From assembly GCF_016865425.1 (NCBI RefSeq), contig NZ_AP023355.1:2230198-2294197 (forward strand): 64,000 nucleotides of DNA, read 5' to 3'. Positions 1 to 64,000 of the stretch are shown piece by piece. Every line of letters begins with the position of its first letter. The stretch's first letter is position 1. This DNA is from Actinocatenispora thailandica. GTDB lineage: Bacteria > Actinomycetota > Actinomycetes > Mycobacteriales > Micromonosporaceae. Under the pieces are notes generated by a model that was not told the origin of the DNA, did not search any database, and saw only the letters and a program-made list of their open reading frames with translations. The translations under genes were made by a program, and so were the position numbers.

Positions 1-814
1 GGGCTACAGCTGGCTGGACGCGCCCGAACTCACCGCGATCCGGCGCCCGTTCACCGCGGACGACCTGCGTGCCGAACTCGGTGCGCACGGTGTGTCGCGC
101 ACCGTGCTGGTCGAGGGCGGCTGCTGCCGGGCCGGCGAGGTGCCCCGCCACCTCGCCATCGCCGCGGCCACCCCGGAGATCGCCGGCGTCGTCGCCTGGG
201 CCGACCTGACCGACCCCCACCTCGCGACGACCCTCGCCGGCTACCGCACCCTGCCCGGTGCGGACAAGCTCGTCGGCATCCGAGACCAGGTGCAGGGGCG
301 GGCCGACGCCGACTTCCTGGACACCGCCGAGGCCCACGCCGGGCTCGCCGCGATCGCCGCCAGCGGACTCGCCTTCGACCTCGTCGTCCGGGTCGACCAA
401 CTGCCCGCCGCCGCCCGCGCCGCCGCCGCCCATCCCGACCTGCGGTTCGTGCTCGACCACCTGGGCAAGCCGCGCATCAGCGCCGGGGCGGCCGGGCTCG
501 CCGAATGGCGTACCGCGATCGCGCCGCTCGCCGCCTGCGGCAACGCCACCGCGAAGCTGTCCGGGCTGGTCACCGAGGCGGACTGGGGCCGCTGGAGCGT
601 CGCCGACCTGCGCCCGTACGTGGCCGCCGCGATCGAGGCGTTCGGCGCCGACCGGCTGATGTTCGGCTCCGACTGGCCGGTGTGCACCACCGCCGCGAGC
701 TACGGCCAGGTGCTGACCGCGCTGCGCGCCGCGCTGCCCACCGAGACGACCGACACCGAGCGCGAGGCCATCTTCGGCACCACCGCGCGGACCACCTACC
801 GACTGGAGGCATGA
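1..814 (+). CDS. Amidohydrolase-family lactonase (probable L-fuconolactonase), 5' end outside window
   Basis: The frame is open from base 2 and reads into the window edge, so the N-terminus, with the first metal-binding His pair, is missing; about 270 residues are visible. Two hallmarks of the amidohydrolase_2 (COG3618) family are present: a VLDHLGKP segment (roughly visible residue 150) and a FGSDWPV segment (roughly 222) carrying the conserved His and Asp. Family members hydrolyse sugar lactones such as L-fucono-1,5-lactone in the cytoplasm. The next genes encode L-fuconate dehydratase and the diketo-acid hydrolase of the same pathway, so an L-fuconolactonase role is inferred from context. 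The GGAGGC before the stop serves as ribosome-binding site for the next gene, 4 bases downstream. Confidence 0.85.
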   Translation, partial: GYSWLDAPELTAIRRPFTADDLRAELGAHGVSRTVLVEGGCCRAGEVPRHLAIAAATPEIAGVVAWADLTDPHLATTLAGYRTLPGADKLVGIRDQVQGRADADFLDTAEAHAGLAAIAASGLAFDLVVRVDQLPAAARAAAAHPDLRFVLDHLGKPRISAGAAGLAEWRTAIAPLAACGNATAKLSGLVTEADWGRWSVADLRPYVAAAIEAFGADRLMFGSDWPVCTTAASYGQVLTALRAALPTETTDTEREAIFGTTARTTYRLEA

Positions 815-818
815 CAAC

Positions 819-1670
819 GTGAAGCTGATGCGGGTCGGCGCACCCGGCGCCGAACGCCCGGTGCTGCGTACCGACGACGAACGCCACCTCGACCTGACAC
901 CGGTCACCGCCGACATCGACGGCGCGTTCCTCGCCGCCGGCGGCGTCGAGCGGGTCCGCGCCGCCCACGTGGCCGGCGAACTGTCCGAGGTGGACGTCGC
1001 CGGGCAGCGGGTCGGCGCGCCGATCGCCCGGCCCGGCGCCGTGCTGTGCATCGGGCAGAACTACGCCGCGCACGCCGCCGAGTCCGGCTCCGAACCGCCG
1101 ACCGTGCCCATCCTGTTCTACAAGGGCAGCAACACCGTCGTCGGTCCGTACGACGACGTGCGGATCCCGCGCAACAGCGCCAAGACCGACTGGGAGGTCG
1201 AGCTCGGCGTGGTGATCGGACGCGAGGCGTCCTACCTGGACTCGCCGGAGCAGGCACTGGCGCACGTCGCCGGGTACGCGGTGTCCAACGACGTGTCCGA
1301 ACGTGCCTTCCAGAACGAGCAGTCCGGCGGGCAGTGGTCCAAGGGCAAGAGCTGCGCCACGTTCAACCCGCTCGGGCCGTGGCTGGTCACCGCCGACGAG
1401 GTCGGCGACCCGCAGCAGCTGGGGCTCCGCTCGTACGTCAACGACGAGCCGCGGCAGGACTCCACCACCGCCGACATGATCTTCACCGTCGGATACCTGA
1501 TCTGGCACCTGTCGCAGTACCTGGTGCTGGAGCCCGGCGACCTGATCAACACCGGTACGCCACAGGGGGTCGCGCTGTCCGGCCGGTTCCCCTACCTCGC
1601 GGCCGGCGACACGATGCGGCTGTCCATCGATGGGCTCGGCGAGCAGCGCCAGTCCCTCACCAACGCATAA
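819..1670 (+). CDS. Fumarylacetoacetate hydrolase family protein, probable 2,4-diketo-3-deoxy-L-fuconate hydrolase
   Basis: A 283-residue cytoplasmic FAH-superfamily enzyme. Such enzymes cleave a C-C bond of beta-diketo acids; in the L-fucose route the products are pyruvate and L-lactate. The metal-binding acidic motif lies in DWEVELG (about residue 127), with a third acidic ligand in SNDVSER (about 157). The C-terminal MIF..YLIW..SQY..LEPGDLINTGTPQGV block is typical of FAH hydrolases. The GTG start at 819 is chosen because GGAGGC lies 8 bases upstream and the previous stop is at 812-814. It is followed after 9 bases by L-fuconate dehydratase, so the genes look co-transcribed. Substrate is inferred from the neighbours; FAH enzymes acting on other diketo sugar acids look alike. 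Confidence 0.85.
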   Translation: MKLMRVGAPGAERPVLRTDDERHLDLTPVTADIDGAFLAAGGVERVRAAHVAGELSEVDVAGQRVGAPIARPGAVLCIGQNYAAHAAESGSEPPTVPILFYKGSNTVVGPYDDVRIPRNSAKTDWEVELGVVIGREASYLDSPEQALAHVAGYAVSNDVSERAFQNEQSGGQWSKGKSCATFNPLGPWLVTADEVGDPQQLGLRSYVNDEPRQDSTTADMIFTVGYLIWHLSQYLVLEPGDLINTGTPQGVALSGRFPYLAAGDTMRLSIDGLGEQRQSLTNA

Positions 1671-1679
1671 GGCGGCACC

Positions 1680-2975
1680 ATGGCGACGATCACCGCGGTG
1701 GACACCGTGGACATCCGGTTCCCCACCTCGCGGGAACTGGACGGCTCCGACGCGATGAACCCCGATCCCGACTACTCCGCCTCGTACGTGGTGCTGCGCA
1801 CCGACGACCCGGCGGTACCGGACGGGCACGGGTTCACGTTCACCATCGGCCGTGGCAACGACGTGGTGTGCGCCGCGATCGGTGCGCTGGCACCGCTGGT
1901 GATCGGCACCGACGTGGCCGCGCTGTGCGCCGACCCGGGCGAGTTCGGGCGGCGGCTGACGCACGACTCGCAGTTCCGCTGGCTCGGCCCGGAGAAGGGC
2001 GTCATGCACCTCGCCGCCGCCGGCATCCTCAACGCCGCCTGGGACCTCGCCGGAAAGTGCGCCGGCAAGCCGGTGTGGCGGCTGCTCGCCGAAATGTCAC
2101 CGGAGCAGCTGGTCGACCTGGTCGACTGGCGCTACCTGACCGACGCGCTCACCCCCGACGAGGCGCTGCAGCTGTTGCGGGACAAGGTACCCGGCCGGGC
2201 CGAGCGGACCGCCGCGCTGCTCGCCGACGGCTACCCCGCCTACACCACCTCGCCCGGCTGGCTCGGCTACCCGGACGACAAGGTGGTCCGGCTGGCCAAG
2301 CAGGCGGTGGCCGACGGATTCGGCCAGATCAAGCTGAAGGTCGGCGCCGACCTCGACGACGACATCCGGCGGTTCGCCGCCGCCCGTGCCGCCGTCGGCC
2401 CGGACCTGCCCATCGCCGTCGACGCCAACCAGCGGTGGGACGTGCCCGCCGCGATCGAGTGGATGGCCGCCCTCGCCCCGTTCACACCACACTGGATCGA
2501 GGAACCCACCAGCCCGGACGACATCCTCGGCCACGCCGCGATCCGCCGCGCCGTGGCGCCGACGCTCGTCGCCACCGGCGAGCACGTGCACAACCGGGTG
2601 ATGTTCAAACAGCTCCTGCAAGCCCAGGCGGTCGACATCGTGCAGATCGACGCCGCCCGGGTCGGCGGCGTCAACGAGAACGTCGCGATCCTGCTGCTCG
2701 CCGCGAAGTTCGGGGTGCCGGTGTGCCCGCACGCCGGCGGCGTCGGGCTGTGCGAACTGGTCCGGCACCTGTCGATGTTCGACTACGTCGCCGTGTCCGG
2801 GTCGCTGACCGGGCGGGTCATCGAGTACGTCGACCACCTGCACGAGCACTTCGTCGACCCGGCCGTGATCGAGCGTGGCTGCTACCGGGCGCCCACGGCG
2901 GCAGGGTTCTCCACCGAGATCAGGCCGGAGTCGATCGCCCGCTATCGCTACCCGGACGGGCCGGCGTGGCGCTGA
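1680..2975 (+). CDS. fucD: L-fuconate dehydratase, enolase superfamily
   Basis: A 431-residue enolase-superfamily dehydratase converting L-fuconate to 2-keto-3-deoxy-L-fuconate. All expected residues are visible: Lys220 in KLKVG, Asp in VDANQRW (about 248), Glu in EEPTSPDD (about 274), Glu in GEHVHNR (about 301), Asp in IDAARVGG (about 324) and His in [11 protein letters not shown] (about 351). Numbering and spacing coincide with the characterised Xanthomonas enzyme, as known for this family. The N-terminal MNPDPDYS block and the FTIGRGND block are also diagnostic. ATG 1680 follows GGCGGC after the FAH gene. This is the most secure anchor for assigning the cluster to L-fucose; related 6-deoxy or D-arabinose-type acids may also be used. 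Confidence 0.95.
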
Positions 2976-3138
2976 ACGTCGACCTGGCCGCGCTGTCGGC
3001 CAGGCCGGTGGGTTCGGGGGATGGCGGGCGCGAAACACCTTCCCCCACCCTCCCGGGGGCGACCCCGACACAACGATAGCCCGCGATTCCGGTCGGGGCG
3101 GCGGATCCCGGGCCGGCTGTGGACGGTGCGGGGGTGCT

Positions 3139-4956
3139 GTGGACGAGCTGGACGACGCCCCCGCAACCGTGCTAACGGACCCGCGCGCGCCTGCCCACCA
3201 CGGACCCGGCGACGCGACCGACCGCGCGCCTGACCATGCGCCTGAGCAGCCGCCCCACGAACCGGCGTCGCTCGCCGCGCTGCGCATCCTCGCCGACGCG
3301 GTCGCGGCCGGTCACCGGGACCCGTTCGACCCCGCGGTACCGCTGATCCTCGCCGCCGGGCCGCTCGCCGGCAGCGGCGCGCCCGGTACCGCACGGGTGG
3401 CCGCGATCGGGCTGTCGCCGCTGTCCGACGCGGTCGGGGAGACTCGGGCCGAGGGGCCGTTCGGCGCCGCGTTGCGGGCCGCGGGGGCCGCCACCCTGGC
3501 GCTGACCGGCCGCGCTGACCGGCCGTCGATCCTGCTGCTGCGCAACGGATCGGCCGAGCTGCGCGACGCGTCCGAGCTGGCCGGCACCGGTACCGTCGCC
3601 GCCACCGACATGCTGGCCGCCCGCTACGGCGAACGGGCCGGGATCGCGGTGATCGGGCCCGCCGGGCGGCGCCGGGCGCGGGCCGCCACGATCCTCACCG
3701 ACCGGTACTTCCCGCTGCCGCGGCTCGGTTTCGGCGCCGTGCTGGGCGACCGCAACCTCGTCGCGATCGTCTGCCTCGGCGGGCCGGCCCCGCCGGTCGC
3801 GGACCCGCGGGCGCTGGCGACGGTGGCCGCCCGCTACCGCGCCGAGCAGCCGGCCAACCCGCTCACCGAGTGGCAGCACCGCCCGCCCGGCTTCGGCGTC
3901 TGGCCGTACGGCGCCGAACCCGGATACGGTGCGCGCCACAACTTCACCGACACCGTCGCCACCGCCGGTGCGGGACTCGCGCCGGGCCGGTTCCTCGACC
4001 GGTACCGGGCCGCCGCGCCCTGCCCGGACTGCCCGACCGACTGCCTGAAGGTGTTCGCGCCGCCCGGCGGCCCGCCGGTCGCCCTGCATCAGGAGGCGGT
4101 CGCCGCGCTCGGACCGAACCTCGGCATCGACGACGCCGACACCGTGCTGGCCGCCGCCGCGGCGTGCCTCGACGCCGGGCTCGACCCGGTCTCGGTCGGC
4201 GGCACCCTCGGCTGCCTGTACGAGGCCGCGCACCGTGGCCGGCTCCCCGCCGGTTGGCCGGACTGCGGCTTCGGTACCGACCCGGCGCCGTTCATCGCCG
4301 CCGCCGCGGACGGCGACGACGAGTTCGCCGCCGCGCTGCGCGACGGAGCAACCCGGCTCGCCGCCCGGCTCGGCGTCCCGGACGCGGCGATGGCGGTACG
4401 AGGGGTCGAACTGCCGCCGTTCGACCCGAGGATCCAGCCCGGCCTCGCCCTCGCGTACGCCGCCGCACCAACCGGACCGCGCTACGACACGGTCGAGCAC
4501 GACCTCGACTTCGATCCCGCTCTCGGTGCCCCACACTGCTGGCCGCAGCTGCGCGAACTCGGCCTCACCGCGCCGGAACCGGCGCGGCGGCTGGACGCCG
4601 ACCGGGCCGACCGCACCGCGGTGCTGCTCGCGCTGTGGTCGGCGCTCGACGCGTACGGCATCTGCCCGTACGCGAGCACACCGACCAGGCCGCTGAGCCT
4701 GGCGCTGCTCGCCGACCTGATCGCCGCCGGCACCGGCCACCGGCTCGACACCCCCGCACTGCTGGACCTCGGTGCCGACCGGCTGCGCCGGCAGCACCGG
4801 ATCAACGACGCGCTCGGCGTCACCGAGCCGCGGCGGCTGCCGGACCGGATGCACACCGAGCCGGTGGCGGCCGGGGTGCACGCCGGCGCGGTACTCGACC
4901 CGGACCGGTTCGCCGCCGCCCTGGCGCGGCTGCGGGCCGGACTCGAACTGTCCTGA
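3139..4956 (+). CDS. Aldehyde:ferredoxin oxidoreductase (AOR) family protein
   Basis: The protein reads as the tungsten/molybdenum-pterin AOR family. It has a GPLAGSGAPG segment, the block LALTGRADRPSI followed by an RDASELAGTGT-like segment, the IGPAGRR segment, and the [4Fe-4S] ligand set Cys295-X2-Cys298-X3-Cys302 plus Cys509 in YGICPYA. This matches the spacing in Pyrococcus AOR. From GTG 3139 the length is 605 residues, the usual family size. The frame is open further upstream and GTG 3169 is an alternative; no strong SD is visible. The N-terminal 40 residues are Pro/Ala/Asp-rich and lack the usual YAGKILRVDLT-type strand. It lies 163 bases after fucD and 12 bases before the SDR gene. 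Role in aerobic fucose breakdown is unknown; oxidation of a sugar-derived aldehyde is inference. No ferredoxin or cofactor gene is in the window. Confidence 0.8.
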   Translation: MDELDDAPATVLTDPRAPAHHGPGDATDRAPDHAPEQPPHEPASLAALRILADAVAAGHRDPFDPAVPLILAAGPLAGSGAPGTARVAAIGLSPLSDAVGETRAEGPFGAALRAAGAATLALTGRADRPSILLLRNGSAELRDASELAGTGTVAATDMLAARYGERAGIAVIGPAGRRRARAATILTDRYFPLPRLGFGAVLGDRNLVAIVCLGGPAPPVADPRALATVAARYRAEQPANPLTEWQHRPPGFGVWPYGAEPGYGARHNFTDTVATAGAGLAPGRFLDRYRAAAPCPDCPTDCLKVFAPPGGPPVALHQEAVAALGPNLGIDDADTVLAAAAACLDAGLDPVSVGGTLGCLYEAAHRGRLPAGWPDCGFGTDPAPFIAAAADGDDEFAAALRDGATRLAARLGVPDAAMAVRGVELPPFDPRIQPGLALAYAAAPTGPRYDTVEHDLDFDPALGAPHCWPQLRELGLTAPEPARRLDADRADRTAVLLALWSALDAYGICPYASTPTRPLSLALLADLIAAGTGHRLDTPALLDLGADRLRRQHRINDALGVTEPRRLPDRMHTEPVAAGVHAGAVLDPDRFAAALARLRAGLELS

Positions 4957-4968
4957 ACGGAGGAACGC

Positions 4969-5718
4969 ATGGGTGAGTTGGACGGGCTCGTCGCGGTGGT
5001 GACCGGCGGCGGCTCCGGAATCGGGAAGGCGTGCGCGGAGGCGTTCGCCGCTGCCGGGGCACGGGTCGGCGCGCTCGACGTGCACCCCGGCACCCCGACC
5101 GACCAGGTGCTGCCGGTGACCGCCGACGTGACCGACAACGCGGCGCTCGACGCCGCGATGGCGGCCGTGGCGGAACGGTTCGGCGGCATCGACATCCTGG
5201 TCAACAACGCCGGCATCAGCTCGGTCGGTACCGTCGCCGACAACGACGACGCCGAGTGGCACCGCAACCTCGACGTCAACGTGGTCGGGGTGGCCCGCGC
5301 CACCCGGGCCGCCCTGCCGTACCTGCGGCGCAGCGACCACGCCGCGATCGTCAACACCTCGTCGATCGCCGCCACCGCCGGTCTGCCGCAGCGGGTGCTG
5401 TACTCGGCGACCAAGGGCGCGGTGCACGCGATGACGCTCGCGATGGCCGCCGACTTCGTCGCCGACGGGATCCGGGTCAACTGCGTGGAGCCGGGCACCG
5501 TGGACACACCGTGGGTGGCGCGGCTGCTGTCGCGTACCGCGGATCCGGCGGGGGAGCGTGCCCGGCTGCAGGCCCGGCAGCCGATCGGCCGGTTGGTCGC
5601 CGCCGACGAGGTGGCGCGCGCCGTCTGCTACCTTGCCTCGCCGGCGTCCGGCTCGACCACCGCCACCGCGCTGCCGGTCGACGGCGGCATGTTCGGTCTG
5701 CGCCTGCCCCGCGCCTGA
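4969..5718 (+). CDS. SDR oxidoreductase, probable 2-keto-3-deoxy-L-fuconate 4-dehydrogenase
   Basis: A 249-residue classical short-chain dehydrogenase. The NAD(P)-binding motif TGGGSGIG is at about residues 12-19, NNAG at about 81, the catalytic Ser at 131-132, and Tyr145-X3-Lys149 forms the active site. The segment NCVEPGTVDTPW after the active site matches 2-keto-3-deoxy-L-fuconate dehydrogenases, which produce 2,4-diketo-3-deoxy-L-fuconate for the FAH hydrolase at 819. GGAGG at 4960-4964 sits 4 bases before ATG 4969. It is the last gene of the fucose cluster; the fucose 1-dehydrogenase is not in the window and is probably upstream. The stop codon is the first bases of a tandem repeat. Confidence 0.88.
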   Translation: MGELDGLVAVVTGGGSGIGKACAEAFAAAGARVGALDVHPGTPTDQVLPVTADVTDNAALDAAMAAVAERFGGIDILVNNAGISSVGTVADNDDAEWHRNLDVNVVGVARATRAALPYLRRSDHAAIVNTSSIAATAGLPQRVLYSATKGAVHAMTLAMAADFVADGIRVNCVEPGTVDTPWVARLLSRTADPAGERARLQARQPIGRLVAADEVARAVCYLASPASGSTTATALPVDGGMFGLRLPRA

Positions 5719-5805
5719 CCGCCGCGCGCCGGACCGCCGCGCGCCGGACCGCCGCGCGCTGGACCGCCGCGCGCTGGACCGCCGGGCGCTGGACCGTCGG
5801 GCGAG
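5716..5805 (+). repeat. Six tandem copies of a 15-bp GC-rich unit
   Basis: The unit GGACCGCCGCGCGCC is repeated six times from 5716 to 5805 with drift at two or three positions. The first copy starts on the TGA stop of the SDR gene. A 15-bp unit keeps any reading frame, but no gene covers it on a convincing strand. It may act as a transcription-end or recombination-prone spacer; function is unknown. Confidence 0.9.
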
Positions 5806-5911
5806 GCGCTACGCCCAGGGGCGATCGTCCCTGCGTGCTAGCGTGTTGCCCGGTCGTACCGGGGGTGGCGCCGCAGCGCCGCCGGCCGGCACCGATGACA
5901 GGAGAGAACGC

Positions 5912-6787
5912 ATGCAGGTGTTGGTGACCGGCGGTGCCGGGTTTGTCGGCAGCCGGCTCATCCGCGGGCTGCTGGCCGAGTTCGGCGACATCCACATCGT
6001 GTCGGTGGACAACTACTTCACCGGCACCCTGGCCAACCACGTCGACGACGAGCGGGTCGAATACCTGCACGACAGTACGGTCAACGTGCGCAAGCTGTGG
6101 GCCGACCGCGGCGGCGACCTGGACGCGGTCTTCCACCTGGGCGAGTACTCCCGCATTCCGCAGTCGTTCGACGAGCCGGACCGGGTCTGGGAGTACAACA
6201 TGTACGGCACCAAGGAGGTCGTCGCGCTCGCCCAGGAGCACGGCGCCAAGCTGGTGTACGCGGGGTCCAGCTCCAAGTTCGGCAACGGCGGGCAGGACGA
6301 GAACCTCAACCCGTACGCGTGGATCAAGGCCAAGAACGTCGAGTACATCCGCAACGTGTCCAACTGGTACGGACTGGACTACGTCGTCACCTACTTCTAC
6401 AACGTGTACGGGCCGGGCCAGATCACCGACGGCCCCTACGCCACCGTCATCGGCATCTTCGAGCGGCAGTACGCCAAGGGCGAGCCGCTGACCGTCGTCG
6501 AACCCGGCACCCAGACCCGCGACTTCACCCACGTCGACGACATCGTCTCCGGCATCATCACCTGCTACCGGCACGGCAGCGGCGACGGCTACCTCCTCGG
6601 GTACGGGCAGGAGCGCAGCCTGCTGTCGGTCGCGAAGCTGTTCGACGCGCCGTACGTGCTGATCCCGGCCCGGCGCGGGGAGCGCACCGAGGGCCAGGCC
6701 GACACCTCGAAGGCCCGCGCCCTGGGCTGGCAGCCCACCATCGACCTGGCCGACTACGTCGAGCGGCGCAAGCGCGAACTCGCCTGA
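5912..6787 (+). CDS. NAD-dependent epimerase/dehydratase (extended SDR)
   Basis: A 291-residue extended short-chain dehydrogenase. The Rossmann motif TGGAGFVGS is at residues 6-14, a catalytic SSS segment is near 112, and Tyr135-X3-Lys139 forms the active site. YNVYGPGQ and the TRDFTHVDDIV block (about residue 205) are typical of UDP-glucose 4-epimerase and dTDP-glucose dehydratase relatives. It probably acts on a nucleotide sugar in the cytoplasm; the exact substrate cannot be read. ATG 5912 is chosen because GGAGAG precedes it by 6 bases and the Rossmann motif begins immediately; the open frame extends further upstream only through the repeat. It is transcribed alone and convergent with the next gene. 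Confidence 0.88.
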   Translation: MQVLVTGGAGFVGSRLIRGLLAEFGDIHIVSVDNYFTGTLANHVDDERVEYLHDSTVNVRKLWADRGGDLDAVFHLGEYSRIPQSFDEPDRVWEYNMYGTKEVVALAQEHGAKLVYAGSSSKFGNGGQDENLNPYAWIKAKNVEYIRNVSNWYGLDYVVTYFYNVYGPGQITDGPYATVIGIFERQYAKGEPLTVVEPGTQTRDFTHVDDIVSGIITCYRHGSGDGYLLGYGQERSLLSVAKLFDAPYVLIPARRGERTEGQADTSKARALGWQPTIDLADYVERRKRELA

Positions 6788-6852
6788 CAGCGCGCCGGCG
6801 GGCCCGGCCGGCCGCGGCGCCGGCGAGGTCGCCGTGCCACGGCCGGCGGCGG

Positions 6853-7791
6853 TCAGGGCCACCAGCGGTGACCGGCGGTGAGCTCGGTCAGTTCGGCGAG
6901 CCGGCCCGCGGATCCCGGGTGGGCAGCGTCCGGCCGGTCCAGGCTCTCCGCGAGGTCCGCGACCAGGTGGGCCGCCTCCCGCAGCTCGCAGCCGGTGCGC
7001 AGCGCGTCGACCGCCGTCCCGGTGACGCGGCCCAGTACGTCGAGGACGGCGTGCAGGTGCGGTCCGCTGAACCGGGCCAGGAAGAACCAGTCGTCGACCG
7101 GGTCGCCGTAGCGGGCCCATTCGAAGTCCAGCAGGGCGCTGACCCGCCCGTCACAGGTCAGCCAGTTGTCCCAGTGGCAGTCGGCGTGCACCGGCACGTC
7201 GGTACCCGCCCGCGCCGGCGCGCGCTCGGCGATCGTCCAGAGCCGGTCCAGTACCGGTGCGGGTAGCCCGAGCCCGGCGGCGACCCGCTCCACCCCGGCC
7301 AGCAACTCGTCGCGGCCGGTGAACCCGCCGTGGTCCATCGGCTCCCGCAGGATCCGCCCGGCCGCCGCCGGTGGGCGCCAGGCATGCAGCATGCCGATCC
7401 GCTCGGCCGCCTGCTCGGCCAGCCGGCGAGCGGTCGGCTCGTCGACGCCGGGCAGGCCCATCCGCGGTGCCGTGCCCGGCATCCGGGCGTAGCAGGCGTA
7501 CCGGACCTGGCCGGCCCCGGACCCGTACCGCCCGCTGCGCAGCAGCGGCGGCGCCAGCCCCTCCGGTAGCCGGGACACCAGCGCGACCTCCCGGTCCAGC
7601 CGATCGTGCCGGTCGACCTCGATGACCTTGACGACGATGTCGGCGCCGACCGACACCCGGTGCGAGAGGCTGCCCACCAACGACAGCGGCCCGGGATCTC
7701 GGCCCAGCACCGACGCCGCGATCGCCGCCGCGGCGACGTCCAGGTGCGCGCGATCGGACATCAGCGTTCGACCGCTGGGCTGGTCGTGCAT
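6853..7791 (-). CDS. Aminoglycoside phosphotransferase (APH)/choline kinase-like protein
   Basis: A 312-residue kinase-fold protein. It has the catalytic Brenner-type motif HADCHWDNWL near residue 201 and the metal-binding LLDFEWARYGDP about 20 residues later. The N-lobe lysine is likely in DIVVKVIEV. Members phosphorylate aminoglycosides, sugars or other small alcohols in the cytoplasm; no feature points to a specific substrate. ATG 7791 gives the longest plausible start; ATG 7761 (MSDRAHLD) is an alternative, and neither has a strong SD. It is monocistronic, divergent from the sialidase gene and convergent with the epimerase. Confidence 0.8.
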   Translation of the reverse strand: MHDQPSGRTLMSDRAHLDVAAAAIAASVLGRDPGPLSLVGSLSHRVSVGADIVVKVIEVDRHDRLDREVALVSRLPEGLAPPLLRSGRYGSGAGQVRYACYARMPGTAPRMGLPGVDEPTARRLAEQAAERIGMLHAWRPPAAAGRILREPMDHGGFTGRDELLAGVERVAAGLGLPAPVLDRLWTIAERAPARAGTDVPVHADCHWDNWLTCDGRVSALLDFEWARYGDPVDDWFFLARFSGPHLHAVLDVLGRVTGTAVDALRTGCELREAAHLVADLAESLDRPDAAHPGSAGRLAELTELTAGHRWWP

Positions 7792-7926
7792 CGGGCCGCT
7801 CCGATCGGTGGGGCGTCGTCGGCCTCGACCATGCCACAGCCGCCACCCGCCAGCCGCGTACCCGCCACCCGGCGGCGCTCCCGGCTGGTCGTCGCGCAGC
7901 GAACGTGTCGGCCGTGCTGCGCTCGG

Positions 7927-7991
7927 TTGACACCGTCGCCCGGATCGTCCTACTGTCCATCCCGATCCATAGACATAGTACGTCCTATGTC
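7927..7991 (+). promoter_or_regulatory. Sigma70-type promoter and palindromic operator for the sialidase gene
   Basis: TTGACA at 7927-7932 and TACTGT at 7951-7956 are separated by 18 bases. Just downstream, GACATAG (7972-7978) and CTATGTC (7985-7991) form a perfect 7-bp inverted repeat around 6 bases. The repeat lies in the expected 5' untranslated region, 36 bases before ATG 8028. This position suits a repressor operator; the regulator is not identified. Confidence 0.6.
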
Positions 7992-8027
7992 CGCGCGGCC
8001 GACGCCGCAGAGAGGGGATCGCACATC

Positions 8028-10043
8028 ATGAGCAGACCGCACGGCCGGGCGGTTTCCGCCCGCAGACCCGGCGTGGTGGCGGCACTGGCCGCCATCCTGC
8101 TGGCACTGACCACCGCGGCCGCAACCGCCGCACCGGCACGGTCCACCGGAGCCGGAGCCGGAGCCGGGGCCGGAGCCGGGGTCGGGGTCGGGGCCGGGGC
8201 CGGGGCCGGGGTCGGGGTCGGGGCCACCGAACCCGCGCCCGCCTTCGACCAGCAGGTGCTGTTCCGGGCGCCGACCGACCTCGCCCACGGCTGCTACCGG
8301 ATCCCCGCCATCGTGCGCAGCACCCGGGGCACCCTGCTCGCGTTCGCCGAGCACCGGCTGGACAACTGTGGCGACGCGGGGGACATCGACCTGGTCGTCC
8401 GGCGCTCCACCGACGGCGGCCGGACCTGGGGCCCGGAACGACTCGTCAACGCCGGCCACGGCGACACCCACGGCAACCCGGTGCCGATCGTGGACCGCCG
8501 GACCGGCCGCATCCTGCTGATCAGCACCTACAACCTCGGCCGCAGCGACTCGCAGGGCTGCGCCACGCCCTGCCCGCGCACCCCGCACCTGCAGTACTCC
8601 GACGACGACGGTCGCAGCTGGTCGACCCCGCGCGACATCAGCGCGCAGATCAAGCGGCCGGACTGGGACTCCTGGTACGCCAGCGGGCCCAACCACGGCA
8701 TCCAGCTCCGGTACGGCACGCACGCCGGCCGACTGGTGTTCGGCGTCAACGCCGAGACCAGCGACGGCGCCGGGCACCCGATCGCCAACCACGCCGCGCT
8801 GATGTACTCCGACGACGGCGGCACCGACTGGCACATCGGCGCGGTCGACACCTTCCGGTATCCGGCGGGCGGCACCAGCACCCAGAAGCCGTCCGAACTC
8901 AGCGTCGCCGAACGCACCGACGGGTCGATCTACGTCGCCGGGCGCGAGCAGGGCGGCACCGACGTCGGCAACCGTGACTACGCGGTCAGCCGGGACGGCG
9001 GCGAGACGTTCTCGACCCCGTTCCGTACGATCCCGGACCTGGTCACGCCGATGGTCGAGGGTTCGGTACTACGGCTGGCCGGTAGCCGGCGGATGCTGTT
9101 CGCGTCGCCGTCCGACACCGACCGGCGCCGCTGGATGATGATCCGCTCCTCCTACGACGAGGGCCGCACCTGGGACGACGCGGACCAGGGCAGGCTGATC
9201 ACCACCGACTGGTCCGGCTACTCCGACCTGGTGCAGATCTCGGCCGACGGCATCGGCCTGCTGTACGAGGGCGGCACCGTCGACGCCCGCGACGAGATCC
9301 GGTTCGCCCGCTTCAACCAGGAGTACCTGGGGTTCCACCCGTCACCCGGGCCCAGCACACCGGACGTCTCCGGGCAGCACGCCGACGCGCACCTGATCGG
9401 GCCGTGGGCCGGCTCCGGATCCTCCCGCTGCCAGGGTGGAACGGCGTGCGGTCCCACGCTCACCGACGGCCGTTACGGCTCGGCCGTCTCGCTGGACGGC
9501 TCGGACGGCTTCGTCCGCGTCCCGTACGACCCGGCGCAGCTGCCCGGCGCGGGCGACTTCACCTGGACCGCCTGGTTCCGGTACGGCGCCAGTACCGGCA
9601 AGCAGGCGATCCTGTGGCTGGGCGGGATGGGAAGCAGGGCGCCGCAGGTCTGGCTGCGCGGTGAACCGGCCAACCACCGGCTGATCGCGCTGATGACCAC
9701 CGCGCAGGGCACCGCGTCGATCGCCAGCGCCTCGGCGTACGCCGACCAGCAGTGGCACCACGTGGCGCTGGAACGCCACGCCGGCCGGCTGACGATGTAC
9801 GTGGACGGAGCCGCGGTCGCCGCCGGCGACGCGGTCGCCGGTTCGGTCAGCCAGACCGTGTCGTTCCAGATCCAGGTCGGCCAGCGGCTGGACAACGCCT
9901 GCCGGTTCGACGGAGCGCTGGACGAGGTTCGCGGCTACGACCGGGCGCTGAGCGCCGACGAACTGGCCGCGGTCCGCGCCAACGCCCCGGTCCGCGACGG
10001 CCTGGTGCTGCGCCTCCCGTTCGACTCGGTCGACCCGGACTGA
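8028..10043 (+). CDS. Secreted exo-alpha-sialidase with C-terminal LamG-like lectin domain
   Basis: A 671-residue exported protein. Residues 1-36 form a Sec signal (basic start, Ala/Leu core, cleavage near AAATAAPA). Residues 41-66 are 13 Gly-Ala/Gly-Val dipeptides forming a flexible linker. The GH33 six-bladed propeller follows, with the YRIP motif at 90-93, whose Arg belongs to the sialate-binding triad. Asp boxes are visible as STDGGRTW, SDDDGRSW, SDDGGTDW, SRDGGETF and SYDEGRTW. About 455-660 is a concanavalin/LamG-like beta-sandwich (FTWTAWFRY, WHHVALER, DEVRGYDRALS). The enzyme removes terminal sialic acids from glycans outside the cell. ATG 8028 is preceded by AGAGGGG. The fucose pathway (1-5718) and alpha-fucosidase (47333) suggest use of sialofucosylated glycans. 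Confidence 0.93.
   Translation: MSRPHGRAVSARRPGVVAALAAILLALTTAAATAAPARSTGAGAGAGAGAGVGVGAGAGAGVGVGATEPAPAFDQQVLFRAPTDLAHGCYRIPAIVRSTRGTLLAFAEHRLDNCGDAGDIDLVVRRSTDGGRTWGPERLVNAGHGDTHGNPVPIVDRRTGRILLISTYNLGRSDSQGCATPCPRTPHLQYSDDDGRSWSTPRDISAQIKRPDWDSWYASGPNHGIQLRYGTHAGRLVFGVNAETSDGAGHPIANHAALMYSDDGGTDWHIGAVDTFRYPAGGTSTQKPSELSVAERTDGSIYVAGREQGGTDVGNRDYAVSRDGGETFSTPFRTIPDLVTPMVEGSVLRLAGSRRMLFASPSDTDRRRWMMIRSSYDEGRTWDDADQGRLITTDWSGYSDLVQISADGIGLLYEGGTVDARDEIRFARFNQEYLGFHPSPGPSTPDVSGQHADAHLIGPWAGSGSSRCQGGTACGPTLTDGRYGSAVSLDGSDGFVRVPYDPAQLPGAGDFTWTAWFRYGASTGKQAILWLGGMGSRAPQVWLRGEPANHRLIALMTTAQGTASIASASAYADQQWHHVALERHAGRLTMYVDGAAVAAGDAVAGSVSQTVSFQIQVGQRLDNACRFDGALDEVRGYDRALSADELAAVRANAPVRDGLVLRLPFDSVDPD
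8148..8225 (+). repeat. Hexanucleotide GGNGYC microsatellite encoding a Gly-Ala/Gly-Val linker
   Basis: Thirteen in-frame copies of a GGRGYC hexamer lie between the signal peptide and the catalytic domain of the sialidase. Copy-number change would lengthen or shorten the linker by two residues per unit without changing frame. Confidence 0.9.
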
Positions 10044-10050
10044 CCAGGCA

Positions 10051-10093
10051 CGCGTCCGGCCCGGCACCTGTGGTCGGTGCCGGGCCGGACGCG
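10051..10093. terminator. Bidirectional hairpin between sialidase and aceE
   Basis: An 18-bp perfect inverted repeat (10051-10068 against 10076-10093) with a 7-base loop lies between two convergent genes. There is no U-rich tail on either strand, as is usual in actinomycete terminators. It could stop transcription from both sides. Confidence 0.75.
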
Positions 10094-10107
10094 GTGCTCG
10101 GTCGAAC

Positions 10108-12882
10108 TCAGCTGTCCCCGCCGGCCTCCGCCTGCGGAGCCGCGTTCACGTCGTCCAGCTGGTACTTCTTGAACGCCTGCGCCGGTACCTGCGCGTCGAC
10201 CTCGCCGCGGCGGGCCAGCTGGCGCAGCGCCGTGACCGTGATCGACTCGGCGTCCACGTGGTAGTGCCGGCGCAGCGCCCCGCGGGTGTCGGAGTGGCCG
10301 AACCCGTCGGTGCCCAGCGCGGTGAAGTCGGTCGGCACGTACCGAGCGATCAGGTCCGGCACCGCCCGCATGTAGTCGCTGACCGCCACCGCCGGCCCGG
10401 CCGCGTCGGCGAGCTTGGCGGTCACGTACGGCGTGGCCGCCTCCTGCTCCGGGTGCAGCAGGTTGTGCTCCTCGACCCGGTCGGCGTCGCGGCGCAGCTC
10501 GGTCCACGAGGTCACCGACCACACGTCGGCCGACACGCCCCAGTCGTCGGCGAGCAGCTGCTGCGCCTTCAACGCCCACGGCATCGCCACGCCCGAGGCG
10601 AGCAGCTGCGCCTTCGGACCGTCACCGGCGCCCCGCGCGTACCGGTAGATGCCCTTGAGCAGCCCCTCGACGTCCAGGTCCGCCGGCTGTGGCGGCTGGA
10701 CGATCGGCTCGTTGTAGACGGTGAAGTAGTAGTAGACGTCCTCCGGCGCGTCGCCGTACATCCGGCGCAGGCCGTCCTTGACCAGGTGCGCGATCTCGTA
10801 CGCGAACGCCGGATCGTAGCCGACGACCGCCGGGTTGGCGTACGCCAGCAGCGGCGACTGGCCGTCCTGGTGCTGCAGCCCCTCGCCGTTGAGCGTGGTG
10901 CGCCCGGCCGTGGCGCCGAGCACGAAACCGCGCGCCATCTGGTCCGACGCCGCCCAGAACCCGTCGCCGGTGCGCTGGAAGCCGAACATCGAGTAGAAGA
11001 TGTACAGCGGGAGCATCGGCACGCCGTGGGTGGCGTACGCGGTGCCGGCGGCGGTGAACTCGGCGACCGACCCGGCCTCGGTGATCCCCTCGTGCAGGAT
11101 CTGGCCGTTGGTGGCCTCCCGGTACGCGAGGAACAGGTCCCGGTCGACCGGCGTGTAGGTCTGCCCGTGCGGCGAGTAGATCTTCGCCGTCGGGAACAGC
11201 GAGTCCATCCCGAACGTGCGTGCCTCGTCCGGGATGATCGGCACCACGTGCGCGCCGAACTCCTTGTCCTTCATCAGCTCCTTGAACAGCCGCACGATCG
11301 CCATCGTGGTGGCGACCTTCTGCTTGCCGGAGCCGGCGGCGAACATGTCGTACCGCTCCGGTTTCGGCGCTGGCATCGCGATCACCGGATGCCGGCGCTC
11401 CGGCAGCGAGCCGCCGAGATGCTTGCGGCGCTCCATCATGTACTGCCACTCGTCGGACGACTCGCCCGGGTGGAAGTACGGCGGCAGCACCGGGTCCAGC
11501 GCCGAGTCGGGGATGTCCAGGTAGAGCCGGTCGCGGAAGCTCTTCAGGTCGTCGGCCTTGAGCTTCTTCATCTGGTGGGTGGCGTTGCGGGCCTCGAAGT
11601 GGCTGCCCAGCGTCCAACCCTTGATCGTCTTGGCCAGGATGACGGTCGGCTGGCCGGTGTGCTCGGTCGCCGCCCGGTACGCCGCGTACAGCTTGCGGTA
11701 GTCGTGGCCGCCGCGCTTGAGGTTCCAGATCTCGTCGTCGGAGTAGTTCTCCACCATCCGGCGGGTGCGCGGGTCGCGCCCGAAGAAGTGCTCCCGGACG
11801 TACGCCCCGTCCTCGGCCTTGTAGGTCTGGTAGTCGCCGTCCGGCGTCACGTTCATCAGGTTGACCAGGGCGCCGTCGGCGTCGGCGGCGAGCAGCGGGT
11901 CCCACTCCCGGCCCCAGATCACCTTGATCACGTTCCAGCCGGCGCCGCGGAACAGGCCCTCCAGCTCCTGGATGATCTTGCCGTTGCCGCGGACCGGGCC
12001 GTCCAGCCGCTGCAGGTTGCAGTTGACCACGAAGGTCAGGTTGTCCAGCTCCTCGCGGGCCGCGAGGGTGATCGCGCCGAGCGTCTCCGGCTCGTCCATC
12101 TCACCGTCGCCGAGGAACGCCCACACGTGCTGCTGGCTGGTGTCCTTGAGACCGCGGTTGTGCAGGTAGCGGTTGAACCGCGCCTGGTAGATCGCCCCCA
12201 ACGGGCCGAGACCCATCGAGACGGTCGGAAACTCCCAGAAGTCCGGCAGCAGCCGCGGGTGCGGGTAGCTCGGCAGCCCGCCACCCGGGTTGCTGAACTC
12301 CTGCCGGAACCCGTCCAGCTGGCGCTCCGACAGCCGGCCCTCCAGGAACGCCCGCGCGTACATGCCGGGCGACGCGTGCCCCTGGAAGTAGACCTGGTCG
12401 CCGCCGCCGGGATGGTTCTTGCCCCGGAAGAAGTGGTTGAACCCGACCTCGTACAGGCTGGCCGCCGAGGCGTAGGTGGAGATGTGCCCGCCGACCTCGA
12501 CGCCCGGCCGCTGCGCCCGGTGCACCTGGATCGCCGCGTTCCACCGGATGTACGCCCGGATCCGGCGCTCGATGTACTCGTCGCCCGGGAACCAGGGTTC
12601 CTGCTCGGGCGGGATCGTGTTGATGTAGTCGGTGCTGGTCAGCGCGGGCACACCGACCTGGCGCTCCCGAGCCCGTTCCAGCATGCGCAGCATGACGTAG
12701 CGCGCACGCTGCCGGCCGCGGCTGTCCACGACCGCGTCCAGCGACTCGACCCATTCGGTGGTTTCCTCCGGGTCGATGTCCGGAATCTGGCTCGGGAGCC
12801 CGTCGCTGATCACCGGGCGCTTGCGTTCCGTGGCCACGGGTCGTCCCTCGTCATCTCTTGTGGAGTCTTCTGCTGCTGCCAT
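10108..12882 (-). CDS. aceE: Pyruvate dehydrogenase E1 component (homodimeric type)
   Basis: A 924-residue AceE, the usual length for the homodimeric E1 of actinobacteria and gamma-proteobacteria. It decarboxylates pyruvate with thiamine diphosphate and passes the acetyl group to the E2 lipoyl domain of the cytoplasmic PDH complex. The ThDP-binding motif GDGEMDEPE (about residue 255) through NCNLQRLDG, the GHISTYASA segment and GLQHQDGQS (about 645) are all conserved. The N-terminal 35 residues (Asp/Arg-rich) are variable in the family. ATG 12882 fits; MATERK-type starts a few codons inside are possible. It stands alone, divergent by 59 bases from the YjbQ gene. Confidence 0.97.
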
Positions 12883-12941
12883 CCTGCCTCCGATCGCCGG
12901 GTCGCGTCACGCGGGTCCGATCGGTGGGCGAGGATCGGCGC

Positions 12942-13352
12942 ATGTACTCCCAGGAGATCACCGTCCGCACCGGGGCCAACCCCACCGTCGCCGACCTGAC
13001 CGACTCCGCGCAGCGTTTCCTGGCCGGGGCCGGGCGCGTGGACGGCCTGCTGCACGTGTTCGTACCGCATGCCACCGCCGGCGTGGCGATCCTGGAGACC
13101 GGCGCCGGCTCCGACGAGGATCTGCTCACCGCGCTGGACGAGCTGCTGCCCGCCGACGGCCGCTGGCGGCACCGGCACGGCAGCCCAGGTCACGGCCGCG
13201 ACCACGTGCTGCCCGCGCTGATCCCGCCGTACGCGACGGTGCCGGTGCTGGACGGCCGGCTGACGCTCGGTACCTGGCAGTCGATCTGCCTGGTAGATAC
13301 CAATATCGACAACCCTGTCCGGACGGTTCGGTTCTCCCTGCTGTCGGGCTGA
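12942..13352 (+). CDS. YjbQ/UPF0047 family protein (secondary thiamine-phosphate synthase family)
   Basis: A 136-residue single-domain protein of the YjbQ (UPF0047) family. Conserved motifs are HATAGVAILE, the metal-binding GHGRDHVLPAL and LGTWQSICLVD. Some homologues show weak thiamine-phosphate synthase activity, but the physiological role is unsettled. ATG 12942 has GAGGAT 8 bases upstream. It is transcribed away from aceE across a short shared promoter region. The link to a thiamine-diphosphate enzyme next door may be coincidence. Confidence 0.88.
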   Translation: MYSQEITVRTGANPTVADLTDSAQRFLAGAGRVDGLLHVFVPHATAGVAILETGAGSDEDLLTALDELLPADGRWRHRHGSPGHGRDHVLPALIPPYATVPVLDGRLTLGTWQSICLVDTNIDNPVRTVRFSLLSG

Positions 13353-13400
13353 GGCCGGGGCCGGTTGCGAGGTCGTTGCGGACCAGGTCGGCAGATGCTC

Positions 13401-13406
13401 TACCGT
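13401..13406 (+). promoter_or_regulatory. -10 box TACCGT of a leaderless gene
   Basis: TACCGT ends 6 bases before GTG 13413. Transcription would start at or next to the start codon. Confidence 0.55.
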
Positions 13407-13412
13407 GTGCCG

Positions 13413-13880
13413 GTGTCTCGACCCCGCATCAATCCCATCCTGGCGGTCTGGCTCGGCGTTCTGCTGCTGATGGCGGTGATCGCCGCCATCGTGGGCGGCT
13501 TCCAGGCGCGAACGTACTTCGACGGCGAGAAGGTCACCGCCGTCGTCGGCTACTGCGAGACGCACCAGGAGTACTCGGGCGGCAGCAGACACACCAAGAC
13601 AACCTGTCACGGTCACTGGACGACCTCGGACGGCACCCGGCACGAGGGGACGATCCCCAACGCCGGGCGGTCCGACGAGGGGCGCCAGGTGACCCTGCGT
13701 GCGCTCGGTGACCGGGTCGTCTCCGGCAACGTGTTCGGCGCGTTGTGGCCGTTCGCGCTGACTGTCGGCGCGCTGGCCGTCATCGTGCTCATCCTCGTCG
13801 TACGGCACAAGGTCCGACGCTCGGCTCGGAGGGCGCCGGCCGACCCGGTCCGGTCCGGCCAGTCGGATCACGCTCCGTGA
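13413..13880 (+). CDS. Two-TM membrane protein, paralogue of the next gene
   Basis: A 155-residue protein with a TM helix near the N-terminus (AVWLGVLLLMAVIAAIVGGF) and another near the C-terminus (FALTVGALAVIVLILVV). The roughly 85-residue loop between is probably extracytoplasmic and has two cysteines (in GYCETH and TTCHGHW). The tail is basic. The loop is clearly homologous to that of the gene at 14005: both share a FQARTYF-like start, T-DG-H-G-IP and LRALGD-V followed by GALWP, so the pair arose by duplication. I do not recognise a named family with certainty (DUF3592-like in layout). GTG 13413 is chosen from the TACCGT box 6 bases upstream and the absence of an SD; ATG 13395 is an in-frame alternative. 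Confidence 0.75.
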   Translation: MSRPRINPILAVWLGVLLLMAVIAAIVGGFQARTYFDGEKVTAVVGYCETHQEYSGGSRHTKTTCHGHWTTSDGTRHEGTIPNAGRSDEGRQVTLRALGDRVVSGNVFGALWPFALTVGALAVIVLILVVRHKVRRSARRAPADPVRSGQSDHAP

Positions 13881-13991
13881 TTTGACGGTCGAGGACGGCG
13901 CCTGTCGCCGGCCGCGAGTTCGGGCGGCGGCGGGCGGGGCGGCCCGGCCGTGCCGGTGTGCCCGTGTCGCCGTGCACGTGCCTCGGTGACC

Positions 13992-13997
13992 TACGGT
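13992..13997 (+). promoter_or_regulatory. -10 box TACGGT of a leaderless gene
   Basis: TACGGT ends 7 bases before GTG 14005, the same arrangement as in the upstream paralogue. Confidence 0.55.
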
Positions 13998-14004
13998 GGG
14001 CGGC

Positions 14005-14778
14005 GTGTTCTCCAGACCCGTGCGTACCGTCGGTTGGCTGGTCATCGCCATCCTGATGACGGTCGTCTTCACTGCTGTCGGAATCTTCCAGGCACACACC
14101 TACTTCTCCGGCGAGACGGTCACCGCCCACGTCGACCGGTGCCAGACGCGCCGGGTCCACTCGCGGCACGGCAGTCACAACGAGACGGACTGCTACGGCA
14201 CCTGGAAGACCGCCGACGGCCAGCAGCACGACGGCGAGATTCCCGGTGCCGACAGCAACTCCGACGAGGGCAAGGACGTGCAACTGCGGGCGCTCGGCGA
14301 CGACGTCGTCGAGGACAGCTCGCTGGGCGCCCTGTGGCCGCTGGGCGTCGCCGCCCTCGGCGTGGTGCTGTCCGTCGCCGCCGGGTTCGCGGTGCGCAGA
14401 TCGCTGCGCGGGTTCCGCGGCGGCATCCTGGCCGGCGGCTTCGGCCGGGGCCGCCGCCCGCCCACGCAGTACGGCCCGCCACCCCCGCCGTACGGGCAGC
14501 CGTCCGCCCCGTACCCGCCGGCCGGCGCCCCGCCGGCCGGCCAGCCCGGTGCCCCGCAGTACGGGCAGCCGCCCGGGTACGGGGCACCCCAGTACGGCCC
14601 GCCCGGGCAGTACGGCGCGCCCCAGCACGGCCAGCAGCCGCCCCCGCAGTACGGGACGCGACCGCAGGCCGGGCCGGTCCCCGGGCAGTACGGCGCGGGT
14701 GCGCCGCGGGCCGATCCGACCGGTTCGCCGCCGCCCGGTGGTTACCCGCCGTCGTCACCCGGGTACCCGACCCGGTAA
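14005..14778 (+). CDS. Two-TM membrane protein with Pro/Gly/Tyr/Gln-rich cytoplasmic tail
   Basis: A 257-residue paralogue of the preceding protein. Residues 6-28 and about 110-130 are TM helices flanking an exported loop with two cysteines (DRCQTRR, TDCYGTW). A tail of about 105 residues follows, made of PQYGQP/PQYG/PPYG repeats and ending PSSPGYPTR. The loop aligns with the neighbour; the tail is unique to this copy. Such low-complexity tails are common on actinobacterial envelope proteins and may bind partners, but no function can be assigned. GTG 14005 is chosen from the TACGGT box; GTG 13996 is in frame but overlaps that box. The ~200 bases after the gene contain no ORF I can support. 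Confidence 0.75.
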   Translation: MFSRPVRTVGWLVIAILMTVVFTAVGIFQAHTYFSGETVTAHVDRCQTRRVHSRHGSHNETDCYGTWKTADGQQHDGEIPGADSNSDEGKDVQLRALGDDVVEDSSLGALWPLGVAALGVVLSVAAGFAVRRSLRGFRGGILAGGFGRGRRPPTQYGPPPPPYGQPSAPYPPAGAPPAGQPGAPQYGQPPGYGAPQYGPPGQYGAPQHGQQPPPQYGTRPQAGPVPGQYGAGAPRADPTGSPPPGGYPPSSPGYPTR

Positions 14779-14984
14779 GGGTGGGGCTCCCCGGACGGCG
14801 GGAGACACGTTAGTCTCCCGCCAACCCGTGTGTCCCACTCCGGCCCGGTGCCGGGATTCGCCGCGCCGGGACGGCTCGGGGAACGTAACTTGGTCGGTGC
14901 GGCACCATTGCGGTGGCGTATGGGACTATCCGCTGCGGCGCCCGTTCGGGCGCCACGGGGGCGACGACGAGGAGGCACTCGACA

Positions 14985-15419
14985 GTGAGCGCGACGGCTG
15001 GTCAGGCCGACGGCGTGACGAACGTGGCGGAACGGCTCGGGATCGAGCCGAGCAGCATCGTCACGGAGATCGGCTATGACGAGGACGTCGATGAACAACT
15101 CCGCGAGGCGGTCATCGACCGCTGTGGGGAGATCGTCGATGAGGACACCGACGAGGTTGTCGACGTGGTCCTGCTGTGGTGGCGGGAGGACGACGGTGAC
15201 CTGGTCGAGACCCTGATGGACGCCCGGAGCCCACTGGCCGACACCGGGATGATCTGGCTGCTGACCCCGAAGCCGGGGCGCGACGGCCATGTCGAGCCCA
15301 GCGAGATCTCCGAGGCCGTGCGCACGGTCGGGTTCCAGCAGACCAGCAACATCAACGCGGCACGGGACTGGTCCGGCGCCCGGCTGGTGACGCCGAAGGC
15401 GGGTCGCGGCAAGCGCTGA
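14985..15419 (+). CDS. DUF3052 family protein
   Basis: A 144-residue acidic cytoplasmic protein of the DUF3052 family, found across actinobacteria near aceE and peroxiredoxin genes as here. Recognisable blocks are VAERLGI, the VTEIGYDEDVD segment, VDVVLLWWREDDGDL, WLLTPKPGRDGHVEPSEI and GFQQTSNINAA.DW. The fold is unknown; the two halves resemble methyltransferase-like or response-regulator-like sheets only loosely. GTG 14985 has GGAGG 10 bases upstream. It is separated from the peroxiredoxin gene by 265 bases with no ORF of substance. Confidence 0.85.
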   Translation: MSATAGQADGVTNVAERLGIEPSSIVTEIGYDEDVDEQLREAVIDRCGEIVDEDTDEVVDVVLLWWREDDGDLVETLMDARSPLADTGMIWLLTPKPGRDGHVEPSEISEAVRTVGFQQTSNINAARDWSGARLVTPKAGRGKR

Positions 15420-15684
15420 CCGGTCATGCCGTCGACGGGCCGGGCCGTGCCAGACCGCCTGGCCGTCGGTGCCGGGTGCGCGGCCGGCGGCGGGTCCCCG
15501 ATCCGCCACCGGCCGCTGGGTCGTGCCCCGGGCAGCCGTCGGGCTGCCGGTGGGGTCACCCCCGGCCGGTGGCATGCTGAGCACGACCACCGGCGCCGTG
15601 GCGGCGGTACCGTCGGCGCTCCGCGCCGGCAGCACCCTGCGCCGCGCCGCCGTCGGGCAACAGACGAGGAGCGTTCGAGAGCAC

Positions 15685-16146
15685 ATGCCGATCGAGGTGG
15701 GCGCCCAGGCGCCGGATTTCACGCTGAAGGACCAGAACAACCAGGACGTGGCGCTGTCGGACTTCCGCGGCGACAAGAACGTGCTGTTGGTGTTCTACCC
15801 GCTGACGTTCACCGGCGTCTGCCAGGGTGAGCTGTGCGAGCTGCAGGAGAACCTGACGCAGTACCAGACCGACGACGCGCAGGTGCTCGCGGTCAGCGTC
15901 GACTCGCCGTACACGCACAAGGTGTGGGCCGATCGGGAAGGCTACGACTTCCCGATTCTCGCCGACTTCTGGCCGCACGGCGCCGTCGCCACCGCGTACG
16001 GGGTGTTCAACGACGCGGCGGGCATCGCCAACCGCGGTACGTTCCTGATCGACAAGCAGGGCGTGGTGCGCTTCGCCGAGATGAACCTGCCCGGCGACGC
16101 CCGCGACCAGGGCGCCTGGCGCAAGGCCCTGGCCGAGGTTGCCTGA
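15685..16146 (+). CDS. Peroxiredoxin, AhpE/BCP type
   Basis: A 153-residue thiol peroxidase reducing H2O2 and organic hydroperoxides in the cytoplasm. The peroxidatic Cys is in FYPLTFTGVCQGELCEL (about residue 45); a second Cys four residues later could be resolving, while AhpE itself is usually 1-Cys. The GTFLIDKQGVVRF strand is conserved. ATG 15685 starts exactly at MPIEVGAQAPDF, the normal family N-terminus; upstream codons in this frame are low-complexity. It is the last gene before tRNA-Val. Confidence 0.93.
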   Translation: MPIEVGAQAPDFTLKDQNNQDVALSDFRGDKNVLLVFYPLTFTGVCQGELCELQENLTQYQTDDAQVLAVSVDSPYTHKVWADREGYDFPILADFWPHGAVATAYGVFNDAAGIANRGTFLIDKQGVVRFAEMNLPGDARDQGAWRKALAEVA

Positions 16147-16185
16147 TCGTCCCCGACTGGCGGCGGGTACCCTCGTCGCCAGCCC

Positions 16186-16260
16186 GGGCGCGTAGCTCAG
16201 CGGAAGAGCACTCGCCTTACAAGCGAGGGGTCGCAGGTTCGAACCCTGCCGCGCCCACCA
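16186..16260 (+). tRNA. tRNA-Val (anticodon TAC)
   Basis: The 75-nt gene includes an encoded 3' CCA. The acceptor GGGCGCG (16186-16192) pairs with CGCGCCC (16250-16256), A is the discriminator and CCA follows at 16258-16260. The anticodon arm is CTCGC-CTTACAA-GCGAG with anticodon TAC. The T arm contains GGTTCGAACCC. Its 3' half is the crossover target of the repeat described next. Confidence 0.97.
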
Positions 16261-16284
16261 CCCGGCCACCAGTCAAGACCGACG
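16213..16284 (+). repeat. attL-like 72-bp direct repeat spanning the tRNA-Val 3' half
   Basis: These 72 bases, from the tRNA anticodon stem to 24 bases beyond CCA, recur without mismatch at 17199-17270. tRNA 3' halves are the classic attachment sites of tyrosine integrases, and integration leaves an intact tRNA at one end and only the 3' half at the other, as seen here. Confidence 0.8.
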
Positions 16285-16319
16285 TCTTTCGAACCGAACT
16301 CGATCTTGCCCAGGCCCTC

Positions 16320-16340
16320 TGACATCACCGGCTGACATCA
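16320..16340 (+). repeat. Paired TGACATCA arm-like repeats, left copy
   Basis: TGACATCA occurs at 16320-16327 and 16333-16340, a 13-base spacing. The same pair with the same spacing is at 17086-17106 near the other 72-bp repeat. Both pairs lie inside the presumed element, as integrase arm-type sites would. Confidence 0.6.
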
Positions 16341-16466
16341 ACCGTCCTGCCCGAGGGCGTCACCAAGGCGGCCCGCACGCGGGCCGCAGCGCCGGCCGCT
16401 CGGCCGGCGCGCGCCCACACCTCCAGCGCGGCGCGCGCAGTCCGGCAGCCGGCGCCCGAACGACAG

Positions 16467-16512
16467 CGGCCCGCACCCTCCGTTGATGATCCTCAACGGA
16501 GGGTGCGGGCCG
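16467..16512. terminator. Perfect 20-bp stem hairpin
   Basis: Arms 16467-16486 and 16493-16512 are perfectly complementary, with a 6-base TGATCC loop. No T-tract follows on either strand. It could be a terminator protecting the element or a structured RNA; the 544 bases from 16261 to 16805 otherwise hold no supported gene. Confidence 0.65.
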
Positions 16513-16610
16513 TCTGCATGCTGGCGGCACGGTCTTTGCCTCCGGCGGGGGCTCCGGCTCCAGGATGGGGGAGGAGCCAGCGCGGGTACCGGATCGCGAG
16601 TGGCTGGTGG

Positions 16611-16759
16611 CTCCCATCCCGCCTGCCGACGACCCAGGCGAAGCCGTAGCAGACCGCGACCAGGGCGCCAAGGTCGTTCGTCCAGTAGGGCGCTCCACCT
16701 TGGCGCCCTGGCCACGGCCTGCTACCCCAAGGGTGGGTCGACGGCAGGCGGGATGGGAG
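16611..16759. repeat. 149-bp imperfect palindrome (two nested inverted-repeat pairs)
   Basis: The outer arms 16611-16636 and 16734-16759 match at 25 of 26 positions. The inner arms 16646-16674 and 16697-16725 match at 26 of 29. The short bulges are 9 and 8 bases and the terminal loop is 22 bases. The whole would fold as one long hairpin in RNA or single-stranded DNA. Open frames that run across it are consequences of the symmetry and are not convincing genes. Confidence 0.8.
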
Positions 16760-16779
16760 AAGAATCGGGGAAGATGTTG

Positions 16780-16799
16780 CATTCGAATGTCGGTAGGTT
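16780..16799 (+). promoter_or_regulatory. TAGGTT -10 box with overlapping CATTCGAATG palindrome
   Basis: TAGGTT at 16794-16799 ends 6 bases before ATG 16806, which suggests a leaderless start. A perfect 10-bp palindrome CATTCGAATG lies at 16780-16789, just upstream of the -10, where a repressor could sit. Confidence 0.45.
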
Positions 16800-16805
16800 C
16801 AGGCC

Positions 16806-17069
16806 ATGCCTTGGGAACTGCCGCCCGATCCGGCGGAAGACGTGAGCAGCCGGGAAGAACTTGCGACATTCGTGCGCGCGCTCCAGGACGATTTCGCCCG
16901 CCGGGGCGAGGAGTGGGAGAATCCGACGCTCGACCGGTTCCTCGAAGCGCTCGCCGCGTGGATCAAGGACTCGCCGGGTTGGTACAAGAACTTCGGCCAG
17001 TCGATGCCGGAGTCGGGCGACTGGAAGTTCTTCGCGCGTGCGCTGGCAGCAGCGGTCATCTATGAGTGA
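16806..17069 (+). CDS. Small DUF7660-like protein carried inside the tRNA-Val element
   Basis: An 87-residue acidic protein with good codon bias (GC at third positions) and a compact globular composition: segments RRGEEWENPTLDRFLEALAAW, SPGWYKN and FFARALAAAVIYE. This resembles a family of small uncharacterised actinobacterial proteins (I recall it as DUF7660). Such genes are often neighbours of mobile or contact-dependent systems, but the function is unknown. There is no signal peptide or TM helix. It is the only convincing gene between the two 72-bp repeats, so it may be the cargo. ATG 16806 fits the TAGGTT box. Confidence 0.7.
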   Translation: MPWELPPDPAEDVSSREELATFVRALQDDFARRGEEWENPTLDRFLEALAAWIKDSPGWYKNFGQSMPESGDWKFFARALAAAVIYE

Positions 17070-17085
17070 ACACCACGCCTGTGCC

Positions 17086-17106
17086 TGACATCAGCAGTTG
17101 ACATCA
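17086..17106 (+). repeat. Paired TGACATCA arm-like repeats, right copy
   Basis: TGACATCA is at 17086-17093 and 17099-17106, with the same 13-base spacing and orientation as the left pair at 16320. Confidence 0.6.
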
Positions 17107-17198
17107 ACGACGACGGACGAGAGCGGATCATCCGATACATCAGGGCAGCGGCACCCGCTCTGCCGGACGAGTCGAGACGGTGACGGACCGGGCGGGTG

Positions 17199-17270
17199 CG
17201 CCTTACAAGCGAGGGGTCGCAGGTTCGAACCCTGCCGCGCCCACCACCCGGCCACCAGTCAAGACCGACG
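17199..17270 (+). repeat. attR-like 72-bp direct repeat (tRNA-Val 3' fragment)
   Basis: A perfect copy of 16213-16284. It begins in the anticodon stem and lacks the acceptor 5' strand and D arm, so it is not a functional tRNA. The preceding bases differ from the real tRNA, which marks the recombination boundary. Confidence 0.85.
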
Positions 17271-17759
17271 CTTCTCGAACAAGAAGTCGCCACAGCGGGC
17301 GACACGGTGCAGCCGAGGGCGATGCTCGACCTGCCCACGATGCGGTGCACCGAACGGCTTCCAGCGCGCCACCGTCGGCCTACCGAGAAGTGTCGGACCA
17401 CGGTCGAGGTGACGCTCGGGTGTCCGGGTCATGCCGCCTTGGTCGCCGACGAACACCAGCTGCCGGTGATGAGGTCGGCCCCGGGCCGGGCGCAGCAGCT
17501 CGGCAAGCTGCCGGACGGCTTCGGCGGCAAGTCCCACGTCGCTCGTAGCAGCCGCGAGGGCTTCCAACTCCTGAACCAGCACCATCGACTGACGCGAATT
17601 GAAGTACGTGTGGTCGTACTTGTCGACGCCGGCCAACAGCGGGTAGCGAGCCGGATCCCCCGCAGCGACCGCGCACAGTCGGTTGACGTCCACCGGAGCT
17701 TCCAGCCTGCCGACGACAGCACCGCTGTATTCGACGACACGAACTCCGATTGCCACCAC
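17259..17759 (-). CDS. Uncharacterised actinobacterial protein with run-on C-terminus at the attR boundary
   Basis: The first ~105 residues look genuine: VVEYSGAVVGRLEAPVDVNRL, RYPLLAGVDKYDHTYFN, QELEALAAAT and a last strand LVFVGD. This layout resembles small actinobacterial proteins of unknown role that normally end just after an FIGD-like strand. Here the frame continues for about 60 lower-quality residues (Arg/Pro/His-rich) and stops inside the 72-bp repeat. So the native 3' end has probably been lost or replaced where the element joins the chromosome. GTG 17759 is a plausible start (GATGAT 6 bases before it). Whether a functional protein is still made is unclear. Confidence 0.55.
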   Translation of the reverse strand: MVAIGVRVVEYSGAVVGRLEAPVDVNRLCAVAAGDPARYPLLAGVDKYDHTYFNSRQSMVLVQELEALAAATSDVGLAAEAVRQLAELLRPARGRPHHRQLVFVGDQGGMTRTPERHLDRGPTLLGRPTVARWKPFGAPHRGQVEHRPRLHRVARCGDFLFEKRRS

Positions 17760-17891
17760 GGCATCATCCCAGCCGGCGGCCAGTCGAGGTCATCGACGCG
17801 GGCGGCGAGCGGCGCCGCGTCCGGAGCCAGGTCGGGGGTTGAGTCGGCCGCCCGATCGTCGTGTCGTACGGGCCGGATCGGCGCGCCTGGT

Positions 17892-17897
17892 TAGGGT
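17892..17897 (+). promoter_or_regulatory. -10 box TAGGGT of a leaderless gene
   Basis: TAGGGT ends 6 bases before GTG 17904. Confidence 0.55.
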
Positions 17898-17903
17898 GGC
17901 GCG

Positions 17904-18836
17904 GTGCGGGCGGTACGGGGCGGGTTGTGGTTGCTGACGCTCGTCCTCCTGTCGTGGGCGGCGGTGCGGGTCGCCGGCGTGTTGCCGCCGTGGCCGGGGG
18001 TCGCGGTGCTGGCGCTGACGCCGTGGGCGGTGCTCGCCGCCGCGGTGATGGCCGGGCTGGCACTGCTGGCGCGGGCGGTGTGGGCGGGCCTGGCGGCCGC
18101 CGTCGCGATGGTGGCGCTGGTGGCCGTGGTGGTCCCGCGGGCGTGGGGCTCCGGTGAGGAACGCACCGGCCGAGCCCTGCGGGTGATGACGGTGAACCTG
18201 CGGATCGGCGGCGCCGACGCGGGTGACGTGGTGCGGCTGGTCCACGAGGGCAAGGTCGACGTGCTGGCACTGCAGGAGTTCACCGCGCCGGCGCAGCGGC
18301 GGCTGGATCGGGCCGGGCTCGCCCGGCTGCTGCCGTACCGGGTGGCCGATCCGGCGCCGTATGCCGCCGGCTCGGCGCTGTACTCCCGGTTGCCGCTGTC
18401 GGACGAGCGGACGCCGACCGGGATCGGCGGGTTCGTGCAGGCGTCGGCGACGGTGACGATGCCCGGCGGTACCCGGCTCGCGGTGCGCTCGGTGCACCCG
18501 TGCTCGCCGTACACCGCGGACCACCAGGGCTGCTGGACCCGCGGCATCGCGGCGGAACCGGCGGCCACCCCGCACGGCGTGCGCCGGGTGCTGCTCGGCG
18601 ACTTCAACGCCACGCTGGACCATCCGCCGCTGCGCCGGCTGATCGCCACCGGTTACCGGGACGCGGCCGACGTGACAGGGTCCGGGTGGCGTCCGACGTG
18701 GCCGGACGATCCGTTCCCGGCGGTCACCCTCGATCACGTGCTGGCCGACCGCCGGCTGGCAGTGCACGCGTACCAGGTTCGCCGGGTCGCCGGCACCGAT
18801 CACCGCACCGTGCTGGCCACCCTCGTCGTCACCTGA
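17904..18836 (+). CDS. Membrane-anchored endonuclease/exonuclease/phosphatase family protein
   Basis: A 310-residue protein. Residues 1-80 contain three hydrophobic helices (LWLLTLVLLSWAAV, WPGVAVLALTPWAVLAAAVMA, VWAGLAAAVAMVALVAVV). An EEP (DNase I-like) domain follows, with MTVNLRI (about residue 95), ALQEF (about 122), a GDFNATLDHPP catalytic segment (about 232), DHVLAD and the final GTDHR. The order and residues match the Mg-dependent phosphodiesterase/hydrolase fold. The catalytic domain probably faces outside. Substrate (nucleic acid, phospholipid or sugar phosphate) cannot be told. GTG 17904 fits a leaderless start. Confidence 0.88.
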   Translation: MRAVRGGLWLLTLVLLSWAAVRVAGVLPPWPGVAVLALTPWAVLAAAVMAGLALLARAVWAGLAAAVAMVALVAVVVPRAWGSGEERTGRALRVMTVNLRIGGADAGDVVRLVHEGKVDVLALQEFTAPAQRRLDRAGLARLLPYRVADPAPYAAGSALYSRLPLSDERTPTGIGGFVQASATVTMPGGTRLAVRSVHPCSPYTADHQGCWTRGIAAEPAATPHGVRRVLLGDFNATLDHPPLRRLIATGYRDAADVTGSGWRPTWPDDPFPAVTLDHVLADRRLAVHAYQVRRVAGTDHRTVLATLVVT

Positions 18837-19025
18837 CCGGCACGCGGATGCCAGCCGTCCGGCCCACGGGCCAGCGATCCGTCCGCGCCGCTGCCAGCCG
18901 GACGCGCCGGACGCCGTTCGTCTGCACCGGGAGGGCGTCGCGTTCCGACTGGTCGGGGCGCCACCGAGCGCTGGTCCGCAGGTGCCGGGCGGCGTTTCGT
19001 GACCGAGGGTCGCGGGCCGCTGGGG

Positions 19026-19535
19026 TCAGGCGGCGCGAACCGGGCGGCGCATCGCGACCCGGGTGGCCGGGTCGAGGCCGAAGGCCACCTCGGCACGCAG
19101 CAGCGCCGCCAGGCCGGGACCGGGCGCGCCGATCTCGACGAAGCCGAGCCGCGCGTAGTACGGCGCGTTCCACGGCACATCGCGGAAGGTGCACAGGGTC
19201 AGCGCCGGCAGACCGCGGGCAGCGGCCCAGCCGTCCACGTGGTCGATCAGCCGGGCGCCGAGGCCGCGACGGGCATGGCTGGGCGCCACGCTGAGCTGCT
19301 CGACGTGCGCCGCGCCGTCGACCAGGTCCACCAGCACGAACCCGACCGGTACCGCGCCGTCGGCGAGGACGAACGCGCGGCCGTCCCGGACGTACCCCAG
19401 GTACTGCTCGTCGGTCGGCACCGGGTTGTCGGCGATCCAGCCCAGCCCGACGGCGCGGAATGCGGCACCCGCGGCGACCTGGATCTCGGCGAGGGCCCGG
19501 ACGTCGTCCGCCGCCGCGGCTCTGATCTGCATCAT
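19026..19535 (-). CDS. GNAT family N-acetyltransferase
   Basis: A 169-residue GNAT-fold protein. It begins [16 protein letters not shown] (strand 1 and helix 1). The acetyl-CoA pyrophosphate-binding motif is [20 protein letters not shown], and the C-terminal YYARLGF element is present. It transfers an acetyl group to an unknown amine in the cytoplasm. Start at ATG 19535; ATG 19532 is next to it. It is monocistronic between two plus-strand genes, with ~190 empty bases on one side and ~226 on the other. Confidence 0.88.
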
Positions 19536-19761
19536 CCGTCGACCCCATCACACCGTTCCGGCGCACCGCACCCGGGTTGTTCCGGCCCGGCTCGGTTCGG
19601 AACGCCTTCGCACCGGCGATCCGGGTCGGGCGGCGTCGAGCCGCAGGTCGGACGGCGGCCCGTGCCGAGGCGGGCCGGGTTCGGGGCCGCTTCGACCCTG
19701 CGGGGCGGATTCGGGATCGCTCCGCGGCCGGGTCGTGACCGAGCGCCGCGATGCTGACCGG

Positions 19762-21495
19762 ATGCGTACCGTCGGTGTCGCGGCGCGGTGGGTGGCGCAT
19801 CCGGTGACGCTCGCCGCCGCCGGCATCCTGCTGTTCAACGACCGGATCGGCAAGGCGCTGTGGCCGGGCCTTCTCACCGGCAAGGCCAGCGACGTCGCCG
19901 GCCTGGTCGTCGCGCCCGCCGCGCTCGCCGTACTGGTCGCTCTGCTGGTACCGCGCGCACCGGTGCGGCTCGTCGGCACCGGGGCGCTGGCGGCGACCGG
20001 GGCCGGCTTCGTACTGGCGAAGGCGACCGCCACCGGCAACGCGCTCGCGGTCGCCGGCTGGCAGCACGTCGCCGGCAGCGGGCAGGTGGTCCGCGACCCG
20101 ACCGACCTGCTCGCGCTCCCCGCCCTGCTGCTCGCCTCCCTCGTCTGCCGCACCGTCGCCCGCCGTACCCTCGCCGCCAGTTCGGTGCCTGCCCGGCCCG
20201 CCCGCCGTACCGCCGGGGGCGCCGTCGTTCGTCGGGCCGCTGCGGGCGGTGGGGTCGTTCGACGTGCCACCGGAACCGCCAGCCGGTTCGGACGGTGGCA
20301 CCGGTCCGGTTCGGTGCGGACGGCGGCACGGTGGGGCGGCGCGCTGCTGGGCGCGCCACTCGTGCTGGTGGCGCTGGCCGGCACCTCGGCGTTGCCGCAA
20401 CAGCCGGCGGTGACCAGGGTGCTCGCCGACGGGGACCAGGTCGTCGTGGCCGGCACGATCCGTCCGGCGATCGGAACCCCGGACGGCGGGTGGCGGCGTC
20501 TCGGCCGCACCGACGCGCGCCGGCTCGGCATCGATCGCAGCGGCGCCGAACTGCCGCCCGCGCACACGCTCGCCTGCGTACCCGGCGTCACCGGGCACTG
20601 CTTCCGGATCCCCGGTGCGGTCGAGGATCCCGGCTCCGCCGAGCCCCCGCGGGGTGCTGCCGCGTTATGGGTGCAGGAGAGTACCGACGGTGGAGCCAGC
20701 TGGCGCCCGGCGTGGCGGCTGCCACCGGGGCGCTGGGAGTACCTGAAGCGGGCGCACGATCTGCTGCCCGGCCGCGACGACGGGCTGCTGGCCAGCACCG
20801 ACATCGTGGTCCGGCCGGTCGCCGGTGGCTACCAGGTCGTCGTCGCGAACGGAGTGGAGGGCCTCGCGGTACGGGACCCGGGCGGTGGCTGGCGACGCGT
20901 CGCGGTGCGGCTGCCAGAGACCAGCGCGATCACCCCGTTGCCCTTGTCGGGCTTGGGGGTGGGCGTCACCGGTCGGCTGGCCGCGGCGCCGCTGCTGGCA
21001 CTGATCGGCGCCATCGCGGCGATACTGGCGATGTTCGTCCGGTGCCGCCGTGCCGGGTGGTGGTCGGTATCGAATGGTGAGTTCTCCGCGGTCACGGTGA
21101 GTGCGGTCGCGGGCCTGCCGGTCGGCGTCATGTTCGCTGTCGCCGGCGCCCTCGTGCAGGCGTGGCAGCCGACGATCGCGTTGGGTGTGTTCGTCCTGGC
21201 CGGGACGGTGGCGGCCGTGCTGGGCCAGTCCGCGGTGCCACGCCGTCGTGCCTGGCTGCTGATCCTGGTGCCGTTCGTGGTCGGCGCCGGCTACGCGCTG
21301 CCGTACCTCGGCTGGTCGCTCGGGCTGCCGGTGAACCTGTCCGACGCGTCGCTGTGCGCGTTCGCCGCCACGGTGGACTCGTTGGCCGCGTCGGTGGCGT
21401 TGGGCTGGTGGCTCGGTGGCTCGCCGGCCGTCGCGACGCTACCGCCGGCGGTCGTGGACATGCCCCCCTGGTACGGCGGGCCCCGCCAGTCCTGA
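19762..21495 (+). CDS. Multi-TM membrane protein with BNR/Asp-box-containing exported domain
   Basis: A 577-residue integral membrane protein. The N-terminal part has about four helices. A distinctive RIGKALWPGLLTGKASDVAGL block is seen in uncharacterised actinobacterial membrane proteins. An Arg-rich loop (GGAVVRRAAAGGGVVRRATG) follows, then a fifth helix. A ~230-residue exported region with an Asp box (STDGGASW, about residue 312) looks like beta-propeller blades. The C-terminus has about five further helices. ATG 19762 is chosen because the hydrophobic domain starts there and GATGCT lies 6 bases upstream; GTG 19735 is possible. No operon partner. The function is unknown; the Asp box suggests glycan or surface binding only weakly. 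Confidence 0.75.
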   Translation: MRTVGVAARWVAHPVTLAAAGILLFNDRIGKALWPGLLTGKASDVAGLVVAPAALAVLVALLVPRAPVRLVGTGALAATGAGFVLAKATATGNALAVAGWQHVAGSGQVVRDPTDLLALPALLLASLVCRTVARRTLAASSVPARPARRTAGGAVVRRAAAGGGVVRRATGTASRFGRWHRSGSVRTAARWGGALLGAPLVLVALAGTSALPQQPAVTRVLADGDQVVVAGTIRPAIGTPDGGWRRLGRTDARRLGIDRSGAELPPAHTLACVPGVTGHCFRIPGAVEDPGSAEPPRGAAALWVQESTDGGASWRPAWRLPPGRWEYLKRAHDLLPGRDDGLLASTDIVVRPVAGGYQVVVANGVEGLAVRDPGGGWRRVAVRLPETSAITPLPLSGLGVGVTGRLAAAPLLALIGAIAAILAMFVRCRRAGWWSVSNGEFSAVTVSAVAGLPVGVMFAVAGALVQAWQPTIALGVFVLAGTVAAVLGQSAVPRRRAWLLILVPFVVGAGYALPYLGWSLGLPVNLSDASLCAFAATVDSLAASVALGWWLGGSPAVATLPPAVVDMPPWYGGPRQS

Positions 21496-21558
21496 CACCG
21501 TGGTCGACCTGAAACGTCGGGTCGGCTCTGCAACCTCGGGGAAGCTCTGGAGCCCGGG

Positions 21559-22410
21559 TCAGCCGGCGTACGGGAGTGGCGGGAGGCCGCCGACCGTGGG
21601 GCGGTGCGCGAACACGGCGCCGGCGTAGCGCTGCTCGTCGGTGGTGGCGTCCACGGTCGAGGTGGTCACGTAGAGGGTGGCCAGGTCGGCGCCGCCGAAG
21701 GTGCAGGCGGTGACGTGCCGGACCGGCACCGGGACGTGCTCCTCCAGCTCGCCCGTGGGGGAGTAGCGGCGGATCGCGCCGCCGCCCCACAGCGCGACCC
21801 ACAGGTGCCCCTCCGCGTCGAGGGTCAGCCCGTCCGGCGCGCCGTCGTCCGGCGGTACGGTCACCACCGGCCGGCGGCGGCCGAACGCGCCGTCCTGGAC
21901 GTCGAACGCGTCGATCCGGGCCGTCGCGGTGTCCACGTAGTAGGCGGTGCCGCCGTCCGGGGTGAACGCCAGCCCGTTGGAGATGGTGACCCCGGTCAGC
22001 ACGGTGTGCGTGCTGCCGTCCGGGTCGAGCCGGTACAGCGCGCCGGCGCCGGGCCGGCCGTCGTAGCCCATCGAACCGCAGTAGAACCGGCCGCCGGTGT
22101 CGCAGCCGCCGTCGTTCATCCGTACCGTCGGGTCGGCCCACAGCTCCGGCAGCGGCCGGGGCGGCGCGTCCGGCGCGTCCAGCAGGGCGAAGCCGTGCTC
22201 GACCGCCACCACCAGGCCGCCGCCGGTGCGCGGGCGCAGCGCGGCGGCGACGGTACCGACGTGGTGGCGGGTCACCGGGCCGCCGCCCGGCGGTGTACCG
22301 AGCAGGTCGCCGCGTTCCAGGTCGACCCAGCGCAGCAGGCCGGCCGCCGGATCCCAGCAGGGACCCTCGCCGTGCCCGGCGACCGGTGCACCGAGCTGCT
22401 CCACCAGCAC
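21559..22410 (-). CDS. SMP-30/gluconolactonase-like sugar lactonase
   Basis: A 283-residue six-bladed propeller of the SMP-30/regucalcin family. Metal ligands are recognisable: Glu in GEGPCWD (about residue 15), Asn in RMNDGGCD (about 98), Asn in ISNGLAFTPDG (about 146) and Asp in APDGLTLDAEG (about 196). The family hydrolyses aldonolactones in the cytoplasm. It lies 99 bases downstream of an SDR dehydrogenase, an aldolase and an acid dehydratase on the same strand, so it probably opens the lactone formed by the SDR. It may be the last gene of that operon. Confidence 0.88.
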   Translation of the reverse strand: MLVEQLGAPVAGHGEGPCWDPAAGLLRWVDLERGDLLGTPPGGGPVTRHHVGTVAAALRPRTGGGLVVAVEHGFALLDAPDAPPRPLPELWADPTVRMNDGGCDTGGRFYCGSMGYDGRPGAGALYRLDPDGSTHTVLTGVTISNGLAFTPDGGTAYYVDTATARIDAFDVQDGAFGRRRPVVTVPPDDGAPDGLTLDAEGHLWVALWGGGAIRRYSPTGELEEHVPVPVRHVTACTFGGADLATLYVTTSTVDATTDEQRYAGAVFAHRPTVGGLPPLPYAG

Positions 22411-22509
22411 GCCTCCTCGCCGTCGATCGGGCTACCTGCTCGGCCCGATGCCCGGTACCGCGGGGTGCCGCACCGGCGATCGGAGCAGCGCGCCCGCGTC
22501 GCAGGTCAC

Positions 22510-23331
22510 TCAGTCTGGCAGAAACCGGGCCCGGAGGTCGGGCCGCAGGTAGGCGGCCGGGGACGCGATGGACAGCCCGCCGTCGACCGGCAGCACGGCG
22601 CCGGTGACGAAGCCGGCCGCGTCCGACGCGAGGTAGTGCACCGCACCGGCCACGTCGGCCGGCGTGCCGACCCGGCCCAGCGGGTACCCGTCGGCCACGT
22701 GCGGCAGGTCCGCGTTGCCGATCATGCCCGGCGCCACCGCGTTCACCCGCACCCCGACCGGCCCGTACTCCAGCGCGAGCTGCCGGACCAGGCCCTCCAG
22801 CCCGGCCTTGGCCGCCGCGTACGCGGGCAGGCCGGGTGCGGCGAGCGTCGCGTTGACCGAGCTGACCGCGACGATCGCGGACCCCCGCGGCATCCGCGGC
22901 AGCGCGGCCCGGCACACCGCGAACGCGGTGCCCAGGGTGGCGTCGAGCCCGGTGCGCCACTGCTCGTCGGTGGTGCCGGTGATCGGCGCGACCGGCATCA
23001 CCGCCGCCGCCAGGACCACCACGTCGAGCCGCCCGAACGCCCGGATCGTGGCGTCCACCGCCGACTGCGCGCCGGTCGCGGTCGAGCAGTCCGCGGCGAG
23101 CGCCACCTGGTACGGCGGGGTCGGTGGCCGCTCCAGCGCGACCCCGGCGACCTGGTCACCGCCGCCAACCACCCGCTCGTCGTCGCCCGGCGAGCGGTCG
23201 CGCCCGGTCGCTCGCCGGTGCGCGCCGACGGCCGGGTCGGCACCTTTCGCGGGCTCGGCGGCGAAGGTCTCGGCGATGGCGACGGCGATCGGTGCGGACG
23301 CGCCGACCACCAGCACCCCGCGGCCGGTCAT
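22510..23331 (-). CDS. SDR oxidoreductase with atypical nucleotide-binding motif
   Basis: A 273-residue short-chain dehydrogenase. The C-terminal two thirds are canonical: catalytic Ser in VSSVNA, Tyr-X3-Lys in YAAAK, NAVAPGMIGNADLP, then LASDAAGFVTGAVLPVDGG. The N-terminus is unusual. The normal glycine-rich GASGGIG is replaced by GASAPIAVAIA, and about 45 extra Arg/Gly/Asp-rich residues lie between beta-1 and the VALAAD strand. The coenzyme mode may be altered, or the segment may be locally scrambled. ATG 23331 overlaps the aldolase stop (ATGA), so translation is coupled. In context it may oxidise the free sugar or a keto-deoxy acid. Confidence 0.82.
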   Translation of the reverse strand: MTGRGVLVVGASAPIAVAIAETFAAEPAKGADPAVGAHRRATGRDRSPGDDERVVGGGDQVAGVALERPPTPPYQVALAADCSTATGAQSAVDATIRAFGRLDVVVLAAAVMPVAPITGTTDEQWRTGLDATLGTAFAVCRAALPRMPRGSAIVAVSSVNATLAAPGLPAYAAAKAGLEGLVRQLALEYGPVGVRVNAVAPGMIGNADLPHVADGYPLGRVGTPADVAGAVHYLASDAAGFVTGAVLPVDGGLSIASPAAYLRPDLRARFLPD

Positions 23332-24212
23332 CGCGGGTACCGCGGCAGGTTCAGCTCGGCCAGGATCGCCGCCAGCGCCGCGAGGGTACCGGCGTCCGCG
23401 TCGCGGGCCGGCGCGCGCACCGCCGCCGAGTCGAGCACGCCGCGCTGGACCAGCGCGTGCTTGTGGATCGACCAGGCGAGGCCGGGCTGCAGCCCGAACC
23501 GGATCAGCGGCAGCAGCCGGTCGAACCCGGCGCGGTCGCTGTCCCGCAGCACCACCGCGAGCGCGTCGGCGAACTCGCAGGCCGGCATCGAACCGACCGC
23601 GCCGCGCTGGTACTCGTCCAGGGCGAACAGCGCGTTCTGGCCGCCGAGCACGTCGAAGTCGTCGGCGGTGGCCGCGGCGACCGCGGCGATCTTCGGCACC
23701 GTGGGCTGCGGTTCGATCTTCACCGCGGTGACCCCGTCCAGCGTGGACAGCTTCGCGAGCAGCTCGACCGGCATGGTCACCCCGGTCGAGCCGGGGGCGT
23801 CCTGCACCATCACCGGCAGGCCGACCGCGGCGGCCAGCTCGCCGTAGAAGTCGACCAGCTGGTCCGCGGTCGGCTTCACCTGGTACGGCGGGATCACCAT
23901 CAGCGCGCTCGCGCCCGCGTCCGCGCACGCCGCCGCCTGTTCGATCGCGGGTCGGATCGCGGTCGCGTTGATGCCGGCGACCAGCGGCTGGTCCGGGGCC
24001 AGCCCGCGGTCCACGATGCGCAGGATCTGCTCGCGGTCGGCGGCGGTGAGGGTGAACCCCTCGCTGGCGAAGCCGAACACTGCGACGCCGTCGACGCCGC
24101 ACCACTGCTGGAAGTCGACCAGCCGGCGCAGCCCGTCGGTGTCCAGGTCACCGTTGTCGGTGAAGGGGGTGGCCAGTACCGGGATCAGGCCCCGGGTCAG
24201 TCCGCTTCTCAA
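23328..24212 (-). CDS. DHDPS/NAL-family aldolase or dehydratase for a 2-keto-3-deoxy sugar acid
   Basis: A 294-residue (beta/alpha)8 enzyme of the dihydrodipicolinate synthase family. The N-terminal GLIPVLATPFTDNGDLD is conserved. GFASEGFTLTAADR occupies the GTTGE loop, PPYQVKP is typical, and Lys165 in AVKIE is the Schiff-base lysine. The usual catalytic Tyr of the YNVP loop is replaced in MVQDAPGSTG, which points away from true DapA towards the sugar-acid branch. It likely cleaves or dehydrates a 2-keto-3-deoxyaldonate made by the dehydratase at 24209. Start codon TTG 24212 overlaps the upstream TGA (TTGA) and has GAGGAG 8 bases before it. Confidence 0.85.
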   Translation of the reverse strand: MRSGLTRGLIPVLATPFTDNGDLDTDGLRRLVDFQQWCGVDGVAVFGFASEGFTLTAADREQILRIVDRGLAPDQPLVAGINATAIRPAIEQAAACADAGASALMVIPPYQVKPTADQLVDFYGELAAAVGLPVMVQDAPGSTGVTMPVELLAKLSTLDGVTAVKIEPQPTVPKIAAVAAATADDFDVLGGQNALFALDEYQRGAVGSMPACEFADALAVVLRDSDRAGFDRLLPLIRFGLQPGLAWSIHKHALVQRGVLDSAAVRAPARDADAGTLAALAAILAELNLPRYPR

Positions 24213-25417
24213 CGCAGCTCCTCGGTTGCGGCACGGGTGGCGGCCTCGACCGCCGCGGCCTGCTGGGTGGCGGCCTCGACCGCCGCGGTGTCGACCGTGA
24301 TGCCCAGGCCGGGTCCGGTCGGTACCGCGAAGCCGGTGGGGCCGCCGGTGATCGGTTCGGTCAGGATCCGGTTGGCCATCGGCACGGTGCCCGGTTGGTA
24401 CTCGAAGGCCGGCAGTGACTCGACCGCGGCGGCGACGTGGATGCCGGCGGCGAGCGCCACTCCGAGCCCGACCGAGTGGTGCGGCGCGGTCGGGATGTGG
24501 TGCGCGGCGGCCAGCCCCACGATGTTCATCGCCTCGGTGATCCCGGTCCGGGCGACGTCCGGCTGGCACAGGTCGACCGCGCGCCGGGCCAGCCAGTCAC
24601 CGAACTCGTACCTGTTGCGCAGCGCCTCGCCGACCGCCACCGGGGTGACCAGGTCGGCGGCCAGCTCGGCGTGCGCGGTGACGTCCTCGGGTGCGAGCGG
24701 CGCCTCCAGGAACCAGCCGCCGCGCTCGTCCAGCCCGCGGCCGAGGCGCTGCGCGTCGGCGAGGTCGTACGCCCAGTGCGCGTCGATGGCGACCCGCAGG
24801 TCGGGGTGTACGGCGGCGACCGCGTCGAAGGTGGCGAGGTCGGCGGCGACCCCGTACCCCAGTGCCAGCTTGACGTGCCGCACTCCCTGGTCGACCCACT
24901 CGCGGGCGAGCTCGGCGCGCTGCTCGTCGGTGGGTCGGGGCAGGCCGGAGACGTAGCTGGGCACGTGCTCCCGGTACGCCCCGCCGAGCAGCGCGTGCAC
25001 CGGCCGCCCGGTGAGCTGCCCGGTGAGGTCCCACAGTGCGATGTCGACCGCGGCGAGCGCGTCGGCCTGGTGGCCGACCAGGTGCCCGCGCTCCCGCATT
25101 AGCCCGGACATCATCGTCCACAGTGGACGAACTCGGGTCGGGTCCCGGCCGAGCAGGGCGGGCGCGAGCAGCCGGTCGATCGCGGCGGCGACGATCTGCG
25201 GCCCGACCGGGGCGAGTGCCTCGCCCCAGCCCGTGGCGCCCTCGTCGGTGTCGACGCGCACCAGCACCGTCTCGAAGTGCCGCGAGTACAGGCTGCGCCA
25301 GGGCGGACGGGTGAAGTAGTCGTCGCCGGCCGGATGGGCGCCGTCGGGCAAGGCGCCCAGGTAGGCCTCGCGACCGGTGAGTCGAAGCGGGTAGGCCCGC
25401 ACCGCGCTGATCCTCAT
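24209..25417 (-). CDS. Enolase-superfamily (mandelate racemase-like) sugar acid dehydratase
   Basis: A 402-residue protein with the MR/MLE-type capping domain and (beta/alpha)7 barrel. Likely active-site positions are Lys in HVKLALGYG (about 180), Asp in AIDAHWAYD (about 206), Glu in EAPLAPED (about 233), Glu in VGEALRNR (about 257) and His in APHHSVGLG (about 314). The second Lys of a KxK motif is Ala here. It probably dehydrates an aldonate to the 2-keto-3-deoxy acid used by the adjacent aldolase. The last ~25 residues are an Ala-rich repeat. ATG 25417 (MRISAVRAYP) is the natural start; it diverges from the IclR gene across a palindromic operator. The substrate sugar is not known. Confidence 0.87.
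   Translation of the reverse strand: MRISAVRAYPLRLTGREAYLGALPDGAHPAGDDYFTRPPWRSLYSRHFETVLVRVDTDEGATGWGEALAPVGPQIVAAAIDRLLAPALLGRDPTRVRPLWTMMSGLMRERGHLVGHQADALAAVDIALWDLTGQLTGRPVHALLGGAYREHVPSYVSGLPRPTDEQRAELAREWVDQGVRHVKLALGYGVAADLATFDAVAAVHPDLRVAIDAHWAYDLADAQRLGRGLDERGGWFLEAPLAPEDVTAHAELAADLVTPVAVGEALRNRYEFGDWLARRAVDLCQPDVARTGITEAMNIVGLAAAHHIPTAPHHSVGLGVALAAGIHVAAAVESLPAFEYQPGTVPMANRILTEPITGGPTGFAVPTGPGLGITVDTAAVEAATQQAAAVEAATRAATEELR
24235..24288. repeat. Two 24-bp direct repeats in the 3' end of the dehydratase gene
   Basis: 24235-24258 and 24265-24288 are identical, 6 bases apart, and encode a duplicated AVEAAT-containing segment in the C-terminal tail. Confidence 0.85.
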
Positions 25418-25443
25418 GCGGTACCGGCCGAAGAATGGTTGAC

Positions 25444-25484
25444 GGCTTGCAACATGAGGTTTATGTTTCCACATATTGCAAGCC
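25444..25484. promoter_or_regulatory. IclR-type palindromic operator in divergent promoter region
   Basis: GGCTTGCAACATG (25444-25456) and CATATTGCAAGCC (25472-25484) are inverted repeats with one mismatch around a 15-base AT-rich centre. The element fills the 86-base gap between the divergent dehydratase and IclR genes and is far more AT-rich than the surroundings. Confidence 0.75.
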
Positions 25485-25503
25485 AGTTACAAGAGAGGGC
25501 GCC

Positions 25504-26301
25504 GTGGCGACCGAAGTTGGCAACAATCAGTCCGTGGAGCGGGCCTTCGCCGTGCTCTCGGCGTTCACCGGGGGGCAGCCCGAGCTGCGGGTCTCCGATG
25601 TCGCCAAGCGCGCTGGCCTCGGGCTGTCCACCGCGTCCCGGCTGCTGACCACGTTGGAGTCGGTCGGCGCGGTCGAGCGCGACCCGGTCTCCGGGCTGTA
25701 CCGGCTGGGCCTGGACCTGGTCACCTACGCCGGCATCGCGCTCAACCAGAACCGGGTGCACCGGGCCGCCCGCCAGCTGTCCCAGGAACTCGCCGCCCGG
25801 CTCGGCCTCGGCGCGAACGTCGCGGTGCGGCGCGGCGACACGCTCTGCTACCTGCTCAACTTCGAGGGCGCGAAGGCCCGACGCAACTCGGTGCTGATCG
25901 GGGCGCACAACCCGCTGCACGCCACCGGGCTGGGCAAGTGCCTGCTGTCCGGGCTGAGCCCGGCGCAGCGGCGCGAGCTGCTGCCGGCCGACCAGCTCGT
26001 CGGCTACACCCCGCACACGCTCACCGACCATCAGCGCCTCGACGCGGAGCTCGACCAGCTCGCCGCGCACGGCTACACGAAGGAGGTCGAGGAGCTGGCG
26101 TTCAGCCGGGCCTGCGTGGCGGCACCGATCCGGGACCAGGCCGGCGAGGTGGTCGCCGCGCTGTCGGTGTCCGGCCCGCTGTCGGCGATCGATCTGCCGC
26201 AGCGCGAGGACGAGCTGTCCCGCGCCGTCGTGGAGACCGCCGACTCCATCAGCATCGCCCTCGGCTACGCCGGGCCGCACGCCGCGGGAGCCAGCGCATG
26301 A
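25504..26301 (+). CDS. IclR family transcriptional regulator
   Basis: A 265-residue regulator. The N-terminal winged helix-turn-helix (SVERAFAVLSAF, LRVSDVAKRAGLGLSTASRLLTTLESVGAV) is followed by the IclR effector domain: LYRLGLDL, ANVAVRRGDTLCYL, NPLHATGLGKCLLSGL, GYTKEVEE and AAPIRDQAGEVVAALSVSGP. It probably senses the sugar or sugar acid and binds the palindrome just upstream, controlling both its own operon and the divergent catabolic genes. GTG 25504 is chosen because AGAGAGG precedes it and it yields the normal N-terminus; codons upstream in this frame lie within the operator. Its stop overlaps a 13-codon ORF leading to the ABC permease. Confidence 0.93.
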   Translation: MATEVGNNQSVERAFAVLSAFTGGQPELRVSDVAKRAGLGLSTASRLLTTLESVGAVERDPVSGLYRLGLDLVTYAGIALNQNRVHRAARQLSQELAARLGLGANVAVRRGDTLCYLLNFEGAKARRNSVLIGAHNPLHATGLGKCLLSGLSPAQRRELLPADQLVGYTPHTLTDHQRLDAELDQLAAHGYTKEVEELAFSRACVAAPIRDQAGEVVAALSVSGPLSAIDLPQREDELSRAVVETADSISIALGYAGPHAAGASA

Positions 26302-26339
26302 CGACCGCCGACGCGGGCCGCACCGCGGGGGCGGCATGA
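26298..26339 (+). CDS. 13-codon bridging mini-ORF (putative)
   Basis: ATG 26298 overlaps the IclR stop (ATGA), and its own TGA at 26337-26339 overlaps the permease ATG 26336. It would encode MTTADAGRTAGAA. It may only serve to carry ribosomes from one gene to the next; there is no sign that the peptide itself matters. Confidence 0.4.
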   Translation: MTTADAGRTAGAA

Positions 26340-27241
26340 GTACCGTGAGCCGGTTCCGGCGCGAGCGCGGGGATCGGCTGTCCAACGGGATGGTCGGGTT
26401 CCTGCTGACCGTGCCGGCACTGCTGCTGCTCGGTGGGGTGGTCTGCTACCCGCTGGTCTCCGGCCTGGTGACCAGCCTCTACAAGCAGAGCCTGGTGCTG
26501 CCCGGCCGGTCGTTCGTCGGCCTGGACAACTTCCGGTCGGTGCTGTCCGGCGACTTCTGGCCGGCGCTCGGGCACACGCTGGTGTTCACCATCGGTACCA
26601 CGGCGGCGTCGTTCCTGCTCGGTTTCGGCCTGGCGCTGGCGCTCGACGTCGGCCTGCGCGGCCGGGCGGTACTGCGGGGCCTGTTCCTGTTCCCGTGGGT
26701 GCTGCCCAGCGTCGTGGTCTCGTTCCTGTGGCTGTGGATCTTCAACGCGAACTACGGCGTGCTCAACGGCGTGCTGATGAAGCTGCACCTGATCGGCGAC
26801 CCGGTCGCCTGGCTGGGTCAGCCCGGGACGGCGATGCTCGCGGTGATCGTGGCGAAGACCTGGAACAGCTTCCCGTGGATGATGGTGATGCTGCTGGCCG
26901 GGCTGCAGACGGTGCCGCGCGACCTGCACGAGGTCGCCGCGCTGGACGGCGCTGGCGCGGTGCGCCGGTTCCGGGCGGTGACCCTGCCGCACCTGCGGCC
27001 GATGATCGGCATGGTGCTGCTGCTGGAGATGATCTGGAACTTCCAGCACTTCGACACGATCTACGTGATGACCGGTGGCGGTCCGGCGGGTGCCACCACC
27101 ACCTTCGCGGTCTCGGTGTACGACACCGCGTTCAAGGGGTTCGACCTGGGCAGTGCCGGTGCGATCGGCGCGCTGTGGATGTTGATCCTCAGCGTCCTGG
27201 TGGTCGGCTACGTCTGGCTCTCGGAAAGGCGGTCGGCATGA
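26336..27241 (+). CDS. ABC sugar importer permease, MalF/UgpA type (CUT1)
   Basis: A 301-residue inner-membrane permease with six predicted TM helices beginning MVGFLLTVPALLLLGGVVCYPL. The cytoplasmic EAA loop, which contacts the ATPase, is HEVAALDGAGAVRRFRAVTLPHL at about residues 200-222. It pairs with the second permease at 27321 and the lipoprotein at 28252 to import an oligosaccharide. No ATP-binding gene is present; in actinobacteria such CUT1 systems generally borrow a shared MsiK-type ATPase. ATG 26336 is coupled to the preceding mini-ORF; no independent SD is obvious. Confidence 0.93.
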   Translation: MSTVSRFRRERGDRLSNGMVGFLLTVPALLLLGGVVCYPLVSGLVTSLYKQSLVLPGRSFVGLDNFRSVLSGDFWPALGHTLVFTIGTTAASFLLGFGLALALDVGLRGRAVLRGLFLFPWVLPSVVVSFLWLWIFNANYGVLNGVLMKLHLIGDPVAWLGQPGTAMLAVIVAKTWNSFPWMMVMLLAGLQTVPRDLHEVAALDGAGAVRRFRAVTLPHLRPMIGMVLLLEMIWNFQHFDTIYVMTGGGPAGATTTFAVSVYDTAFKGFDLGSAGAIGALWMLILSVLVVGYVWLSERRSA

Positions 27242-27324
27242 ACCCGGCTCCCGGGTACCCGTCGCGGTGCGCGGCTCGATCGCGGGCACTCGACACCGTG
27301 CGCACTTCGGAGGTGTCCCGATGA
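27238..27324 (+). CDS. 28-codon bridging mini-ORF (putative)
   Basis: ATG 27238 overlaps the first permease stop, and its TGA at 27322-27324 overlaps ATG 27321 of the second permease. This is the same architecture as at 26298. The second permease also has its own SD (CGGAGG at 27308), so the mini-ORF is not strictly needed. Confidence 0.35.
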   Translation: MNPAPGYPSRCAARSRALDTVRTSEVSR

Positions 27325-28214
27325 CGGTGGCGACCGCGACGCCGCAGCGCGCGGCGACGAGCAAGGTGGCGGCCGGCGCGGCGCGGCGGCGCGGCCGGGG
27401 AGGTCGCGTCGGTGCGGTGGTCGCGATCGTGGTGATCGGCTGCTTCGGCCTGCTCCCGGTGTACTGGCTGCTGGTGACCGCGTTCAGCCCGACCGGCGAC
27501 GTGTTCGCGTTCCCGCCGCACCTGGTGCCCCGGCACCTGACGCTGTCGCACTTCGACAACCTGCTGCACACCCCGAAGCTGCTGCGCTACCTGCTCAACA
27601 GCGTGCTGGTGTCGCTGATCACCGCCGCGCTGTCGGTGCTCGTCTCCGCCTACTGCGGCTACTCGTTCTCCAAGTTCCGCTACGCCGGCCGCCGGTCGTT
27701 GATGTACCTGGTACTCGCCTCGCAGATGTTCCCGCAGGCGCTGCTGCTGATCACGATCTACCTGGTGTTCAGCGCGACCGGGCTGCTCAACAGCTATCTC
27801 GCGCTGGTGCTGTCGTTCACCACGTTCACCCTGCCGCTGTGCATCTGGATGCTGAAGGGGTTCTTCGACACCATTCCCGACGAGCTGATCGAGGCCGCCC
27901 GGGTGGACGGCGCGCCCACCCGGACGATCATCCACCGGATCATGATGCCGATCGCGGCACCGGGCCTGATCGCGGCCGGCCTGTTCGCGTTCATTCGCGG
28001 CTGGAACGACTTCATCTTCGCGCTCACCCTGGCCGGGCCGGACCGGCAGACGTTGCCGCCCGGGTTGGTCAACACCTATGTCGGCGAGTTCCAGACCGCC
28101 TGGCCGGACCTGATGGCCGCGTCGCTGGTGACCTCGCTCCCCGTCGTCATCGCCTTCGTCGTACTGCAACGCCACCTCGTCGCGGGTCTGGCCAGCGGTG
28201 CGGTGAAGGGCTAA
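27321..28214 (+). CDS. ABC sugar importer permease, MalG/UgpE type (CUT1)
   Basis: A 297-residue permease with six TM helices. An N-terminal basic cytoplasmic stretch (ARRRGRGGRVG) precedes the first TM helix (VVAIVVIGCFGLLPVYWLLV). The EAA loop LIEAARVDGAPTRTIIHRIMMPIAAPG is at about residue 195. FAFIRGWNDFIFALTL is typical of MalG proteins. GGAGG lies 8 bases before ATG 27321. It is the second half of the translocation pore with the upstream permease. Confidence 0.93.
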   Translation: MTVATATPQRAATSKVAAGAARRRGRGGRVGAVVAIVVIGCFGLLPVYWLLVTAFSPTGDVFAFPPHLVPRHLTLSHFDNLLHTPKLLRYLLNSVLVSLITAALSVLVSAYCGYSFSKFRYAGRRSLMYLVLASQMFPQALLLITIYLVFSATGLLNSYLALVLSFTTFTLPLCIWMLKGFFDTIPDELIEAARVDGAPTRTIIHRIMMPIAAPGLIAAGLFAFIRGWNDFIFALTLAGPDRQTLPPGLVNTYVGEFQTAWPDLMAASLVTSLPVVIAFVVLQRHLVAGLASGAVKG

Positions 28215-28251
28215 GAGGCCCGGTGGGCCTCCGACCGAAAGAGAAGAAGCC

Positions 28252-29556
28252 ATGTCCCAGACCACCCCGTCCCTGACCCGGCGCGGCGTGCTCGGCGCGG
28301 TCGGCGCCGGCGCCCTGGCCCTGACCGGCGCCGCCGCGTGCGCCCCGTCCGCCGGCGGTACCGGCAAGGCGCAGAGCGTCTCCGACGACGGCGTCAAGAA
28401 CTTCACGTTCACCGGCTGGTCACTCAACGAGGCGTCGACCAAGAAGGCGCTCGGCGACATCGTCGCCGGCTACCAGAAGTCGTCCGGCGCGAAGATCAAG
28501 ACGGTGTCGTACCCGTACAACGACTACCTCAACCAGCTGCTGCTGCAGGTACGGGGCGGCAACGCCACCGGCGCCGCGCAGTGCGACGCGGCCTGGCTCG
28601 CCACCCTGAAGGCGACCGGCAAGCTCACCGACCTGACCAGGACCGCGGCGGGCGCCGGCTACACCGACGCGGCGCTGGGGCTGGGCAAGGTCGGCGGCGT
28701 GCAGTACGGCCTGCCGTGGACGGCCGGCGCGATCGGCATGGTGGGCAACCAGCAGCTGTTCGACAAGGCCGGGATCAAGAAGATCCCGACCACGGTGGAC
28801 GATTTCGAGGCGATGCTGGAGTCGCTGAAGGCGCTCGGCAACGGGATCGTGCCGTACGCGGCGATGACCAAGGTCGACCAGCTCAAGGACATCATCCCGT
28901 GGATGTGGACGTTCGGCAGCCCGGTGGTGCAGAACGACAAGGTGACCGTCGGGGACGACGGCAGCATCGAGGCCGTCACCTGGTACAAGAAGCTCTACGA
29001 CAAGAAGCTGATCGCGCCGGCGCTGGACCGGTTCGACGCCCGCGCGCTGTTCGGCCAGGGCAAGGTCGGGGTGTACGAGGACGCCCCGGTCGGCCGCGGT
29101 GCCGTGGTGGCGGCGGCGAAGAACAAGGACATCGAGAAGCAGCTGGTGCCGTTCGCCCGGCCGGTCGCCCACGCCGGTGACGAGCCGATCGCGTTCGCCT
29201 GGGGCGGGGTGCTGGTCGTGCTGGCGGGCAAGGGGTCCGGCGCGGCGGCGAAGTTCGCCCGCAGCGTCACCGCGGACACCGCCACCCAGGCCACCTACTT
29301 CGCCAAGACCGGCAACCCGCCGACCACCGGCAAGGCGCTCGCCGATCCGAAGGTCGCCAGCGACACGTTCATCAGCCAGTTCAGCAAGCGGGTCACCCCC
29401 ACCGCCCGCACCGACCCGTTCTGGGCCTACCCGCAGTACGCGCAGATCGAGCAGGCGCTCGCCACCCAGGTCCAGGCGGTGCTGACCGGTAAGTCCAGCC
29501 CGAAGCAGGCCATGTCCGACGCGCGGGAGGCGATGCAGAAGCTCGTCACGAGCTGA
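28252..29556 (+). CDS. ABC sugar-binding lipoprotein (CUT1 solute-binding protein)
   Basis: A 434-residue extracellular binding protein. The signal has a twin-arginine TRRGVLGAVGAG core and a lipobox (ALTGAAAC, Cys near residue 26), so it is a Tat-exported lipoprotein. The mature part is an extracellular solute-binding type 1 fold (FTFTGWSLNE, NATGAAQCDAAWLATL, YGLPWTAGAIGMVGN, FAWGGVLVVLAGK). The ligand is presumably an oligosaccharide released by the GH16 enzyme downstream. AAGAGAAGAAG precedes ATG 28252, 37 bases after the permease stop. Confidence 0.93.
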   Translation: MSQTTPSLTRRGVLGAVGAGALALTGAAACAPSAGGTGKAQSVSDDGVKNFTFTGWSLNEASTKKALGDIVAGYQKSSGAKIKTVSYPYNDYLNQLLLQVRGGNATGAAQCDAAWLATLKATGKLTDLTRTAAGAGYTDAALGLGKVGGVQYGLPWTAGAIGMVGNQQLFDKAGIKKIPTTVDDFEAMLESLKALGNGIVPYAAMTKVDQLKDIIPWMWTFGSPVVQNDKVTVGDDGSIEAVTWYKKLYDKKLIAPALDRFDARALFGQGKVGVYEDAPVGRGAVVAAAKNKDIEKQLVPFARPVAHAGDEPIAFAWGGVLVVLAGKGSGAAAKFARSVTADTATQATYFAKTGNPPTTGKALADPKVASDTFISQFSKRVTPTARTDPFWAYPQYAQIEQALATQVQAVLTGKSSPKQAMSDAREAMQKLVTS

Positions 29557-29633
29557 CCCACCGGGGCCGAACCGGCGCCGCCCACGACACCGCCCGGGGC
29601 GTGGCCGTGGCCCCGTGACCCGACCGGCGGGCG

Positions 29634-29712
29634 CCCCGCCGCCCCGCCGGCGGCCCCGGCGGGGGCCGAGGTACCCCGCCGCCCCGCCGGCTGACCCGGC
29701 GGGGCCGAGGTG
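29634..29712. repeat. Two 40-bp imperfect tandem repeats each able to form a hairpin
   Basis: Units 29634-29673 and 29674-29712 begin CCCCGCCGCCCCGCCGG and each contains CCCCGCCGG / CCGGCGGGG arms. They lie in the 284-base gap after the binding-protein gene and may act as serial terminators or RNA-stabilising structures that separate importer from enzyme expression. Confidence 0.75.
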
Positions 29713-29729
29713 CCCCGCTCCGACTCGAC

Positions 29730-29757
29730 GGCCGGGCGCCGCAACCGGCGCCCGGCC
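29730..29757. terminator. 12-bp stem hairpin upstream of the GH16 gene
   Basis: 29730-29741 and 29746-29757 are perfectly complementary around a 4-base CAAC loop. No T-tract follows. It is probably the transcription end of the importer operon. Confidence 0.65.
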
Positions 29758-29840
29758 GGCGGGCGCGCGACCGCGCCCGGTCTCGGCGACAGTGCACGCA
29801 ACGACTGGCAAGACTTCTCCCACCCCCCGGAGGTCGTCCC

Positions 29841-31040
29841 ATGTCCAGAAGGTTCAACGCACTCGCGGTGGCCGCGGCTGCCGCCATCGTCGGCGCGTCG
29901 CTCGCGGCGCCCGCCGCCGCACGGCAGCAGGTCGCACCACCGTCCGGCGCCCGCCCGGAGGTCACCACCCCGGCCGGGGACGGGTACACCCTGGCGTTCG
30001 ACGACGAGTTCGACGGGTCCACAGTGGACACCACGAGGTGGAACTTCCGCACCGACCAGAAGGCCAAGAGTGCCCAGCTGGCCCGCAACGTGTCCGAGGG
30101 CGGCGGCGTGCTGTCGATCGCGCTGAAGAAGGAACAGTACGGCAGCTACGCCTACACCGCCGGCGGCGTGGTCAGCAAGCAGCCGTTCCGGTACGGATAC
30201 TACGAGACGCGGGCGAAGACGCCGGTCGGCGCGGGCTGGCACACCTCGTTCTGGGCGATGGCCGGCGACGGCACGGACACCTACACGCCGCGGCGGCGCA
30301 CCGAGATCGACCAGTTCGAGATCAACTCCAGCGCGCCGCAGAACATCAGCCAGGGCGTGATCGCCTGGCGGGCCGACGGCAGTTCCACCAGCATCGGGCG
30401 CAGGACGGCGCAGCCCGGGTTCGACACCTCGGCCGGCTGGCACACCTACGGCTTCGACTGGACCGAGGACCGGGTCGCCTTCTACGTGGACGGCACGCTG
30501 ACCGACACCGCGACCTACCCGCCGAGTGCGGACACGCACGACTACCTCAACATCTGGCTGACCTCGATCGGGTACGAGACGGTCGACGAGACGAAGCTGC
30601 CGGCCACCGCCCAGTTCGACTACGTGCGCTACTACCAGAAGGACTACTACGTCGACAACGACACCCCGGCCAGCTACGGCTACAGCGAGAACGGCGCCTG
30701 GAACGACAGCACGCTGCCCGGCTTCACCGTCGGCAACACCAGCCGCTGGTCCGCGGCGCCGGGGGCGAGCGCGACCTGGCGGCCGAACCTGCGTGCCGCC
30801 GGCCACTACCAGGTCTACGTCTACCGCACCGTCTATCCGGGCAGCGACACCGACTCCCGGCTCGACGTGGTGCACGGCGGCACCACCACGACCACCCACC
30901 TGAACTACACCACCGGGACGACCGGCTGGGTGTCGCTCGGCGCGTGGGACTTCCCGGCCGGCACCGGTTCGTCGGTGACGCTGACCCGGGGCAACGGCAA
31001 CGCCCGCGCCGACGCCGTCAAGTTCGTCCGGGAGGTGTGA
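29841..31040 (+). CDS. Secreted GH16 glycoside hydrolase with golvesin-like C-terminal domain
   Basis: A 399-residue exported enzyme. Signal peptide residues 1-27 (ALAVAAAAAIVGASLAAPAAA) lead into a GH16 jelly roll at about 45-270. The catalytic ExDxxE motif is TEIDQFEIN (nucleophile and acid/base Glu at about 154 and 159); GWHTYGFDWTEDRVAFYVDG is typical. After YYQKDYYVDND a ~125-residue golvesin-like beta-sandwich (YGYSENGAWNDS, GHYQVYVYR, ADAVKFVREV) follows, probably carbohydrate-binding. GH16 enzymes are endo-acting on beta-glucans, galactans and related polymers; EIDQFE with the following Asn-Ser-Ser does not tell the substrate. ATG 29841 has GGAGG 12 bases upstream. Three bases separate it from the next gene. 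Confidence 0.9.
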   Translation: MSRRFNALAVAAAAAIVGASLAAPAAARQQVAPPSGARPEVTTPAGDGYTLAFDDEFDGSTVDTTRWNFRTDQKAKSAQLARNVSEGGGVLSIALKKEQYGSYAYTAGGVVSKQPFRYGYYETRAKTPVGAGWHTSFWAMAGDGTDTYTPRRRTEIDQFEINSSAPQNISQGVIAWRADGSSTSIGRRTAQPGFDTSAGWHTYGFDWTEDRVAFYVDGTLTDTATYPPSADTHDYLNIWLTSIGYETVDETKLPATAQFDYVRYYQKDYYVDNDTPASYGYSENGAWNDSTLPGFTVGNTSRWSAAPGASATWRPNLRAAGHYQVYVYRTVYPGSDTDSRLDVVHGGTTTTTHLNYTTGTTGWVSLGAWDFPAGTGSSVTLTRGNGNARADAVKFVREV

Positions 31041-31043
31041 GCG

Positions 31044-33809
31044 ATGCCGAACCGACGAGACGTGCTCCGGCTCGCCGGCGCCGGCACCGCCGGCCTCGCG
31101 GTACCGGCGCTGCTGCCGACCGGCGCGGCCCAGGCGGCCCCGGCGACCGTACCGCTGGACAACGGTTCGGTGCAGCTCTGCTGGTCGAGATCCGGCGCGC
31201 TGCAACGGATCCGGTTGCGCGCGGCGGGCGGCTGGCGGGATCTGCCGCACCCGTCCGGGACGTACTCGGTGCTCGCCGCCGACACCGCACCGACCTCCGA
31301 CGCGGTCGTGCACGGCACCGCCGGAACGGTGCTGGTGCCCGTGACGACGACGGTCGCCCGGCACGGCGCCGCGGTGCGTGCCACCGCCGCCTTCGACCGG
31401 GGCACGCTGGTGGCCGACTGGTCGCTGCACGGTGCCGAGGTGCTCGTCGAGCTGGCGTTCACCGCCGCCACCGACGGCTGGTACTCGATCGCCACGCCGA
31501 CCCTCGCCACCTTCGACGCCGGTGAACTGACCCGCGGGCTCGTCCCCGGGTACTGGACCGGCACCGCACCGCAGGCCGACCCGACCGCCGCCTCCCGGTA
31601 CGGCTTGGGCATCCCGACGATGCCGATGGTGGCCCGGGAACGCAGCGCGCCGACCCCGCTGTCGCTGCTGACCGGCCGGGACGGGTTGACCGTCGCGATG
31701 ATCGCGGAGCCGGGCACCGGCCGCGACCCGTGGCCGGCGGGCGCCTCCGCGCAGACCACCTGGCAGCTAGGCCTCGCCAGCACCGACGCGGCCGGCGACT
31801 TCGCCCCGACCGGGTACCACCCGGTGCTGGGGCAGCCGGGCTCGCGGCTCGCCGCGGGTGACACGGTACGGTTCGGGGTGCGGTTCCTGCTCACCGCGGA
31901 CGGCTGGTTCGCCGCGCTGCGGCACGCGATGACCGAGGTGTACCCGATCGGCGGCTACCTCGCCGTGGCGCGGAACCTGAAGTCGCTGTCCTGGCGGCTG
32001 GACACCTCGCAGGACTTCCTCACCGGCCCGGACTCGCAGTGGCACACCTGGTCGTACGGCGGGCGCACCCTCGGCGCGGAGAGCGCGAAGCTGTCCGACG
32101 TGGGCGCGATGTGGATGCTCGGCCGGCTGTCTGGCGACCCGGTCGTGCAGGCGGAGCGGCTGCCGTACGCGCGGAACTTCAAGCTGGCCCAGCAGCAGGC
32201 CGACGGGGGCCCGTTCCAGGGCGCGGCCCTCGGCGAGTACTTCGGCCGCTACCAGGGGCACGACGACTGGATCAGCGAGAACTTCCGGGCCGGGCAGTCG
32301 GCCAACTACGTCTCGCCGATGTTCACCACGTTCTACGCGCTCGCCGACATGGGAAACATCCTGCTGTTCGACCCGGACGACGCGGAGGTGCGCGACCGGG
32401 TGCGGCTGGCCGCCGACCGGCTGCTCGCCTGGCAGCACGCCGACGGCAGCTTCGACGTCGGCTACCTGCGGGACGACCCGACGACGCTGATGTATCCGGA
32501 GTTGACCGACTACCGCGCCACCTGGTACGGGCTGCTCGTCGCCCACCGCGTCCTCGGCGAGCCGCGCTACCTCACCGCGGCCCGGCGCGGCGCCGACTGG
32601 TTCGTCGCCCATGCCGTCCGCGCCGGGCGCTACCTCGGGGTCTGCGACGACTCCCGGCTGATCCCCGACTTCCACGTGGTGTTCTGCGCCCAGGCGCTGC
32701 TCGACCTGGCCGAGGCCACCGGCAGCGCGACCTACCGGTCGGCCGCAATCGAGGTGGCGCGCACCTACCTGGCGCACCTGTTCACCCACCCGCAGGCCAG
32801 CCGCGACCCGCGTACTTTCGAGGGGCGCACGGTCGAGGAGTGGCAGGTCAGCCAGGCCGGGATGAACTACGAGCACGCCGGGTTCTACGGCACCGCGAAC
32901 TCCCGCGGCCCGATCCTGCTCGCCTGCCACACCGGCGCGTTCGTCCGGTTCCACCGGCTCACCGGCGACCGGGTGTTCCTCGACCTCGCCCGGGCCGCCG
33001 CCCGCGGCCGCGACGCGTTCGTCGACCCGGCGAGCGGCATCCCGTCGTACTACTGGTTCGCCGGTAGCGGCGGTGCGCACACCTACCCGTGGCACGGCTG
33101 GTGGCACCTCGGCTGGCTGGTCGACTACCTGGTCGCCGAGGCCGAACTGCGGTCCGGCGGCGCGATCGCCTTCGACCGCGGCTTCATGACCGCCAAGGTC
33201 GGCGCCAGCAAACCGACCGGCTTCGCCCCGGGCCGGCTGTACGGTCGGGCGGCGCACCTGGTCCGCCCGCACGCGCTGGTGACGGTCGCCGACCCGGACG
33301 TCGACTGGCTCACCGCCCGCTCCGCCGACGGTACGACGCTCTATCTCGTGCTGTTGAACGGATCCCCGACCGCCACCCGCACCACCGCCACGCTGGACCC
33401 GCGCGCCCTGGACCCCGGCCAGCGGGCCGCCTGGGGCAGCACCACCGTGCTGTCCGGCGACGCGAGCCGGGACGGCGACACCATCACCGCGAACCTCGCC
33501 GGCAACGGCCTCGCGGTACTCGCGATCGACGTGTCGCTGAGCGCCGATCCGGCGGGGCCAGTGCACCGCGGCTTCGCCGTCACCGGTACCACGACGCGCC
33601 CGACGGTCACCTGGTCGTACCGGACGACGATCACCTCGTGGCTGCAGTGGCGGCCGGTCGGCGGCAACTGGCGGCAGACCACCCCGGTGCGCGGCCACAG
33701 CTTCCGGGAACAACTCGACCTGTCCACAGTGGATGGTGCCGTCGAGCTGCGGACCGTCACCCGCGGCGCCGACGGTGCGGTCGCCTACGCCCCGGCGATC
33801 CGCCGCTGA
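31044..33809 (+). CDS. Large Tat-exported protein, candidate (alpha/alpha)-barrel glycosidase or lyase
   Basis: A 921-residue protein whose N-terminus (NRRDVLRLAGAGTAGLAVPALL) is a twin-arginine signal. About 35-310 is a beta-rich domain. About 310-690 consists of paired helices with conserved aromatic/His loops (HDDWISENFRAGQSANYVSP, YRATWYGLLVAHRVLGEPRY, YPWHGWWHLGWLVDYLVAEAE), as in (alpha/alpha)6-toroid glycosidases and polysaccharide lyases. The rest is two beta-sandwich-like segments. I cannot assign a CAZy family. It starts 3 bases after the GH16 stop, so the two are translated together and probably act on the same polymer, with this protein processing the released oligosaccharides outside the cell. 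Confidence 0.8.
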   Translation: MPNRRDVLRLAGAGTAGLAVPALLPTGAAQAAPATVPLDNGSVQLCWSRSGALQRIRLRAAGGWRDLPHPSGTYSVLAADTAPTSDAVVHGTAGTVLVPVTTTVARHGAAVRATAAFDRGTLVADWSLHGAEVLVELAFTAATDGWYSIATPTLATFDAGELTRGLVPGYWTGTAPQADPTAASRYGLGIPTMPMVARERSAPTPLSLLTGRDGLTVAMIAEPGTGRDPWPAGASAQTTWQLGLASTDAAGDFAPTGYHPVLGQPGSRLAAGDTVRFGVRFLLTADGWFAALRHAMTEVYPIGGYLAVARNLKSLSWRLDTSQDFLTGPDSQWHTWSYGGRTLGAESAKLSDVGAMWMLGRLSGDPVVQAERLPYARNFKLAQQQADGGPFQGAALGEYFGRYQGHDDWISENFRAGQSANYVSPMFTTFYALADMGNILLFDPDDAEVRDRVRLAADRLLAWQHADGSFDVGYLRDDPTTLMYPELTDYRATWYGLLVAHRVLGEPRYLTAARRGADWFVAHAVRAGRYLGVCDDSRLIPDFHVVFCAQALLDLAEATGSATYRSAAIEVARTYLAHLFTHPQASRDPRTFEGRTVEEWQVSQAGMNYEHAGFYGTANSRGPILLACHTGAFVRFHRLTGDRVFLDLARAAARGRDAFVDPASGIPSYYWFAGSGGAHTYPWHGWWHLGWLVDYLVAEAELRSGGAIAFDRGFMTAKVGASKPTGFAPGRLYGRAAHLVRPHALVTVADPDVDWLTARSADGTTLYLVLLNGSPTATRTTATLDPRALDPGQRAAWGSTTVLSGDASRDGDTITANLAGNGLAVLAIDVSLSADPAGPVHRGFAVTGTTTRPTVTWSYRTTITSWLQWRPVGGNWRQTTPVRGHSFREQLDLSTVDGAVELRTVTRGADGAVAYAPAIRR

Positions 33810-33864
33810 GACCCGGTGCGGGCGGCCGGCTCACCCCTCGCCGACCGCCCGCGCCGCGAGCCGG

Positions 33865-34155
33865 TCAGGCCGCCGGGTGCGCCAACGCGTCGATGGCCCG
33901 GTGCAGATCGGACAGCCGGAGGGTGACGGTGCTGTCGGCGCTCGCGGCCCGCGCCGCGGTCGCGACCAGCTCCCGCAGCACCGCGCTCGGGGTGACGTGT
34001 CGGTGGTCGGCCTCGCCGGCCAGCCAGTCGGCGAGCTCCGCCGGAAGCCGCACCGAGAACACCGTGGAGGCCCGCCGTGGCGCGCGCTCCACCTGTGCGC
34101 CGGACCAGTCGTCGGACTCCAGGGCCTTCATCGCATCGTCCCGAGCCGCGCTCAT
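33865..34155 (-). CDS. Ribbon-helix-helix protein, putative antitoxin
   Basis: A 96-residue protein whose middle segment STVFSVRLPAELADWLAGEA followed by TPSAVLRELVATAARA is a ribbon-helix-helix DNA-binding fold. The acidic N-terminus and Ala-rich C-terminus could contact a toxin. ATG 34155 has a perfect AAGGAGG 7 bases upstream. It follows the small gene at 34232 via a bridging mini-ORF, in the toxin-first order known from BrnTA and HigBA systems. Antitoxin assignment is inferred from fold and pairing. Confidence 0.65.
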   Translation of the reverse strand: MSAARDDAMKALESDDWSGAQVERAPRRASTVFSVRLPAELADWLAGEADHRHVTPSAVLRELVATAARAASADSTVTLRLSDLHRAIDALAHPAA

Positions 34156-34235
34156 GAGGATTCCTCCTTCGTCGGAACGCCCATGAGGCACTGGGGCGCG
34201 CGATTCCCCTGATTCGCTCGCTGCCGCTCGCTCAT
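34152..34235 (-). CDS. 27-codon bridging mini-ORF (putative)
   Basis: Its ATG (34235-34233) overlaps the stop of the upstream small gene, and its TGA (34154-34152) overlaps the antitoxin ATG. This is the third example of this layout in the window. The embedded AAGGAGG is the antitoxin SD. Confidence 0.35.
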   Translation of the reverse strand: MSERQRANQGNRAPQCLMGVPTKEESS

Positions 34236-34519
34236 GCCGAGCCTCCTTCGCCGATCAGCCGGCGCACCGTCGCCCGCTCCGCGTCGGACAGGTCGCGGGC
34301 CGAGACCACCAGGTAGCCGTCGTCGCCCTCCTCGACGAGCGCCACGGTCAGCCACCGGCCGTCCCGGTCGGCGGCGGCGACCCGCAGCACGCCGCCGAGG
34401 TGCTGCCGCAACCGGGGCCGGGCGTGCAGCACGTCGAGCGCCGACTGCCAGCCGACACCGGCCGCGCCGAGGTGGCGGTAGCTCTCGTCGTCGAACCGGT
34501 AGGTCTCGTCCACGACCAT
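34232..34519 (-). CDS. Small basic/acidic protein, putative BrnT-like toxin
   Basis: A 95-residue protein: YRFDDESYRHL, GVGWQSALDVLHARPRLRQHLG, VAAADRDGRWLTVALVEEGDDGYLVVSARDLSDAERATVRRL. The order of strands and the closing segment (VVSARDLSDAER) recall the BrnT/DUF4258-type RNase toxins, in which a similar SARxAxxxER block ends the fold. Similarity is by eye and modest. ATG 34519 is preceded by TATACA 6 bases upstream, so the transcript is probably leaderless; an in-frame GTG two codons earlier and ATG 34552 are alternatives. It forms a two-gene unit with the RHH gene. Confidence 0.55.
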   Translation of the reverse strand: MVVDETYRFDDESYRHLGAAGVGWQSALDVLHARPRLRQHLGGVLRVAAADRDGRWLTVALVEEGDDGYLVVSARDLSDAERATVRRLIGEGGSA

Positions 34520-34525
34520 CTCCAC

Positions 34526-34539
34526 TGTATACGAACGTA
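34526..34539 (-). promoter_or_regulatory. -10 box TATACA overlapping a TACGAACGTA palindrome
   Basis: On the minus strand TATACA (34526-34531) lies 6 bases before ATG 34519. The palindrome TACGAACGTA (34530-34539) overlaps it and is a fitting RHH autoregulation site. The stretch is AT-rich compared with its surroundings. The rest of 34540-34797 holds no supported gene. Confidence 0.5.
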
Positions 34540-34797
34540 AACGGCGAGGCATCCGATCGCCGGCCGGGAATGTCGCGGGCGACAGGCCGGCCGCCCGTTG
34601 CGCAGCTCGGCAGCAGCGCGCACGCCGGATCGGTGCGGGATGTACCGCGCACGCTAGTCGCCGGGTGTGACAGTTCGGCCCGGCCTGAGCGGACCGTCCC
34701 GGTCTGCTGCCGGTGCACACCGACAACCCGGTTGTGCCCGCTCCGGCCGCGACCTACCGTGCGACTCGATCGGGGACCGGAGCGGGCGGAGGCGACG

Positions 34798-35493
34798 ATG
34801 CACGTACTGCTGTCCGGCGTGGTCGGCTCCACCGCGTACGGGCTGGCCGGCCCGGGCTCGGACGTCGACCGGCTCGGCGTCTTCGCGGTGCCCACCGTCG
34901 AGCTGCACGGCCTGCGCCGGCCGACGGAGTCGGTGGTGACCACCGCGCCGGACGTGACGATGCACGAGGCGGCGAAGTGGTGCCGGCTGGCGCTGGGCGC
35001 CAACCCGACCGTCACGGAACTCGCCTGGCTGCCGGACGACCTGTACGAGGTGCGAACCGGGCTGGGCGAGCGGTTGATCGGGATCCGCACCGCGTTCCTG
35101 TCCGCGCCGCGGGTGCGGGACGCGTACCTGGGCTACGCGACCCGGCAGCTGCGGGCACTGTCCGGCGGCGCGGCCGTTCCGGCCGCGGACCGCGAGCTGG
35201 TTCGGCGCCGGAGCGCCAAGCACGCGCGGCACCTGGCCCGGCTGGTGGCGCAGGGCGAGGAGTTGTACCGGACCGGTACCGTGCGGATCCAGCTGGCCGA
35301 CCCGGCCGGGGTCGCCGCGTTCGGCGAGCGGGTCGCCGACGGCGACCTGGCCGCGGCGCGGCGGCTGCTGCGGCGGGCCCGCGAGACGCTGGACACGGTG
35401 CCCAGCGCGCTGCCCGACCGGCCGGACGAGCCGGCCGTGGAGCGCTGGCTGCGATCGGTCCGGGCGGCCCGATGGACGGAGGGGGCGGCGTGA
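34798..35493 (+). CDS. YcgL-like nucleotidyltransferase (DNA polymerase beta superfamily)
   Basis: A 231-residue protein. Its N-terminus has the nucleotidyltransferase signature: Gly10-Ser11 in GSTAYGL and Asp22-X-Asp24 in SDVDRLGVF, the metal-binding DxD. The helical remainder (HEAAKWCRLALGANPTVTELAWLP, RSAKHARHLARLVAQGEELYRTG) matches the COG3541/YcgL group, often annotated as an RNA-repair-pathway polymerase-beta-like protein. It probably transfers a nucleotide to a nucleic-acid or protein end. ATG 34798 has GGAGG 6 bases before it. Its stop overlaps the phosphatase gene (GTGA), so the two products are likely made together. Confidence 0.82.
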   Translation: MHVLLSGVVGSTAYGLAGPGSDVDRLGVFAVPTVELHGLRRPTESVVTTAPDVTMHEAAKWCRLALGANPTVTELAWLPDDLYEVRTGLGERLIGIRTAFLSAPRVRDAYLGYATRQLRALSGGAAVPAADRELVRRRSAKHARHLARLVAQGEELYRTGTVRIQLADPAGVAAFGERVADGDLAAARRLLRRARETLDTVPSALPDRPDEPAVERWLRSVRAARWTEGAA

Positions 35494-35912
35494 CGAGACG
35501 GCCGAGCGCGGTGCTGGTCGACGTGGACGGCACGGTCGCACTGCGCGGCGACCGCTCGCCGTACGACGAGAGCCGGGTGCACCTGGACACGCCGAACCGG
35601 CCGGTGATCGCCACGGTTCGGGCGCTGCACGCGGCGGGGCAGCGGATCGTGTTCTGCTCCGGGCGCACCGACGGCTGCCGGACGGCCACCGAGCGGTGGC
35701 TCGGCGAGCACGTCGCGGTGGCGTACGAGGGCCTGCACATGCGGCGGGTCGGCGACCGCCGGAAGGACTGGGTGGTCAAGTCGGAGCTGTTCCGCGAGCA
35801 CATCGAGCCGCGGTACGACGTGCTGTTGGTCCTGGACGACCGCGACCAGGTGGTGCGGGCCTGGCGCGGCCTCGGCCTCACCGTCTTCCAGGTCGCCGCG
35901 GGCGACTTCTAG
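35490..35912 (+). CDS. T4 polynucleotide-kinase-like 3'-phosphatase (HAD family)
   Basis: A 140-residue HAD phosphatase. The catalytic Asp11-X-Asp13 is in LVDVDGTVAL. RSPYDESRVHLDTPN, FCSGRTDGCR, the HMRRVGDRRKDWVVKSELF segment and the closing LDDRDQVVRAWRGLGLTVFQVAAGDF-type ending follow the phosphatase domain of T4 Pnkp almost block by block. No kinase P-loop is present, so it is a stand-alone phosphatase domain. It would remove 3' phosphates or 2',3'-cyclic phosphates from DNA or RNA ends. GTG 35490 overlaps the nucleotidyltransferase stop, with GGAGGG just upstream. Confidence 0.85.
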   Translation: MTRRPSAVLVDVDGTVALRGDRSPYDESRVHLDTPNRPVIATVRALHAAGQRIVFCSGRTDGCRTATERWLGEHVAVAYEGLHMRRVGDRRKDWVVKSELFREHIEPRYDVLLVLDDRDQVVRAWRGLGLTVFQVAAGDF

Positions 35913-35964
35913 CCGGGTCGCCGGAGGTGGCGATATCGGCTGTCGGACGGCCCGGGGTCGTGGG

Positions 35965-36246
35965 TATGCTGGGGTGGTAGCGGAACGGCGCTGATGGGGA
36001 CAGGTAGCGCCGCAGGCGGCCGAGAGCGATCCGGGGACGGTGGAAGCCCGGTCGGTGCGCGCGGTGGCGAGATCACCCCGGAGCTGCCGGCAGAAAACCG
36101 TCATCGGTGAGTAGATCCGGCATCGCTGCGCAACGAGTGGGTCGCGCCCGGCAGCACGGGTGGCGCGGCCAAGGAGGGTGGTACCGCGGGGCCTGGTCCT
36201 CGTCCCTTCGACGGAGCCGCACACGTCCGCCGGAGGATCGTCGTCG
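35965..36246 (+). promoter_or_regulatory. T-box riboswitch leader of ileS, with -10 box TATGCT
   Basis: TATGCT (35965-35970) is a good -10. The leader contains a GGCGCT / AGCGCC stem closing a GATGGGGACAGGTAG loop (about 35986-36010), a likely Ile specifier ATC (36072-36074), and the T-box antiterminator/antisequestrator core GGGTGGTACCGCGG (36177-36190), which binds the uncharged tRNA-Ile CCA end. There is no terminator with a T-run before ATG 36247; the SD GGAGG is at 36232-36236. This suggests translational control, as known for actinobacterial ileS T-boxes. Confidence 0.88.
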
Positions 36247-38658
36247 ATGACCGACACACCGCTGTACAACGAGGTGCCCGCGCAGGTCGACCTGCCGGCG
36301 CTGGAGCACGAGGTGCTCGCGCTGTGGCGGGACAGCAAGATCTTCGCCAAGTCGATGGCGCAGACCGAGGGCCGTCCCGAGTGGGTGTTCTACGAGGGTC
36401 CGCCGACCGCGAACGGGATGCCCGGCGCGCACCACATCGAGGCGCGGGTGTTCAAGGACGTCTTCCCGCGGTACAAGACGATGAAGGGGTTCCACGTCGG
36501 CCGCAAGGCGGGCTGGGACTGCCACGGGCTGCCGGTCGAGCTGGCGGTGGAGAAGGAGCTGGGCTTTCGTGGCAAGCCCGACATCGAGGCGTACGGCGTC
36601 GCCGAGTTCAACGCCAAGTGCCGCGCGTCGGTGCAGCGTCACGTGGACGCGTTCACCAAGCTCACCGAGCGGATGGGCTACTGGGTCGACCTGTCCGACG
36701 CCTACTGGACGATGGACCCGGCCTACATCGAGTCGGTGTGGTGGTCGCTGAAGAAGATCTTCGACGACGGCCGGCTCAGCCAGGACCACCGGGTGGCGCC
36801 GTGGTGCCCGCGGTGCGGCACCGGGTTGAGCGACCACGAGCTCGCGCAGGGCTACGAGACGGTCGTCGACCCGTCGGTGTACGTGCGGTTTCCGCTCACC
36901 TCCGGCCCGCTGGCCGGCAACACGGCGCTGCTGGTGTGGACCACCACGCCGTGGACGCTGGTGTCCAACACCGCGGTCGCCGCGCACCCCGACGTGGCGT
37001 ACGTGGTGGCCACCGACGGCACCGAGCGGCTGGTGGTGGCCGAGCCGCTGGTCGCCTCGGCGCTGGGAGAGGGCTGGACGACGACCGGTGAGCGGTTCAC
37101 CGGGCGGGAGATGCTGCGCTGGGCCTACCGGCGGCCGTTCGAGCTGGTCGACATCCCGGACGCGCACTTCGTCGTCAACGCCGACTACGTGACCGTCGAG
37201 GACGGCACCGGCCTGGTGCACCAGTCGCCGGCGTTCGGCGCCGAGGACATGCAGGTGGCCCGGGAGTACGGGCTGCCGGTGGTCAACCCGGTGCGCCCGG
37301 ACGGCACCTTCGCGCCGGAGGTCGGTCTGGTCGGCGGGGTGTTCTTCAAGACCGCCGACGAGGCGCTCACCGCCGACCTCGACGCGCGCGGCCTGCTGTT
37401 CCGGCACCTGGCCTACGAGCACTCCTACCCGCACTGCTGGCGCTGCCACACCCCGCTGCTGTACTACGCGCAGCCGTCCTGGTACATCCGCACCACCCAG
37501 GTCAAGGACGAGCTGCTGCGGGAGAACGAGCGCACCACCTGGTACCCGGAGACGGTCAAGCACGGCCGCTACGGCGACTGGCTGAACAACAACATCGACT
37601 GGGCGCTGTCCCGGACCCGGTACTGGGGTACCCCGCTGCCGATCTGGCGCTGCGGTGAGGAGCACCTGACCTGCGTCGGATCGCTCGCCGAACTGGCCGA
37701 GCTGGCCGGCCGCGACCTGACCGGCCTGGACCCGCACCGGCCCTACATCGACGAGGTGACGCTGACCTGCCCGCAGTGCGGCGGCGAGGCCCACCGGGTG
37801 CCGGAGGTCATCGACGCCTGGTACGACTCCGGGTCGATGCCGTTCGCGCAGTGGGGCTACCCGCACCGCAACGTCGAGCAGTTCGAGTCGACCTACCCGG
37901 CCCAGTTCATCTGCGAGGCGATCGACCAGACCCGCGGCTGGTTCTACACCCTGATGGCGATCGGCACGCTGGTGTTCGACCGCTCCTCGTACGAGACGGT
38001 GGTGTGCCTGGGGCACATCCTCGCCGAGGACGGCCGCAAGATGTCCAAGCACCTGGGCAACATCCTCGACCCGATCGAGCTGATGGAAGCCAACGGCGCG
38101 GACGCGGTGCGCTGGTTCATGGCCGCCGGCGGTTCGCCGTGGGCGGCGCGGCGGGTCGGCCACGGCACCATCCAGGAGGTCGTCCGCAAGACGCTGCTGA
38201 CCTACTGGAACACCGTGTCGTTCCAGGCGCTGTACGCGCGGCTGGCGAACTGGTCGCCGTCCGCTGCGGATCCGAAGCCGGCCGACCGCACGCTGCTCGA
38301 CCGGTGGCTGCTGTCCGAGCTCAACACGCTGGTCCGGGAGGTGGACGCGGCGCTGGACGGGTTCGACACGCAGCGCGCCGGGCGGCTGCTCGCCGCGTTC
38401 GTCGACGACCTGTCGAACTGGTACGTGCGCCGGTCGCGGCGCCGCTGCTGGCAGGGCGATCCGGCGGCGCTCGCCACCCTGCACACCGCGATCGAGACGG
38501 TCACCCGACTGCTGGCGCCGATCGTTCCGTTCGTCACCGAGCGGGTCTGGCAGGACCTGGTCCGGCCGGTGACCCCGGACGCGCCGGAGTCGGTGCACCT
38601 GGCGGCGTTCCCGGAACCGGACGAGGCGCTGGTCGACCCGCGGCTGTCGGGCAGATGA
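36247..38658 (+). CDS. ileS: Isoleucyl-tRNA synthetase, N-terminal 803 residues (gene split by frameshift)
   Basis: Catalytic and editing parts of an IleS2-type (eukaryote-like) isoleucyl-tRNA synthetase. The HIGH region appears as GMPGAHHIEAR (about residue 60), followed by GWDCHGLPVE. The CP1 editing domain is about 200-400. The KMSKS loop appears as DGRKMSKHLGN (about residue 598), with the start of the anticodon-binding helices to 803. The frame ends VDPRLSGR-stop. In intact homologues the sequence continues L-S-G-Q-M without interruption, and here one base (a C in GGCCAG) appears to be missing at about 38651-38654. The remaining 243 residues follow in another frame. ATG 36247 has GGAGG 10 bases upstream. 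It is controlled by the T-box leader. Confidence 0.93.
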   Translation: MTDTPLYNEVPAQVDLPALEHEVLALWRDSKIFAKSMAQTEGRPEWVFYEGPPTANGMPGAHHIEARVFKDVFPRYKTMKGFHVGRKAGWDCHGLPVELAVEKELGFRGKPDIEAYGVAEFNAKCRASVQRHVDAFTKLTERMGYWVDLSDAYWTMDPAYIESVWWSLKKIFDDGRLSQDHRVAPWCPRCGTGLSDHELAQGYETVVDPSVYVRFPLTSGPLAGNTALLVWTTTPWTLVSNTAVAAHPDVAYVVATDGTERLVVAEPLVASALGEGWTTTGERFTGREMLRWAYRRPFELVDIPDAHFVVNADYVTVEDGTGLVHQSPAFGAEDMQVAREYGLPVVNPVRPDGTFAPEVGLVGGVFFKTADEALTADLDARGLLFRHLAYEHSYPHCWRCHTPLLYYAQPSWYIRTTQVKDELLRENERTTWYPETVKHGRYGDWLNNNIDWALSRTRYWGTPLPIWRCGEEHLTCVGSLAELAELAGRDLTGLDPHRPYIDEVTLTCPQCGGEAHRVPEVIDAWYDSGSMPFAQWGYPHRNVEQFESTYPAQFICEAIDQTRGWFYTLMAIGTLVFDRSSYETVVCLGHILAEDGRKMSKHLGNILDPIELMEANGADAVRWFMAAGGSPWAARRVGHGTIQEVVRKTLLTYWNTVSFQALYARLANWSPSAADPKPADRTLLDRWLLSELNTLVREVDAALDGFDTQRAGRLLAAFVDDLSNWYVRRSRRRCWQGDPAALATLHTAIETVTRLLAPIVPFVTERVWQDLVRPVTPDAPESVHLAAFPEPDEALVDPRLSGR

Positions 38659-39386
38659 CGCTGGCCCGCCGGCTGGTGGAGCTGGGCCGCAGCGCCCGGG
38701 CCGAGGCGAAGGTGAAGACCCGGCAGCCGCTGTCCCGGGCGCTGGTCGCCGCGGCGGGCGCGGACGATTTGCCGGAAGAACTGGCCGCGGAGATCTGCGC
38801 CGAGCTGAACGTCACCGAACTCGGTTCGCTCGCCACCGTGGGCGGGTCGCTGGTCGACGTGACCGCGAAGGCGAACTTCCGCGCCCTGGGCAAGCGGTTC
38901 GGCAAGCGCACCCAGCAGGTGGCGGCGGCGATCGCGGCCACCGACGCGGCGGAGCTGTCCGCGGCGCTGCGCGACGGTACCGCCGCGGTCGACGTCGACG
39001 GGGAGCGGATCGAGCTGTCCGTCGACGAGGTGGTCGTCACCGAGACCCCGCGGGAGGGGTGGGCGGTGGCCACCGAGTCCGGCGCCACCGTCGCGCTGGA
39101 CCTCGCGGTGACCCCGGAGCTGCGCCGGGCCGGGCTGGCCCGGGAGGCGATCCGGCTGATCCAGGAGGCGCGCAAGGCGAGCGGACTGCAGGTGTCCGAC
39201 CGCATCGCGGTGCGCTGGGACGCGGGCGAGGCGGAGACCTCCGATGCGCTGACCGAGCACGCGGCGCTGGTCGCCGACGAGGTGCTCGCGGTCGACTTCG
39301 CGCACGGTACCGGCGACGGCAACGGGTTCGGTAGGCCGTTCACCGACGACGGCCTCGGCCTGACGTTCCGGCTGCGCCGGGCCTGA
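38655..39386 (+). CDS. Isoleucyl-tRNA synthetase, C-terminal 243 residues (second half of split ileS)
   Basis: This continues the anticodon-binding domain directly: LARRLVELGRSARAEAKVKTRQPLSRALV, then VTAKANFRALGKRFGKRTQQ, VDEVVVTETPREGWAVATESG, ELRRAGLAREAIRLIQEARKASGLQVSDRI. It ends in the C-terminal segment FTDDGLGLTFRLRRA. ATG 38655 overlaps the TGA of the first part (ATGA), so it could be translated by reinitiation as a separate subunit. Together the two parts total 1046 residues, the normal IleS2 length. Either a real fission, programmed frameshifting or a sequencing error is possible; the sequence alone cannot decide. Confidence 0.88.
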   Translation: MTLARRLVELGRSARAEAKVKTRQPLSRALVAAAGADDLPEELAAEICAELNVTELGSLATVGGSLVDVTAKANFRALGKRFGKRTQQVAAAIAATDAAELSAALRDGTAAVDVDGERIELSVDEVVVTETPREGWAVATESGATVALDLAVTPELRRAGLAREAIRLIQEARKASGLQVSDRIAVRWDAGEAETSDALTEHAALVADEVLAVDFAHGTGDGNGFGRPFTDDGLGLTFRLRRA

Positions 39387-39404
39387 CCGGTCCGGTACGG
39401 CCGC

Positions 39405-39466
39405 GTCACCTGCGGTGGCGCGGCCCACCGGCCGGGTCACCTGTGGTGGCGCGGGCGACCGGCCGG
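39405..39466. repeat. Two tandem 31-bp repeats after ileS
   Basis: 39405-39435 and 39436-39466 share GTCACCTGYGGTGGCGCGG and differ at three positions. Each contains a small CACC/GGTG stem. They start 19 bases after the ileS stop. Confidence 0.8.
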
Positions 39467-39550
39467 CGCTGTGCCGCCCGGTGGGCGCCGAGCCCACCGG
39501 GTTCCAGACGGTGCGGGGCCGCCCGACCGGAACGGGTGCGGTCGGCCCGG

Positions 39551-40399
39551 TCAGGCGTCCGGGAGTGGGGCGAGTTCGGGGCTGAGTACCGCGCGGGCAC
39601 CCTGCCGGGCGCCGGCGCGCAGCGCGTGCGCCACGTCACCGTCCGCCAGGTATCGGGTGAGGAACCCGGCGAAGAACGCGTCGCCGGCACCGTTGCTGTC
39701 CACCACCTCGGGCACCGGCTCGGCGGCCACCTCGTACCAGCGGCCCCGCGCGTCGAGGGCGGTCGCGCCGTCGGCGCCGTGGGTGCACACCGCGAGCCGG
39801 GCGCCCCGGGCGACCTGCTCGGCGAGGAAGTCGCGGTAGCCGGGCATCCGGTCGGAGCTGAGGAACACGTGGTCGGCGGCGTCACGGAACGGTTCGTGGA
39901 ACTCGCTGCGCCCGTCGTAGTCGTGCAGGTCGGTCCAGATCGGTACGCCGGTCGACCGGGCGGCCGGGATCAGCGCCCGGGAGTGGGTGGCGAGATCGAG
40001 TACCACCGCCGAGGCCGTCGCCATCGCCGCGGTGACCGGTTCCACCGGCAGCTCGGCATCGGCCGGGCCGGTCTCCAGGTACACCGAGACGCGGGCGCCG
40101 CGCGCGTCCATCAGGTTGAGGTGCTGCTCGGTCGGTACGTCGGTGTCCGCGGCCAGCAGCCGTACCCCGGCTCCGGTGAGCGCCGACCGGACCCGGCCGC
40201 CGGCCGGGTCGGTGCCGATGACGGTGGCCAGCGTGACGTCGTGGCCCAGCCGGCGCAGGTTCAGTGCCTTGCCGGCGGAGGTGCCACCGAGAGTGTCGTG
40301 CCACCCGCGCGCCACCACCATGTGCGGGCGCGGAGCGGGCAGTTCGGCCAGTTGTACCAGTCGGTTCCAGGACACCGGCCCGGCGACGAAGATGGTCAT
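39551..40399 (-). CDS. PfkB family carbohydrate kinase
   Basis: A 282-residue ribokinase-fold sugar kinase. PfkB signature 1 region is LGGTSAGKALNLRRLGHDV (about residue 37). Signature 2 is VVDSNGAGDAFFAGFL, with catalytic Asp in GAGD (about residue 242). TEQHLNLMDARG in the lid and ATHSRALI complete the fold. It phosphorylates a sugar in the cytoplasm with ATP. It is divergent from a LacI regulator, which is followed by an RbsABC-type importer, so it probably phosphorylates the imported sugar. The substrate is unknown. GATCAT lies 6 bases before ATG 40399 and the gene may be leaderless. Confidence 0.9.
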   Translation of the reverse strand: MTIFVAGPVSWNRLVQLAELPAPRPHMVVARGWHDTLGGTSAGKALNLRRLGHDVTLATVIGTDPAGGRVRSALTGAGVRLLAADTDVPTEQHLNLMDARGARVSVYLETGPADAELPVEPVTAAMATASAVVLDLATHSRALIPAARSTGVPIWTDLHDYDGRSEFHEPFRDAADHVFLSSDRMPGYRDFLAEQVARGARLAVCTHGADGATALDARGRWYEVAAEPVPEVVDSNGAGDAFFAGFLTRYLADGDVAHALRAGARQGARAVLSPELAPLPDA

Positions 40400-40509
40400 G
40401 GGGCCATGATCGTCGGGTCGCGGCGAGTTCGGCGACCGACGCGCTCCGGTGCCGGGGACGGCGGTCGTTACGCTGCTGCGGTACGGGCGCCTGATGGCGA
40501 GGAGTGACG

Positions 40510-41541
40510 ATGGACGGTCCGGATGCGGTGGGTGGGCGGGCGGCCCGGCCGACGCTGCGGCAGGTGGCGGCCGAGGCCGGGGTCAGCCTCAAGACCGCCT
40601 CGCGGGTGCTCAACGGGCACCCGCACGTCTCCGACGCCACCGCGGCGCGGGTGCGCGGGGCGGCCGACGCGCTCGGCTTCCGGCTGAACCGGATCGCCCG
40701 GGAACTGCGCTCCGGCGCCACCTCCACGTCGGTCGGCCTGATCATCTCGGACCTGGCCAACCCGTTCTACTCGCGGATCGCCCGCGGCGCCGAGCGGGTG
40801 CTGCGCGCGTCCGGCCTGCAGTTGGTGACCGCCAGTACCGACGAGGACTCGACCCAGGAACGGTCGCTGGTCGAGGAGCTGCTGGAGCGGCGGGTGCGGG
40901 CGTTGCTGGTGGTGCCCAGCGGTACCGATCACGCGTACCTGGAGCCGGAGCACGGCCGCACCCCGGTGGTGTTCCTGGACCGGCCGCCGGTGCGGCTGGC
41001 CGTCGACACGGTACTGGTGGACAACCGGGCGGGCGCCCGGGCGGGCGTGGCGCACCTGCTGCGCGGCGGGCACCGGCGGATCGGCTTCGTCGGTGACCTG
41101 TCCCGGCTCGCGACCCAGCGGGAACGGATGGCCGGCTTCGCCGACGCGATGCGTGCCGCCGGGGTGCTGCAGTGGGAGCGGTACGTGCGGGCGGACTCGC
41201 ACGACCAGGCCACCGCGGCGCGCAGCACCCGCGAGCTGCTGGCCACCGATCCGGCTCCGACCGCGCTGTTCACCAGCAACAACGTCAACACCGCCGGTGC
41301 CCTGCGGGCGCTGACCGGGGTGGCCACCCCGCCGGCGCTGGTCGGCTTCGACGATTTCGACCTGGCGGACGTCCTGGGCATCACGGTGGTCGGTCACGAG
41401 CCGGAGGAGATGGGCCGGATCGCCGCCGAGCGGGTGGTGGCGAGGCTCAACGGGGACGACAGCCCGGCCCGCACCGTGGTCCTGCCGACCAGGATCATTC
41501 CGCGCGGCTCCGGAGAGCGCCCACCCGCTGACATCCGATGA
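40510..41541 (+). CDS. LacI family transcriptional regulator
   Basis: A 343-residue repressor. The N-terminal helix-turn-helix is TLRQVAAEAGVSLKTASRVLNGHPHVSDATAARV; the hinge follows, then the periplasmic-binding-like effector domain (SVGLIISDLANPFYSRIARGAE, VVFLDRPP, HRRIGFVGD, ALFTSNN, VGFDDFDLADVLG). It presumably responds to the sugar handled by the importer downstream and the divergent PfkB kinase. ATG 40510 has GGAG 6 bases upstream; the in-frame GTG 40504 is less likely. The gap of 110 bases to the kinase gene should hold the shared control region, but I see no clean palindrome there. Confidence 0.93.
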   Translation: MDGPDAVGGRAARPTLRQVAAEAGVSLKTASRVLNGHPHVSDATAARVRGAADALGFRLNRIARELRSGATSTSVGLIISDLANPFYSRIARGAERVLRASGLQLVTASTDEDSTQERSLVEELLERRVRALLVVPSGTDHAYLEPEHGRTPVVFLDRPPVRLAVDTVLVDNRAGARAGVAHLLRGGHRRIGFVGDLSRLATQRERMAGFADAMRAAGVLQWERYVRADSHDQATAARSTRELLATDPAPTALFTSNNVNTAGALRALTGVATPPALVGFDDFDLADVLGITVVGHEPEEMGRIAAERVVARLNGDDSPARTVVLPTRIIPRGSGERPPADIR

Positions 41542-41591
41542 GCGACCGCTGATTCCCGCAGCGCCTGGTCTGTTTCCGGCATCTTACGGTC

Positions 41592-41620
41592 TTGTCATCG
41601 GATGATTGCCTGGTTAGTGT
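41592..41620 (+). promoter_or_regulatory. Promoter of the RbsABC-type operon with TCATC-G-GATGA palindrome
   Basis: TTGTCA (41592-41597) and TAGTGT (41615-41620) are 17 bases apart. The 11-bp palindrome TCATCGGATGA (41595-41605) overlaps the -35 and could be the operator. The start codon is at 41687. Confidence 0.6.
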
Positions 41621-41686
41621 CGCGCTGCGACGTGAATCGTCCATTCCCGGCGGTCCACGTGGAACCGACCCGGCAGAGGGGGACAG

Positions 41687-42820
41687 GTGGGCACGGATGC
41701 TACGCGGCGAACCGGCACGGTCCGGCCACGCATGGAGGGATCCACGCGGCGCGGTTGGCGGCGGCTGATCGGTCTGGCGGCGGTGACGGCGCTGCTGATC
41801 GGGCCGCTCGCGGCCTGCTCCGAGTCGGGCCCGGGCTCGTCGTCCGGCGGCTCCGGCGGCGGCAAGCTGGGCAGGACCGAGACCTTCAAGCTCGGCGTCT
41901 CGCTCGCGCTCAACAACACCGACTTCTGGACCTCGTACATCTCCTACCAGAAGCAGTACGCCAAGCAGTACCACGCGAAGCTGATCGGGCCGCTGGTCAA
42001 CAACAACGACTCGGGCAAGCAGATCTCCGACATCCGCACCCTGATCTCGGAGGGCGCGCAGGCGCTGATCGTCAACCCGGTCGACTCGGCGGCGATCAAG
42101 CCGGCGCTGGACTACGCCAAGAGCAAGGGCATCCCGGTCGTCTCCGTCGACGTGGCGCCGAGCGCCGGCGACACGTACATGATCGTGCGCGCCGACAACG
42201 AGCTGTACGGCACCGAGTCGTGCGAGTACATCGGCAGGCACGCCAAGTCCGGTACCGTCGCCGAACTGCAGGGCGACCTGTCGTCGCTGAACGGCCGGGA
42301 CCGCTCGACGGCGTTCGAGAAGTGCATGGCGAGCAAGTACCCGAAGCTGAAGGTCGCCAAGTACCCGACGAAGTGGGATGCGAGCACCGCGACCACGGCG
42401 GCCGCCACCGCGATGTCCAGCCACCAGGACCTGGTGGGCATCTACACCCAGTGGAGCGGGCCGGTGCCGGGGATCCTCCAGGCGGAGAAGAGCGCCGGGA
42501 AGTACAAGCCGGTCGGCAAGCCGGGCCACATCATCATGGTCTCCAACGACGGCGTGCCGTTCGAGATGAAGGACATCAAGGACGGCGTGCTGGACGCGAC
42601 GGTGTCCCAGCCGGCCACCCTGTACGCCAAGTACGCGGTGTCCTACTCGCGGGACGCGCTGATGGGCAAGAAGTACGCCAAGGGCCAGCAGGCGGCGTCC
42701 GGTGCCGGCCCGCTGGTGACCGTCGGCAGCAACCTGGAGGACCCGATCAAGGCGCCGCTGGTCACCAAGGACAACGTCGACGACCCCAGCCTGTGGGGCA
42801 ACCAGGCGGCCACGAAGTGA
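41687..42820 (+). CDS. Sugar ABC transporter binding lipoprotein (RbsB-like, CUT2)
   Basis: A 377-residue exported binding protein. Its long basic start (TRRGWRRLIGLAAVTALLIG) is followed by the lipobox LAAC near residue 45 and a Ser/Gly linker. The periplasmic-binding type 1 domain follows: FKLGVSLALNNTDFWTSYI, ISEGAQALIVNPVDSAAIKPAL, GIPVVSVDV, HIIMVSNDGVPFEMKDIKDG. It binds a monosaccharide-like ligand outside the membrane. GTG 41687 has GAGGGGGA 5 bases before it. Its stop overlaps the ATPase GTG. Confidence 0.92.
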   Translation: MGTDATRRTGTVRPRMEGSTRRGWRRLIGLAAVTALLIGPLAACSESGPGSSSGGSGGGKLGRTETFKLGVSLALNNTDFWTSYISYQKQYAKQYHAKLIGPLVNNNDSGKQISDIRTLISEGAQALIVNPVDSAAIKPALDYAKSKGIPVVSVDVAPSAGDTYMIVRADNELYGTESCEYIGRHAKSGTVAELQGDLSSLNGRDRSTAFEKCMASKYPKLKVAKYPTKWDASTATTAAATAMSSHQDLVGIYTQWSGPVPGILQAEKSAGKYKPVGKPGHIIMVSNDGVPFEMKDIKDGVLDATVSQPATLYAKYAVSYSRDALMGKKYAKGQQAASGAGPLVTVGSNLEDPIKAPLVTKDNVDDPSLWGNQAATK

Positions 42821-44442
42821 CCTCGACCGCCGTCATCGAGGGCGTGGGGCTGGCCCAGACCTTCGGCCGTACCCGCGCCCTCGACGACGTCAGCCTGGCC
42901 ATCGAGCCGGGGAAGTGCCTGGGGCTGGTCGGCCGCAACGGCGCCGGGAAGTCGACGATCGTGTCGATCCTGACCGGCCTGCGCCGGCCGGACGCCGGGA
43001 TGGTCCGGTTGTACGGCGAGCCGGCCCCACCGGTCGGCGACCCGGCGGCGTGGCGGCGCAAGGTGGCCTGCGTCTACCAGCACTCGATGCTGGTGCCGAC
43101 GCTGACCGTGGCCGAGAACATGTTCCTCAACCGGCAGCCGCGCCGCCGGTGGGGCGCCATCAGCCCGGCCGCGATGCGGACCGAGGCCGCCCGGGTGATG
43201 GCCGACTGGGGTGTCGAGATCGACGTGACGGCGCTGGCCGGCGCGATCTCGGTGGAGCAGCGGCAGATCGTGGAGATCGCCCGGGCGCTCTCGGCCGGTA
43301 CCCGGTGCCTGATCCTGGACGAGCCGACCGCGGCGCTGGAACGGGCCGCGGTGAGCCGGCTGTTCGACCGGATCCGGCCGCTGCTGTCGGCCGGCGTCGG
43401 CATCCTCTACATCTCCCACCATCTGGAGGAGGTGTACGAGATCTGCGACGAGGTCACCGTGCTGCGCGACGGCCGGCACGTGGTGACCGCGCCGGTCGGC
43501 GAGATCGGCCAGGACCGGCTGGTCGCGGCGATGGTGGGCGCCGCGGACGCGCAGGACGTGCACGCCACCACGATCGACGCCGCACCGACCCGCGACACCA
43601 CCGCCGAGCCGGTACTGAGCGTGCAGCGGCTGACCGCCGTCGACGGCCGCGGCAGCGTCGCCGGCGTCAGCCTGGACGTGCGGCCCGGCGAGTGCGTCGG
43701 TCTGCTCGGCCTGGCCGGCTCCGGTACCAGCACGCTGGCCGACGCGGTCGCCGGCCTGGTGAAGGCGCGCGGCGGCCGGATCCTGGTGGCGGGCCGGGAG
43801 GTACCGCCGGGGCGGCCGGACGTGGCGTTGCGCCGCGGCGTGGGCTACGTGCCGGAGGACCGGCACGACCGCGGCTACGTGCCGCTGCTGGGCGTGGCCG
43901 ACAACATCACCATGACCATCAACGACCGGCTGACCCGTTACGGGGTGCTCGCCCCGGCACGGCACCGGGCCGCGGCCCGCGCCCTGGCCGACCGCCTCGA
44001 CGTGGTCTCCGCCGGTACCGGGCAGCCGGTGGGCGAGCTGTCCGGCGGCAACCAGCAGAAGGTGGTGGTCGGGCGGGCGCTCGCGCGTGATCCGAAGGTG
44101 GTCGTGGCGGTGGGCCCGACGCAGGGCGTCGACGTCGCGTCGAAGCGGTCGCTGCTCGGCGCGTTGGCGGACGCCCGCACCGGTGGTGCCGGCGTGCTGC
44201 TGGTCTCGGACGATCTGGCCGATCTGGCGATCGCGAACCGGATCGTGGTGCTGGTACGCGGCACCGTGTTCGCCGAGTTCACCGACCCGCCCTGGGACCG
44301 GGAGCGGCTGATCGCCGCGGCCGAGGGGTTGCCGAGCGCGGCGACACCGGACCCGGCAGAACCGTCCACTGTGGATGGCAAGGACGAGCGCGACCGGCAC
44401 CGCGGCGCCGGCGCCGGTACCGAGGGGGAACCGCAGCGATGA
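42817..44442 (+). CDS. Sugar ABC transporter ATPase (RbsA-like, two nucleotide-binding domains)
   Basis: A 541-residue tandem ATPase. Domain 1 has Walker A GRNGAGKST (about 38), signature-like ISVEQRQIVEIARAL, and Walker B CLILDEPTAAL. Domain 2 has the degenerate Walker A GLAGSGTST usual for this family, GYVPEDRHDRG, and signature LSGGNQQKVVVGRAL. In place of the usual Walker B, domain 2 reads VVVAVGPTQGVDV, with Gly where the catalytic Glu or Asp is expected, so it may not hydrolyse ATP. The C-terminal 40 residues are Asp/Glu/Gly-rich. GTG 42817 overlaps the upstream TGA; its own stop overlaps the permease ATG. Confidence 0.92.
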   Translation: MTSTAVIEGVGLAQTFGRTRALDDVSLAIEPGKCLGLVGRNGAGKSTIVSILTGLRRPDAGMVRLYGEPAPPVGDPAAWRRKVACVYQHSMLVPTLTVAENMFLNRQPRRRWGAISPAAMRTEAARVMADWGVEIDVTALAGAISVEQRQIVEIARALSAGTRCLILDEPTAALERAAVSRLFDRIRPLLSAGVGILYISHHLEEVYEICDEVTVLRDGRHVVTAPVGEIGQDRLVAAMVGAADAQDVHATTIDAAPTRDTTAEPVLSVQRLTAVDGRGSVAGVSLDVRPGECVGLLGLAGSGTSTLADAVAGLVKARGGRILVAGREVPPGRPDVALRRGVGYVPEDRHDRGYVPLLGVADNITMTINDRLTRYGVLAPARHRAAARALADRLDVVSAGTGQPVGELSGGNQQKVVVGRALARDPKVVVAVGPTQGVDVASKRSLLGALADARTGGAGVLLVSDDLADLAIANRIVVLVRGTVFAEFTDPPWDRERLIAAAEGLPSAATPDPAEPSTVDGKDERDRHRGAGAGTEGEPQR

Positions 44443-45455
44443 CCAACACCACTGTCGAGCCGGCGCTGGTGGCCGCCGGTGCCCGGCGCGGCGCCGCGGT
44501 GAACCTGATCCAGCAGTTCGCGCTGATCCCGGTGATCGTGATCCTGTGCGTGGTCGGCGCGTTCGTCAGCGACTCGTTCCTGACCCTGACCAACCTGGCC
44601 AATGTCGGCCAGCAGATCTCCGCGCTCGGCGTGGTGGTGGTGGCCGAGACGCTGATCCTGGTCACCGGCAGCATGGACCTGTCGCTGCAGTCCAACTACG
44701 GCCTGTCGGCGATGGTGGCCGCGTGGCTGGTCGCGCCGGCCGCCTCGTCCGGGTTGGGCATCGAGATCGACCCGCTGCTCGGGCTGCTCGCCGGGCTGCT
44801 CGTCGGCGGGCTGATCGGGCTGTTCAACGGCGCGATGATCGTCAAGGCGAAGATCAACGGCTTCATCCTGACGCTGGCGATGTACATCCTGCTCGCCGGC
44901 GTGCAGACCGGCATCGTGTCCGGCCACACCGTCGGCAGCCTGCCGAAGTCGTTCATCGCGCTCGGCTCGTTCTACTTCGCCGACATCCCGATCTCGGTGT
45001 GGGTGGCCGCGGTGATCTTCGTCGTCGCCGGGCTCTACCTGCGCTACACCCGGACCGGGCGGTCGCTGTACGCGATCGGCGGCAACCGGGAGGCGTCCCG
45101 GGCGGCCGGTATCAAGGTGGACCGGATCCGCATCGGCGTGTTCGTCGTCGGTGGTGGTCTCGCCGCGCTCGGCGGTCTGATGGAGGCCGGCCGCGTCGTC
45201 GCGGTCACCGCCAACCAGGGCACGAACCTGATCTTCACCGTGTTCGCCGCCGCGGTCATCGGCGGCGTCAGCCTCAACGGCGGCCGGGGCAACATGCTCG
45301 GCGCCGCGACCGGTGTGGTGCTGCTCGGGCTGGTGCAGAACCTGCTGGCGCTGGCCCAGGTGCAGAGCTACTGGATCGACGCTGTCGACGGGGCCGTCAT
45401 CCTGGTCGCCCTGGCCCTGTCCCGGCTGGTCGGCGGCGAGCGCAGCAGCGAGTGA
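44439..45455 (+). CDS. Sugar ABC transporter permease (RbsC-like)
   Basis: A 338-residue permease with about eight to ten TM helices. The family blocks ISALGVVVVAETLILVTGSMDLSLQ, GLFNGAMIVKAKINGFILTLAM, SLYAIGGNREASRAAGIKVDRIRIGVF and GGVSLNGGRGNMLGAATGVVLLGLVQNLLAL are all present. It forms the channel with RbsB- and RbsA-like partners. ATG 44439 overlaps the ATPase TGA. The operon ends here. Confidence 0.92.
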   Translation: MTNTTVEPALVAAGARRGAAVNLIQQFALIPVIVILCVVGAFVSDSFLTLTNLANVGQQISALGVVVVAETLILVTGSMDLSLQSNYGLSAMVAAWLVAPAASSGLGIEIDPLLGLLAGLLVGGLIGLFNGAMIVKAKINGFILTLAMYILLAGVQTGIVSGHTVGSLPKSFIALGSFYFADIPISVWVAAVIFVVAGLYLRYTRTGRSLYAIGGNREASRAAGIKVDRIRIGVFVVGGGLAALGGLMEAGRVVAVTANQGTNLIFTVFAAAVIGGVSLNGGRGNMLGAATGVVLLGLVQNLLALAQVQSYWIDAVDGAVILVALALSRLVGGERSSE

Positions 45456-45495
45456 CCGGCGCGGTCCCGGCCGGCCGGCGCGCCGGCCGGGGCCG

Positions 45496-45501
45496 TACCG
45501 T
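45496..45501 (+). promoter_or_regulatory. -10 box TACCGT of leaderless endonuclease V gene
   Basis: TACCGT ends 6 bases before GTG 45508. Confidence 0.55.
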
Positions 45502-45507
45502 GGCCGG

Positions 45508-46185
45508 GTGCGGGTACCCGAACTCGACTGGCCGGCCACCGCGGCGCAGGCCCGAGCCGAACAGGACCGGTTGCGGCCGCTGGTGCGCACCACCGGATCG
45601 CTGCCCGAACCCTTGCGGACCGTCGCCGGCCTCGACGTCGCGTACGGCGACGATGATCGGCTGGCGGCCGCGGTCGTGGTGCTCGACGCGAACACCCTCG
45701 CGCCGGTCGACCGAGCCACCAGCGTGGGTGTCGCGGCGTTTCCCTACGTACCGGGGTTGTTCGCGTTCCGGGAGCTGCCGGCCCTGCTGGCCGCCCTCGC
45801 CGCGCTGACCACGGTGCCGGACGTGTTGGTGTGCGACGGCCACGGGCTCGCCCACCCGCGCCGGTTCGGCCTCGCCTGCCACCTCGGCGTGCTCCTGGAC
45901 CGGCCGGCGATCGGCATCGCCAAGACGCCGCTGTCCGGCCGGCACGATCCGCCCGGCCGGCAGCGCGGGGACGGCTCGCCACTGCTCGACGACGGTGAGC
46001 AGTTCGGCTGCGCGTTGCGCACCCGCGACGACGTCAAGCCGGTGTACGTGTCGGTCGGCCACCGGCTCGACCTCGCCGCGGCGTGCACGCTGGCGCTCCG
46101 GCTGACCCCGCGGTACCGGCTGCCGGAGACCACCCGCCGCGCCGACCGGCTCTGCCGCGACGCTCTCGCCGCCGCGAGCGACTGA
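45508..46185 (+). CDS. nfi: Endonuclease V (deoxyinosine 3' endonuclease)
   Basis: A 225-residue DNA/RNA repair nuclease that cuts near deoxyinosine. Conserved blocks: VAGLDVAYGD with catalytic Asp (about 44), FPYVPGLFAFRELPALLAAL (wedge and substrate loop), VLVCDGHGLAHPRRFGLACHLG with catalytic Asp (about 111), GIAKTPLSG with the conserved Lys, KPVYVSVGHRLDL and the C-terminal PRYRLPETTRRADRL. GTG 45508 is supported by the TACCGT box and by the family N-terminus. It is monocistronic and convergent with the methyltransferase. Confidence 0.93.
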   Translation: MRVPELDWPATAAQARAEQDRLRPLVRTTGSLPEPLRTVAGLDVAYGDDDRLAAAVVVLDANTLAPVDRATSVGVAAFPYVPGLFAFRELPALLAALAALTTVPDVLVCDGHGLAHPRRFGLACHLGVLLDRPAIGIAKTPLSGRHDPPGRQRGDGSPLLDDGEQFGCALRTRDDVKPVYVSVGHRLDLAAACTLALRLTPRYRLPETTRRADRLCRDALAAASD

Positions 46186-46255
46186 CCGCCACGGCCCGGC
46201 GCCCGCCGGGCCGGGCGTTCGCTCCCGCCCCCTCCGTCGGGTGGTGCGGGCCGCG

Positions 46256-47110
46256 TCAGCGCGCGGGCCCGGGGCCGGGGCGCCGGGCGCTGGTGACCAG
46301 GCAGGTCGACCAGGTCCGTACCCCGTCCGGCCGTTCGTGCCGGGACAGCGCGGCGTGCAGGTCGGCGCGCGCGGCAGCGATCGCCGCCGGGTCGGCGTCG
46401 CGCAGCCAGTGCCGCACCGGGCCCCAGCCGAGCAGGAACTCCGCCGCGTCGGCGGCGTCGCGCCCCCACCTCAGCGGTACCCGGGTCGGTTCGACCCGGA
46501 TGCCGGTGAAGCCGGCGTCGGTCAGCACCGCGGCCACGTGGGCCGGGTCGGCGAGCGAGTCGGGCTGCGCGCCGGTGTCCGGCGTGCCGGACCCGTGCGC
46601 TCGGACGGCGTCGAACAGCTGCCACATCTCGTCGTCGCCGGTCGGCGCCCCGAGCGAGACGAACGCGAGCCGCCCGCCGGGGCGCAGCGCGCCGCCGAGG
46701 TTGCCGAACGCGGCCCGCTGGTCGGCGAAGAACATCACCCCGGCGCGGCTGATGGCGACGTCGAAGCGCTCGGCGCCGAAGTCGTACACCTGGGCGTCGC
46801 CCTGCCGGTAGTCGACGTTGTCGAGCCGTTCGGCGGTGCTGCTCGCGCGGGCGACGGCCAGCATCGGCGCGGACAGGTCGATGCCGACCACCCGGCCCGG
46901 CCGGGCGGCCCGGGCGGCGAGCCGGGTGGTCGCGCCGTTGCCGCAGCCGACGTCGAGCACCCGCTCGCCAGCCACGATGCCGGCGGCGGCGAACAGCGGC
47001 CCGGTCAGGCCGGCGTTCAGCGCGTCGTACCGGTCCTGGTGCCGCGCCCAGTGCCGGCCCTCGTAGCCGTTCCACGCCTGCGCCTGGTGGGTGTTCACGA
47101 CCAGCGTCAC
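46256..47110 (-). CDS. Class I SAM-dependent methyltransferase (UbiE-like)
   Basis: A 284-residue methyltransferase. Motif I is VLDVGCGNGATTRLA (about residue 45), followed by VVGIDLSAPMLAVAR (motif post-I), YRQGDAQVYDFGAERFDVAISRAGVMFFAD (motifs II and III) and LRPGGRLAFVSL. The substrate is unknown. GTG 47110 is chosen because GGGAGG lies 5 bases upstream and the N-terminus VNTHQAQAWNGYEGRHWA is normal for the group. Upstream, at 47183-47224, is a strong inverted repeat that may control it. Confidence 0.88.
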   Translation of the reverse strand: MTLVVNTHQAQAWNGYEGRHWARHQDRYDALNAGLTGPLFAAAGIVAGERVLDVGCGNGATTRLAARAARPGRVVGIDLSAPMLAVARASSTAERLDNVDYRQGDAQVYDFGAERFDVAISRAGVMFFADQRAAFGNLGGALRPGGRLAFVSLGAPTGDDEMWQLFDAVRAHGSGTPDTGAQPDSLADPAHVAAVLTDAGFTGIRVEPTRVPLRWGRDAADAAEFLLGWGPVRHWLRDADPAAIAAARADLHAALSRHERPDGVRTWSTCLVTSARRPGPGPAR

Positions 47111-47182
47111 TGATACCTCCCGGGGGTGTTTTTGCCAGCATGGCACCGGCGGCCCGGTGAGGCATCGTCGAGCGGGCGCATC

Positions 47183-47224
47183 GTCGACTACACCCCGGTG
47201 GTACTCCCCGGGGGTGTAGTCGAC
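47183..47224. promoter_or_regulatory. 14-bp inverted repeat between GH29 and methyltransferase genes
   Basis: GTCGACTACACCCC (47183-47196) and its exact complement (47211-47224) flank 14 bases. It lies in the 222-base gap on the minus strand, downstream of the GH29 gene and upstream of the methyltransferase, and could be the terminator of the former or operator of the latter. Confidence 0.6.
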
Positions 47225-47332
47225 CGGCTCGGTACCGCCGAGCCGGGAGGGACGACGCGGCCGGCTGCCGCCGCGCGTCGGCGAGTTCAGCGCGGCCGGG
47301 CGACTCGACGCGGTCCGGGGGATGCGGGCGGT

Positions 47333-49660
47333 TCAGCGCGGCCAGGAGATGCGGAAGGTCCAGACGTGGCGGCCGGCGTCCGCCGCGGCGGCCGGCACGT
47401 CCACCACCAGCGCTCCGTCGTCCCGGTGCCGCCAGGACAGCTCCGGCCGGTAACCGAGCAACTCGACCCGGTCGCCGGCGGTGATCGGTACCGGCGCGTG
47501 CACGACCAGCTGGGAGCCGGGCCGTACCAGCGAGCTGACGTAGAACGCCCGGTCGCCGGCGACGGTGAACCGCAGGTCGCCCTCGGCCGCGCCCTTGTCC
47601 CAGTACGTGGTGCCGTACACGGCCTCGCCGTTGACATCCAGCCAGGCACCCATCTCGCGCAGCCGGGTGGCCATGATCTCCGGGATGCTGCCGTCGGCGC
47701 GCGGCCCGATGTCCAGCAGCAGGTTGCCGTTCTTGCTGACCACGTCGACGAGCTGGCCGATCAGCTCGTCCGCGGTGGCGTACGCGTCGTCCGGGGTGGC
47801 GGCGTTGTAGCCGAACGAGAACGGGTCGATCCCGCGGCACGCCTCGAACTTCGCCGTCGACAGCGCGAACGACGACGCGTACTCCGGCGTGCTGAAGTCG
47901 CTGGCCGACAGCCCCATCCGGTTGTTCACGGTGACCTGCCGGCCGGACTCCAGGGCCTGGTTGAAGTGCAGCGCCAGCACCGCGGGATCGGTTGCGGGGG
48001 TGCCGATGTCACCCCACAGCACATCCGGCCGGTACCGGGTGATCAGCTCCTTCAGTTGCGGGATCTGCAACTGGTGCAGGTAGTCGGTCTCGCCCCGGTC
48101 GCCGGTGTAGGGCTCGGGCGCCCCGGTGTACGGGTTCTGCGGGCCGCGCCCGCGCCACGGGTCGGCCGGGTTGTACCACTCCGGCAACGAGTAGTAGACG
48201 CCGGTGTGCAGCGACGGTGCGTGCCGCCGCGCCGCGTCGAACAGCGCCTTGACCAGATCCCGGCGCGGCCCCATCCGTACCGCGTTGCGGTCCGAGACGT
48301 GCGAGTCGAACAGTGCGAAACCCTCGTGATGCTTCCCGGTGAGCACGAAGTAGCGCGCGCCGGCCTGCTCGAACAGCCGGACCCACGCCACCGGGTCGAA
48401 CCTCGCCGCGGTGAAGCGCGGGATGAAGTCGTCGTAGGCGAAGTCCTCGCCCCAGGTCTGCGCGTGGTGCGCGTGGGTCGGGTCGTCGGGGTTGTCCAGC
48501 TGGGCCCAGTACCACTCGGCGTACTCCTTGCCGACCGGCGCCCAGGCCGGTACCGAGTAGACGCCCCAGTGGATGAAGATGCCGAACTTGGCGTCGTCGT
48601 ACCAGTTGGGCGCCTGGTGGGTGGCCAGCGACGTCTCGGTGCCGCGGTAGCGCGGGATGCCGGCGGTCAGCGTGACGTCCCGTTGCGCGGACACGCCCCG
48701 CCCGGTGACCTCGACGGTGCCGTCGACCCTGGTACCGGCGGGCAGGCCCGGCGACCGGATGCCGACCTGCACCCGGGCCTGCTCGCCGGGCAGCAACCGG
48801 GCGATCCGGGCCGGTGCGGTGGTGTGCACGCCGTCGGCGGCCACCCGTACGGTCAACCGGTGCGCGGCGGTGACCGGCTCGCTGCCCAGGTTGGCCACGG
48901 TCACCGCGACGACCTGCGAGCGCCCCGCGCCCAACCACAGCGTGGTGGACGCGGCGGCCCGGACCGCCACCGCGCGGCCGGCCGTCACCGGCTGCAACGA
49001 CAGCGCGAACACGTGCAGGCTGGCCGCGCCCGCCGCCGGCTGCGCGGTGGCCGGCAGGGTGAGCGCGGTCGCGGTGCGGTTCGGGTCGCACCACACCGAC
49101 ACCGGGAAGATCGACACCGGGTGGTGGTCGGTCCCGTCGGGGGAGTACCGGTCGGTGGTGGCGAGCGCGCCCGCGGCGGTGTACCAGTCCGGTGCGGACA
49201 GCGCGGCGGTGCTGGTGCTGCCGTCGTCGTAGTGCACGGTCGCGTCGCCGCCGGCCGGACCGTAGGTCGAGGTGGCGAGCAGGTACGCGGCGAGGTAGCG
49301 GCCGGCCGGCAGGTCGATGGTCTGGCCGGCCGCGACCAGGTTGTCCGGGGCGCCGGCGGTGGTCGTGGCCGGGAACTCGTACCGCACGCCGTCGACGGTC
49401 ACGCTGCCGGACGGCAGCTGGCCGGCCGGAAAGCCGTACCCGCTGCCGTCGATGTTCGCGTCGCCGGCGGCGACGCCGATGCCGTTGTTGTCGTACTTCG
49501 CGGCGATCGACACCGGTACCGGCGCGGCCGGCTCCGGTTCGCCGGCGGCGGCCGGTCGGGCGCCGGGTGTCTCGGCCGACGCGGGCACCGCGGCGCCGAG
49601 CGCGAGGGCGCCGCCGGTACCGGCTGCGGCGGTCAGCAGGTGTCTCCTGGGCAGTCCCAT
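47333..49660 (-). CDS. Secreted GH29 alpha-L-fucosidase with N-terminal accessory domains
   Basis: A 775-residue Tat-exported enzyme (PRRHLLTAAAGTGGALALG). About 45-240 is a beta-sandwich region. About 240-315 is an NPCBM-associated NEW3-like domain. The GH29 barrel runs from WYDDAKFGIFIHWGVYSVPAW through VLTGKHHEGFALFDS and RRDLVKALFDAAR, with the nucleophile Asp551 in YRPDVLWGDIG, and ends NGNLLLDIGPRADGSIP. A C-terminal beta domain follows. It releases terminal L-fucose from glycans outside the cell, which would feed the L-fucose pathway at 819-5718. ATG 49660 is preceded by GGAGGA. Confidence 0.92.
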   Translation of the reverse strand: MGLPRRHLLTAAAGTGGALALGAAVPASAETPGARPAAAGEPEPAAPVPVSIAAKYDNNGIGVAAGDANIDGSGYGFPAGQLPSGSVTVDGVRYEFPATTTAGAPDNLVAAGQTIDLPAGRYLAAYLLATSTYGPAGGDATVHYDDGSTSTAALSAPDWYTAAGALATTDRYSPDGTDHHPVSIFPVSVWCDPNRTATALTLPATAQPAAGAASLHVFALSLQPVTAGRAVAVRAAASTTLWLGAGRSQVVAVTVANLGSEPVTAAHRLTVRVAADGVHTTAPARIARLLPGEQARVQVGIRSPGLPAGTRVDGTVEVTGRGVSAQRDVTLTAGIPRYRGTETSLATHQAPNWYDDAKFGIFIHWGVYSVPAWAPVGKEYAEWYWAQLDNPDDPTHAHHAQTWGEDFAYDDFIPRFTAARFDPVAWVRLFEQAGARYFVLTGKHHEGFALFDSHVSDRNAVRMGPRRDLVKALFDAARRHAPSLHTGVYYSLPEWYNPADPWRGRGPQNPYTGAPEPYTGDRGETDYLHQLQIPQLKELITRYRPDVLWGDIGTPATDPAVLALHFNQALESGRQVTVNNRMGLSASDFSTPEYASSFALSTAKFEACRGIDPFSFGYNAATPDDAYATADELIGQLVDVVSKNGNLLLDIGPRADGSIPEIMATRLREMGAWLDVNGEAVYGTTYWDKGAAEGDLRFTVAGDRAFYVSSLVRPGSQLVVHAPVPITAGDRVELLGYRPELSWRHRDDGALVVDVPAAAADAGRHVWTFRISWPR

Positions 49661-49686
49661 GCATTCCTCCCGATCGGTGGTTTCAC

Positions 49687-49701
49687 CCGATCTCTGATCG
49701 G
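49687..49701. promoter_or_regulatory. CCGATC-TCT-GATCGG palindrome upstream of the fucosidase
   Basis: A perfect 6-3-6 palindrome 27 bases before the GH29 start, with another CCGATC at 49669. It is a candidate repressor site; the rest of the 283-base divergent region (49661-49943) shows no gene. Confidence 0.45.
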
Positions 49702-49931
49702 ACAACTGCCGCGTTTTGCGGACCAACGCGGGAGTGCGCCGGAAAGAGGTCGGATGTATCGACCACGCGCTATTGGACCGCGACCGGGCGAAGACGTCAA
49801 GCCCGGCGACCGGGCACGAACCGGCGGCCCGGCCCCGCGGTCCGTGTCGCCACAGCCGACATGTCCGCCACGGCACGCCGCGTGCCACACCGAACCGCTC
49901 GGACGGTGCCGCACCTCACCGCCGCGCCATC

Positions 49932-49937
49932 TAGCAT
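49932..49937 (+). promoter_or_regulatory. -10 box TAGCAT of a leaderless gene
   Basis: TAGCAT ends 6 bases before GTG 49944. Confidence 0.5.
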
Positions 49938-49943
49938 GTGCCC

Positions 49944-50870
49944 GTGCCGATCTCCAGTTCCGTACCGTCCGCGCCCGAGCCGTCCGCGTCCCAGCCGGCG
50001 GCCGAGCCGCCCGGGGCCGATCCGTCGACGGCCGACTCGCCCGCGGACGCCGCGCTGGCCGGTCCGCCCGCCGGGCCGCTCTACGTGGTCGGCGACGTGC
50101 ACGGCCAGTACGAACCGCTGCTCGCCACCCTCGCCGGCAACGGCCTGGTGGACGCCGACGGGCACTGGTCCGGGGGCGCCACCCGGTTGTGGTTCCTGGG
50201 TGACCTGACCGACCGCGGCCCGGACGGGATCGGCGTGATCCGGCTGGTGCGCCGGCTCGGCGGCGAGGCGGCGGCGGTCGGCGGTCGGGTCGACACGCTG
50301 CTCGGCAACCACGAGATCCTGCTGCTGGGCAGCCGGCGGTTCGGCGACGAGCTGATCGACCTGCCGGCCGGCGCCCGCAGCTTCCACACCACCTGGCAGC
50401 TCAACGGCGGCCGGGACAGCGACCTGGATGCGCTGACCGACGACGAGGCGGAGTGGCTGACCGAGCGGCCGGCGATGGTCCGTGCCGACGACTTCCTGCT
50501 CGCGCACTCCGACACGGTGGCCTACCTGGACTACGGCGACAGCGTCGAGCAGATCGTGACGGCGCTGCGTACCGAGCTGGTGGAGGGTGACGCGCCGCGC
50601 TGGTGGGAGTGCTTCCGGCAGCTGACCCGGCGGCACGACTTCCGCGGCGAGGACGGCGCGGCCCGAGTGGGGGAGGTGCTGGGCACCCTCGGCGGGCACC
50701 AGTACGTGCACGGCCACAGCCCGATTCCGGAGCACCTCGCGGTCGACCCGAGCGAGGTCACCGCGCCACTGCGGTACGCCAACGGACGCGCGCTGTCGGT
50801 CGACGGTGGCCTGTTCGCCGGCGGTCCGTGCCTGGTCACCCGCCTGCCCTACCGGGAGGACCCGCGTTAG
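49944..50870 (+). CDS. PPP-family metallophosphatase
   Basis: A 308-residue calcineurin-like phosphatase with all metal motifs: GDVHGQYEPL (about residue 47), GDLTDRGPDGIGVI (about 85), LLGNHEILLLG (about 112) and VHGHSPIPEHLA (about 256). The first ~40 residues are Pro/Ala/Ser-rich and probably disordered. Homologues dephosphorylate proteins or dinucleoside polyphosphates in the cytoplasm; which applies is unknown. GTG 49944 follows the TAGCAT box; GTG 49938 is two codons earlier. It is divergent from the fucosidase gene. Confidence 0.88.
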   Translation: MPISSSVPSAPEPSASQPAAEPPGADPSTADSPADAALAGPPAGPLYVVGDVHGQYEPLLATLAGNGLVDADGHWSGGATRLWFLGDLTDRGPDGIGVIRLVRRLGGEAAAVGGRVDTLLGNHEILLLGSRRFGDELIDLPAGARSFHTTWQLNGGRDSDLDALTDDEAEWLTERPAMVRADDFLLAHSDTVAYLDYGDSVEQIVTALRTELVEGDAPRWWECFRQLTRRHDFRGEDGAARVGEVLGTLGGHQYVHGHSPIPEHLAVDPSEVTAPLRYANGRALSVDGGLFAGGPCLVTRLPYREDPR

Positions 50871-51035
50871 AGCGCCGGGCTGGCGCCGCGCCGCGCGGGG
50901 TCGAACCGGTCGCACGGGGCCCGGCCGGTGGCGTAACGATCAACTACGTCGATTGCGGCAGTCACCGGGCCGGGTGACGCGAACGGCCGAATTCTCGTCA
51001 CCTGGTCCCGTTCCGGTTCGTTGCGCCATATGAAG

Positions 51036-51098
51036 TGGTCGACCAAGATGGTAGAAATGCAATGAAACACGACCACGACGGCTAGTTGCGCAGCGCAA
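51036..51098 (+). promoter_or_regulatory. Palindromes upstream of the XRE regulator gene
   Basis: TGGTCGACCA (51036-51045) and TTGCGC-A-GCGCAA (51086-51098) are perfect palindromes in the AT-richest part of the 345-base gap 50871-51215. They are candidate binding sites of the XRE protein or another regulator. I see no gene in this gap. Confidence 0.45.
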
Positions 51099-51215
51099 GA
51101 CCGGTGATGTTCCTACGAGTTCCGGCAGGCGCGGCCGCCCCCCGCGAGGGCCCGACCGTGTCGAGGCGTCGGCGATCCGCCGACCCGCAGCCGAGCGGCG
51201 CACAGGGGGTCAGGG

Positions 51216-52469
51216 ATGGACGAGCTGCCTATCGGGCGCCGGGTCGCCTACTGGCGGGCCCGACGAAGGATGTCCCAGCAGTTGTTCGCCGATCAGATCG
51301 GCAAGTCCAAGAGCTGGGTGGACAAGGTCGAGCGCGGCGTGCGGCGGCTGGACAAGTTCTCCGTGCTGTACGAGATCGCCGACGTGCTCAAGGTCGATCC
51401 GCAGGTCCTGTTCGGCGGTGAGAGCCACCGGCAACCGGACAGCGTCAACTGCGTCGACCAGGTCGAGGTCGAGGAGATCCGCGCCGCGCTGGAGAACTAC
51501 GACCAGGTGGTCGCGTTCTTCGAGCCGCCGCTGGTCGAGCAGGTCTCGCTGGACGAGCTGCGCAAGGCGATCTCGCACGCCTGGGCGTCGTTCCAGCACG
51601 CCAAGTACGGCATGGTCGCCCGCTCGCTGCCCAAGCTGCTGCGCGACGCGCAGAGCGCGGACGCCGCGTACGACGACTCGGCGATGACCGCGACCGAGCG
51701 CGGCACCCGGATCAACGCCGCGCACCTGCTCGCCCAGACGTACCAGATCGCCGCGTCGGTGCTGCGCAAGCTCGGCGAGCACGAACTCGGCTGGCTCGCC
51801 GCCGACCGCGCGATCGGAGTCTCGCACCGGGCCGGTGACCCGCTGCTGGCCGGCGTCGCCACCTTCCGGGTGGCGAACGCGATGCTCGCGCTCGGCCGGG
51901 CCAGGCCGGCGCTGGACCTCAACGTGCAGGTGGCCCACCGGCTCGCGCCGGCATCCGGTGCCGAGGTCACCCCGCAGCGGCTCAGCGTGTACGGGATGCT
52001 GCTGCTGCAGGGCGCGATGGCCGCCGCGCGCGTCGGTGACCTCGCCACCAGCCGCGACCTGCTGCGCGCCGCGGACGAGGCGGCCGAACGGCTCGGTCGC
52101 GACGCCAACCACTACTGGACCGTGTTCGGCCCCACGAACGTGGCGTTGCACCGCGCCGCCGCGGCCGTCGACCTGGGCGAGCACGGCATCGCGATCAGCA
52201 CCCACGAGTCGCTCGACCCGGAGCCGTTCGGCGCGCTGCTGCCGGAGCGCCGGGCACATCACCTGGTCGACGTGTGCCGGGCGTACACCCAGCTCGGTGA
52301 TCTGGACAAGGCGGCCGAGTTGCTGGTCGAGGCGGACCGGCTGGCGCCGTCGGAGATTCGCTGCCGGCCGCACGCGCACGAGGTGCTCACCGGCGTGCTG
52401 CGGCGCAGCCACGGCACCCCGGCCGCCCCGCTGGCCGAACTGGCCGACCACCTCGGCGTCGCGGTGTGA
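51216..52469 (+). CDS. XRE-type helix-turn-helix regulator with TPR-like C-terminal domain
   Basis: A 417-residue regulator. Residues 6-65 form the XRE helix-turn-helix (IGRRVAYWRARRRMSQQLFADQIGKSKSWVDKVERG, then a LDKFSVLYEIADVL helix). The remaining ~340 residues are helical TPR-like repeats (LPKLLRDAQSAD, GTRINAAHLLAQTYQIAASVLRKLG, AGVATFRVANAMLALGRARPAL, AYTQLGDLDKAAELLVEADRL). This is a large actinomycete family, commonly next to a small flavoprotein, as here. The effector is unknown. ATG 51216 has GGGGGTCAGGG upstream. The stop overlaps the flavoprotein GTG. Confidence 0.9.
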   Translation: MDELPIGRRVAYWRARRRMSQQLFADQIGKSKSWVDKVERGVRRLDKFSVLYEIADVLKVDPQVLFGGESHRQPDSVNCVDQVEVEEIRAALENYDQVVAFFEPPLVEQVSLDELRKAISHAWASFQHAKYGMVARSLPKLLRDAQSADAAYDDSAMTATERGTRINAAHLLAQTYQIAASVLRKLGEHELGWLAADRAIGVSHRAGDPLLAGVATFRVANAMLALGRARPALDLNVQVAHRLAPASGAEVTPQRLSVYGMLLLQGAMAAARVGDLATSRDLLRAADEAAERLGRDANHYWTVFGPTNVALHRAAAAVDLGEHGIAISTHESLDPEPFGALLPERRAHHLVDVCRAYTQLGDLDKAAELLVEADRLAPSEIRCRPHAHEVLTGVLRRSHGTPAAPLAELADHLGVAV

Positions 52470-53026
52470 ACGCCGGTGACCGCGCGCCGGTCGGATCCGG
52501 GCCGGTGCTGTACGCCCTGGTGTGTGGCTCGCCGGCGGCGTCCGGGGTGGGTCGGCTGGTGGCCGCGGCGCAGCGGGACGGCTGGCGGGTCTGCGTGCTC
52601 GCCTCACCGTCCGGGCTGCGGTTCCTCGACATCCCGGCGCTCGTCGCGCAGACCGGCTTCCCGGTGCGCAGCGAGTACAAGGCGCCCGACGCCCCGGACC
52701 TGCTGCCGCAGCCGGACGCGATCGTGGTTGCGCCGGCGACCTGCAACACGATCAACAAGTGGGCCGCCGGGATCAGCGACACGCTGCTGCTGGGCATCCT
52801 GACCGAAGCGTACGGGCGGGGCCTGCCGATCGTGGCGGTGCCGTACTCGAACCGGTTCCACGCCGCGCATCCGGCGTTTCGGGCCAGCCTCGACCGGCTG
52901 CGGGACTGGGGCGTGCGGGTGCTGTTCGGCGACGACGTGTGCCCGCTGCCGCTGCCCGGTGGTGCCGCCTCCGCGTCGCTGCCCTGGCGGCTCGCGCTGG
53001 ACGCGCTCACCCCGCAGCGGGCCTGA
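52466..53026 (+). CDS. Flavoprotein of the HFCD (PPC decarboxylase-like) family
   Basis: A 186-residue flavoprotein-fold protein. LYALVCGSPAASGVGRLVAAA is the FMN-phosphate-binding start, then PDAIVVAPATCNTINKWAAGISDTLLLGIL. The VAPAT..T..K.A.GI.D segment is the hallmark of homo-oligomeric flavin-containing Cys decarboxylases (Dfp/CoaC, EpiD), though the reaction is unknown. PYSNRFHAAHPAF follows. GTG 52466 overlaps the XRE stop, so the regulator and enzyme are coupled; such XRE-flavoprotein pairs are widespread in actinomycetes. The C-terminus runs into a repeat. Confidence 0.85.
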   Translation: MNAGDRAPVGSGPVLYALVCGSPAASGVGRLVAAAQRDGWRVCVLASPSGLRFLDIPALVAQTGFPVRSEYKAPDAPDLLPQPDAIVVAPATCNTINKWAAGISDTLLLGILTEAYGRGLPIVAVPYSNRFHAAHPAFRASLDRLRDWGVRVLFGDDVCPLPLPGGAASASLPWRLALDALTPQRA

Positions 53027-53062
53027 CCCGGCGGCGCGCAGCGGGCCCGACCCGGCGGCGCG
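53015..53062. repeat. Two tandem 24-bp repeats overlapping the flavoprotein stop codon
   Basis: 53015-53038 and 53039-53062 differ at one base, which is the T of the TGA stop in the first copy. Deletion of one unit by slippage could change the C-terminus. Confidence 0.85.
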
Positions 53063-53110
53063 CGCCGCGGCGCTCCGGATCGCCGGGTGTGGCCGCGGTG
53101 CGGTTCCGGG

Positions 53111-53220
53111 CCTCGCTGGGCGGGCGCGGTGCTCGGTGGCCTCGCCGGGCGCGCGCAGTGCCGCTGGCCTCGCTGGGGCGGGTGCGGTGCCCCTGGCCTC
53201 GCCGGGCGGGCGCTCCGCGG
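53111..53220. repeat. Four tandem ~28-bp imperfect repeats
   Basis: Units start CCTCGCYGGG at 53111, 53140, 53168 and 53197, with 28-29 base periods (the last shorter). They fill the gap between the flavoprotein gene and the Nif3-like gene; no gene is visible. Confidence 0.8.
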
Positions 53221-53235
53221 TGCCGTTCCGGACGG

Positions 53236-53241
53236 TAGCCT
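53236..53241 (+). promoter_or_regulatory. -10 box TAGCCT of a leaderless operon
   Basis: TAGCCT ends 6 bases before GTG 53248, the first gene of the three-gene operon. Confidence 0.55.
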
Positions 53242-53247
53242 GCCTCA

Positions 53248-54144
53248 GTGGGGACAGTGGCGGACGTGCAGGACGCGATGCGGCAGTGGTACCCGGAGCG
53301 GTGGGCGCAGCCGTGGGACCGGGTCGGGCTCGTCGTCGGCGACCCGGCCGATCCGGTCAGCCGGGTGCTGTACTGCGTCGACTGCGTGCCGGAGACCGTC
53401 GACCAGGCGGTCGAGGCCGGCGCCGAGCTGATCGTGGCGCACCACCCGCTGCTGCTGCGCGGCGTGTCGAGTGTCGCGACCACCAGCTACAAGGGCCGGG
53501 TGGTGCACCGGCTGATCCGTGCCGGGATCGCGCTGTACGTGGCGCACACCAACGCCGACGTGGCCGCGCCGGGCGTCTCCGACGCGCTGGCCGCGACGCT
53601 GTCGCTCGCCGAGCTGCGCCCGCTGGTACCCGCCGAGGACGCCGCGGCGGGCGGTGGTCGCGGCTTCGGCCGGATCGGTACGCTGCCGGCACCGGTGCCG
53701 CTGGCCGAGCTGACCGGCCGGGTCGCGGCGGCGCTGCCGGCCACCGCCTGGGGGATCCGGGCGGCCGGCGACCCGGCGCGACTGGTCCGGACCGTGGCGG
53801 TCTGCGGTGGGGCGGGCGATACGTTCCTGGACGCCGCGACCGCGGCCGGCGTCGACGCGTACCTGACCGCCGACCTGCGGCACCATCCGGCCAGCGAGCA
53901 CCTCGCCGAGGGCGGCCCGGCATTGCTGGACGCGGCGCACTGGGCCACCGAGTGGCCGTGGCTGGCGCAGGTAGCGGCAGGGCTGACCGACCGGCTCGCC
54001 GTGGAGGGAATAGTCTCCTCGGTGGTGACCGATCCGTGGACCGTGCACGCCGCGTCCGGCGCCGCCGGCGCGGGTCCCGCCGCCGACGGCGGTACGAGTT
54101 CCACTGCCGCCGAGGGCAGCGGAAGTGAGGAGTTTCGTTCGTGA
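53248..54144 (+). CDS. Nif3-like dinuclear metal-centre protein (DUF34/YbgI family)
   Basis: A 298-residue protein. It begins with VADVQDAMRQWYPERWAQPWDRVGLVVGD and carries metal-binding residues in LIVAHHPLLLRG (about 74), VAHTNADVAAPGVSDALA (about 106) and the C-terminal DLRHHPASEHL and AHWATEW segments. The family forms toroidal hexamers. It is linked to GTP cyclohydrolase-like or metal-storage roles, but the function is not settled. The last 35 residues are a Gly/Ala/Ser tail. The gene opens an actinobacterial operon conserved in order with the next two genes (the Rv2230c-Rv2229c-Rv2228c arrangement in M. tuberculosis). The stop overlaps the next GTG. Confidence 0.9.
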   Translation: MGTVADVQDAMRQWYPERWAQPWDRVGLVVGDPADPVSRVLYCVDCVPETVDQAVEAGAELIVAHHPLLLRGVSSVATTSYKGRVVHRLIRAGIALYVAHTNADVAAPGVSDALAATLSLAELRPLVPAEDAAAGGGRGFGRIGTLPAPVPLAELTGRVAAALPATAWGIRAAGDPARLVRTVAVCGGAGDTFLDAATAAGVDAYLTADLRHHPASEHLAEGGPALLDAAHWATEWPWLAQVAAGLTDRLAVEGIVSSVVTDPWTVHAASGAAGAGPAADGGTSSTAAEGSGSEEFRS

Positions 54145-54878
54145 AGGCCGACCCGGCGCACCAACGCCGACTGCTGGACCTGCAGGCGACCGACACCGCC
54201 CTGACCCAGCTCGCCTACCGGCGCAACCACCTGCCCGAGCTGGCCGAGCTGGACAAACTGGATGGCGAGCTACGCGCCGCCACCGACGAAACGGTCCGCG
54301 CCCAGACGGCGGTGGACGACCTGGACCGCGACATCACCCGGGCCGAACGCGACGTCGAGCAGGTGCGGGCCCGCGCGGCGAAGGACCGGTCGCTGCTGGA
54401 CTCCGGGCGGGGCGGCGCCAAGGAGCTGGAGAGCCTGCAGCACGAACTGGCGTCGCTGGGCCGGCGGCAGAGCGAGCTGGAGGACGTCGAGCTGGAGCTG
54501 ATGGAGCAGCGCGAGCAGGCGGCCGGCGCGCTCGCCGCCGCGAGCCAGCAGCAGTCCGAGGTGCGCCAGCTGCGCGACACCGCCGAGCAGCGGCGGGACG
54601 AGTCACTGGTGCAGCTGTCCGAGCAGGAGGAGCAGCGGCGCGCCGAGCGCGACCCGCTGGCCGCGGCGCTGCCGGGCGATCTGCTCGCGCTGTACGAGCG
54701 GATCCGCGCCAACACCGGTATCGGCGCCGCGATGCTGCGCGCCCGCCGGTGCGAGGGCTGCCGGCTGGAGCTGTCCGGTTCGGAGCTGGCACAGGTGCGC
54801 GCCGCGGCGGCCGAGGAGGTGATCCGGCACGAGGAGTGTGGCCGGATCCTGGTACGCACCGACGAGTCGGGGCTGTGA
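54141..54878 (+). CDS. Coiled-coil protein with C-terminal C4-type zinc ribbon
   Basis: A 245-residue protein. Residues 10-175 form a long alpha-helical hairpin coiled coil rich in Glu/Arg/Gln. A zinc ribbon follows with Cys in RRCEGCRLEL (about 202 and 205) and a remaining ligand in HEECGRILVR, ending the family core. The CT398-like group is implicated in binding nucleic acid or export factors, without a clear activity. GTG 54141 overlaps the Nif3-like stop and its own stop overlaps the RNase H gene: a tightly coupled operon. Confidence 0.9.
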   Translation: MKADPAHQRRLLDLQATDTALTQLAYRRNHLPELAELDKLDGELRAATDETVRAQTAVDDLDRDITRAERDVEQVRARAAKDRSLLDSGRGGAKELESLQHELASLGRRQSELEDVELELMEQREQAAGALAAASQQQSEVRQLRDTAEQRRDESLVQLSEQEEQRRAERDPLAAALPGDLLALYERIRANTGIGAAMLRARRCEGCRLELSGSELAQVRAAAAEEVIRHEECGRILVRTDESGL

Positions 54879-56287
54879 CCCGAACACACCACGAGCGGGT
54901 CGTGGTCGAGGCGGACGGCGGGTCGCGCGGCAATCCCGGCCCGGCCGGGTACGGCGCCGCCGTGCTCGACGCCGACACCGGCGAGACGCTGATCGAACGC
55001 GCCGCGTACCTGGGCATCAACACCAACAACGTCGCCGAGTACTCCGGGCTGGTCGCCGGGCTGAAGGCAGCCGCGGCCCTCGGTGCCCGCCGGGTCGCGG
55101 TCCGGATGGACTCCAAGCTCGTGGTGGAGCAGATGTCCGGCCGGTGGCAGGTCAAGCATCCCGGCCTGCGACCGTTGCACGCCGAGGCGACCCGGCTCGC
55201 TGCCGGGTTCGCCGAGATCGGTTACGAGTGGATTCCGCGGGCCCGCAACGCGCACGCGGACGCGCTGGCCAACAAGGCGATGGATGCCGGCGAGTTCGGC
55301 ACCGTCGAGCTGGTCGACGTGCTGGCCGATCCGTCCACATCGGACGGTCCTGGCGCCGCCGCCGACCCGGCCGACCCGGCGGGCCCGGACGGCGGAGATG
55401 CCGGCCCGGCCGGCCCCGGCGCCGGGGCGAAGCTGCCGGCCGGTGCGGCGGGCCCCGCCGACCCCGAACCGGTGGGCTCCCGCCCGGAGCGGCCGTCCGA
55501 TGCGGCGGAATCCGGTGCGGGGGGACCCGGTGTGCCGGCACCCGACGCGGCTCCGACGGCGGCCGGGGAGGATCCGGTCGACGCGGCGTTGCGGGCGATG
55601 GTCGGCGGGCCCGGTGTCGCGGCCGCGCGTCCGGGTGGTTCGGTCGCGGCGACCGCCGCGCCGGTGGCCGGCCGCACCCGGCTGATCCTGGTCCGGCACG
55701 CCGCGACCGCGCAGACCCGCCGCGGCGCGTTCTGCGGCGCCGAGTGCGACCCGGAACTGGACGAGATCGGCCGCCGGCAGGCGGCGGCGCTGGCCGACCG
55801 GCTCGCCGTCCTGGCGCCGGACGCGGTGCTGGTGACCTCGCCGCAGGCGCGGGCCCGGCAGACCGCCGAGGCGATCGCGCACCGGCTCGACACGGTACCG
55901 CGGGTCGAGCCGCGGCTGGTCGAGGTGGCGTACGGCGCCTGGGACGGGTTGACGTTCGACCAGATCGCCGTCGGCTGGCCGGCCGAACTCGACGCGTGGC
56001 TGGCGTCCACCTCGGTCGCACCGCCCGGCGGGGAGAGCATGGACGCCGCCGGGGCGCGATACACCGAGGCGCTGCACGAGGTCCGCCGGCACCAGCACGA
56101 GCGGACCGTCGTGCTGGTCGGGCACGGTTCGATGGTGAAGCTGATGCTGCGCGACGTGCTCGACGCAGGCCGGCGCTTCCTGGACACCATCCAGATCGAC
56201 CCGGCCGGGCTGTCGGTGGTCGACCTGTTCGACGACGGCAACGCCGCGGTCCCCACCGTCAACGACACCGCCCACCTGGCCACCTGA
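54875..56287 (+). CDS. Bifunctional RNase H / histidine acid phosphatase
   Basis: A 470-residue two-domain enzyme. Residues 8-145 are a type I-like RNase HI domain: VVEADGGSRGNPGPAGYGAAV, NVAEYSGLVAGLKAAA, VRMDSKLVVEQMSGRW and RNAHADALANKAM give the acidic D-E-D-D set. About 155-265 is an Ala/Pro/Gly-rich linker. From 268 is a phosphoglycerate-mutase-like phosphatase with RHAATAQ, TSPQARARQTAEAI, EVAYGAWDGLTFDQI and LVGHGSMVKLM. The homologue Rv2228c degrades RNA:DNA hybrids and has a CobC-like phosphatase domain. GTG 54875 overlaps the zinc-ribbon stop. Confidence 0.93.
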   Translation: MTRTHHERVVVEADGGSRGNPGPAGYGAAVLDADTGETLIERAAYLGINTNNVAEYSGLVAGLKAAAALGARRVAVRMDSKLVVEQMSGRWQVKHPGLRPLHAEATRLAAGFAEIGYEWIPRARNAHADALANKAMDAGEFGTVELVDVLADPSTSDGPGAAADPADPAGPDGGDAGPAGPGAGAKLPAGAAGPADPEPVGSRPERPSDAAESGAGGPGVPAPDAAPTAAGEDPVDAALRAMVGGPGVAAARPGGSVAATAAPVAGRTRLILVRHAATAQTRRGAFCGAECDPELDEIGRRQAAALADRLAVLAPDAVLVTSPQARARQTAEAIAHRLDTVPRVEPRLVEVAYGAWDGLTFDQIAVGWPAELDAWLASTSVAPPGGESMDAAGARYTEALHEVRRHQHERTVVLVGHGSMVKLMLRDVLDAGRRFLDTIQIDPAGLSVVDLFDDGNAAVPTVNDTAHLAT

Positions 56288-56302
56288 CGCCGCCGCCGTC
56301 GC

Positions 56303-56308
56303 TAGGGT
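56303..56308 (+). promoter_or_regulatory. -10 box TAGGGT of a leaderless gene
   Basis: TAGGGT ends 7 bases before GTG 56316. Confidence 0.55.
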
Positions 56309-56315
56309 CGATGCG

Positions 56316-56747
56316 GTGAGCGAGTTGTGGCAGGACGGGGCGGCCGGGGTGCTGCGGCTGCCGTCCGGGCGGCTGGTGCGCGGTCGCGGGCTGGCGCGGC
56401 CGGTGCCGGCCGGTCCGGAACCCGGGTTCGGCGTGTACCTGCTCGGCCACCGCCCGCCGGAAACCCGGTGGCCGGCCCGCTGGGTGCGGTGGCGCGACTT
56501 CTGGTTGCCGGCCGACCGGGCCGACGCCACCGCCGCGCTGCGCGAGGCGTGGCAGCGCGCCGCGACCGAGCGGGTGGAACTGGCCTGCCTCGGTGGGCAG
56601 GGCCGCACCGGGACGGCGCTGGCCTGCCTGGCCGTTCTCGACGGGGTGCCCGCCGAGAACGCCGTCGACTTCGTGCGGTCGCACTACTCGCCGCGCGCCG
56701 TGGAGACCCCGTGGCAGCGTCGCTATGTGCGCAGTTTTCGGGCCTGA
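56316..56747 (+). CDS. Protein-tyrosine-phosphatase-like protein
   Basis: A 143-residue cysteine phosphatase. The P-loop is Cys91-LGGQG-Arg97-TGT, the CX5R signature of PTP/DSP enzymes. A general acid may lie in RWRDFWLPADRADA (about residue 60-72). VDFVRSHYSPRAVETPWQRRYV closes the fold. Related small actinobacterial proteins are uncharacterised. It follows the RNase H gene by 28 bases but has its own TAGGGT box; GTG 56316 is chosen on that basis. Confidence 0.85.
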   Translation: MSELWQDGAAGVLRLPSGRLVRGRGLARPVPAGPEPGFGVYLLGHRPPETRWPARWVRWRDFWLPADRADATAALREAWQRAATERVELACLGGQGRTGTALACLAVLDGVPAENAVDFVRSHYSPRAVETPWQRRYVRSFRA

Positions 56748-56932
56748 CCAGGCACGTCATCGCTTCGGCCGGAGGCCGTGGCCGACCCCGGTGGGTTTAG
56801 CGCGCGGCCTGGCTGGGCACACCGAAGAGGACCCCGGAAGGTGCGGCTGGGGGGTCCGCCGCCGGGGTTGCCGAGAGGCGGCGGACCGGCCGGCGTCGAC
56901 GCGGCACCGGCCGGTCGGAGACGGAGGCGCAG

Positions 56933-57133
56933 ATGACGGTCCCGGACCCGACCCATCCCGTACCGGTGCCGCCGCAACGACCGCCCGGCCCGCCGCCGCG
57001 GCCACCCGAGCCGCTCCCGCCCGAACCGGGCGGGCCACCGGCGCCGCCCGGCCCGGCACCGGCCCCGCCGGTACCCGAGCCGCCGGCGCCGGAGCCGCCG
57101 CTGCCGGGGCCTGGGCCCGAGCCGGCGACCTGA
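56933..57133 (+). CDS. Short proline-rich protein (66 residues), possibly expressed
   Basis: Nearly half the residues are Pro, arranged as PPRPPEPLPPEP / PAPPGPAP / PAPEPPLPGPGPEP, with no TM segment or cysteine. GGAGG lies 7 bases before ATG 56933, which favours a real gene; the composition alone is easily produced by CCN-rich DNA. Similar poly-Pro-Glu peptides are annotated in actinomycetes without function. There is no close operon partner. The upstream 185 bases show no gene. Confidence 0.45.
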   Translation: MTVPDPTHPVPVPPQRPPGPPPRPPEPLPPEPGGPPAPPGPAPAPPVPEPPAPEPPLPGPGPEPAT

Positions 57134-57231
57134 CCGCCCGCGGCACCGGGCTGGGGTCCCGGAGCCGAAGCCGACCGCCCCTGGCATGCAAGGCCGACCA
57201 GCTGCGTCGCTGGCCGGGGCTCGGGGTGCAG

Positions 57232-57359
57232 CGAGGCTCCACCAGCCGGCCTTGACGGCCCGACCAGCGGCGCAGCGGGCCCCACCAGCCGGCCTTGACG
57301 GCCCGGCCAGCGGCGCAGCGAGGCTCACCGGCCGATCTGACGGCTCGACCAGCGGATCC
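57232..57359. repeat. Three tandem ~43-bp imperfect repeats
   Basis: Units at 57232-57275, 57276-57318 and 57319-57359 share CACCAGCCGGCCTTGACGG and a CAGCGGCGCAG ending, the third being more diverged. They occupy the 301-base gap 57134-57434 downstream of tex and the Pro-rich gene, with no gene visible. Confidence 0.8.
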
Positions 57360-57434
57360 TGACGCGTGCGCGGAGGCTCGGCCGACGGCCCGGCCCTGCG
57401 GTGGATCGTCCTTGACCAGTCCGGCCCGGATTGC

Positions 57435-59831
57435 TCAGTCCTTGACCAGGCCGGCCCGGCGCAGCGCGTCGGCGAGCGCCGTGTCGGCCGGCGCCGGCCG
57501 GCCGCGGCCGGCCGGTTGCCGCCGATCACCGCGCTGTTGCCCGGTCCGCTGCTGGCCCGACCGGGCGGCGGGCTGACCGGCACGTTCGGTGCGCGGACCG
57601 CGCTCACCGCGCCGGGCCGCGCCGTTGCGGCGCTCACCGGCCGCGCCGGGCTCGTCGTCGAGCCGCAGGGTCAGCGAGATCCGCTTGCGGGCGATGTCGA
57701 CGTCGAGCACCTTCACCTTGACCACATCGCCGGACTTGACCACGTCGCGCGGGTCGGAGACGAAGGTGTTCGACAGCGCCGAGACGTGCACCAGGCCGTC
57801 CTGGTGCACCCCGATGTCGACGAACGCGCCGAACGCGGCCACGTTGGTGACGGTGCCCTCCAACACCATCCCCGGCTTCAGGTCGCCGAGCGTCTCGACA
57901 CCGTCGGCGAACGTGGCGGTACGAAACTCCGGCCGCGGGTCGCGGCCCGGCTTCTCCAGCTCGGTGAGGATGTCGGTGACGGTCGGCACCCCGAACGTGT
58001 CGTCGACGAAGTCGGCCGGTTTCAGCGCGCGCAGCACCCGGCCGTTGCCGAGCAACTCGGTGACGGCGGTGCCGGTGCGCTCGATGATGCGGCGCACCAC
58101 CGGGTACGCCTCCGGGTGCACGGCCGAGCCGTCCAGCGGGTCGTCGCCGCCGCGGATGCGCAGGAACCCGGCACACTGCTCGTACGCCTTCGGGCCGAGC
58201 CGCGGCACCGACTTCAGCGCCGCGCGGGAGGCGAACGGGCCGTTCGCGTCGCGGTGCAGCACGATGTTCTCGGCGAGCCCGGTACCGATGCCCGACACCC
58301 GGGTCAGCAGCGGCGCCGAGGCGGTGTTGACGTCCACCCCGACCGCGTTCACCGCGTCCTCGACGACCGCGTCGAGCGAGCGGGACAGCTTGCCGTACGA
58401 CAGGTCGTGCTGGTACTGCCCGACGCCGATGGACTGCGGGTCGATCTTGACCAGCTCGGCCAGCGGATCCTGCAGCCGGCGGGCGATCGACACCGCGCCG
58501 CGCAGCGACACGTCCAGCTCCGGCAGCTCCTGCGAGGCGTAGGCGGAGGCCGAGTAGACCGACGCGCCGGCCTCGGAGACGACCACCTTGGTCAGCGGCA
58601 GCTCCGGGTGCTGCTTGATCAGGTCGATCGCGAGCCGATCGGTCTCCCGCGACGCGGTCCCGTTGCCGATCGCGATCAGCTCGACGGAGTGCTTCGCCGC
58701 CAGCGCGGCCAGGGTGGCAAGCGATGCGTCCCACTTGCGCTGCGGCACGTGCGGGTAGATCGTCGCGGTGTCGACCACCTTGCCGGTCGGGTCGACCACC
58801 GCCACCTTGACGCCGGTCCGGAAGCCCGGGTCGAGCCCCATCGTGGCGCGCGCGCCGGCCGGCGCGGCGAGCAGCAGGTCACGCAGGTTCGCCGCGAACA
58901 CCCGCACCGCCTCGTCCTCGGCGGTCCCGAACAGCCGGGTGCGCAGATCGATGCCCAGCCGCACCAGGATCCTGGTCCGCCACGCCCAGCGCACCGAGTC
59001 GGCGAGCCACCGGTCGGCGGCGCGCCCCTCGTCGCGCACCCCGAACCGGGCCGCGATGCGCTGCTCGTACGTGGTCGGGCCGGGCGCCGGTGCCGCCCCC
59101 TCGGCGGGCGGCGCGTCGGCGGTGAACGACAGCTCCAGCACCTCCTCCTTCTCGCCGCGCAGCAGCGCGAGGATCCGGTGCGAGGGCAGCTTCGGGTACG
59201 GCTCGGCGAAGTCGAAGTAGTCGGCGAACTTGGCGCCGTCCTGCTCCTTGCCCTCGCGCACCTTCGACACCAGGTGACCGCGGGTGAACATCAGCTCGCG
59301 CAGCTCGCCGATCAGGTCGGCGTCCTCGGCGAACCGTTCCACCAGGATCGCCCGCGCGCCGTCCAGTGCGGCCGCGGCGTCGGCGACACCCTCGGCCACG
59401 AACCCGGCCGCGACCTGCCGCGGATCCTGGGTCGGGTCGGCCAGCAGCGTGTCGGCCAGCGGCTCCAGCCCGGCCTCCCGGGCGATCTGCGCCTTGGTCC
59501 GCCGCTTCGGCTTGAACGGCAGGTAGATGTCCTCCAGCCGGGCCTTCGAGTCGGCGGCGAGGATCTGCTGCTCCAGCGCCTCGTCGAGCTTGCCCTGGCC
59601 GCGGATCTCGTCCAGCACCGCGGCCCGCCGCTCCTCCAGCTCGCGCAGGTAGCGCAGCCGTTCCTCCAGGGTGCGCAGCTGTGCATCGTCCAGGGCGCCG
59701 GTCACCTCCTTGCGGTACCGGGCGATGAACGGCACGGTGCTGCCGGCGTCGAGCAGCTGCACGGCGGCGGCCACCTGGCCGTCGCGCACCCCGAGCTCCT
59801 CGGCGATCCGCTGGTTGACACTGACTGCCAC
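57435..59831 (-). CDS. tex: Tex family RNA-binding transcription accessory protein
   Basis: A 798-residue Tex protein. The N-terminal helical part is [37 protein letters not shown] YqgF/RuvC-like domain ([17 protein letters not shown], about residue 330) follows. Helix-hairpin-helix motifs include [17 protein letters not shown] and [27 protein letters not shown] (about 505-560). The S1 domain is [32 protein letters not shown] (about 645). An Arg/Gly/Gln-rich disordered tail of ~65 residues ends [16 protein letters not shown] 59831 with GAAGG 8 bases upstream is chosen; the frame stays open for another kilobase antisense to the next genes, without meaning. Confidence 0.94.
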
Positions 59832-59951
59832 GAGAGCCACCTTCGTACGACGTCGCGTTGCGAAGCATTCTGCCGCCCGCCCCCGACACCGCCACGCCCA
59901 ACCCACCCAAACCGGTTGCCGGACCGAACGGTCGCCCGGAACGATCCGTGG

Positions 59952-60749
59952 ATGGCCGACATCACGGAGTACTACCGGCGCGGTGGCGAGCGCACCCGGC
60001 TCGACGCCGGCGCCGGCCTGCTGGAGGGGCTGCGGACCCGTGACATCCTGGCCCGGCACCTGCCCGCGCCGCCGGCCACGATCCTCGACGTCGGCGGCGC
60101 CACCGGGGCGTACGCGGGGTGGCTGGCCGCCGCCGGGCATCGCGTGCACCTGGTCGATCCGGTACCGGAGCACGTGGCGGTCGCCGCGGCACTGCCCGGC
60201 GTCACGGCCGCAGTCGGGGACGCCCGTACGCTGCCGCAGCCGGACGCCAGTGTCGACGCGGTGCTGCTGCTCGGCCCGCTCTACCACCTGCTGGAACGCG
60301 CGGACCGACGGCGCGCCTGGGGCGAGGCGCTGCGGGTGGTGCGGCCCGGCGGGCCGGTGCTGGCCGCGACGATCAGCCGGTTCGCCTCGCTGCTCGACGG
60401 TGTGGTGCGGGGCTACCACGGCGATCCACGGTTCCGGGCGATGGTGGACCGGACGCTCGCCACCGGGGTGCACCGCAACACCGGGCCGGGCCGGACCTGG
60501 TTCACCGACGCGTACTTCCACCGGCCCGACGAACCGGCCGCGGAGGCCCGCGAGGCCGGCCTGGCCGTCGACCGGGTACTCGCGGTCGAGGGCGCGGTGT
60601 GGCCGCTCGGTGACCGGCTGGACGAACTGCTGGCCGACCCGGACGGCGCTTGGCTGGTGCTCGACCAGCTGCGCAAGGTGGAGGCCGAGCCGAGCCTGCT
60701 CGGCGCCTCCAGCCACCTCGTGACCGTGGCGCACCGGCCCGCCCGATGA
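59952..60749 (+). CDS. Class I SAM-dependent methyltransferase
   Basis: A 265-residue methyltransferase. Motif I is [21 protein letters not shown] (about residue 42), post-I is [11 protein letters not shown], motif II is [15 protein letters not shown] and motif III is [16 protein letters not shown]. The C-terminal part ([33 protein letters not shown]) is typical of a small-molecule branch; the substrate is unknown. ATG 59952 ([13 protein letters not shown]) is the natural start without a clear SD. It is divergent from tex by 120 bases. Confidence 0.88.
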
Positions 60750-60848
60750 TCGCGCCGCCGTCCCGGGGCCCGGTCGGGGACGGTGATCCGGGCCGCGCCG
60801 GTACGCGTCGGCCGGCCGGGCGGGACGACCACGTGGCATGCTGCGGCC

Positions 60849-61553
60849 GTGACCGACGCGGCGAACGATCCTCGCGACACCGATCCCCGGGACGCTGCCC
60901 CGCAGTACGTGCTGCCGCTGGTGGTGCGGCTGGAGCGGGACGCGCCACCGGAACGGACCGACGCGCTGGAGGCGTCCGCGCGGGCGGTGCTGACGTTCCT
61001 GACCGACCCGCGCAGTACCGAGCCGGCGGGGGAGTGGCACGACGCGGTGACCGCGTGGACCGACGGCCGGATCCGCAAGGTGGTCCGCCGGGCCCGCGGC
61101 GCGCAGTGGCACCGCGCCGAGGCGCTGGACGGGCTGACCCTGCGGCACCGCAGCGCGACCGTGCGGGTGTTCCCGCCGGTGCCGCTGGACGGCTGGCCGG
61201 CGGACCTGGCCCGGTTGCAGGTGGGTGGGACCGACTTCGACGACACCGAGCCGGTCGCGGAGCCGGCCGCCGGCGTGCCGGTGTTGTGGCTCAACCCGGC
61301 GCTGAGCATGACCGCCGGCAAGGCGATGGCGCAGACCGGCCACGGCGCCCAGCTCACCTACGCGGCGCTGCCGGCCGCGGCGCGGGAGGTCTGGGCCGAC
61401 GCCGGCTTCCCGCTGGCCGTACGGACCGCCACCCCGGCCGGGTGGCGCCGGCTCGCCGCGGCAGGGCTGCCGGTCGTGCACGACGCCGGCTTCACCGAGG
61501 TCGCGCCGAACTCGGCGACGGTGATCGGCGACCATCCGGCCCTGCACCGCTGA
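60849..61553 (+). CDS. Pth2-like peptidyl-tRNA hydrolase family protein
   Basis: A 234-residue protein. Its C-terminal half contains the Pth2-type catalytic region [24 protein letters not shown] (about residues 150-173), followed by [16 protein letters not shown] and [21 protein letters not shown]. The N-terminal ~130 residues are an actinobacteria-specific extension with [23 protein letters not shown] and the [22 protein letters not shown] block. It may release peptides from tRNA, or be a family member with another role. GTG 60849 follows CATGCT by 6 bases. No operon partner. Confidence 0.82.
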
Positions 61554-61696
61554 GCCCGGCGACACCACCGGGGCGCCGGGCGGCACGGCGGCGGCGGGCG
61601 AGATCGGGGCGCCGGGCGGCACCTCCGTGGGTGTCAGGGTGCCGGCGGCGGTACCGCGGGAGCGCCGGGCATCGACGCCGCCGCGGTACCGGCCGC

Positions 61697-62845
61697 TCAG
61701 GACAGCGCCGCGCGTACCGTGCCGCCGGCGACGGCGCACCAGGTGGTGACGTCCAGCGAGCCGGTGCCGGGCAGGCCGTGCAACTGCTGGATCGCGGTGA
61801 CCGCAGCCTGCGTGTTCGCGTCGTAGGTGCCGGTCGCGGTGACCGGGTAGCCCTTGTGGGCGAGGATGGTCTGCGCGCCGGTGACCGCGGCGCCGGTCGC
61901 ACCGGGCGCGAGGGCCGGCACCAGCGTCTCCCAGGTCGGCGCGGTGAAGGTTGCGTCCGGGTCGACCGGGATGCCGTGCGCGGACTGCCACTTCTGCACG
62001 GCCTTGATCGTCTTCTGGTCGAACGTGCCGCTTGCGGTGAGCTTGGCGCCGCCGGCGATCAGCAGGTACTGACCGAGCTGGACGACGGGCCCGCCGACGA
62101 ACCGCCAGATGTCCGGCCAGCGGCGCTCCGGCGCGTCGGCGGCGGACTCGCCGAGCCCGGTCTGCACCGCCCGCCGCAACTGCGGGAACTCGCGGTAGAA
62201 GGCGGCACCGGGGCAGTCGGTGTCGCGGAAGTCCCAGTGCCCGAAGAGGTCGTACGCGTGCAGCCGGTACTGCCGGCACACCGTGACGCACAGCGTGGTG
62301 AGCGCGTCGAACAGCGCCTGCGGCGGCGTCTCGGTGAAGTACGTGCCCTCGTTCTCGATGCCGATCGCGTTGCCGTTCTCGCCCGGGCAGTGCGCGGCGA
62401 TCACCTGTTGCTGCCCGCCCTCCAGCGTTTCCAGGCTGCGGTGCCGGCCCTCCAGCACGTACCCGCCGCGGCTGACGGTGAAGTGCTGCCCGGTGTCGGC
62501 CCAGCCGTTGGTGTCCATGTGCAGGTCCTGGCAGTCCCGGGCGAGCTGCTTCGCGTGGTCCAGCGAGTAGTCGGTGCTGTTCGGGAACTCCATGTGATGC
62601 ACGATGATCTTGTTGGTGGCGTTGCCGCTGAGCTGGATCGGGCTCGCCGGCGGGCGGGCGCCCCACTGGTCGCAGCCGACCACGAAGTCGAACGGGCCGG
62701 CCGCCGAGGCGGTCCGGGGCATCGCGGGCGTGGCCGATGCCGTGCCGGAGCCGGCCAGCTCGGTACCGACGACCGCGACGGTCGTGGCACCGAGGGTGGC
62801 CTTGAACAGGGTGCGCCGGTCCAGCGCGGAGGGGTCGTTGGTCAT
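61697..62845 (-). CDS. Tat-exported N-acetylmuramoyl-L-alanine amidase (PGRP type) with two peptidoglycan-binding repeats
   Basis: A 382-residue exported protein. The signal [19 protein letters not shown] is twin-arginine. The amidase_2/PGRP domain at about 60-225 has zinc-ligand candidates in [11 protein letters not shown] (His), [17 protein letters not shown] (His and Cys) and [10 protein letters not shown] linker then leads to two PG-binding-1-like repeats ([21 protein letters not shown] and [21 protein letters not shown]). It cleaves the bond between MurNAc and L-Ala in cell wall. ATG 62845 has GGAG 9 bases upstream; ATG 62860 adds five residues. Confidence 0.9.
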
Positions 62846-62943
62846 CGTGGCGAACTCCATCCGGTGAGGATTTTCTGCCGTCCACTGACCAAAGAAGGAT
62901 ATTGTCGCGCTCCGCGCGGCGCGACCCGTCGCCGTCCGGCGGC

Positions 62944-63273
62944 TCAGCCGACGTCGAGCAGCTTGCGGAGCTGGTGGCGTGGCTGCGCGCCGACGACCGT
63001 ACGGATCAGCTCGCCGTCGCGGTACAGCGCCAGCGTCGGGAAGGCCAGCACGTGCAGCGACCGCGCCGTGTCCGGTTCCGCTTCGGCGTCCATGCTGCGA
63101 AACTCCACCCGCCCGGCGTACTCGGCGGCGAGTTCGGCGAGCACCGGGGCGAGTCGCTTGCACGGCGGGCACCAGTCGGTCCAGAAGTCCACCAGCACCG
63201 GCAGCGGGGAGCCGAGAACCTCGGCGGCGAACGTGGCGTCGGTGACGGGTCGGACCCTGCTGGTGTCGATCAT
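62944..63273 (-). CDS. Thioredoxin with CPPC active site
   Basis: A 109-residue thioredoxin fold. The active site is W34-C35-P-P-C38-K, a variant of the usual CGPC that may shift the redox potential. DFWTDW, cis-Pro in [13 protein letters not shown] and [14 protein letters not shown] are conserved. It is encoded directly after a cysteine-rich MerR regulator, with ATG 63273 overlapping the regulator stop (ATGA). The pair therefore forms a redox-responsive unit, the regulator probably controlling the thioredoxin. Confidence 0.92.
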
Positions 63274-63701
63274 GACTGCCCCTCTCGGCTCGATGTCGCC
63301 GCCTCGGCGGCGCTGAACTCGCAGCACGGCGCACCGGGCGCGCCGGTACGGCGGGCCAGTGCCGCGGCGAGCTGGCTGCGGACCTGATCGCGGGCGGCGG
63401 TCAGCCGGGCGATGCCGGTGTCCAGCGCGGCCAGCTTGCGCTGGTAGACCTCCAGCGAGGCGGGGCAGGCATCCCCGCTGTCGTGCCCCGAGCGCAGGCA
63501 CTCCACGAACGGCCGCGCTTCCGCCAGCGTGAACCCGATCCGTTGCAGCGCAAGGATCTCCTGCACCAGCCGGGCGTCGGACTCCTGGTAGCGCCGGTAG
63601 CCGAGGCTGTCGCGCCGGTCGGCCAGCAGCCCCTGCTGCTCGTAGTAGCGCAGCATCCTGGTGCTCGTCCCGCACCGTTCCGCCAGTTCCCCGATCCGCA
63701 T
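63270..63701 (-). CDS. MerR family regulator with C-terminal cysteines, partner of thioredoxin
   Basis: A 143-residue MerR protein. The winged helix is IGELAERCGTSTRMLRYYEQQGLL with YRRYQESDARLVQEILALQRIGFTLAEAR, then the dimerisation coiled coil. Cysteines are at 10, 68 (VECLRSG), 79 (DACPAS) and a vicinal pair 126-127 (GAPCCEFS). The last three sites could sense oxidation or metal. ATG 63701 is chosen from the family start and the TAGCGT box 7 bases upstream. The stop overlaps the thioredoxin start. Confidence 0.92.
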   Translation of the reverse strand: MRIGELAERCGTSTRMLRYYEQQGLLADRRDSLGYRRYQESDARLVQEILALQRIGFTLAEARPFVECLRSGHDSGDACPASLEVYQRKLAALDTGIARLTAARDQVRSQLAAALARRTGAPGAPCCEFSAAEAATSSREGQS

Positions 63702-63708
63702 GCCACCC

Positions 63709-63734
63709 ACGCTAGCGATGCACACCGCTGTCAA
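63709..63734 (-). promoter_or_regulatory. -10 TAGCGT and -35 TTGACA-like boxes for the merR-trx unit
   Basis: On the minus strand TTGACA (63729-63734) and TAGCGT (63709-63714) are 14 bases apart, shorter than usual. TAGCGT ends 7 bases before ATG 63701, so the transcript is probably leaderless. CGCTAGCG overlaps the -10 as an 8-bp palindrome. Confidence 0.5.
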
Positions 63735-63776
63735 CGCCAGCACAGCGGGGCGTGTGGCTCGGGCGGGCCCGCGGTG

Positions 63777-64000
63777 TCAGCAGGTGAAACCGCCCTGCTG
63801 GATCCGGTCCACCAGCCAGTGCCCGTGTTCGTGCACCAGCGTGTGCGCGATCGGCAGGATGTTCTGCTTGCCGGGTTCGTCGACCTTGTTGCCGTTGTCG
63901 TCGGTCAGCCGGGTCCGGCTCTGGTCGATGCAGGCGTCCACGGTGGCGGTGTCGCCGCCCATCCCGACGCTGCGGACGTTCACCACGAGCTTGCCCCGGT
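63777..64000 (-). CDS. C-terminal part of a probable secreted NTF2-like protein (5' end outside window)
   Basis: About 74 codons are visible, entering from the window edge as RGKLVVNVRSVGMGGDTATVDACIDQS and ending LVDRIQQGGFTC. The alternation VNVRSV / ATVDACIDQS / TLVHEHGHWLVDRIQ is the beta-sheet end of small exported NTF2-like proteins common in actinomycetes, with two Cys that could pair. The start and signal peptide lie beyond the edge, so this remains tentative. Confidence 0.65.
   Translation of the reverse strand, partial: RGKLVVNVRSVGMGGDTATVDACIDQSRTRLTDDNGNKVDEPGKQNILPIAHTLVHEHGHWLVDRIQQGGFTC

Follow-up and report, generated by a model that had tools for sequence, protein, structure and literature searches.

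What is the 1-kb segment that lies between two copies of a tRNA-derived sequence in Actinocatenispora thailandica, and how did it come to be there? An earlier note on this DNA proposed an integrase-less element at the site of a tyrosine-recombinase integration, either a decayed remnant or a minimal element mobilized in trans, such as a satellite or MITE. The window, i.e. the whole stretch of 64,000 nucleotides that was analyzed, contains the intact integration target, a tRNA-Val(TAC) gene at positions 16186-16260 on the plus strand (ARAGORN; Rfam tRNA, 73.5 bits). It is the only Rfam match that reaches the gathering score; microRNA and other Rfam families considered for the hairpins of this region score below their gathering thresholds and were rejected. 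A direct, tRNA-derived repeat begins inside the tRNA gene and recurs at a spacing of 986 bp (16213-16294 and 17199-17280; 82 nt, 96%). Its first 72 nt are perfect (left copy 16213-16284, right copy 17199-17270, both on the plus strand), which bears out the description in the earlier note of the 3' half of the tRNA, with some extra bases, being perfectly repeated downstream. A scan for repeated 25-mers over all 64 kb gives, apart from this att-type pair, just a single local repeat at about 5700-5800, so the pair is not a chance occurrence.

The locus was compared within a search set of 61 genomes (A. thailandica, hereafter G000, and 60 relatives; the best seven or fewer candidates scored per genome), in which the genus is represented by four members, G000 to G003. 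The closest relative, a congener that is apparently Actinocatenispora comari (G001), has the same tRNA, followed by about 9.45 kb of extra DNA and then by the remaining sequence of the window in pieces. The G001 locus harbors an AICE (actinomycete integrative and conjugative element, pSAM2-type) with 10,141 bp between its att copies, which encodes a tyrosine integrase, RepSA (PF20199, 2.5e-148), DUF2637, an FtsK-like protein, DUF6879 and an HTH/DUF5753 protein. This 10.1-kb element possesses the int, rep and tra genes between att sites that a functional AICE calls for, and the window does not. No AICE is found at tRNA-Val in G002 and G003, where a short non-AICE sequence follows the tRNA; in G003 a DUF7660 fragment lies alongside the bare site. 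A 12.6-kb AICE occupies tRNA-Val(TAC) in another genus (G036, L084). The relatives thus differ at the locus rather than sharing one arrangement, and the comparison with sister genomes yields the empty sites for which the earlier note had asked. A full AICE in one congener and element-free sites in two others support two of the earlier proposals, that a tyrosine recombinase carried out the integration and that the segment is a decayed remnant.

Alignment to the G001 element defines the left part of the cassette. Its left end is 93.8% identical to G001 (90/96 aligned bases) and includes the 3' end of a tyrosine integrase gene on the minus strand (16338-16366), identified by comparison with the C-terminus of the G001 integrase as the last 8 codons, GDALGQDG, plus the stop. 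This fragment is joined directly, at 16366/16367, to the right-end block of an AICE, and about 9.46 kb of the G001 AICE are missing at the junction. The right-end block with its hairpins (16367-16767) is 95.2% identical to G001 (379/398), and its first portion (16367-16514, plus strand), with a hairpin at 16467-16512, is also present in a G003 element (L033). Because the junction has almost no bases common to both parent sequences, the deletion is likely the result of illegitimate recombination. The enclosed DNA contains the large hairpins that had been noticed before, at 16467-16512 and 16611-16759, the latter within a conserved module of about 220 nt, HP2 (16538-16759, plus strand). Two other early observations require qualification. 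No integrase gene lies inside, although the last eight codons of one remain; and only one gene has a family match, since DUF7660 is the only Pfam match of the ORFs between the repeats, but five further ORFs of 104-169 aa without a Pfam match lie in the interval or overlap it.

Each end of the cassette carries one exact copy of TGACATCA-N5-TGACATCA on the plus strand, at 16320-16340, which is 60 nt from the tRNA end, and at 17086-17106, which is 93 nt before the right core. These are the only two in the window (0.00 expected); among 101 genomes, exact copies occur twice in G000 (7.4 Mb), twice in G001 and once in each of two further genomes. Both spacings are kept in G001 despite a 20% divergence of the right region. 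By their repetition, position and spacing, the TGACATCA pairs look like integrase arm-type sites. The core repeats and the paired putative arm sites at conserved spacing represent a retained attL and attR; of the integration genes only the eight int codons are left, and the transfer genes are lost, those that encode Rep and the FtsK-like protein in G001 falling within the missing 9.46 kb. This organization matches the structural description of a cis-mobilizable element (CIME), and the cassette can be regarded as CIME-like; CIMEs are generally larger than this cassette. The attR pattern, one arm plus the core, was detected in 2 of 354 family genomes, namely G000 and G001. A search for an intact cognate integrase in G000 was negative. 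The best relative of the G001 integrase in this genome shares 43% identity and is broken by one TGA stop, and the others share 37% or less, so that no helper is apparent.

These features also bear on a simpler origin, namely that the 3' half of the tRNA was duplicated locally and unrelated DNA separates the copies. The repeat copies are indeed short and near each other, but the enclosed DNA opens with an AICE left end that includes the int 3' end and holds the hairpins of an AICE right end, paired arm motifs are found at both ends, and G001 has the full AICE. A plain duplication explains none of these parts and is almost certainly not the origin of the cassette.

The right portion of the cassette is more diverged and points to a composite locus. 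The DUF7660 gene (16806-17069, plus strand; 87 aa; PF24693, 1e-25) shares 80.7% identity with G001 (213/264), and the right arm region 80.0% (96/120), compared with 94-95% in the left portion; with a dN of 0.16 and a dS of 0.50 relative to G001, the gene reads as coding. The order in G001 is hairpins, att and DUF7660, the gene being located just outside attR, and the order in the window is hairpins, DUF7660 and att. The presence of DUF7660 inside the repeats here and outside in G001 requires at least two elements and a second deletion, of which no stepwise intermediates were found among the genomes compared (four of the genus). Only about 55 bp of the repeat, the tRNA-derived core (about 16213-16267 in the left copy, plus strand), are common to the element-free site of G003. 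The other bases of the 72-bp repeat correspond to the int-side end of the AICE, so that what adjoins the right copy is element-like sequence rather than chromosome. Comparison with AICEs shows that positions 17254-17280 (plus strand), beyond the right core, resemble such an int-side end and constitute a trace of another element. Further to the right, a cargo remnant at 17442-17778 (minus strand), overlapping the ORF 17259-17759, is related to AICE cargo in G003 that adjoins an HTH gene sharing 97% identity with its counterpart in the G001 AICE. Synteny with G001 picks up again at 17841, and the neighboring genes encode AhpC/TSA-family, DUF3052 and endonuclease/exonuclease/phosphatase-family proteins. 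From the differing identities, the gene order and the AICE traces right of the repeat, we infer an accretion of several elements: the locus would comprise parts of at least two, and probably three, elements, with the order and number of events reconstructed from these comparisons. An origin is assigned to the entire cassette apart from about 23 nt at 16768-16790. The proposal that AICE parts are more alike between the two species than the backbone was dropped, as two backbone genes are 97.6% and 90.3% identical. The minus-strand ORF 17259-17759 is itself a remnant of a cargo-protein gene without a Pfam match, and its homologue in G003 is split by a DDE transposase gene (L033, 7793-8599).

DUF7660 was found in 8 of the 61 genomes, G000 included. 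Searches of this protein against known structures (best E 0.49) and with PADLOC gave no match, and no HP2 was found near DUF7660 in the four gene contexts inspected. In G011 (L218, 6998-16490), a DUF7660 gene is enclosed by two 43-nt tRNA-Pro repeats at a distance of 9.46 kb, an interval that gave no integrase hit, and on this ground DUF7660 may be a cargo of att-flanked islands.

The part of the cassette that is dispersed is HP2. A whole-cassette match was obtained only in G000 among the 61 genomes (best seven or fewer candidates each), so the same 1-kb cassette did not turn up at other tRNAs; a MITE, which should exist in many dispersed copies, was rejected on this basis, since just the hairpin module is dispersed. 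Twenty HP2 copies were aligned, that of the window and 19 more, L074 and L075 yielding no copy at the threshold applied; most begin with GCCTCCGG and end with GGGATGG, with unlike flanks. The module contains a 143-nt hairpin (16614-16756) that covaries. The covariation alignment consists of 59 hairpins, i.e. those 20 and 39 distinct ones from a wider scan, with 58 distinct rows. The structure has 38 supported pairs, with 98.1% of the cells paired and 17 pairs changed on both sides. Its covariation score of 0.283, favored by the derivation of the structure from the same alignment, compares with a shuffled mean of 0.074 (reached in 0 of 500 shuffles) and with values of at most 0.054 when the structure is slid along the alignment; for further pair types, the observed value was reached in 12 of 500 shuffles. 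The wider scan returned at least 120 stretches, from which a list of 80 loci was drawn up; 41 hits, 39 of them distinct, allowed the hairpin to be delimited over its full length. The genera among the matches listed include Streptomyces, Micromonospora, Salinispora, Nonomuraea and Actinomadura. Plasmid records with an HP2 match numbered 6 and 15.

The distribution of HP2 also bears on whether the cassette is a remnant of an integrated phage. A tyrosine integrase at a tRNA gene is likewise usual for phages and would fit such an origin, but the matching G001 element carries RepSA, FtsK-like and DUF2637 genes, and two HP2 queries found no match in 50,697 phage records. We attach next to no probability to the phage origin.

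HP2 is frequently located near a replication gene of AICEs. Fifty HP2 places were hand-picked from the 61 genomes (best 12 candidates in nearly all) with E ≤ 1e-10, at least 100 nt and one strand per place, leaving out shorter and weaker rows. A RepSA row lies within 15 kb of 27 of them, upstream in 22 and downstream in 5 (four of the latter in one G003 array). HP2 is on the opposite strand in all 27, although the fixed gene order of AICEs would produce this result for any feature located at an end. The other 23 places comprise 14 on contigs without a RepSA row and nine that are more than 440 kb away from one, four of these nine in G000. Conversely, only 28 of 91 RepSA rows, a count that excludes sub-threshold rows and additional fragments of rep genes already included, have HP2 within 15 kb, and the module is therefore not universal in AICEs. 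Among the 80 loci listed in the wider scan, RepSA was detected in 22 and is upstream and on the opposite strand in every one. A covarying stem-loop with RepSA within 15 kb of 27 of its 50 copies agrees in structure with a single-strand origin (sso), a stem-loop in a rolling-circle element; by definition, an sso depends on its orientation relative to replication and promotes synthesis of the second strand. Our guess is that HP2 is an sso, with a transfer locus (clt) as the rival; given the fixed AICE gene order, strand alone cannot decide between them. Definitions of both are found in excerpts of PMC4595007 and PMC3583192. In titles and abstract openings of the open-licence PMC literature, no conserved hairpin at AICE ends was found; the nearest feature listed, in PMC4170104, is a palindromic motif of short length to which a pIJ101 protein binds.

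Nine more tRNA-repeat islands hold HP2 and no intact integrase. Three are located in G000: L073 at tRNA-Asn (3.1 kb), L074 at tRNA-Val GAC (4.1 kb), and L075 at tRNA-Ala (3.3 kb), with a broken int and only a 69-nt fragment of HP2. The remaining ones are L077 of G030 (2.1 kb), L083 of G034 (8897-18425, 9.5 kb), L093 of Salinispora pacifica (1.6 kb), L121 and L156 of Streptomyces (3.2 and 4.8 kb), and L122 of Micromonospora (2.0 kb), in which HP2 is opposite in orientation to its tRNA. Between its tRNA-Thr repeats, L083 carries HP2, a fragment from the C-terminus of an integrase, and DarT together with DarG (PADLOC, 4.3e-60 and 1.6e-127). The nine were drawn from sets of 23 and 84 loci that are often only 8 kb long and do not, therefore, represent a frequency. 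Excluded before this count were L112 (a 20-nt repeat not enclosing HP2), L218 (no HP2), and L031, L071, L084 and L139 (integrase present). Integrase fragments were found in seven of the nine: six with a custom profile, on the tRNA side of the island (best E 1.3e-17, 2.6e-6, 5.6e-48, 5.4e-11, 3.7e-20 and 5.8e-13, per small set of frames), and that of L083 with Pfam (3.7e-9). L077 and L156 show no integrase trace. Recurrent deletion endpoints near HP2 were not counted as evidence, as the islands had been found through HP2.

The cassette could alternatively be a helper-dependent satellite, a selected minimal element made up of arm-bearing att sites, HP2 and a single cargo gene, which AICEs would excise, replicate and transfer in trans. 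The retention of both att arms at conserved spacing, despite a 20% divergence of the right arm region, argues for this, as do the nine islands, spread over G000, its family, Salinispora, Micromonospora and Streptomyces, one of them with DarT and DarG. On the other hand, the integrase fragments next to the tRNA in most of the islands favor decay over a satellite lifestyle, and the presence of HP2 in them proves nothing, the module having served as the search bait. The cassette itself has no replication gene left, its whole-length match is confined to G000 within the set searched, and its attR pattern to two genomes of the family. No paper combining AICE, satellite, Streptomyces and integrase was found in the open-licence PMC literature. 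We consider the satellite explanation of the cassette very unlikely. The broader reading, in which HP2 is an undescribed cis-acting part of AICEs (sso or clt) and the integrase-less HP2 islands are helper-dependent AICE satellites rather than dead relics, is also unlikely in our judgment.

Other AICE-related loci were observed during this survey. On G003 C1, at about 3.883-3.963 Mb (in part in L070), five HP2 copies at a spacing of about 16 kb, with repeated RepSA and integrase hits, apparently form a tandem AICE array. The loci L033 and L069 (G003 C1, 310-340 kb) contain an AICE that matches the G001 element at about 97-98% identity in its FtsK-like, RepSA and HTH proteins; its integrase, only 38% identical to that of G001, adjoins tRNA-Ala, in what represents an integrase and target swap. 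A compact 6.3-kb element of Streptomyces sp. NK15101 (L139), with tRNA-Pro repeats, an integrase, RepSA and HP2 and no FtsK-like hit, is a candidate helper-dependent AICE. The only RepSA matches of G000, three pieces at C1 5988515-5990118, are probably a broken AICE.

The cassette is best explained, with high confidence, by ordinary AICE decay with accretion, as a deletion relic of a conjugative element of about 10 kb. A succession of AICEs would have taken tRNA-Val as attB. One, close to that of G001, lost the approximately 9.46 kb that separated its int 3' end from its right-end hairpins; a second, more diverged element may have supplied the DUF7660 gene together with the present right arm and att site, and a third would account for the traces beyond the right repeat. 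The outcome would be a transfer-less and integrase-less cassette between an apparently complete attL and attR, each with a core and paired arm sites. Such a cassette is expected to be inert alone. Because both att sites survive with their putative arms, later mobilization by a related incoming element might be possible, the recombination proteins of a cognate AICE moving the cassette in cis, by accretion, or in trans.

We conclude that the locus is an ordinary and well-explained relic with a hairpin module that deserves study. It is a compact and clear example of how AICEs decay and accrete, the near-complete parent being present in a congener, and illustrates that the two att sites, together with their presumed arms, can outlast all other AICE parts. 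HP2, for its part, provides a handle on AICE ends and relics that escape searches based on genes, and raises a testable question about the mode of AICE replication or transfer. Remnants of AICEs, as well as AICEs in tandem, are described in PMC3218068. For Streptomyces, PMC9513070 reports AICEs that have decayed until part of the integrase, the cargo and a pair of direct repeats are left, for which later mobilization in cis is suggested. The window resembles these in its layout at the att site and in the empty and full versions found in relatives; the Streptomyces example resides in a glycosyltransferase gene, whereas the present case concerns another genus, tRNA-Val, about 1 kb and two or three layers. 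As defined in an excerpt of PMC5704250, a CIME has lost its integration and transfer genes and kept attL and attR; the window cassette shares both losses and both att sites, and differs in its AICE origin. Finally, the module is shared with the plasmid pMR2 of Micromonospora rosaria (NC_006910), in which HP2 is positioned between the cargo genes and the int 3' end. pMR2, annotated with integrase, excisionase, replication initiator and FtsK/SpoIIIE genes, is a complete 11.2-kb element with another integrase, whereas the window has just the ends.
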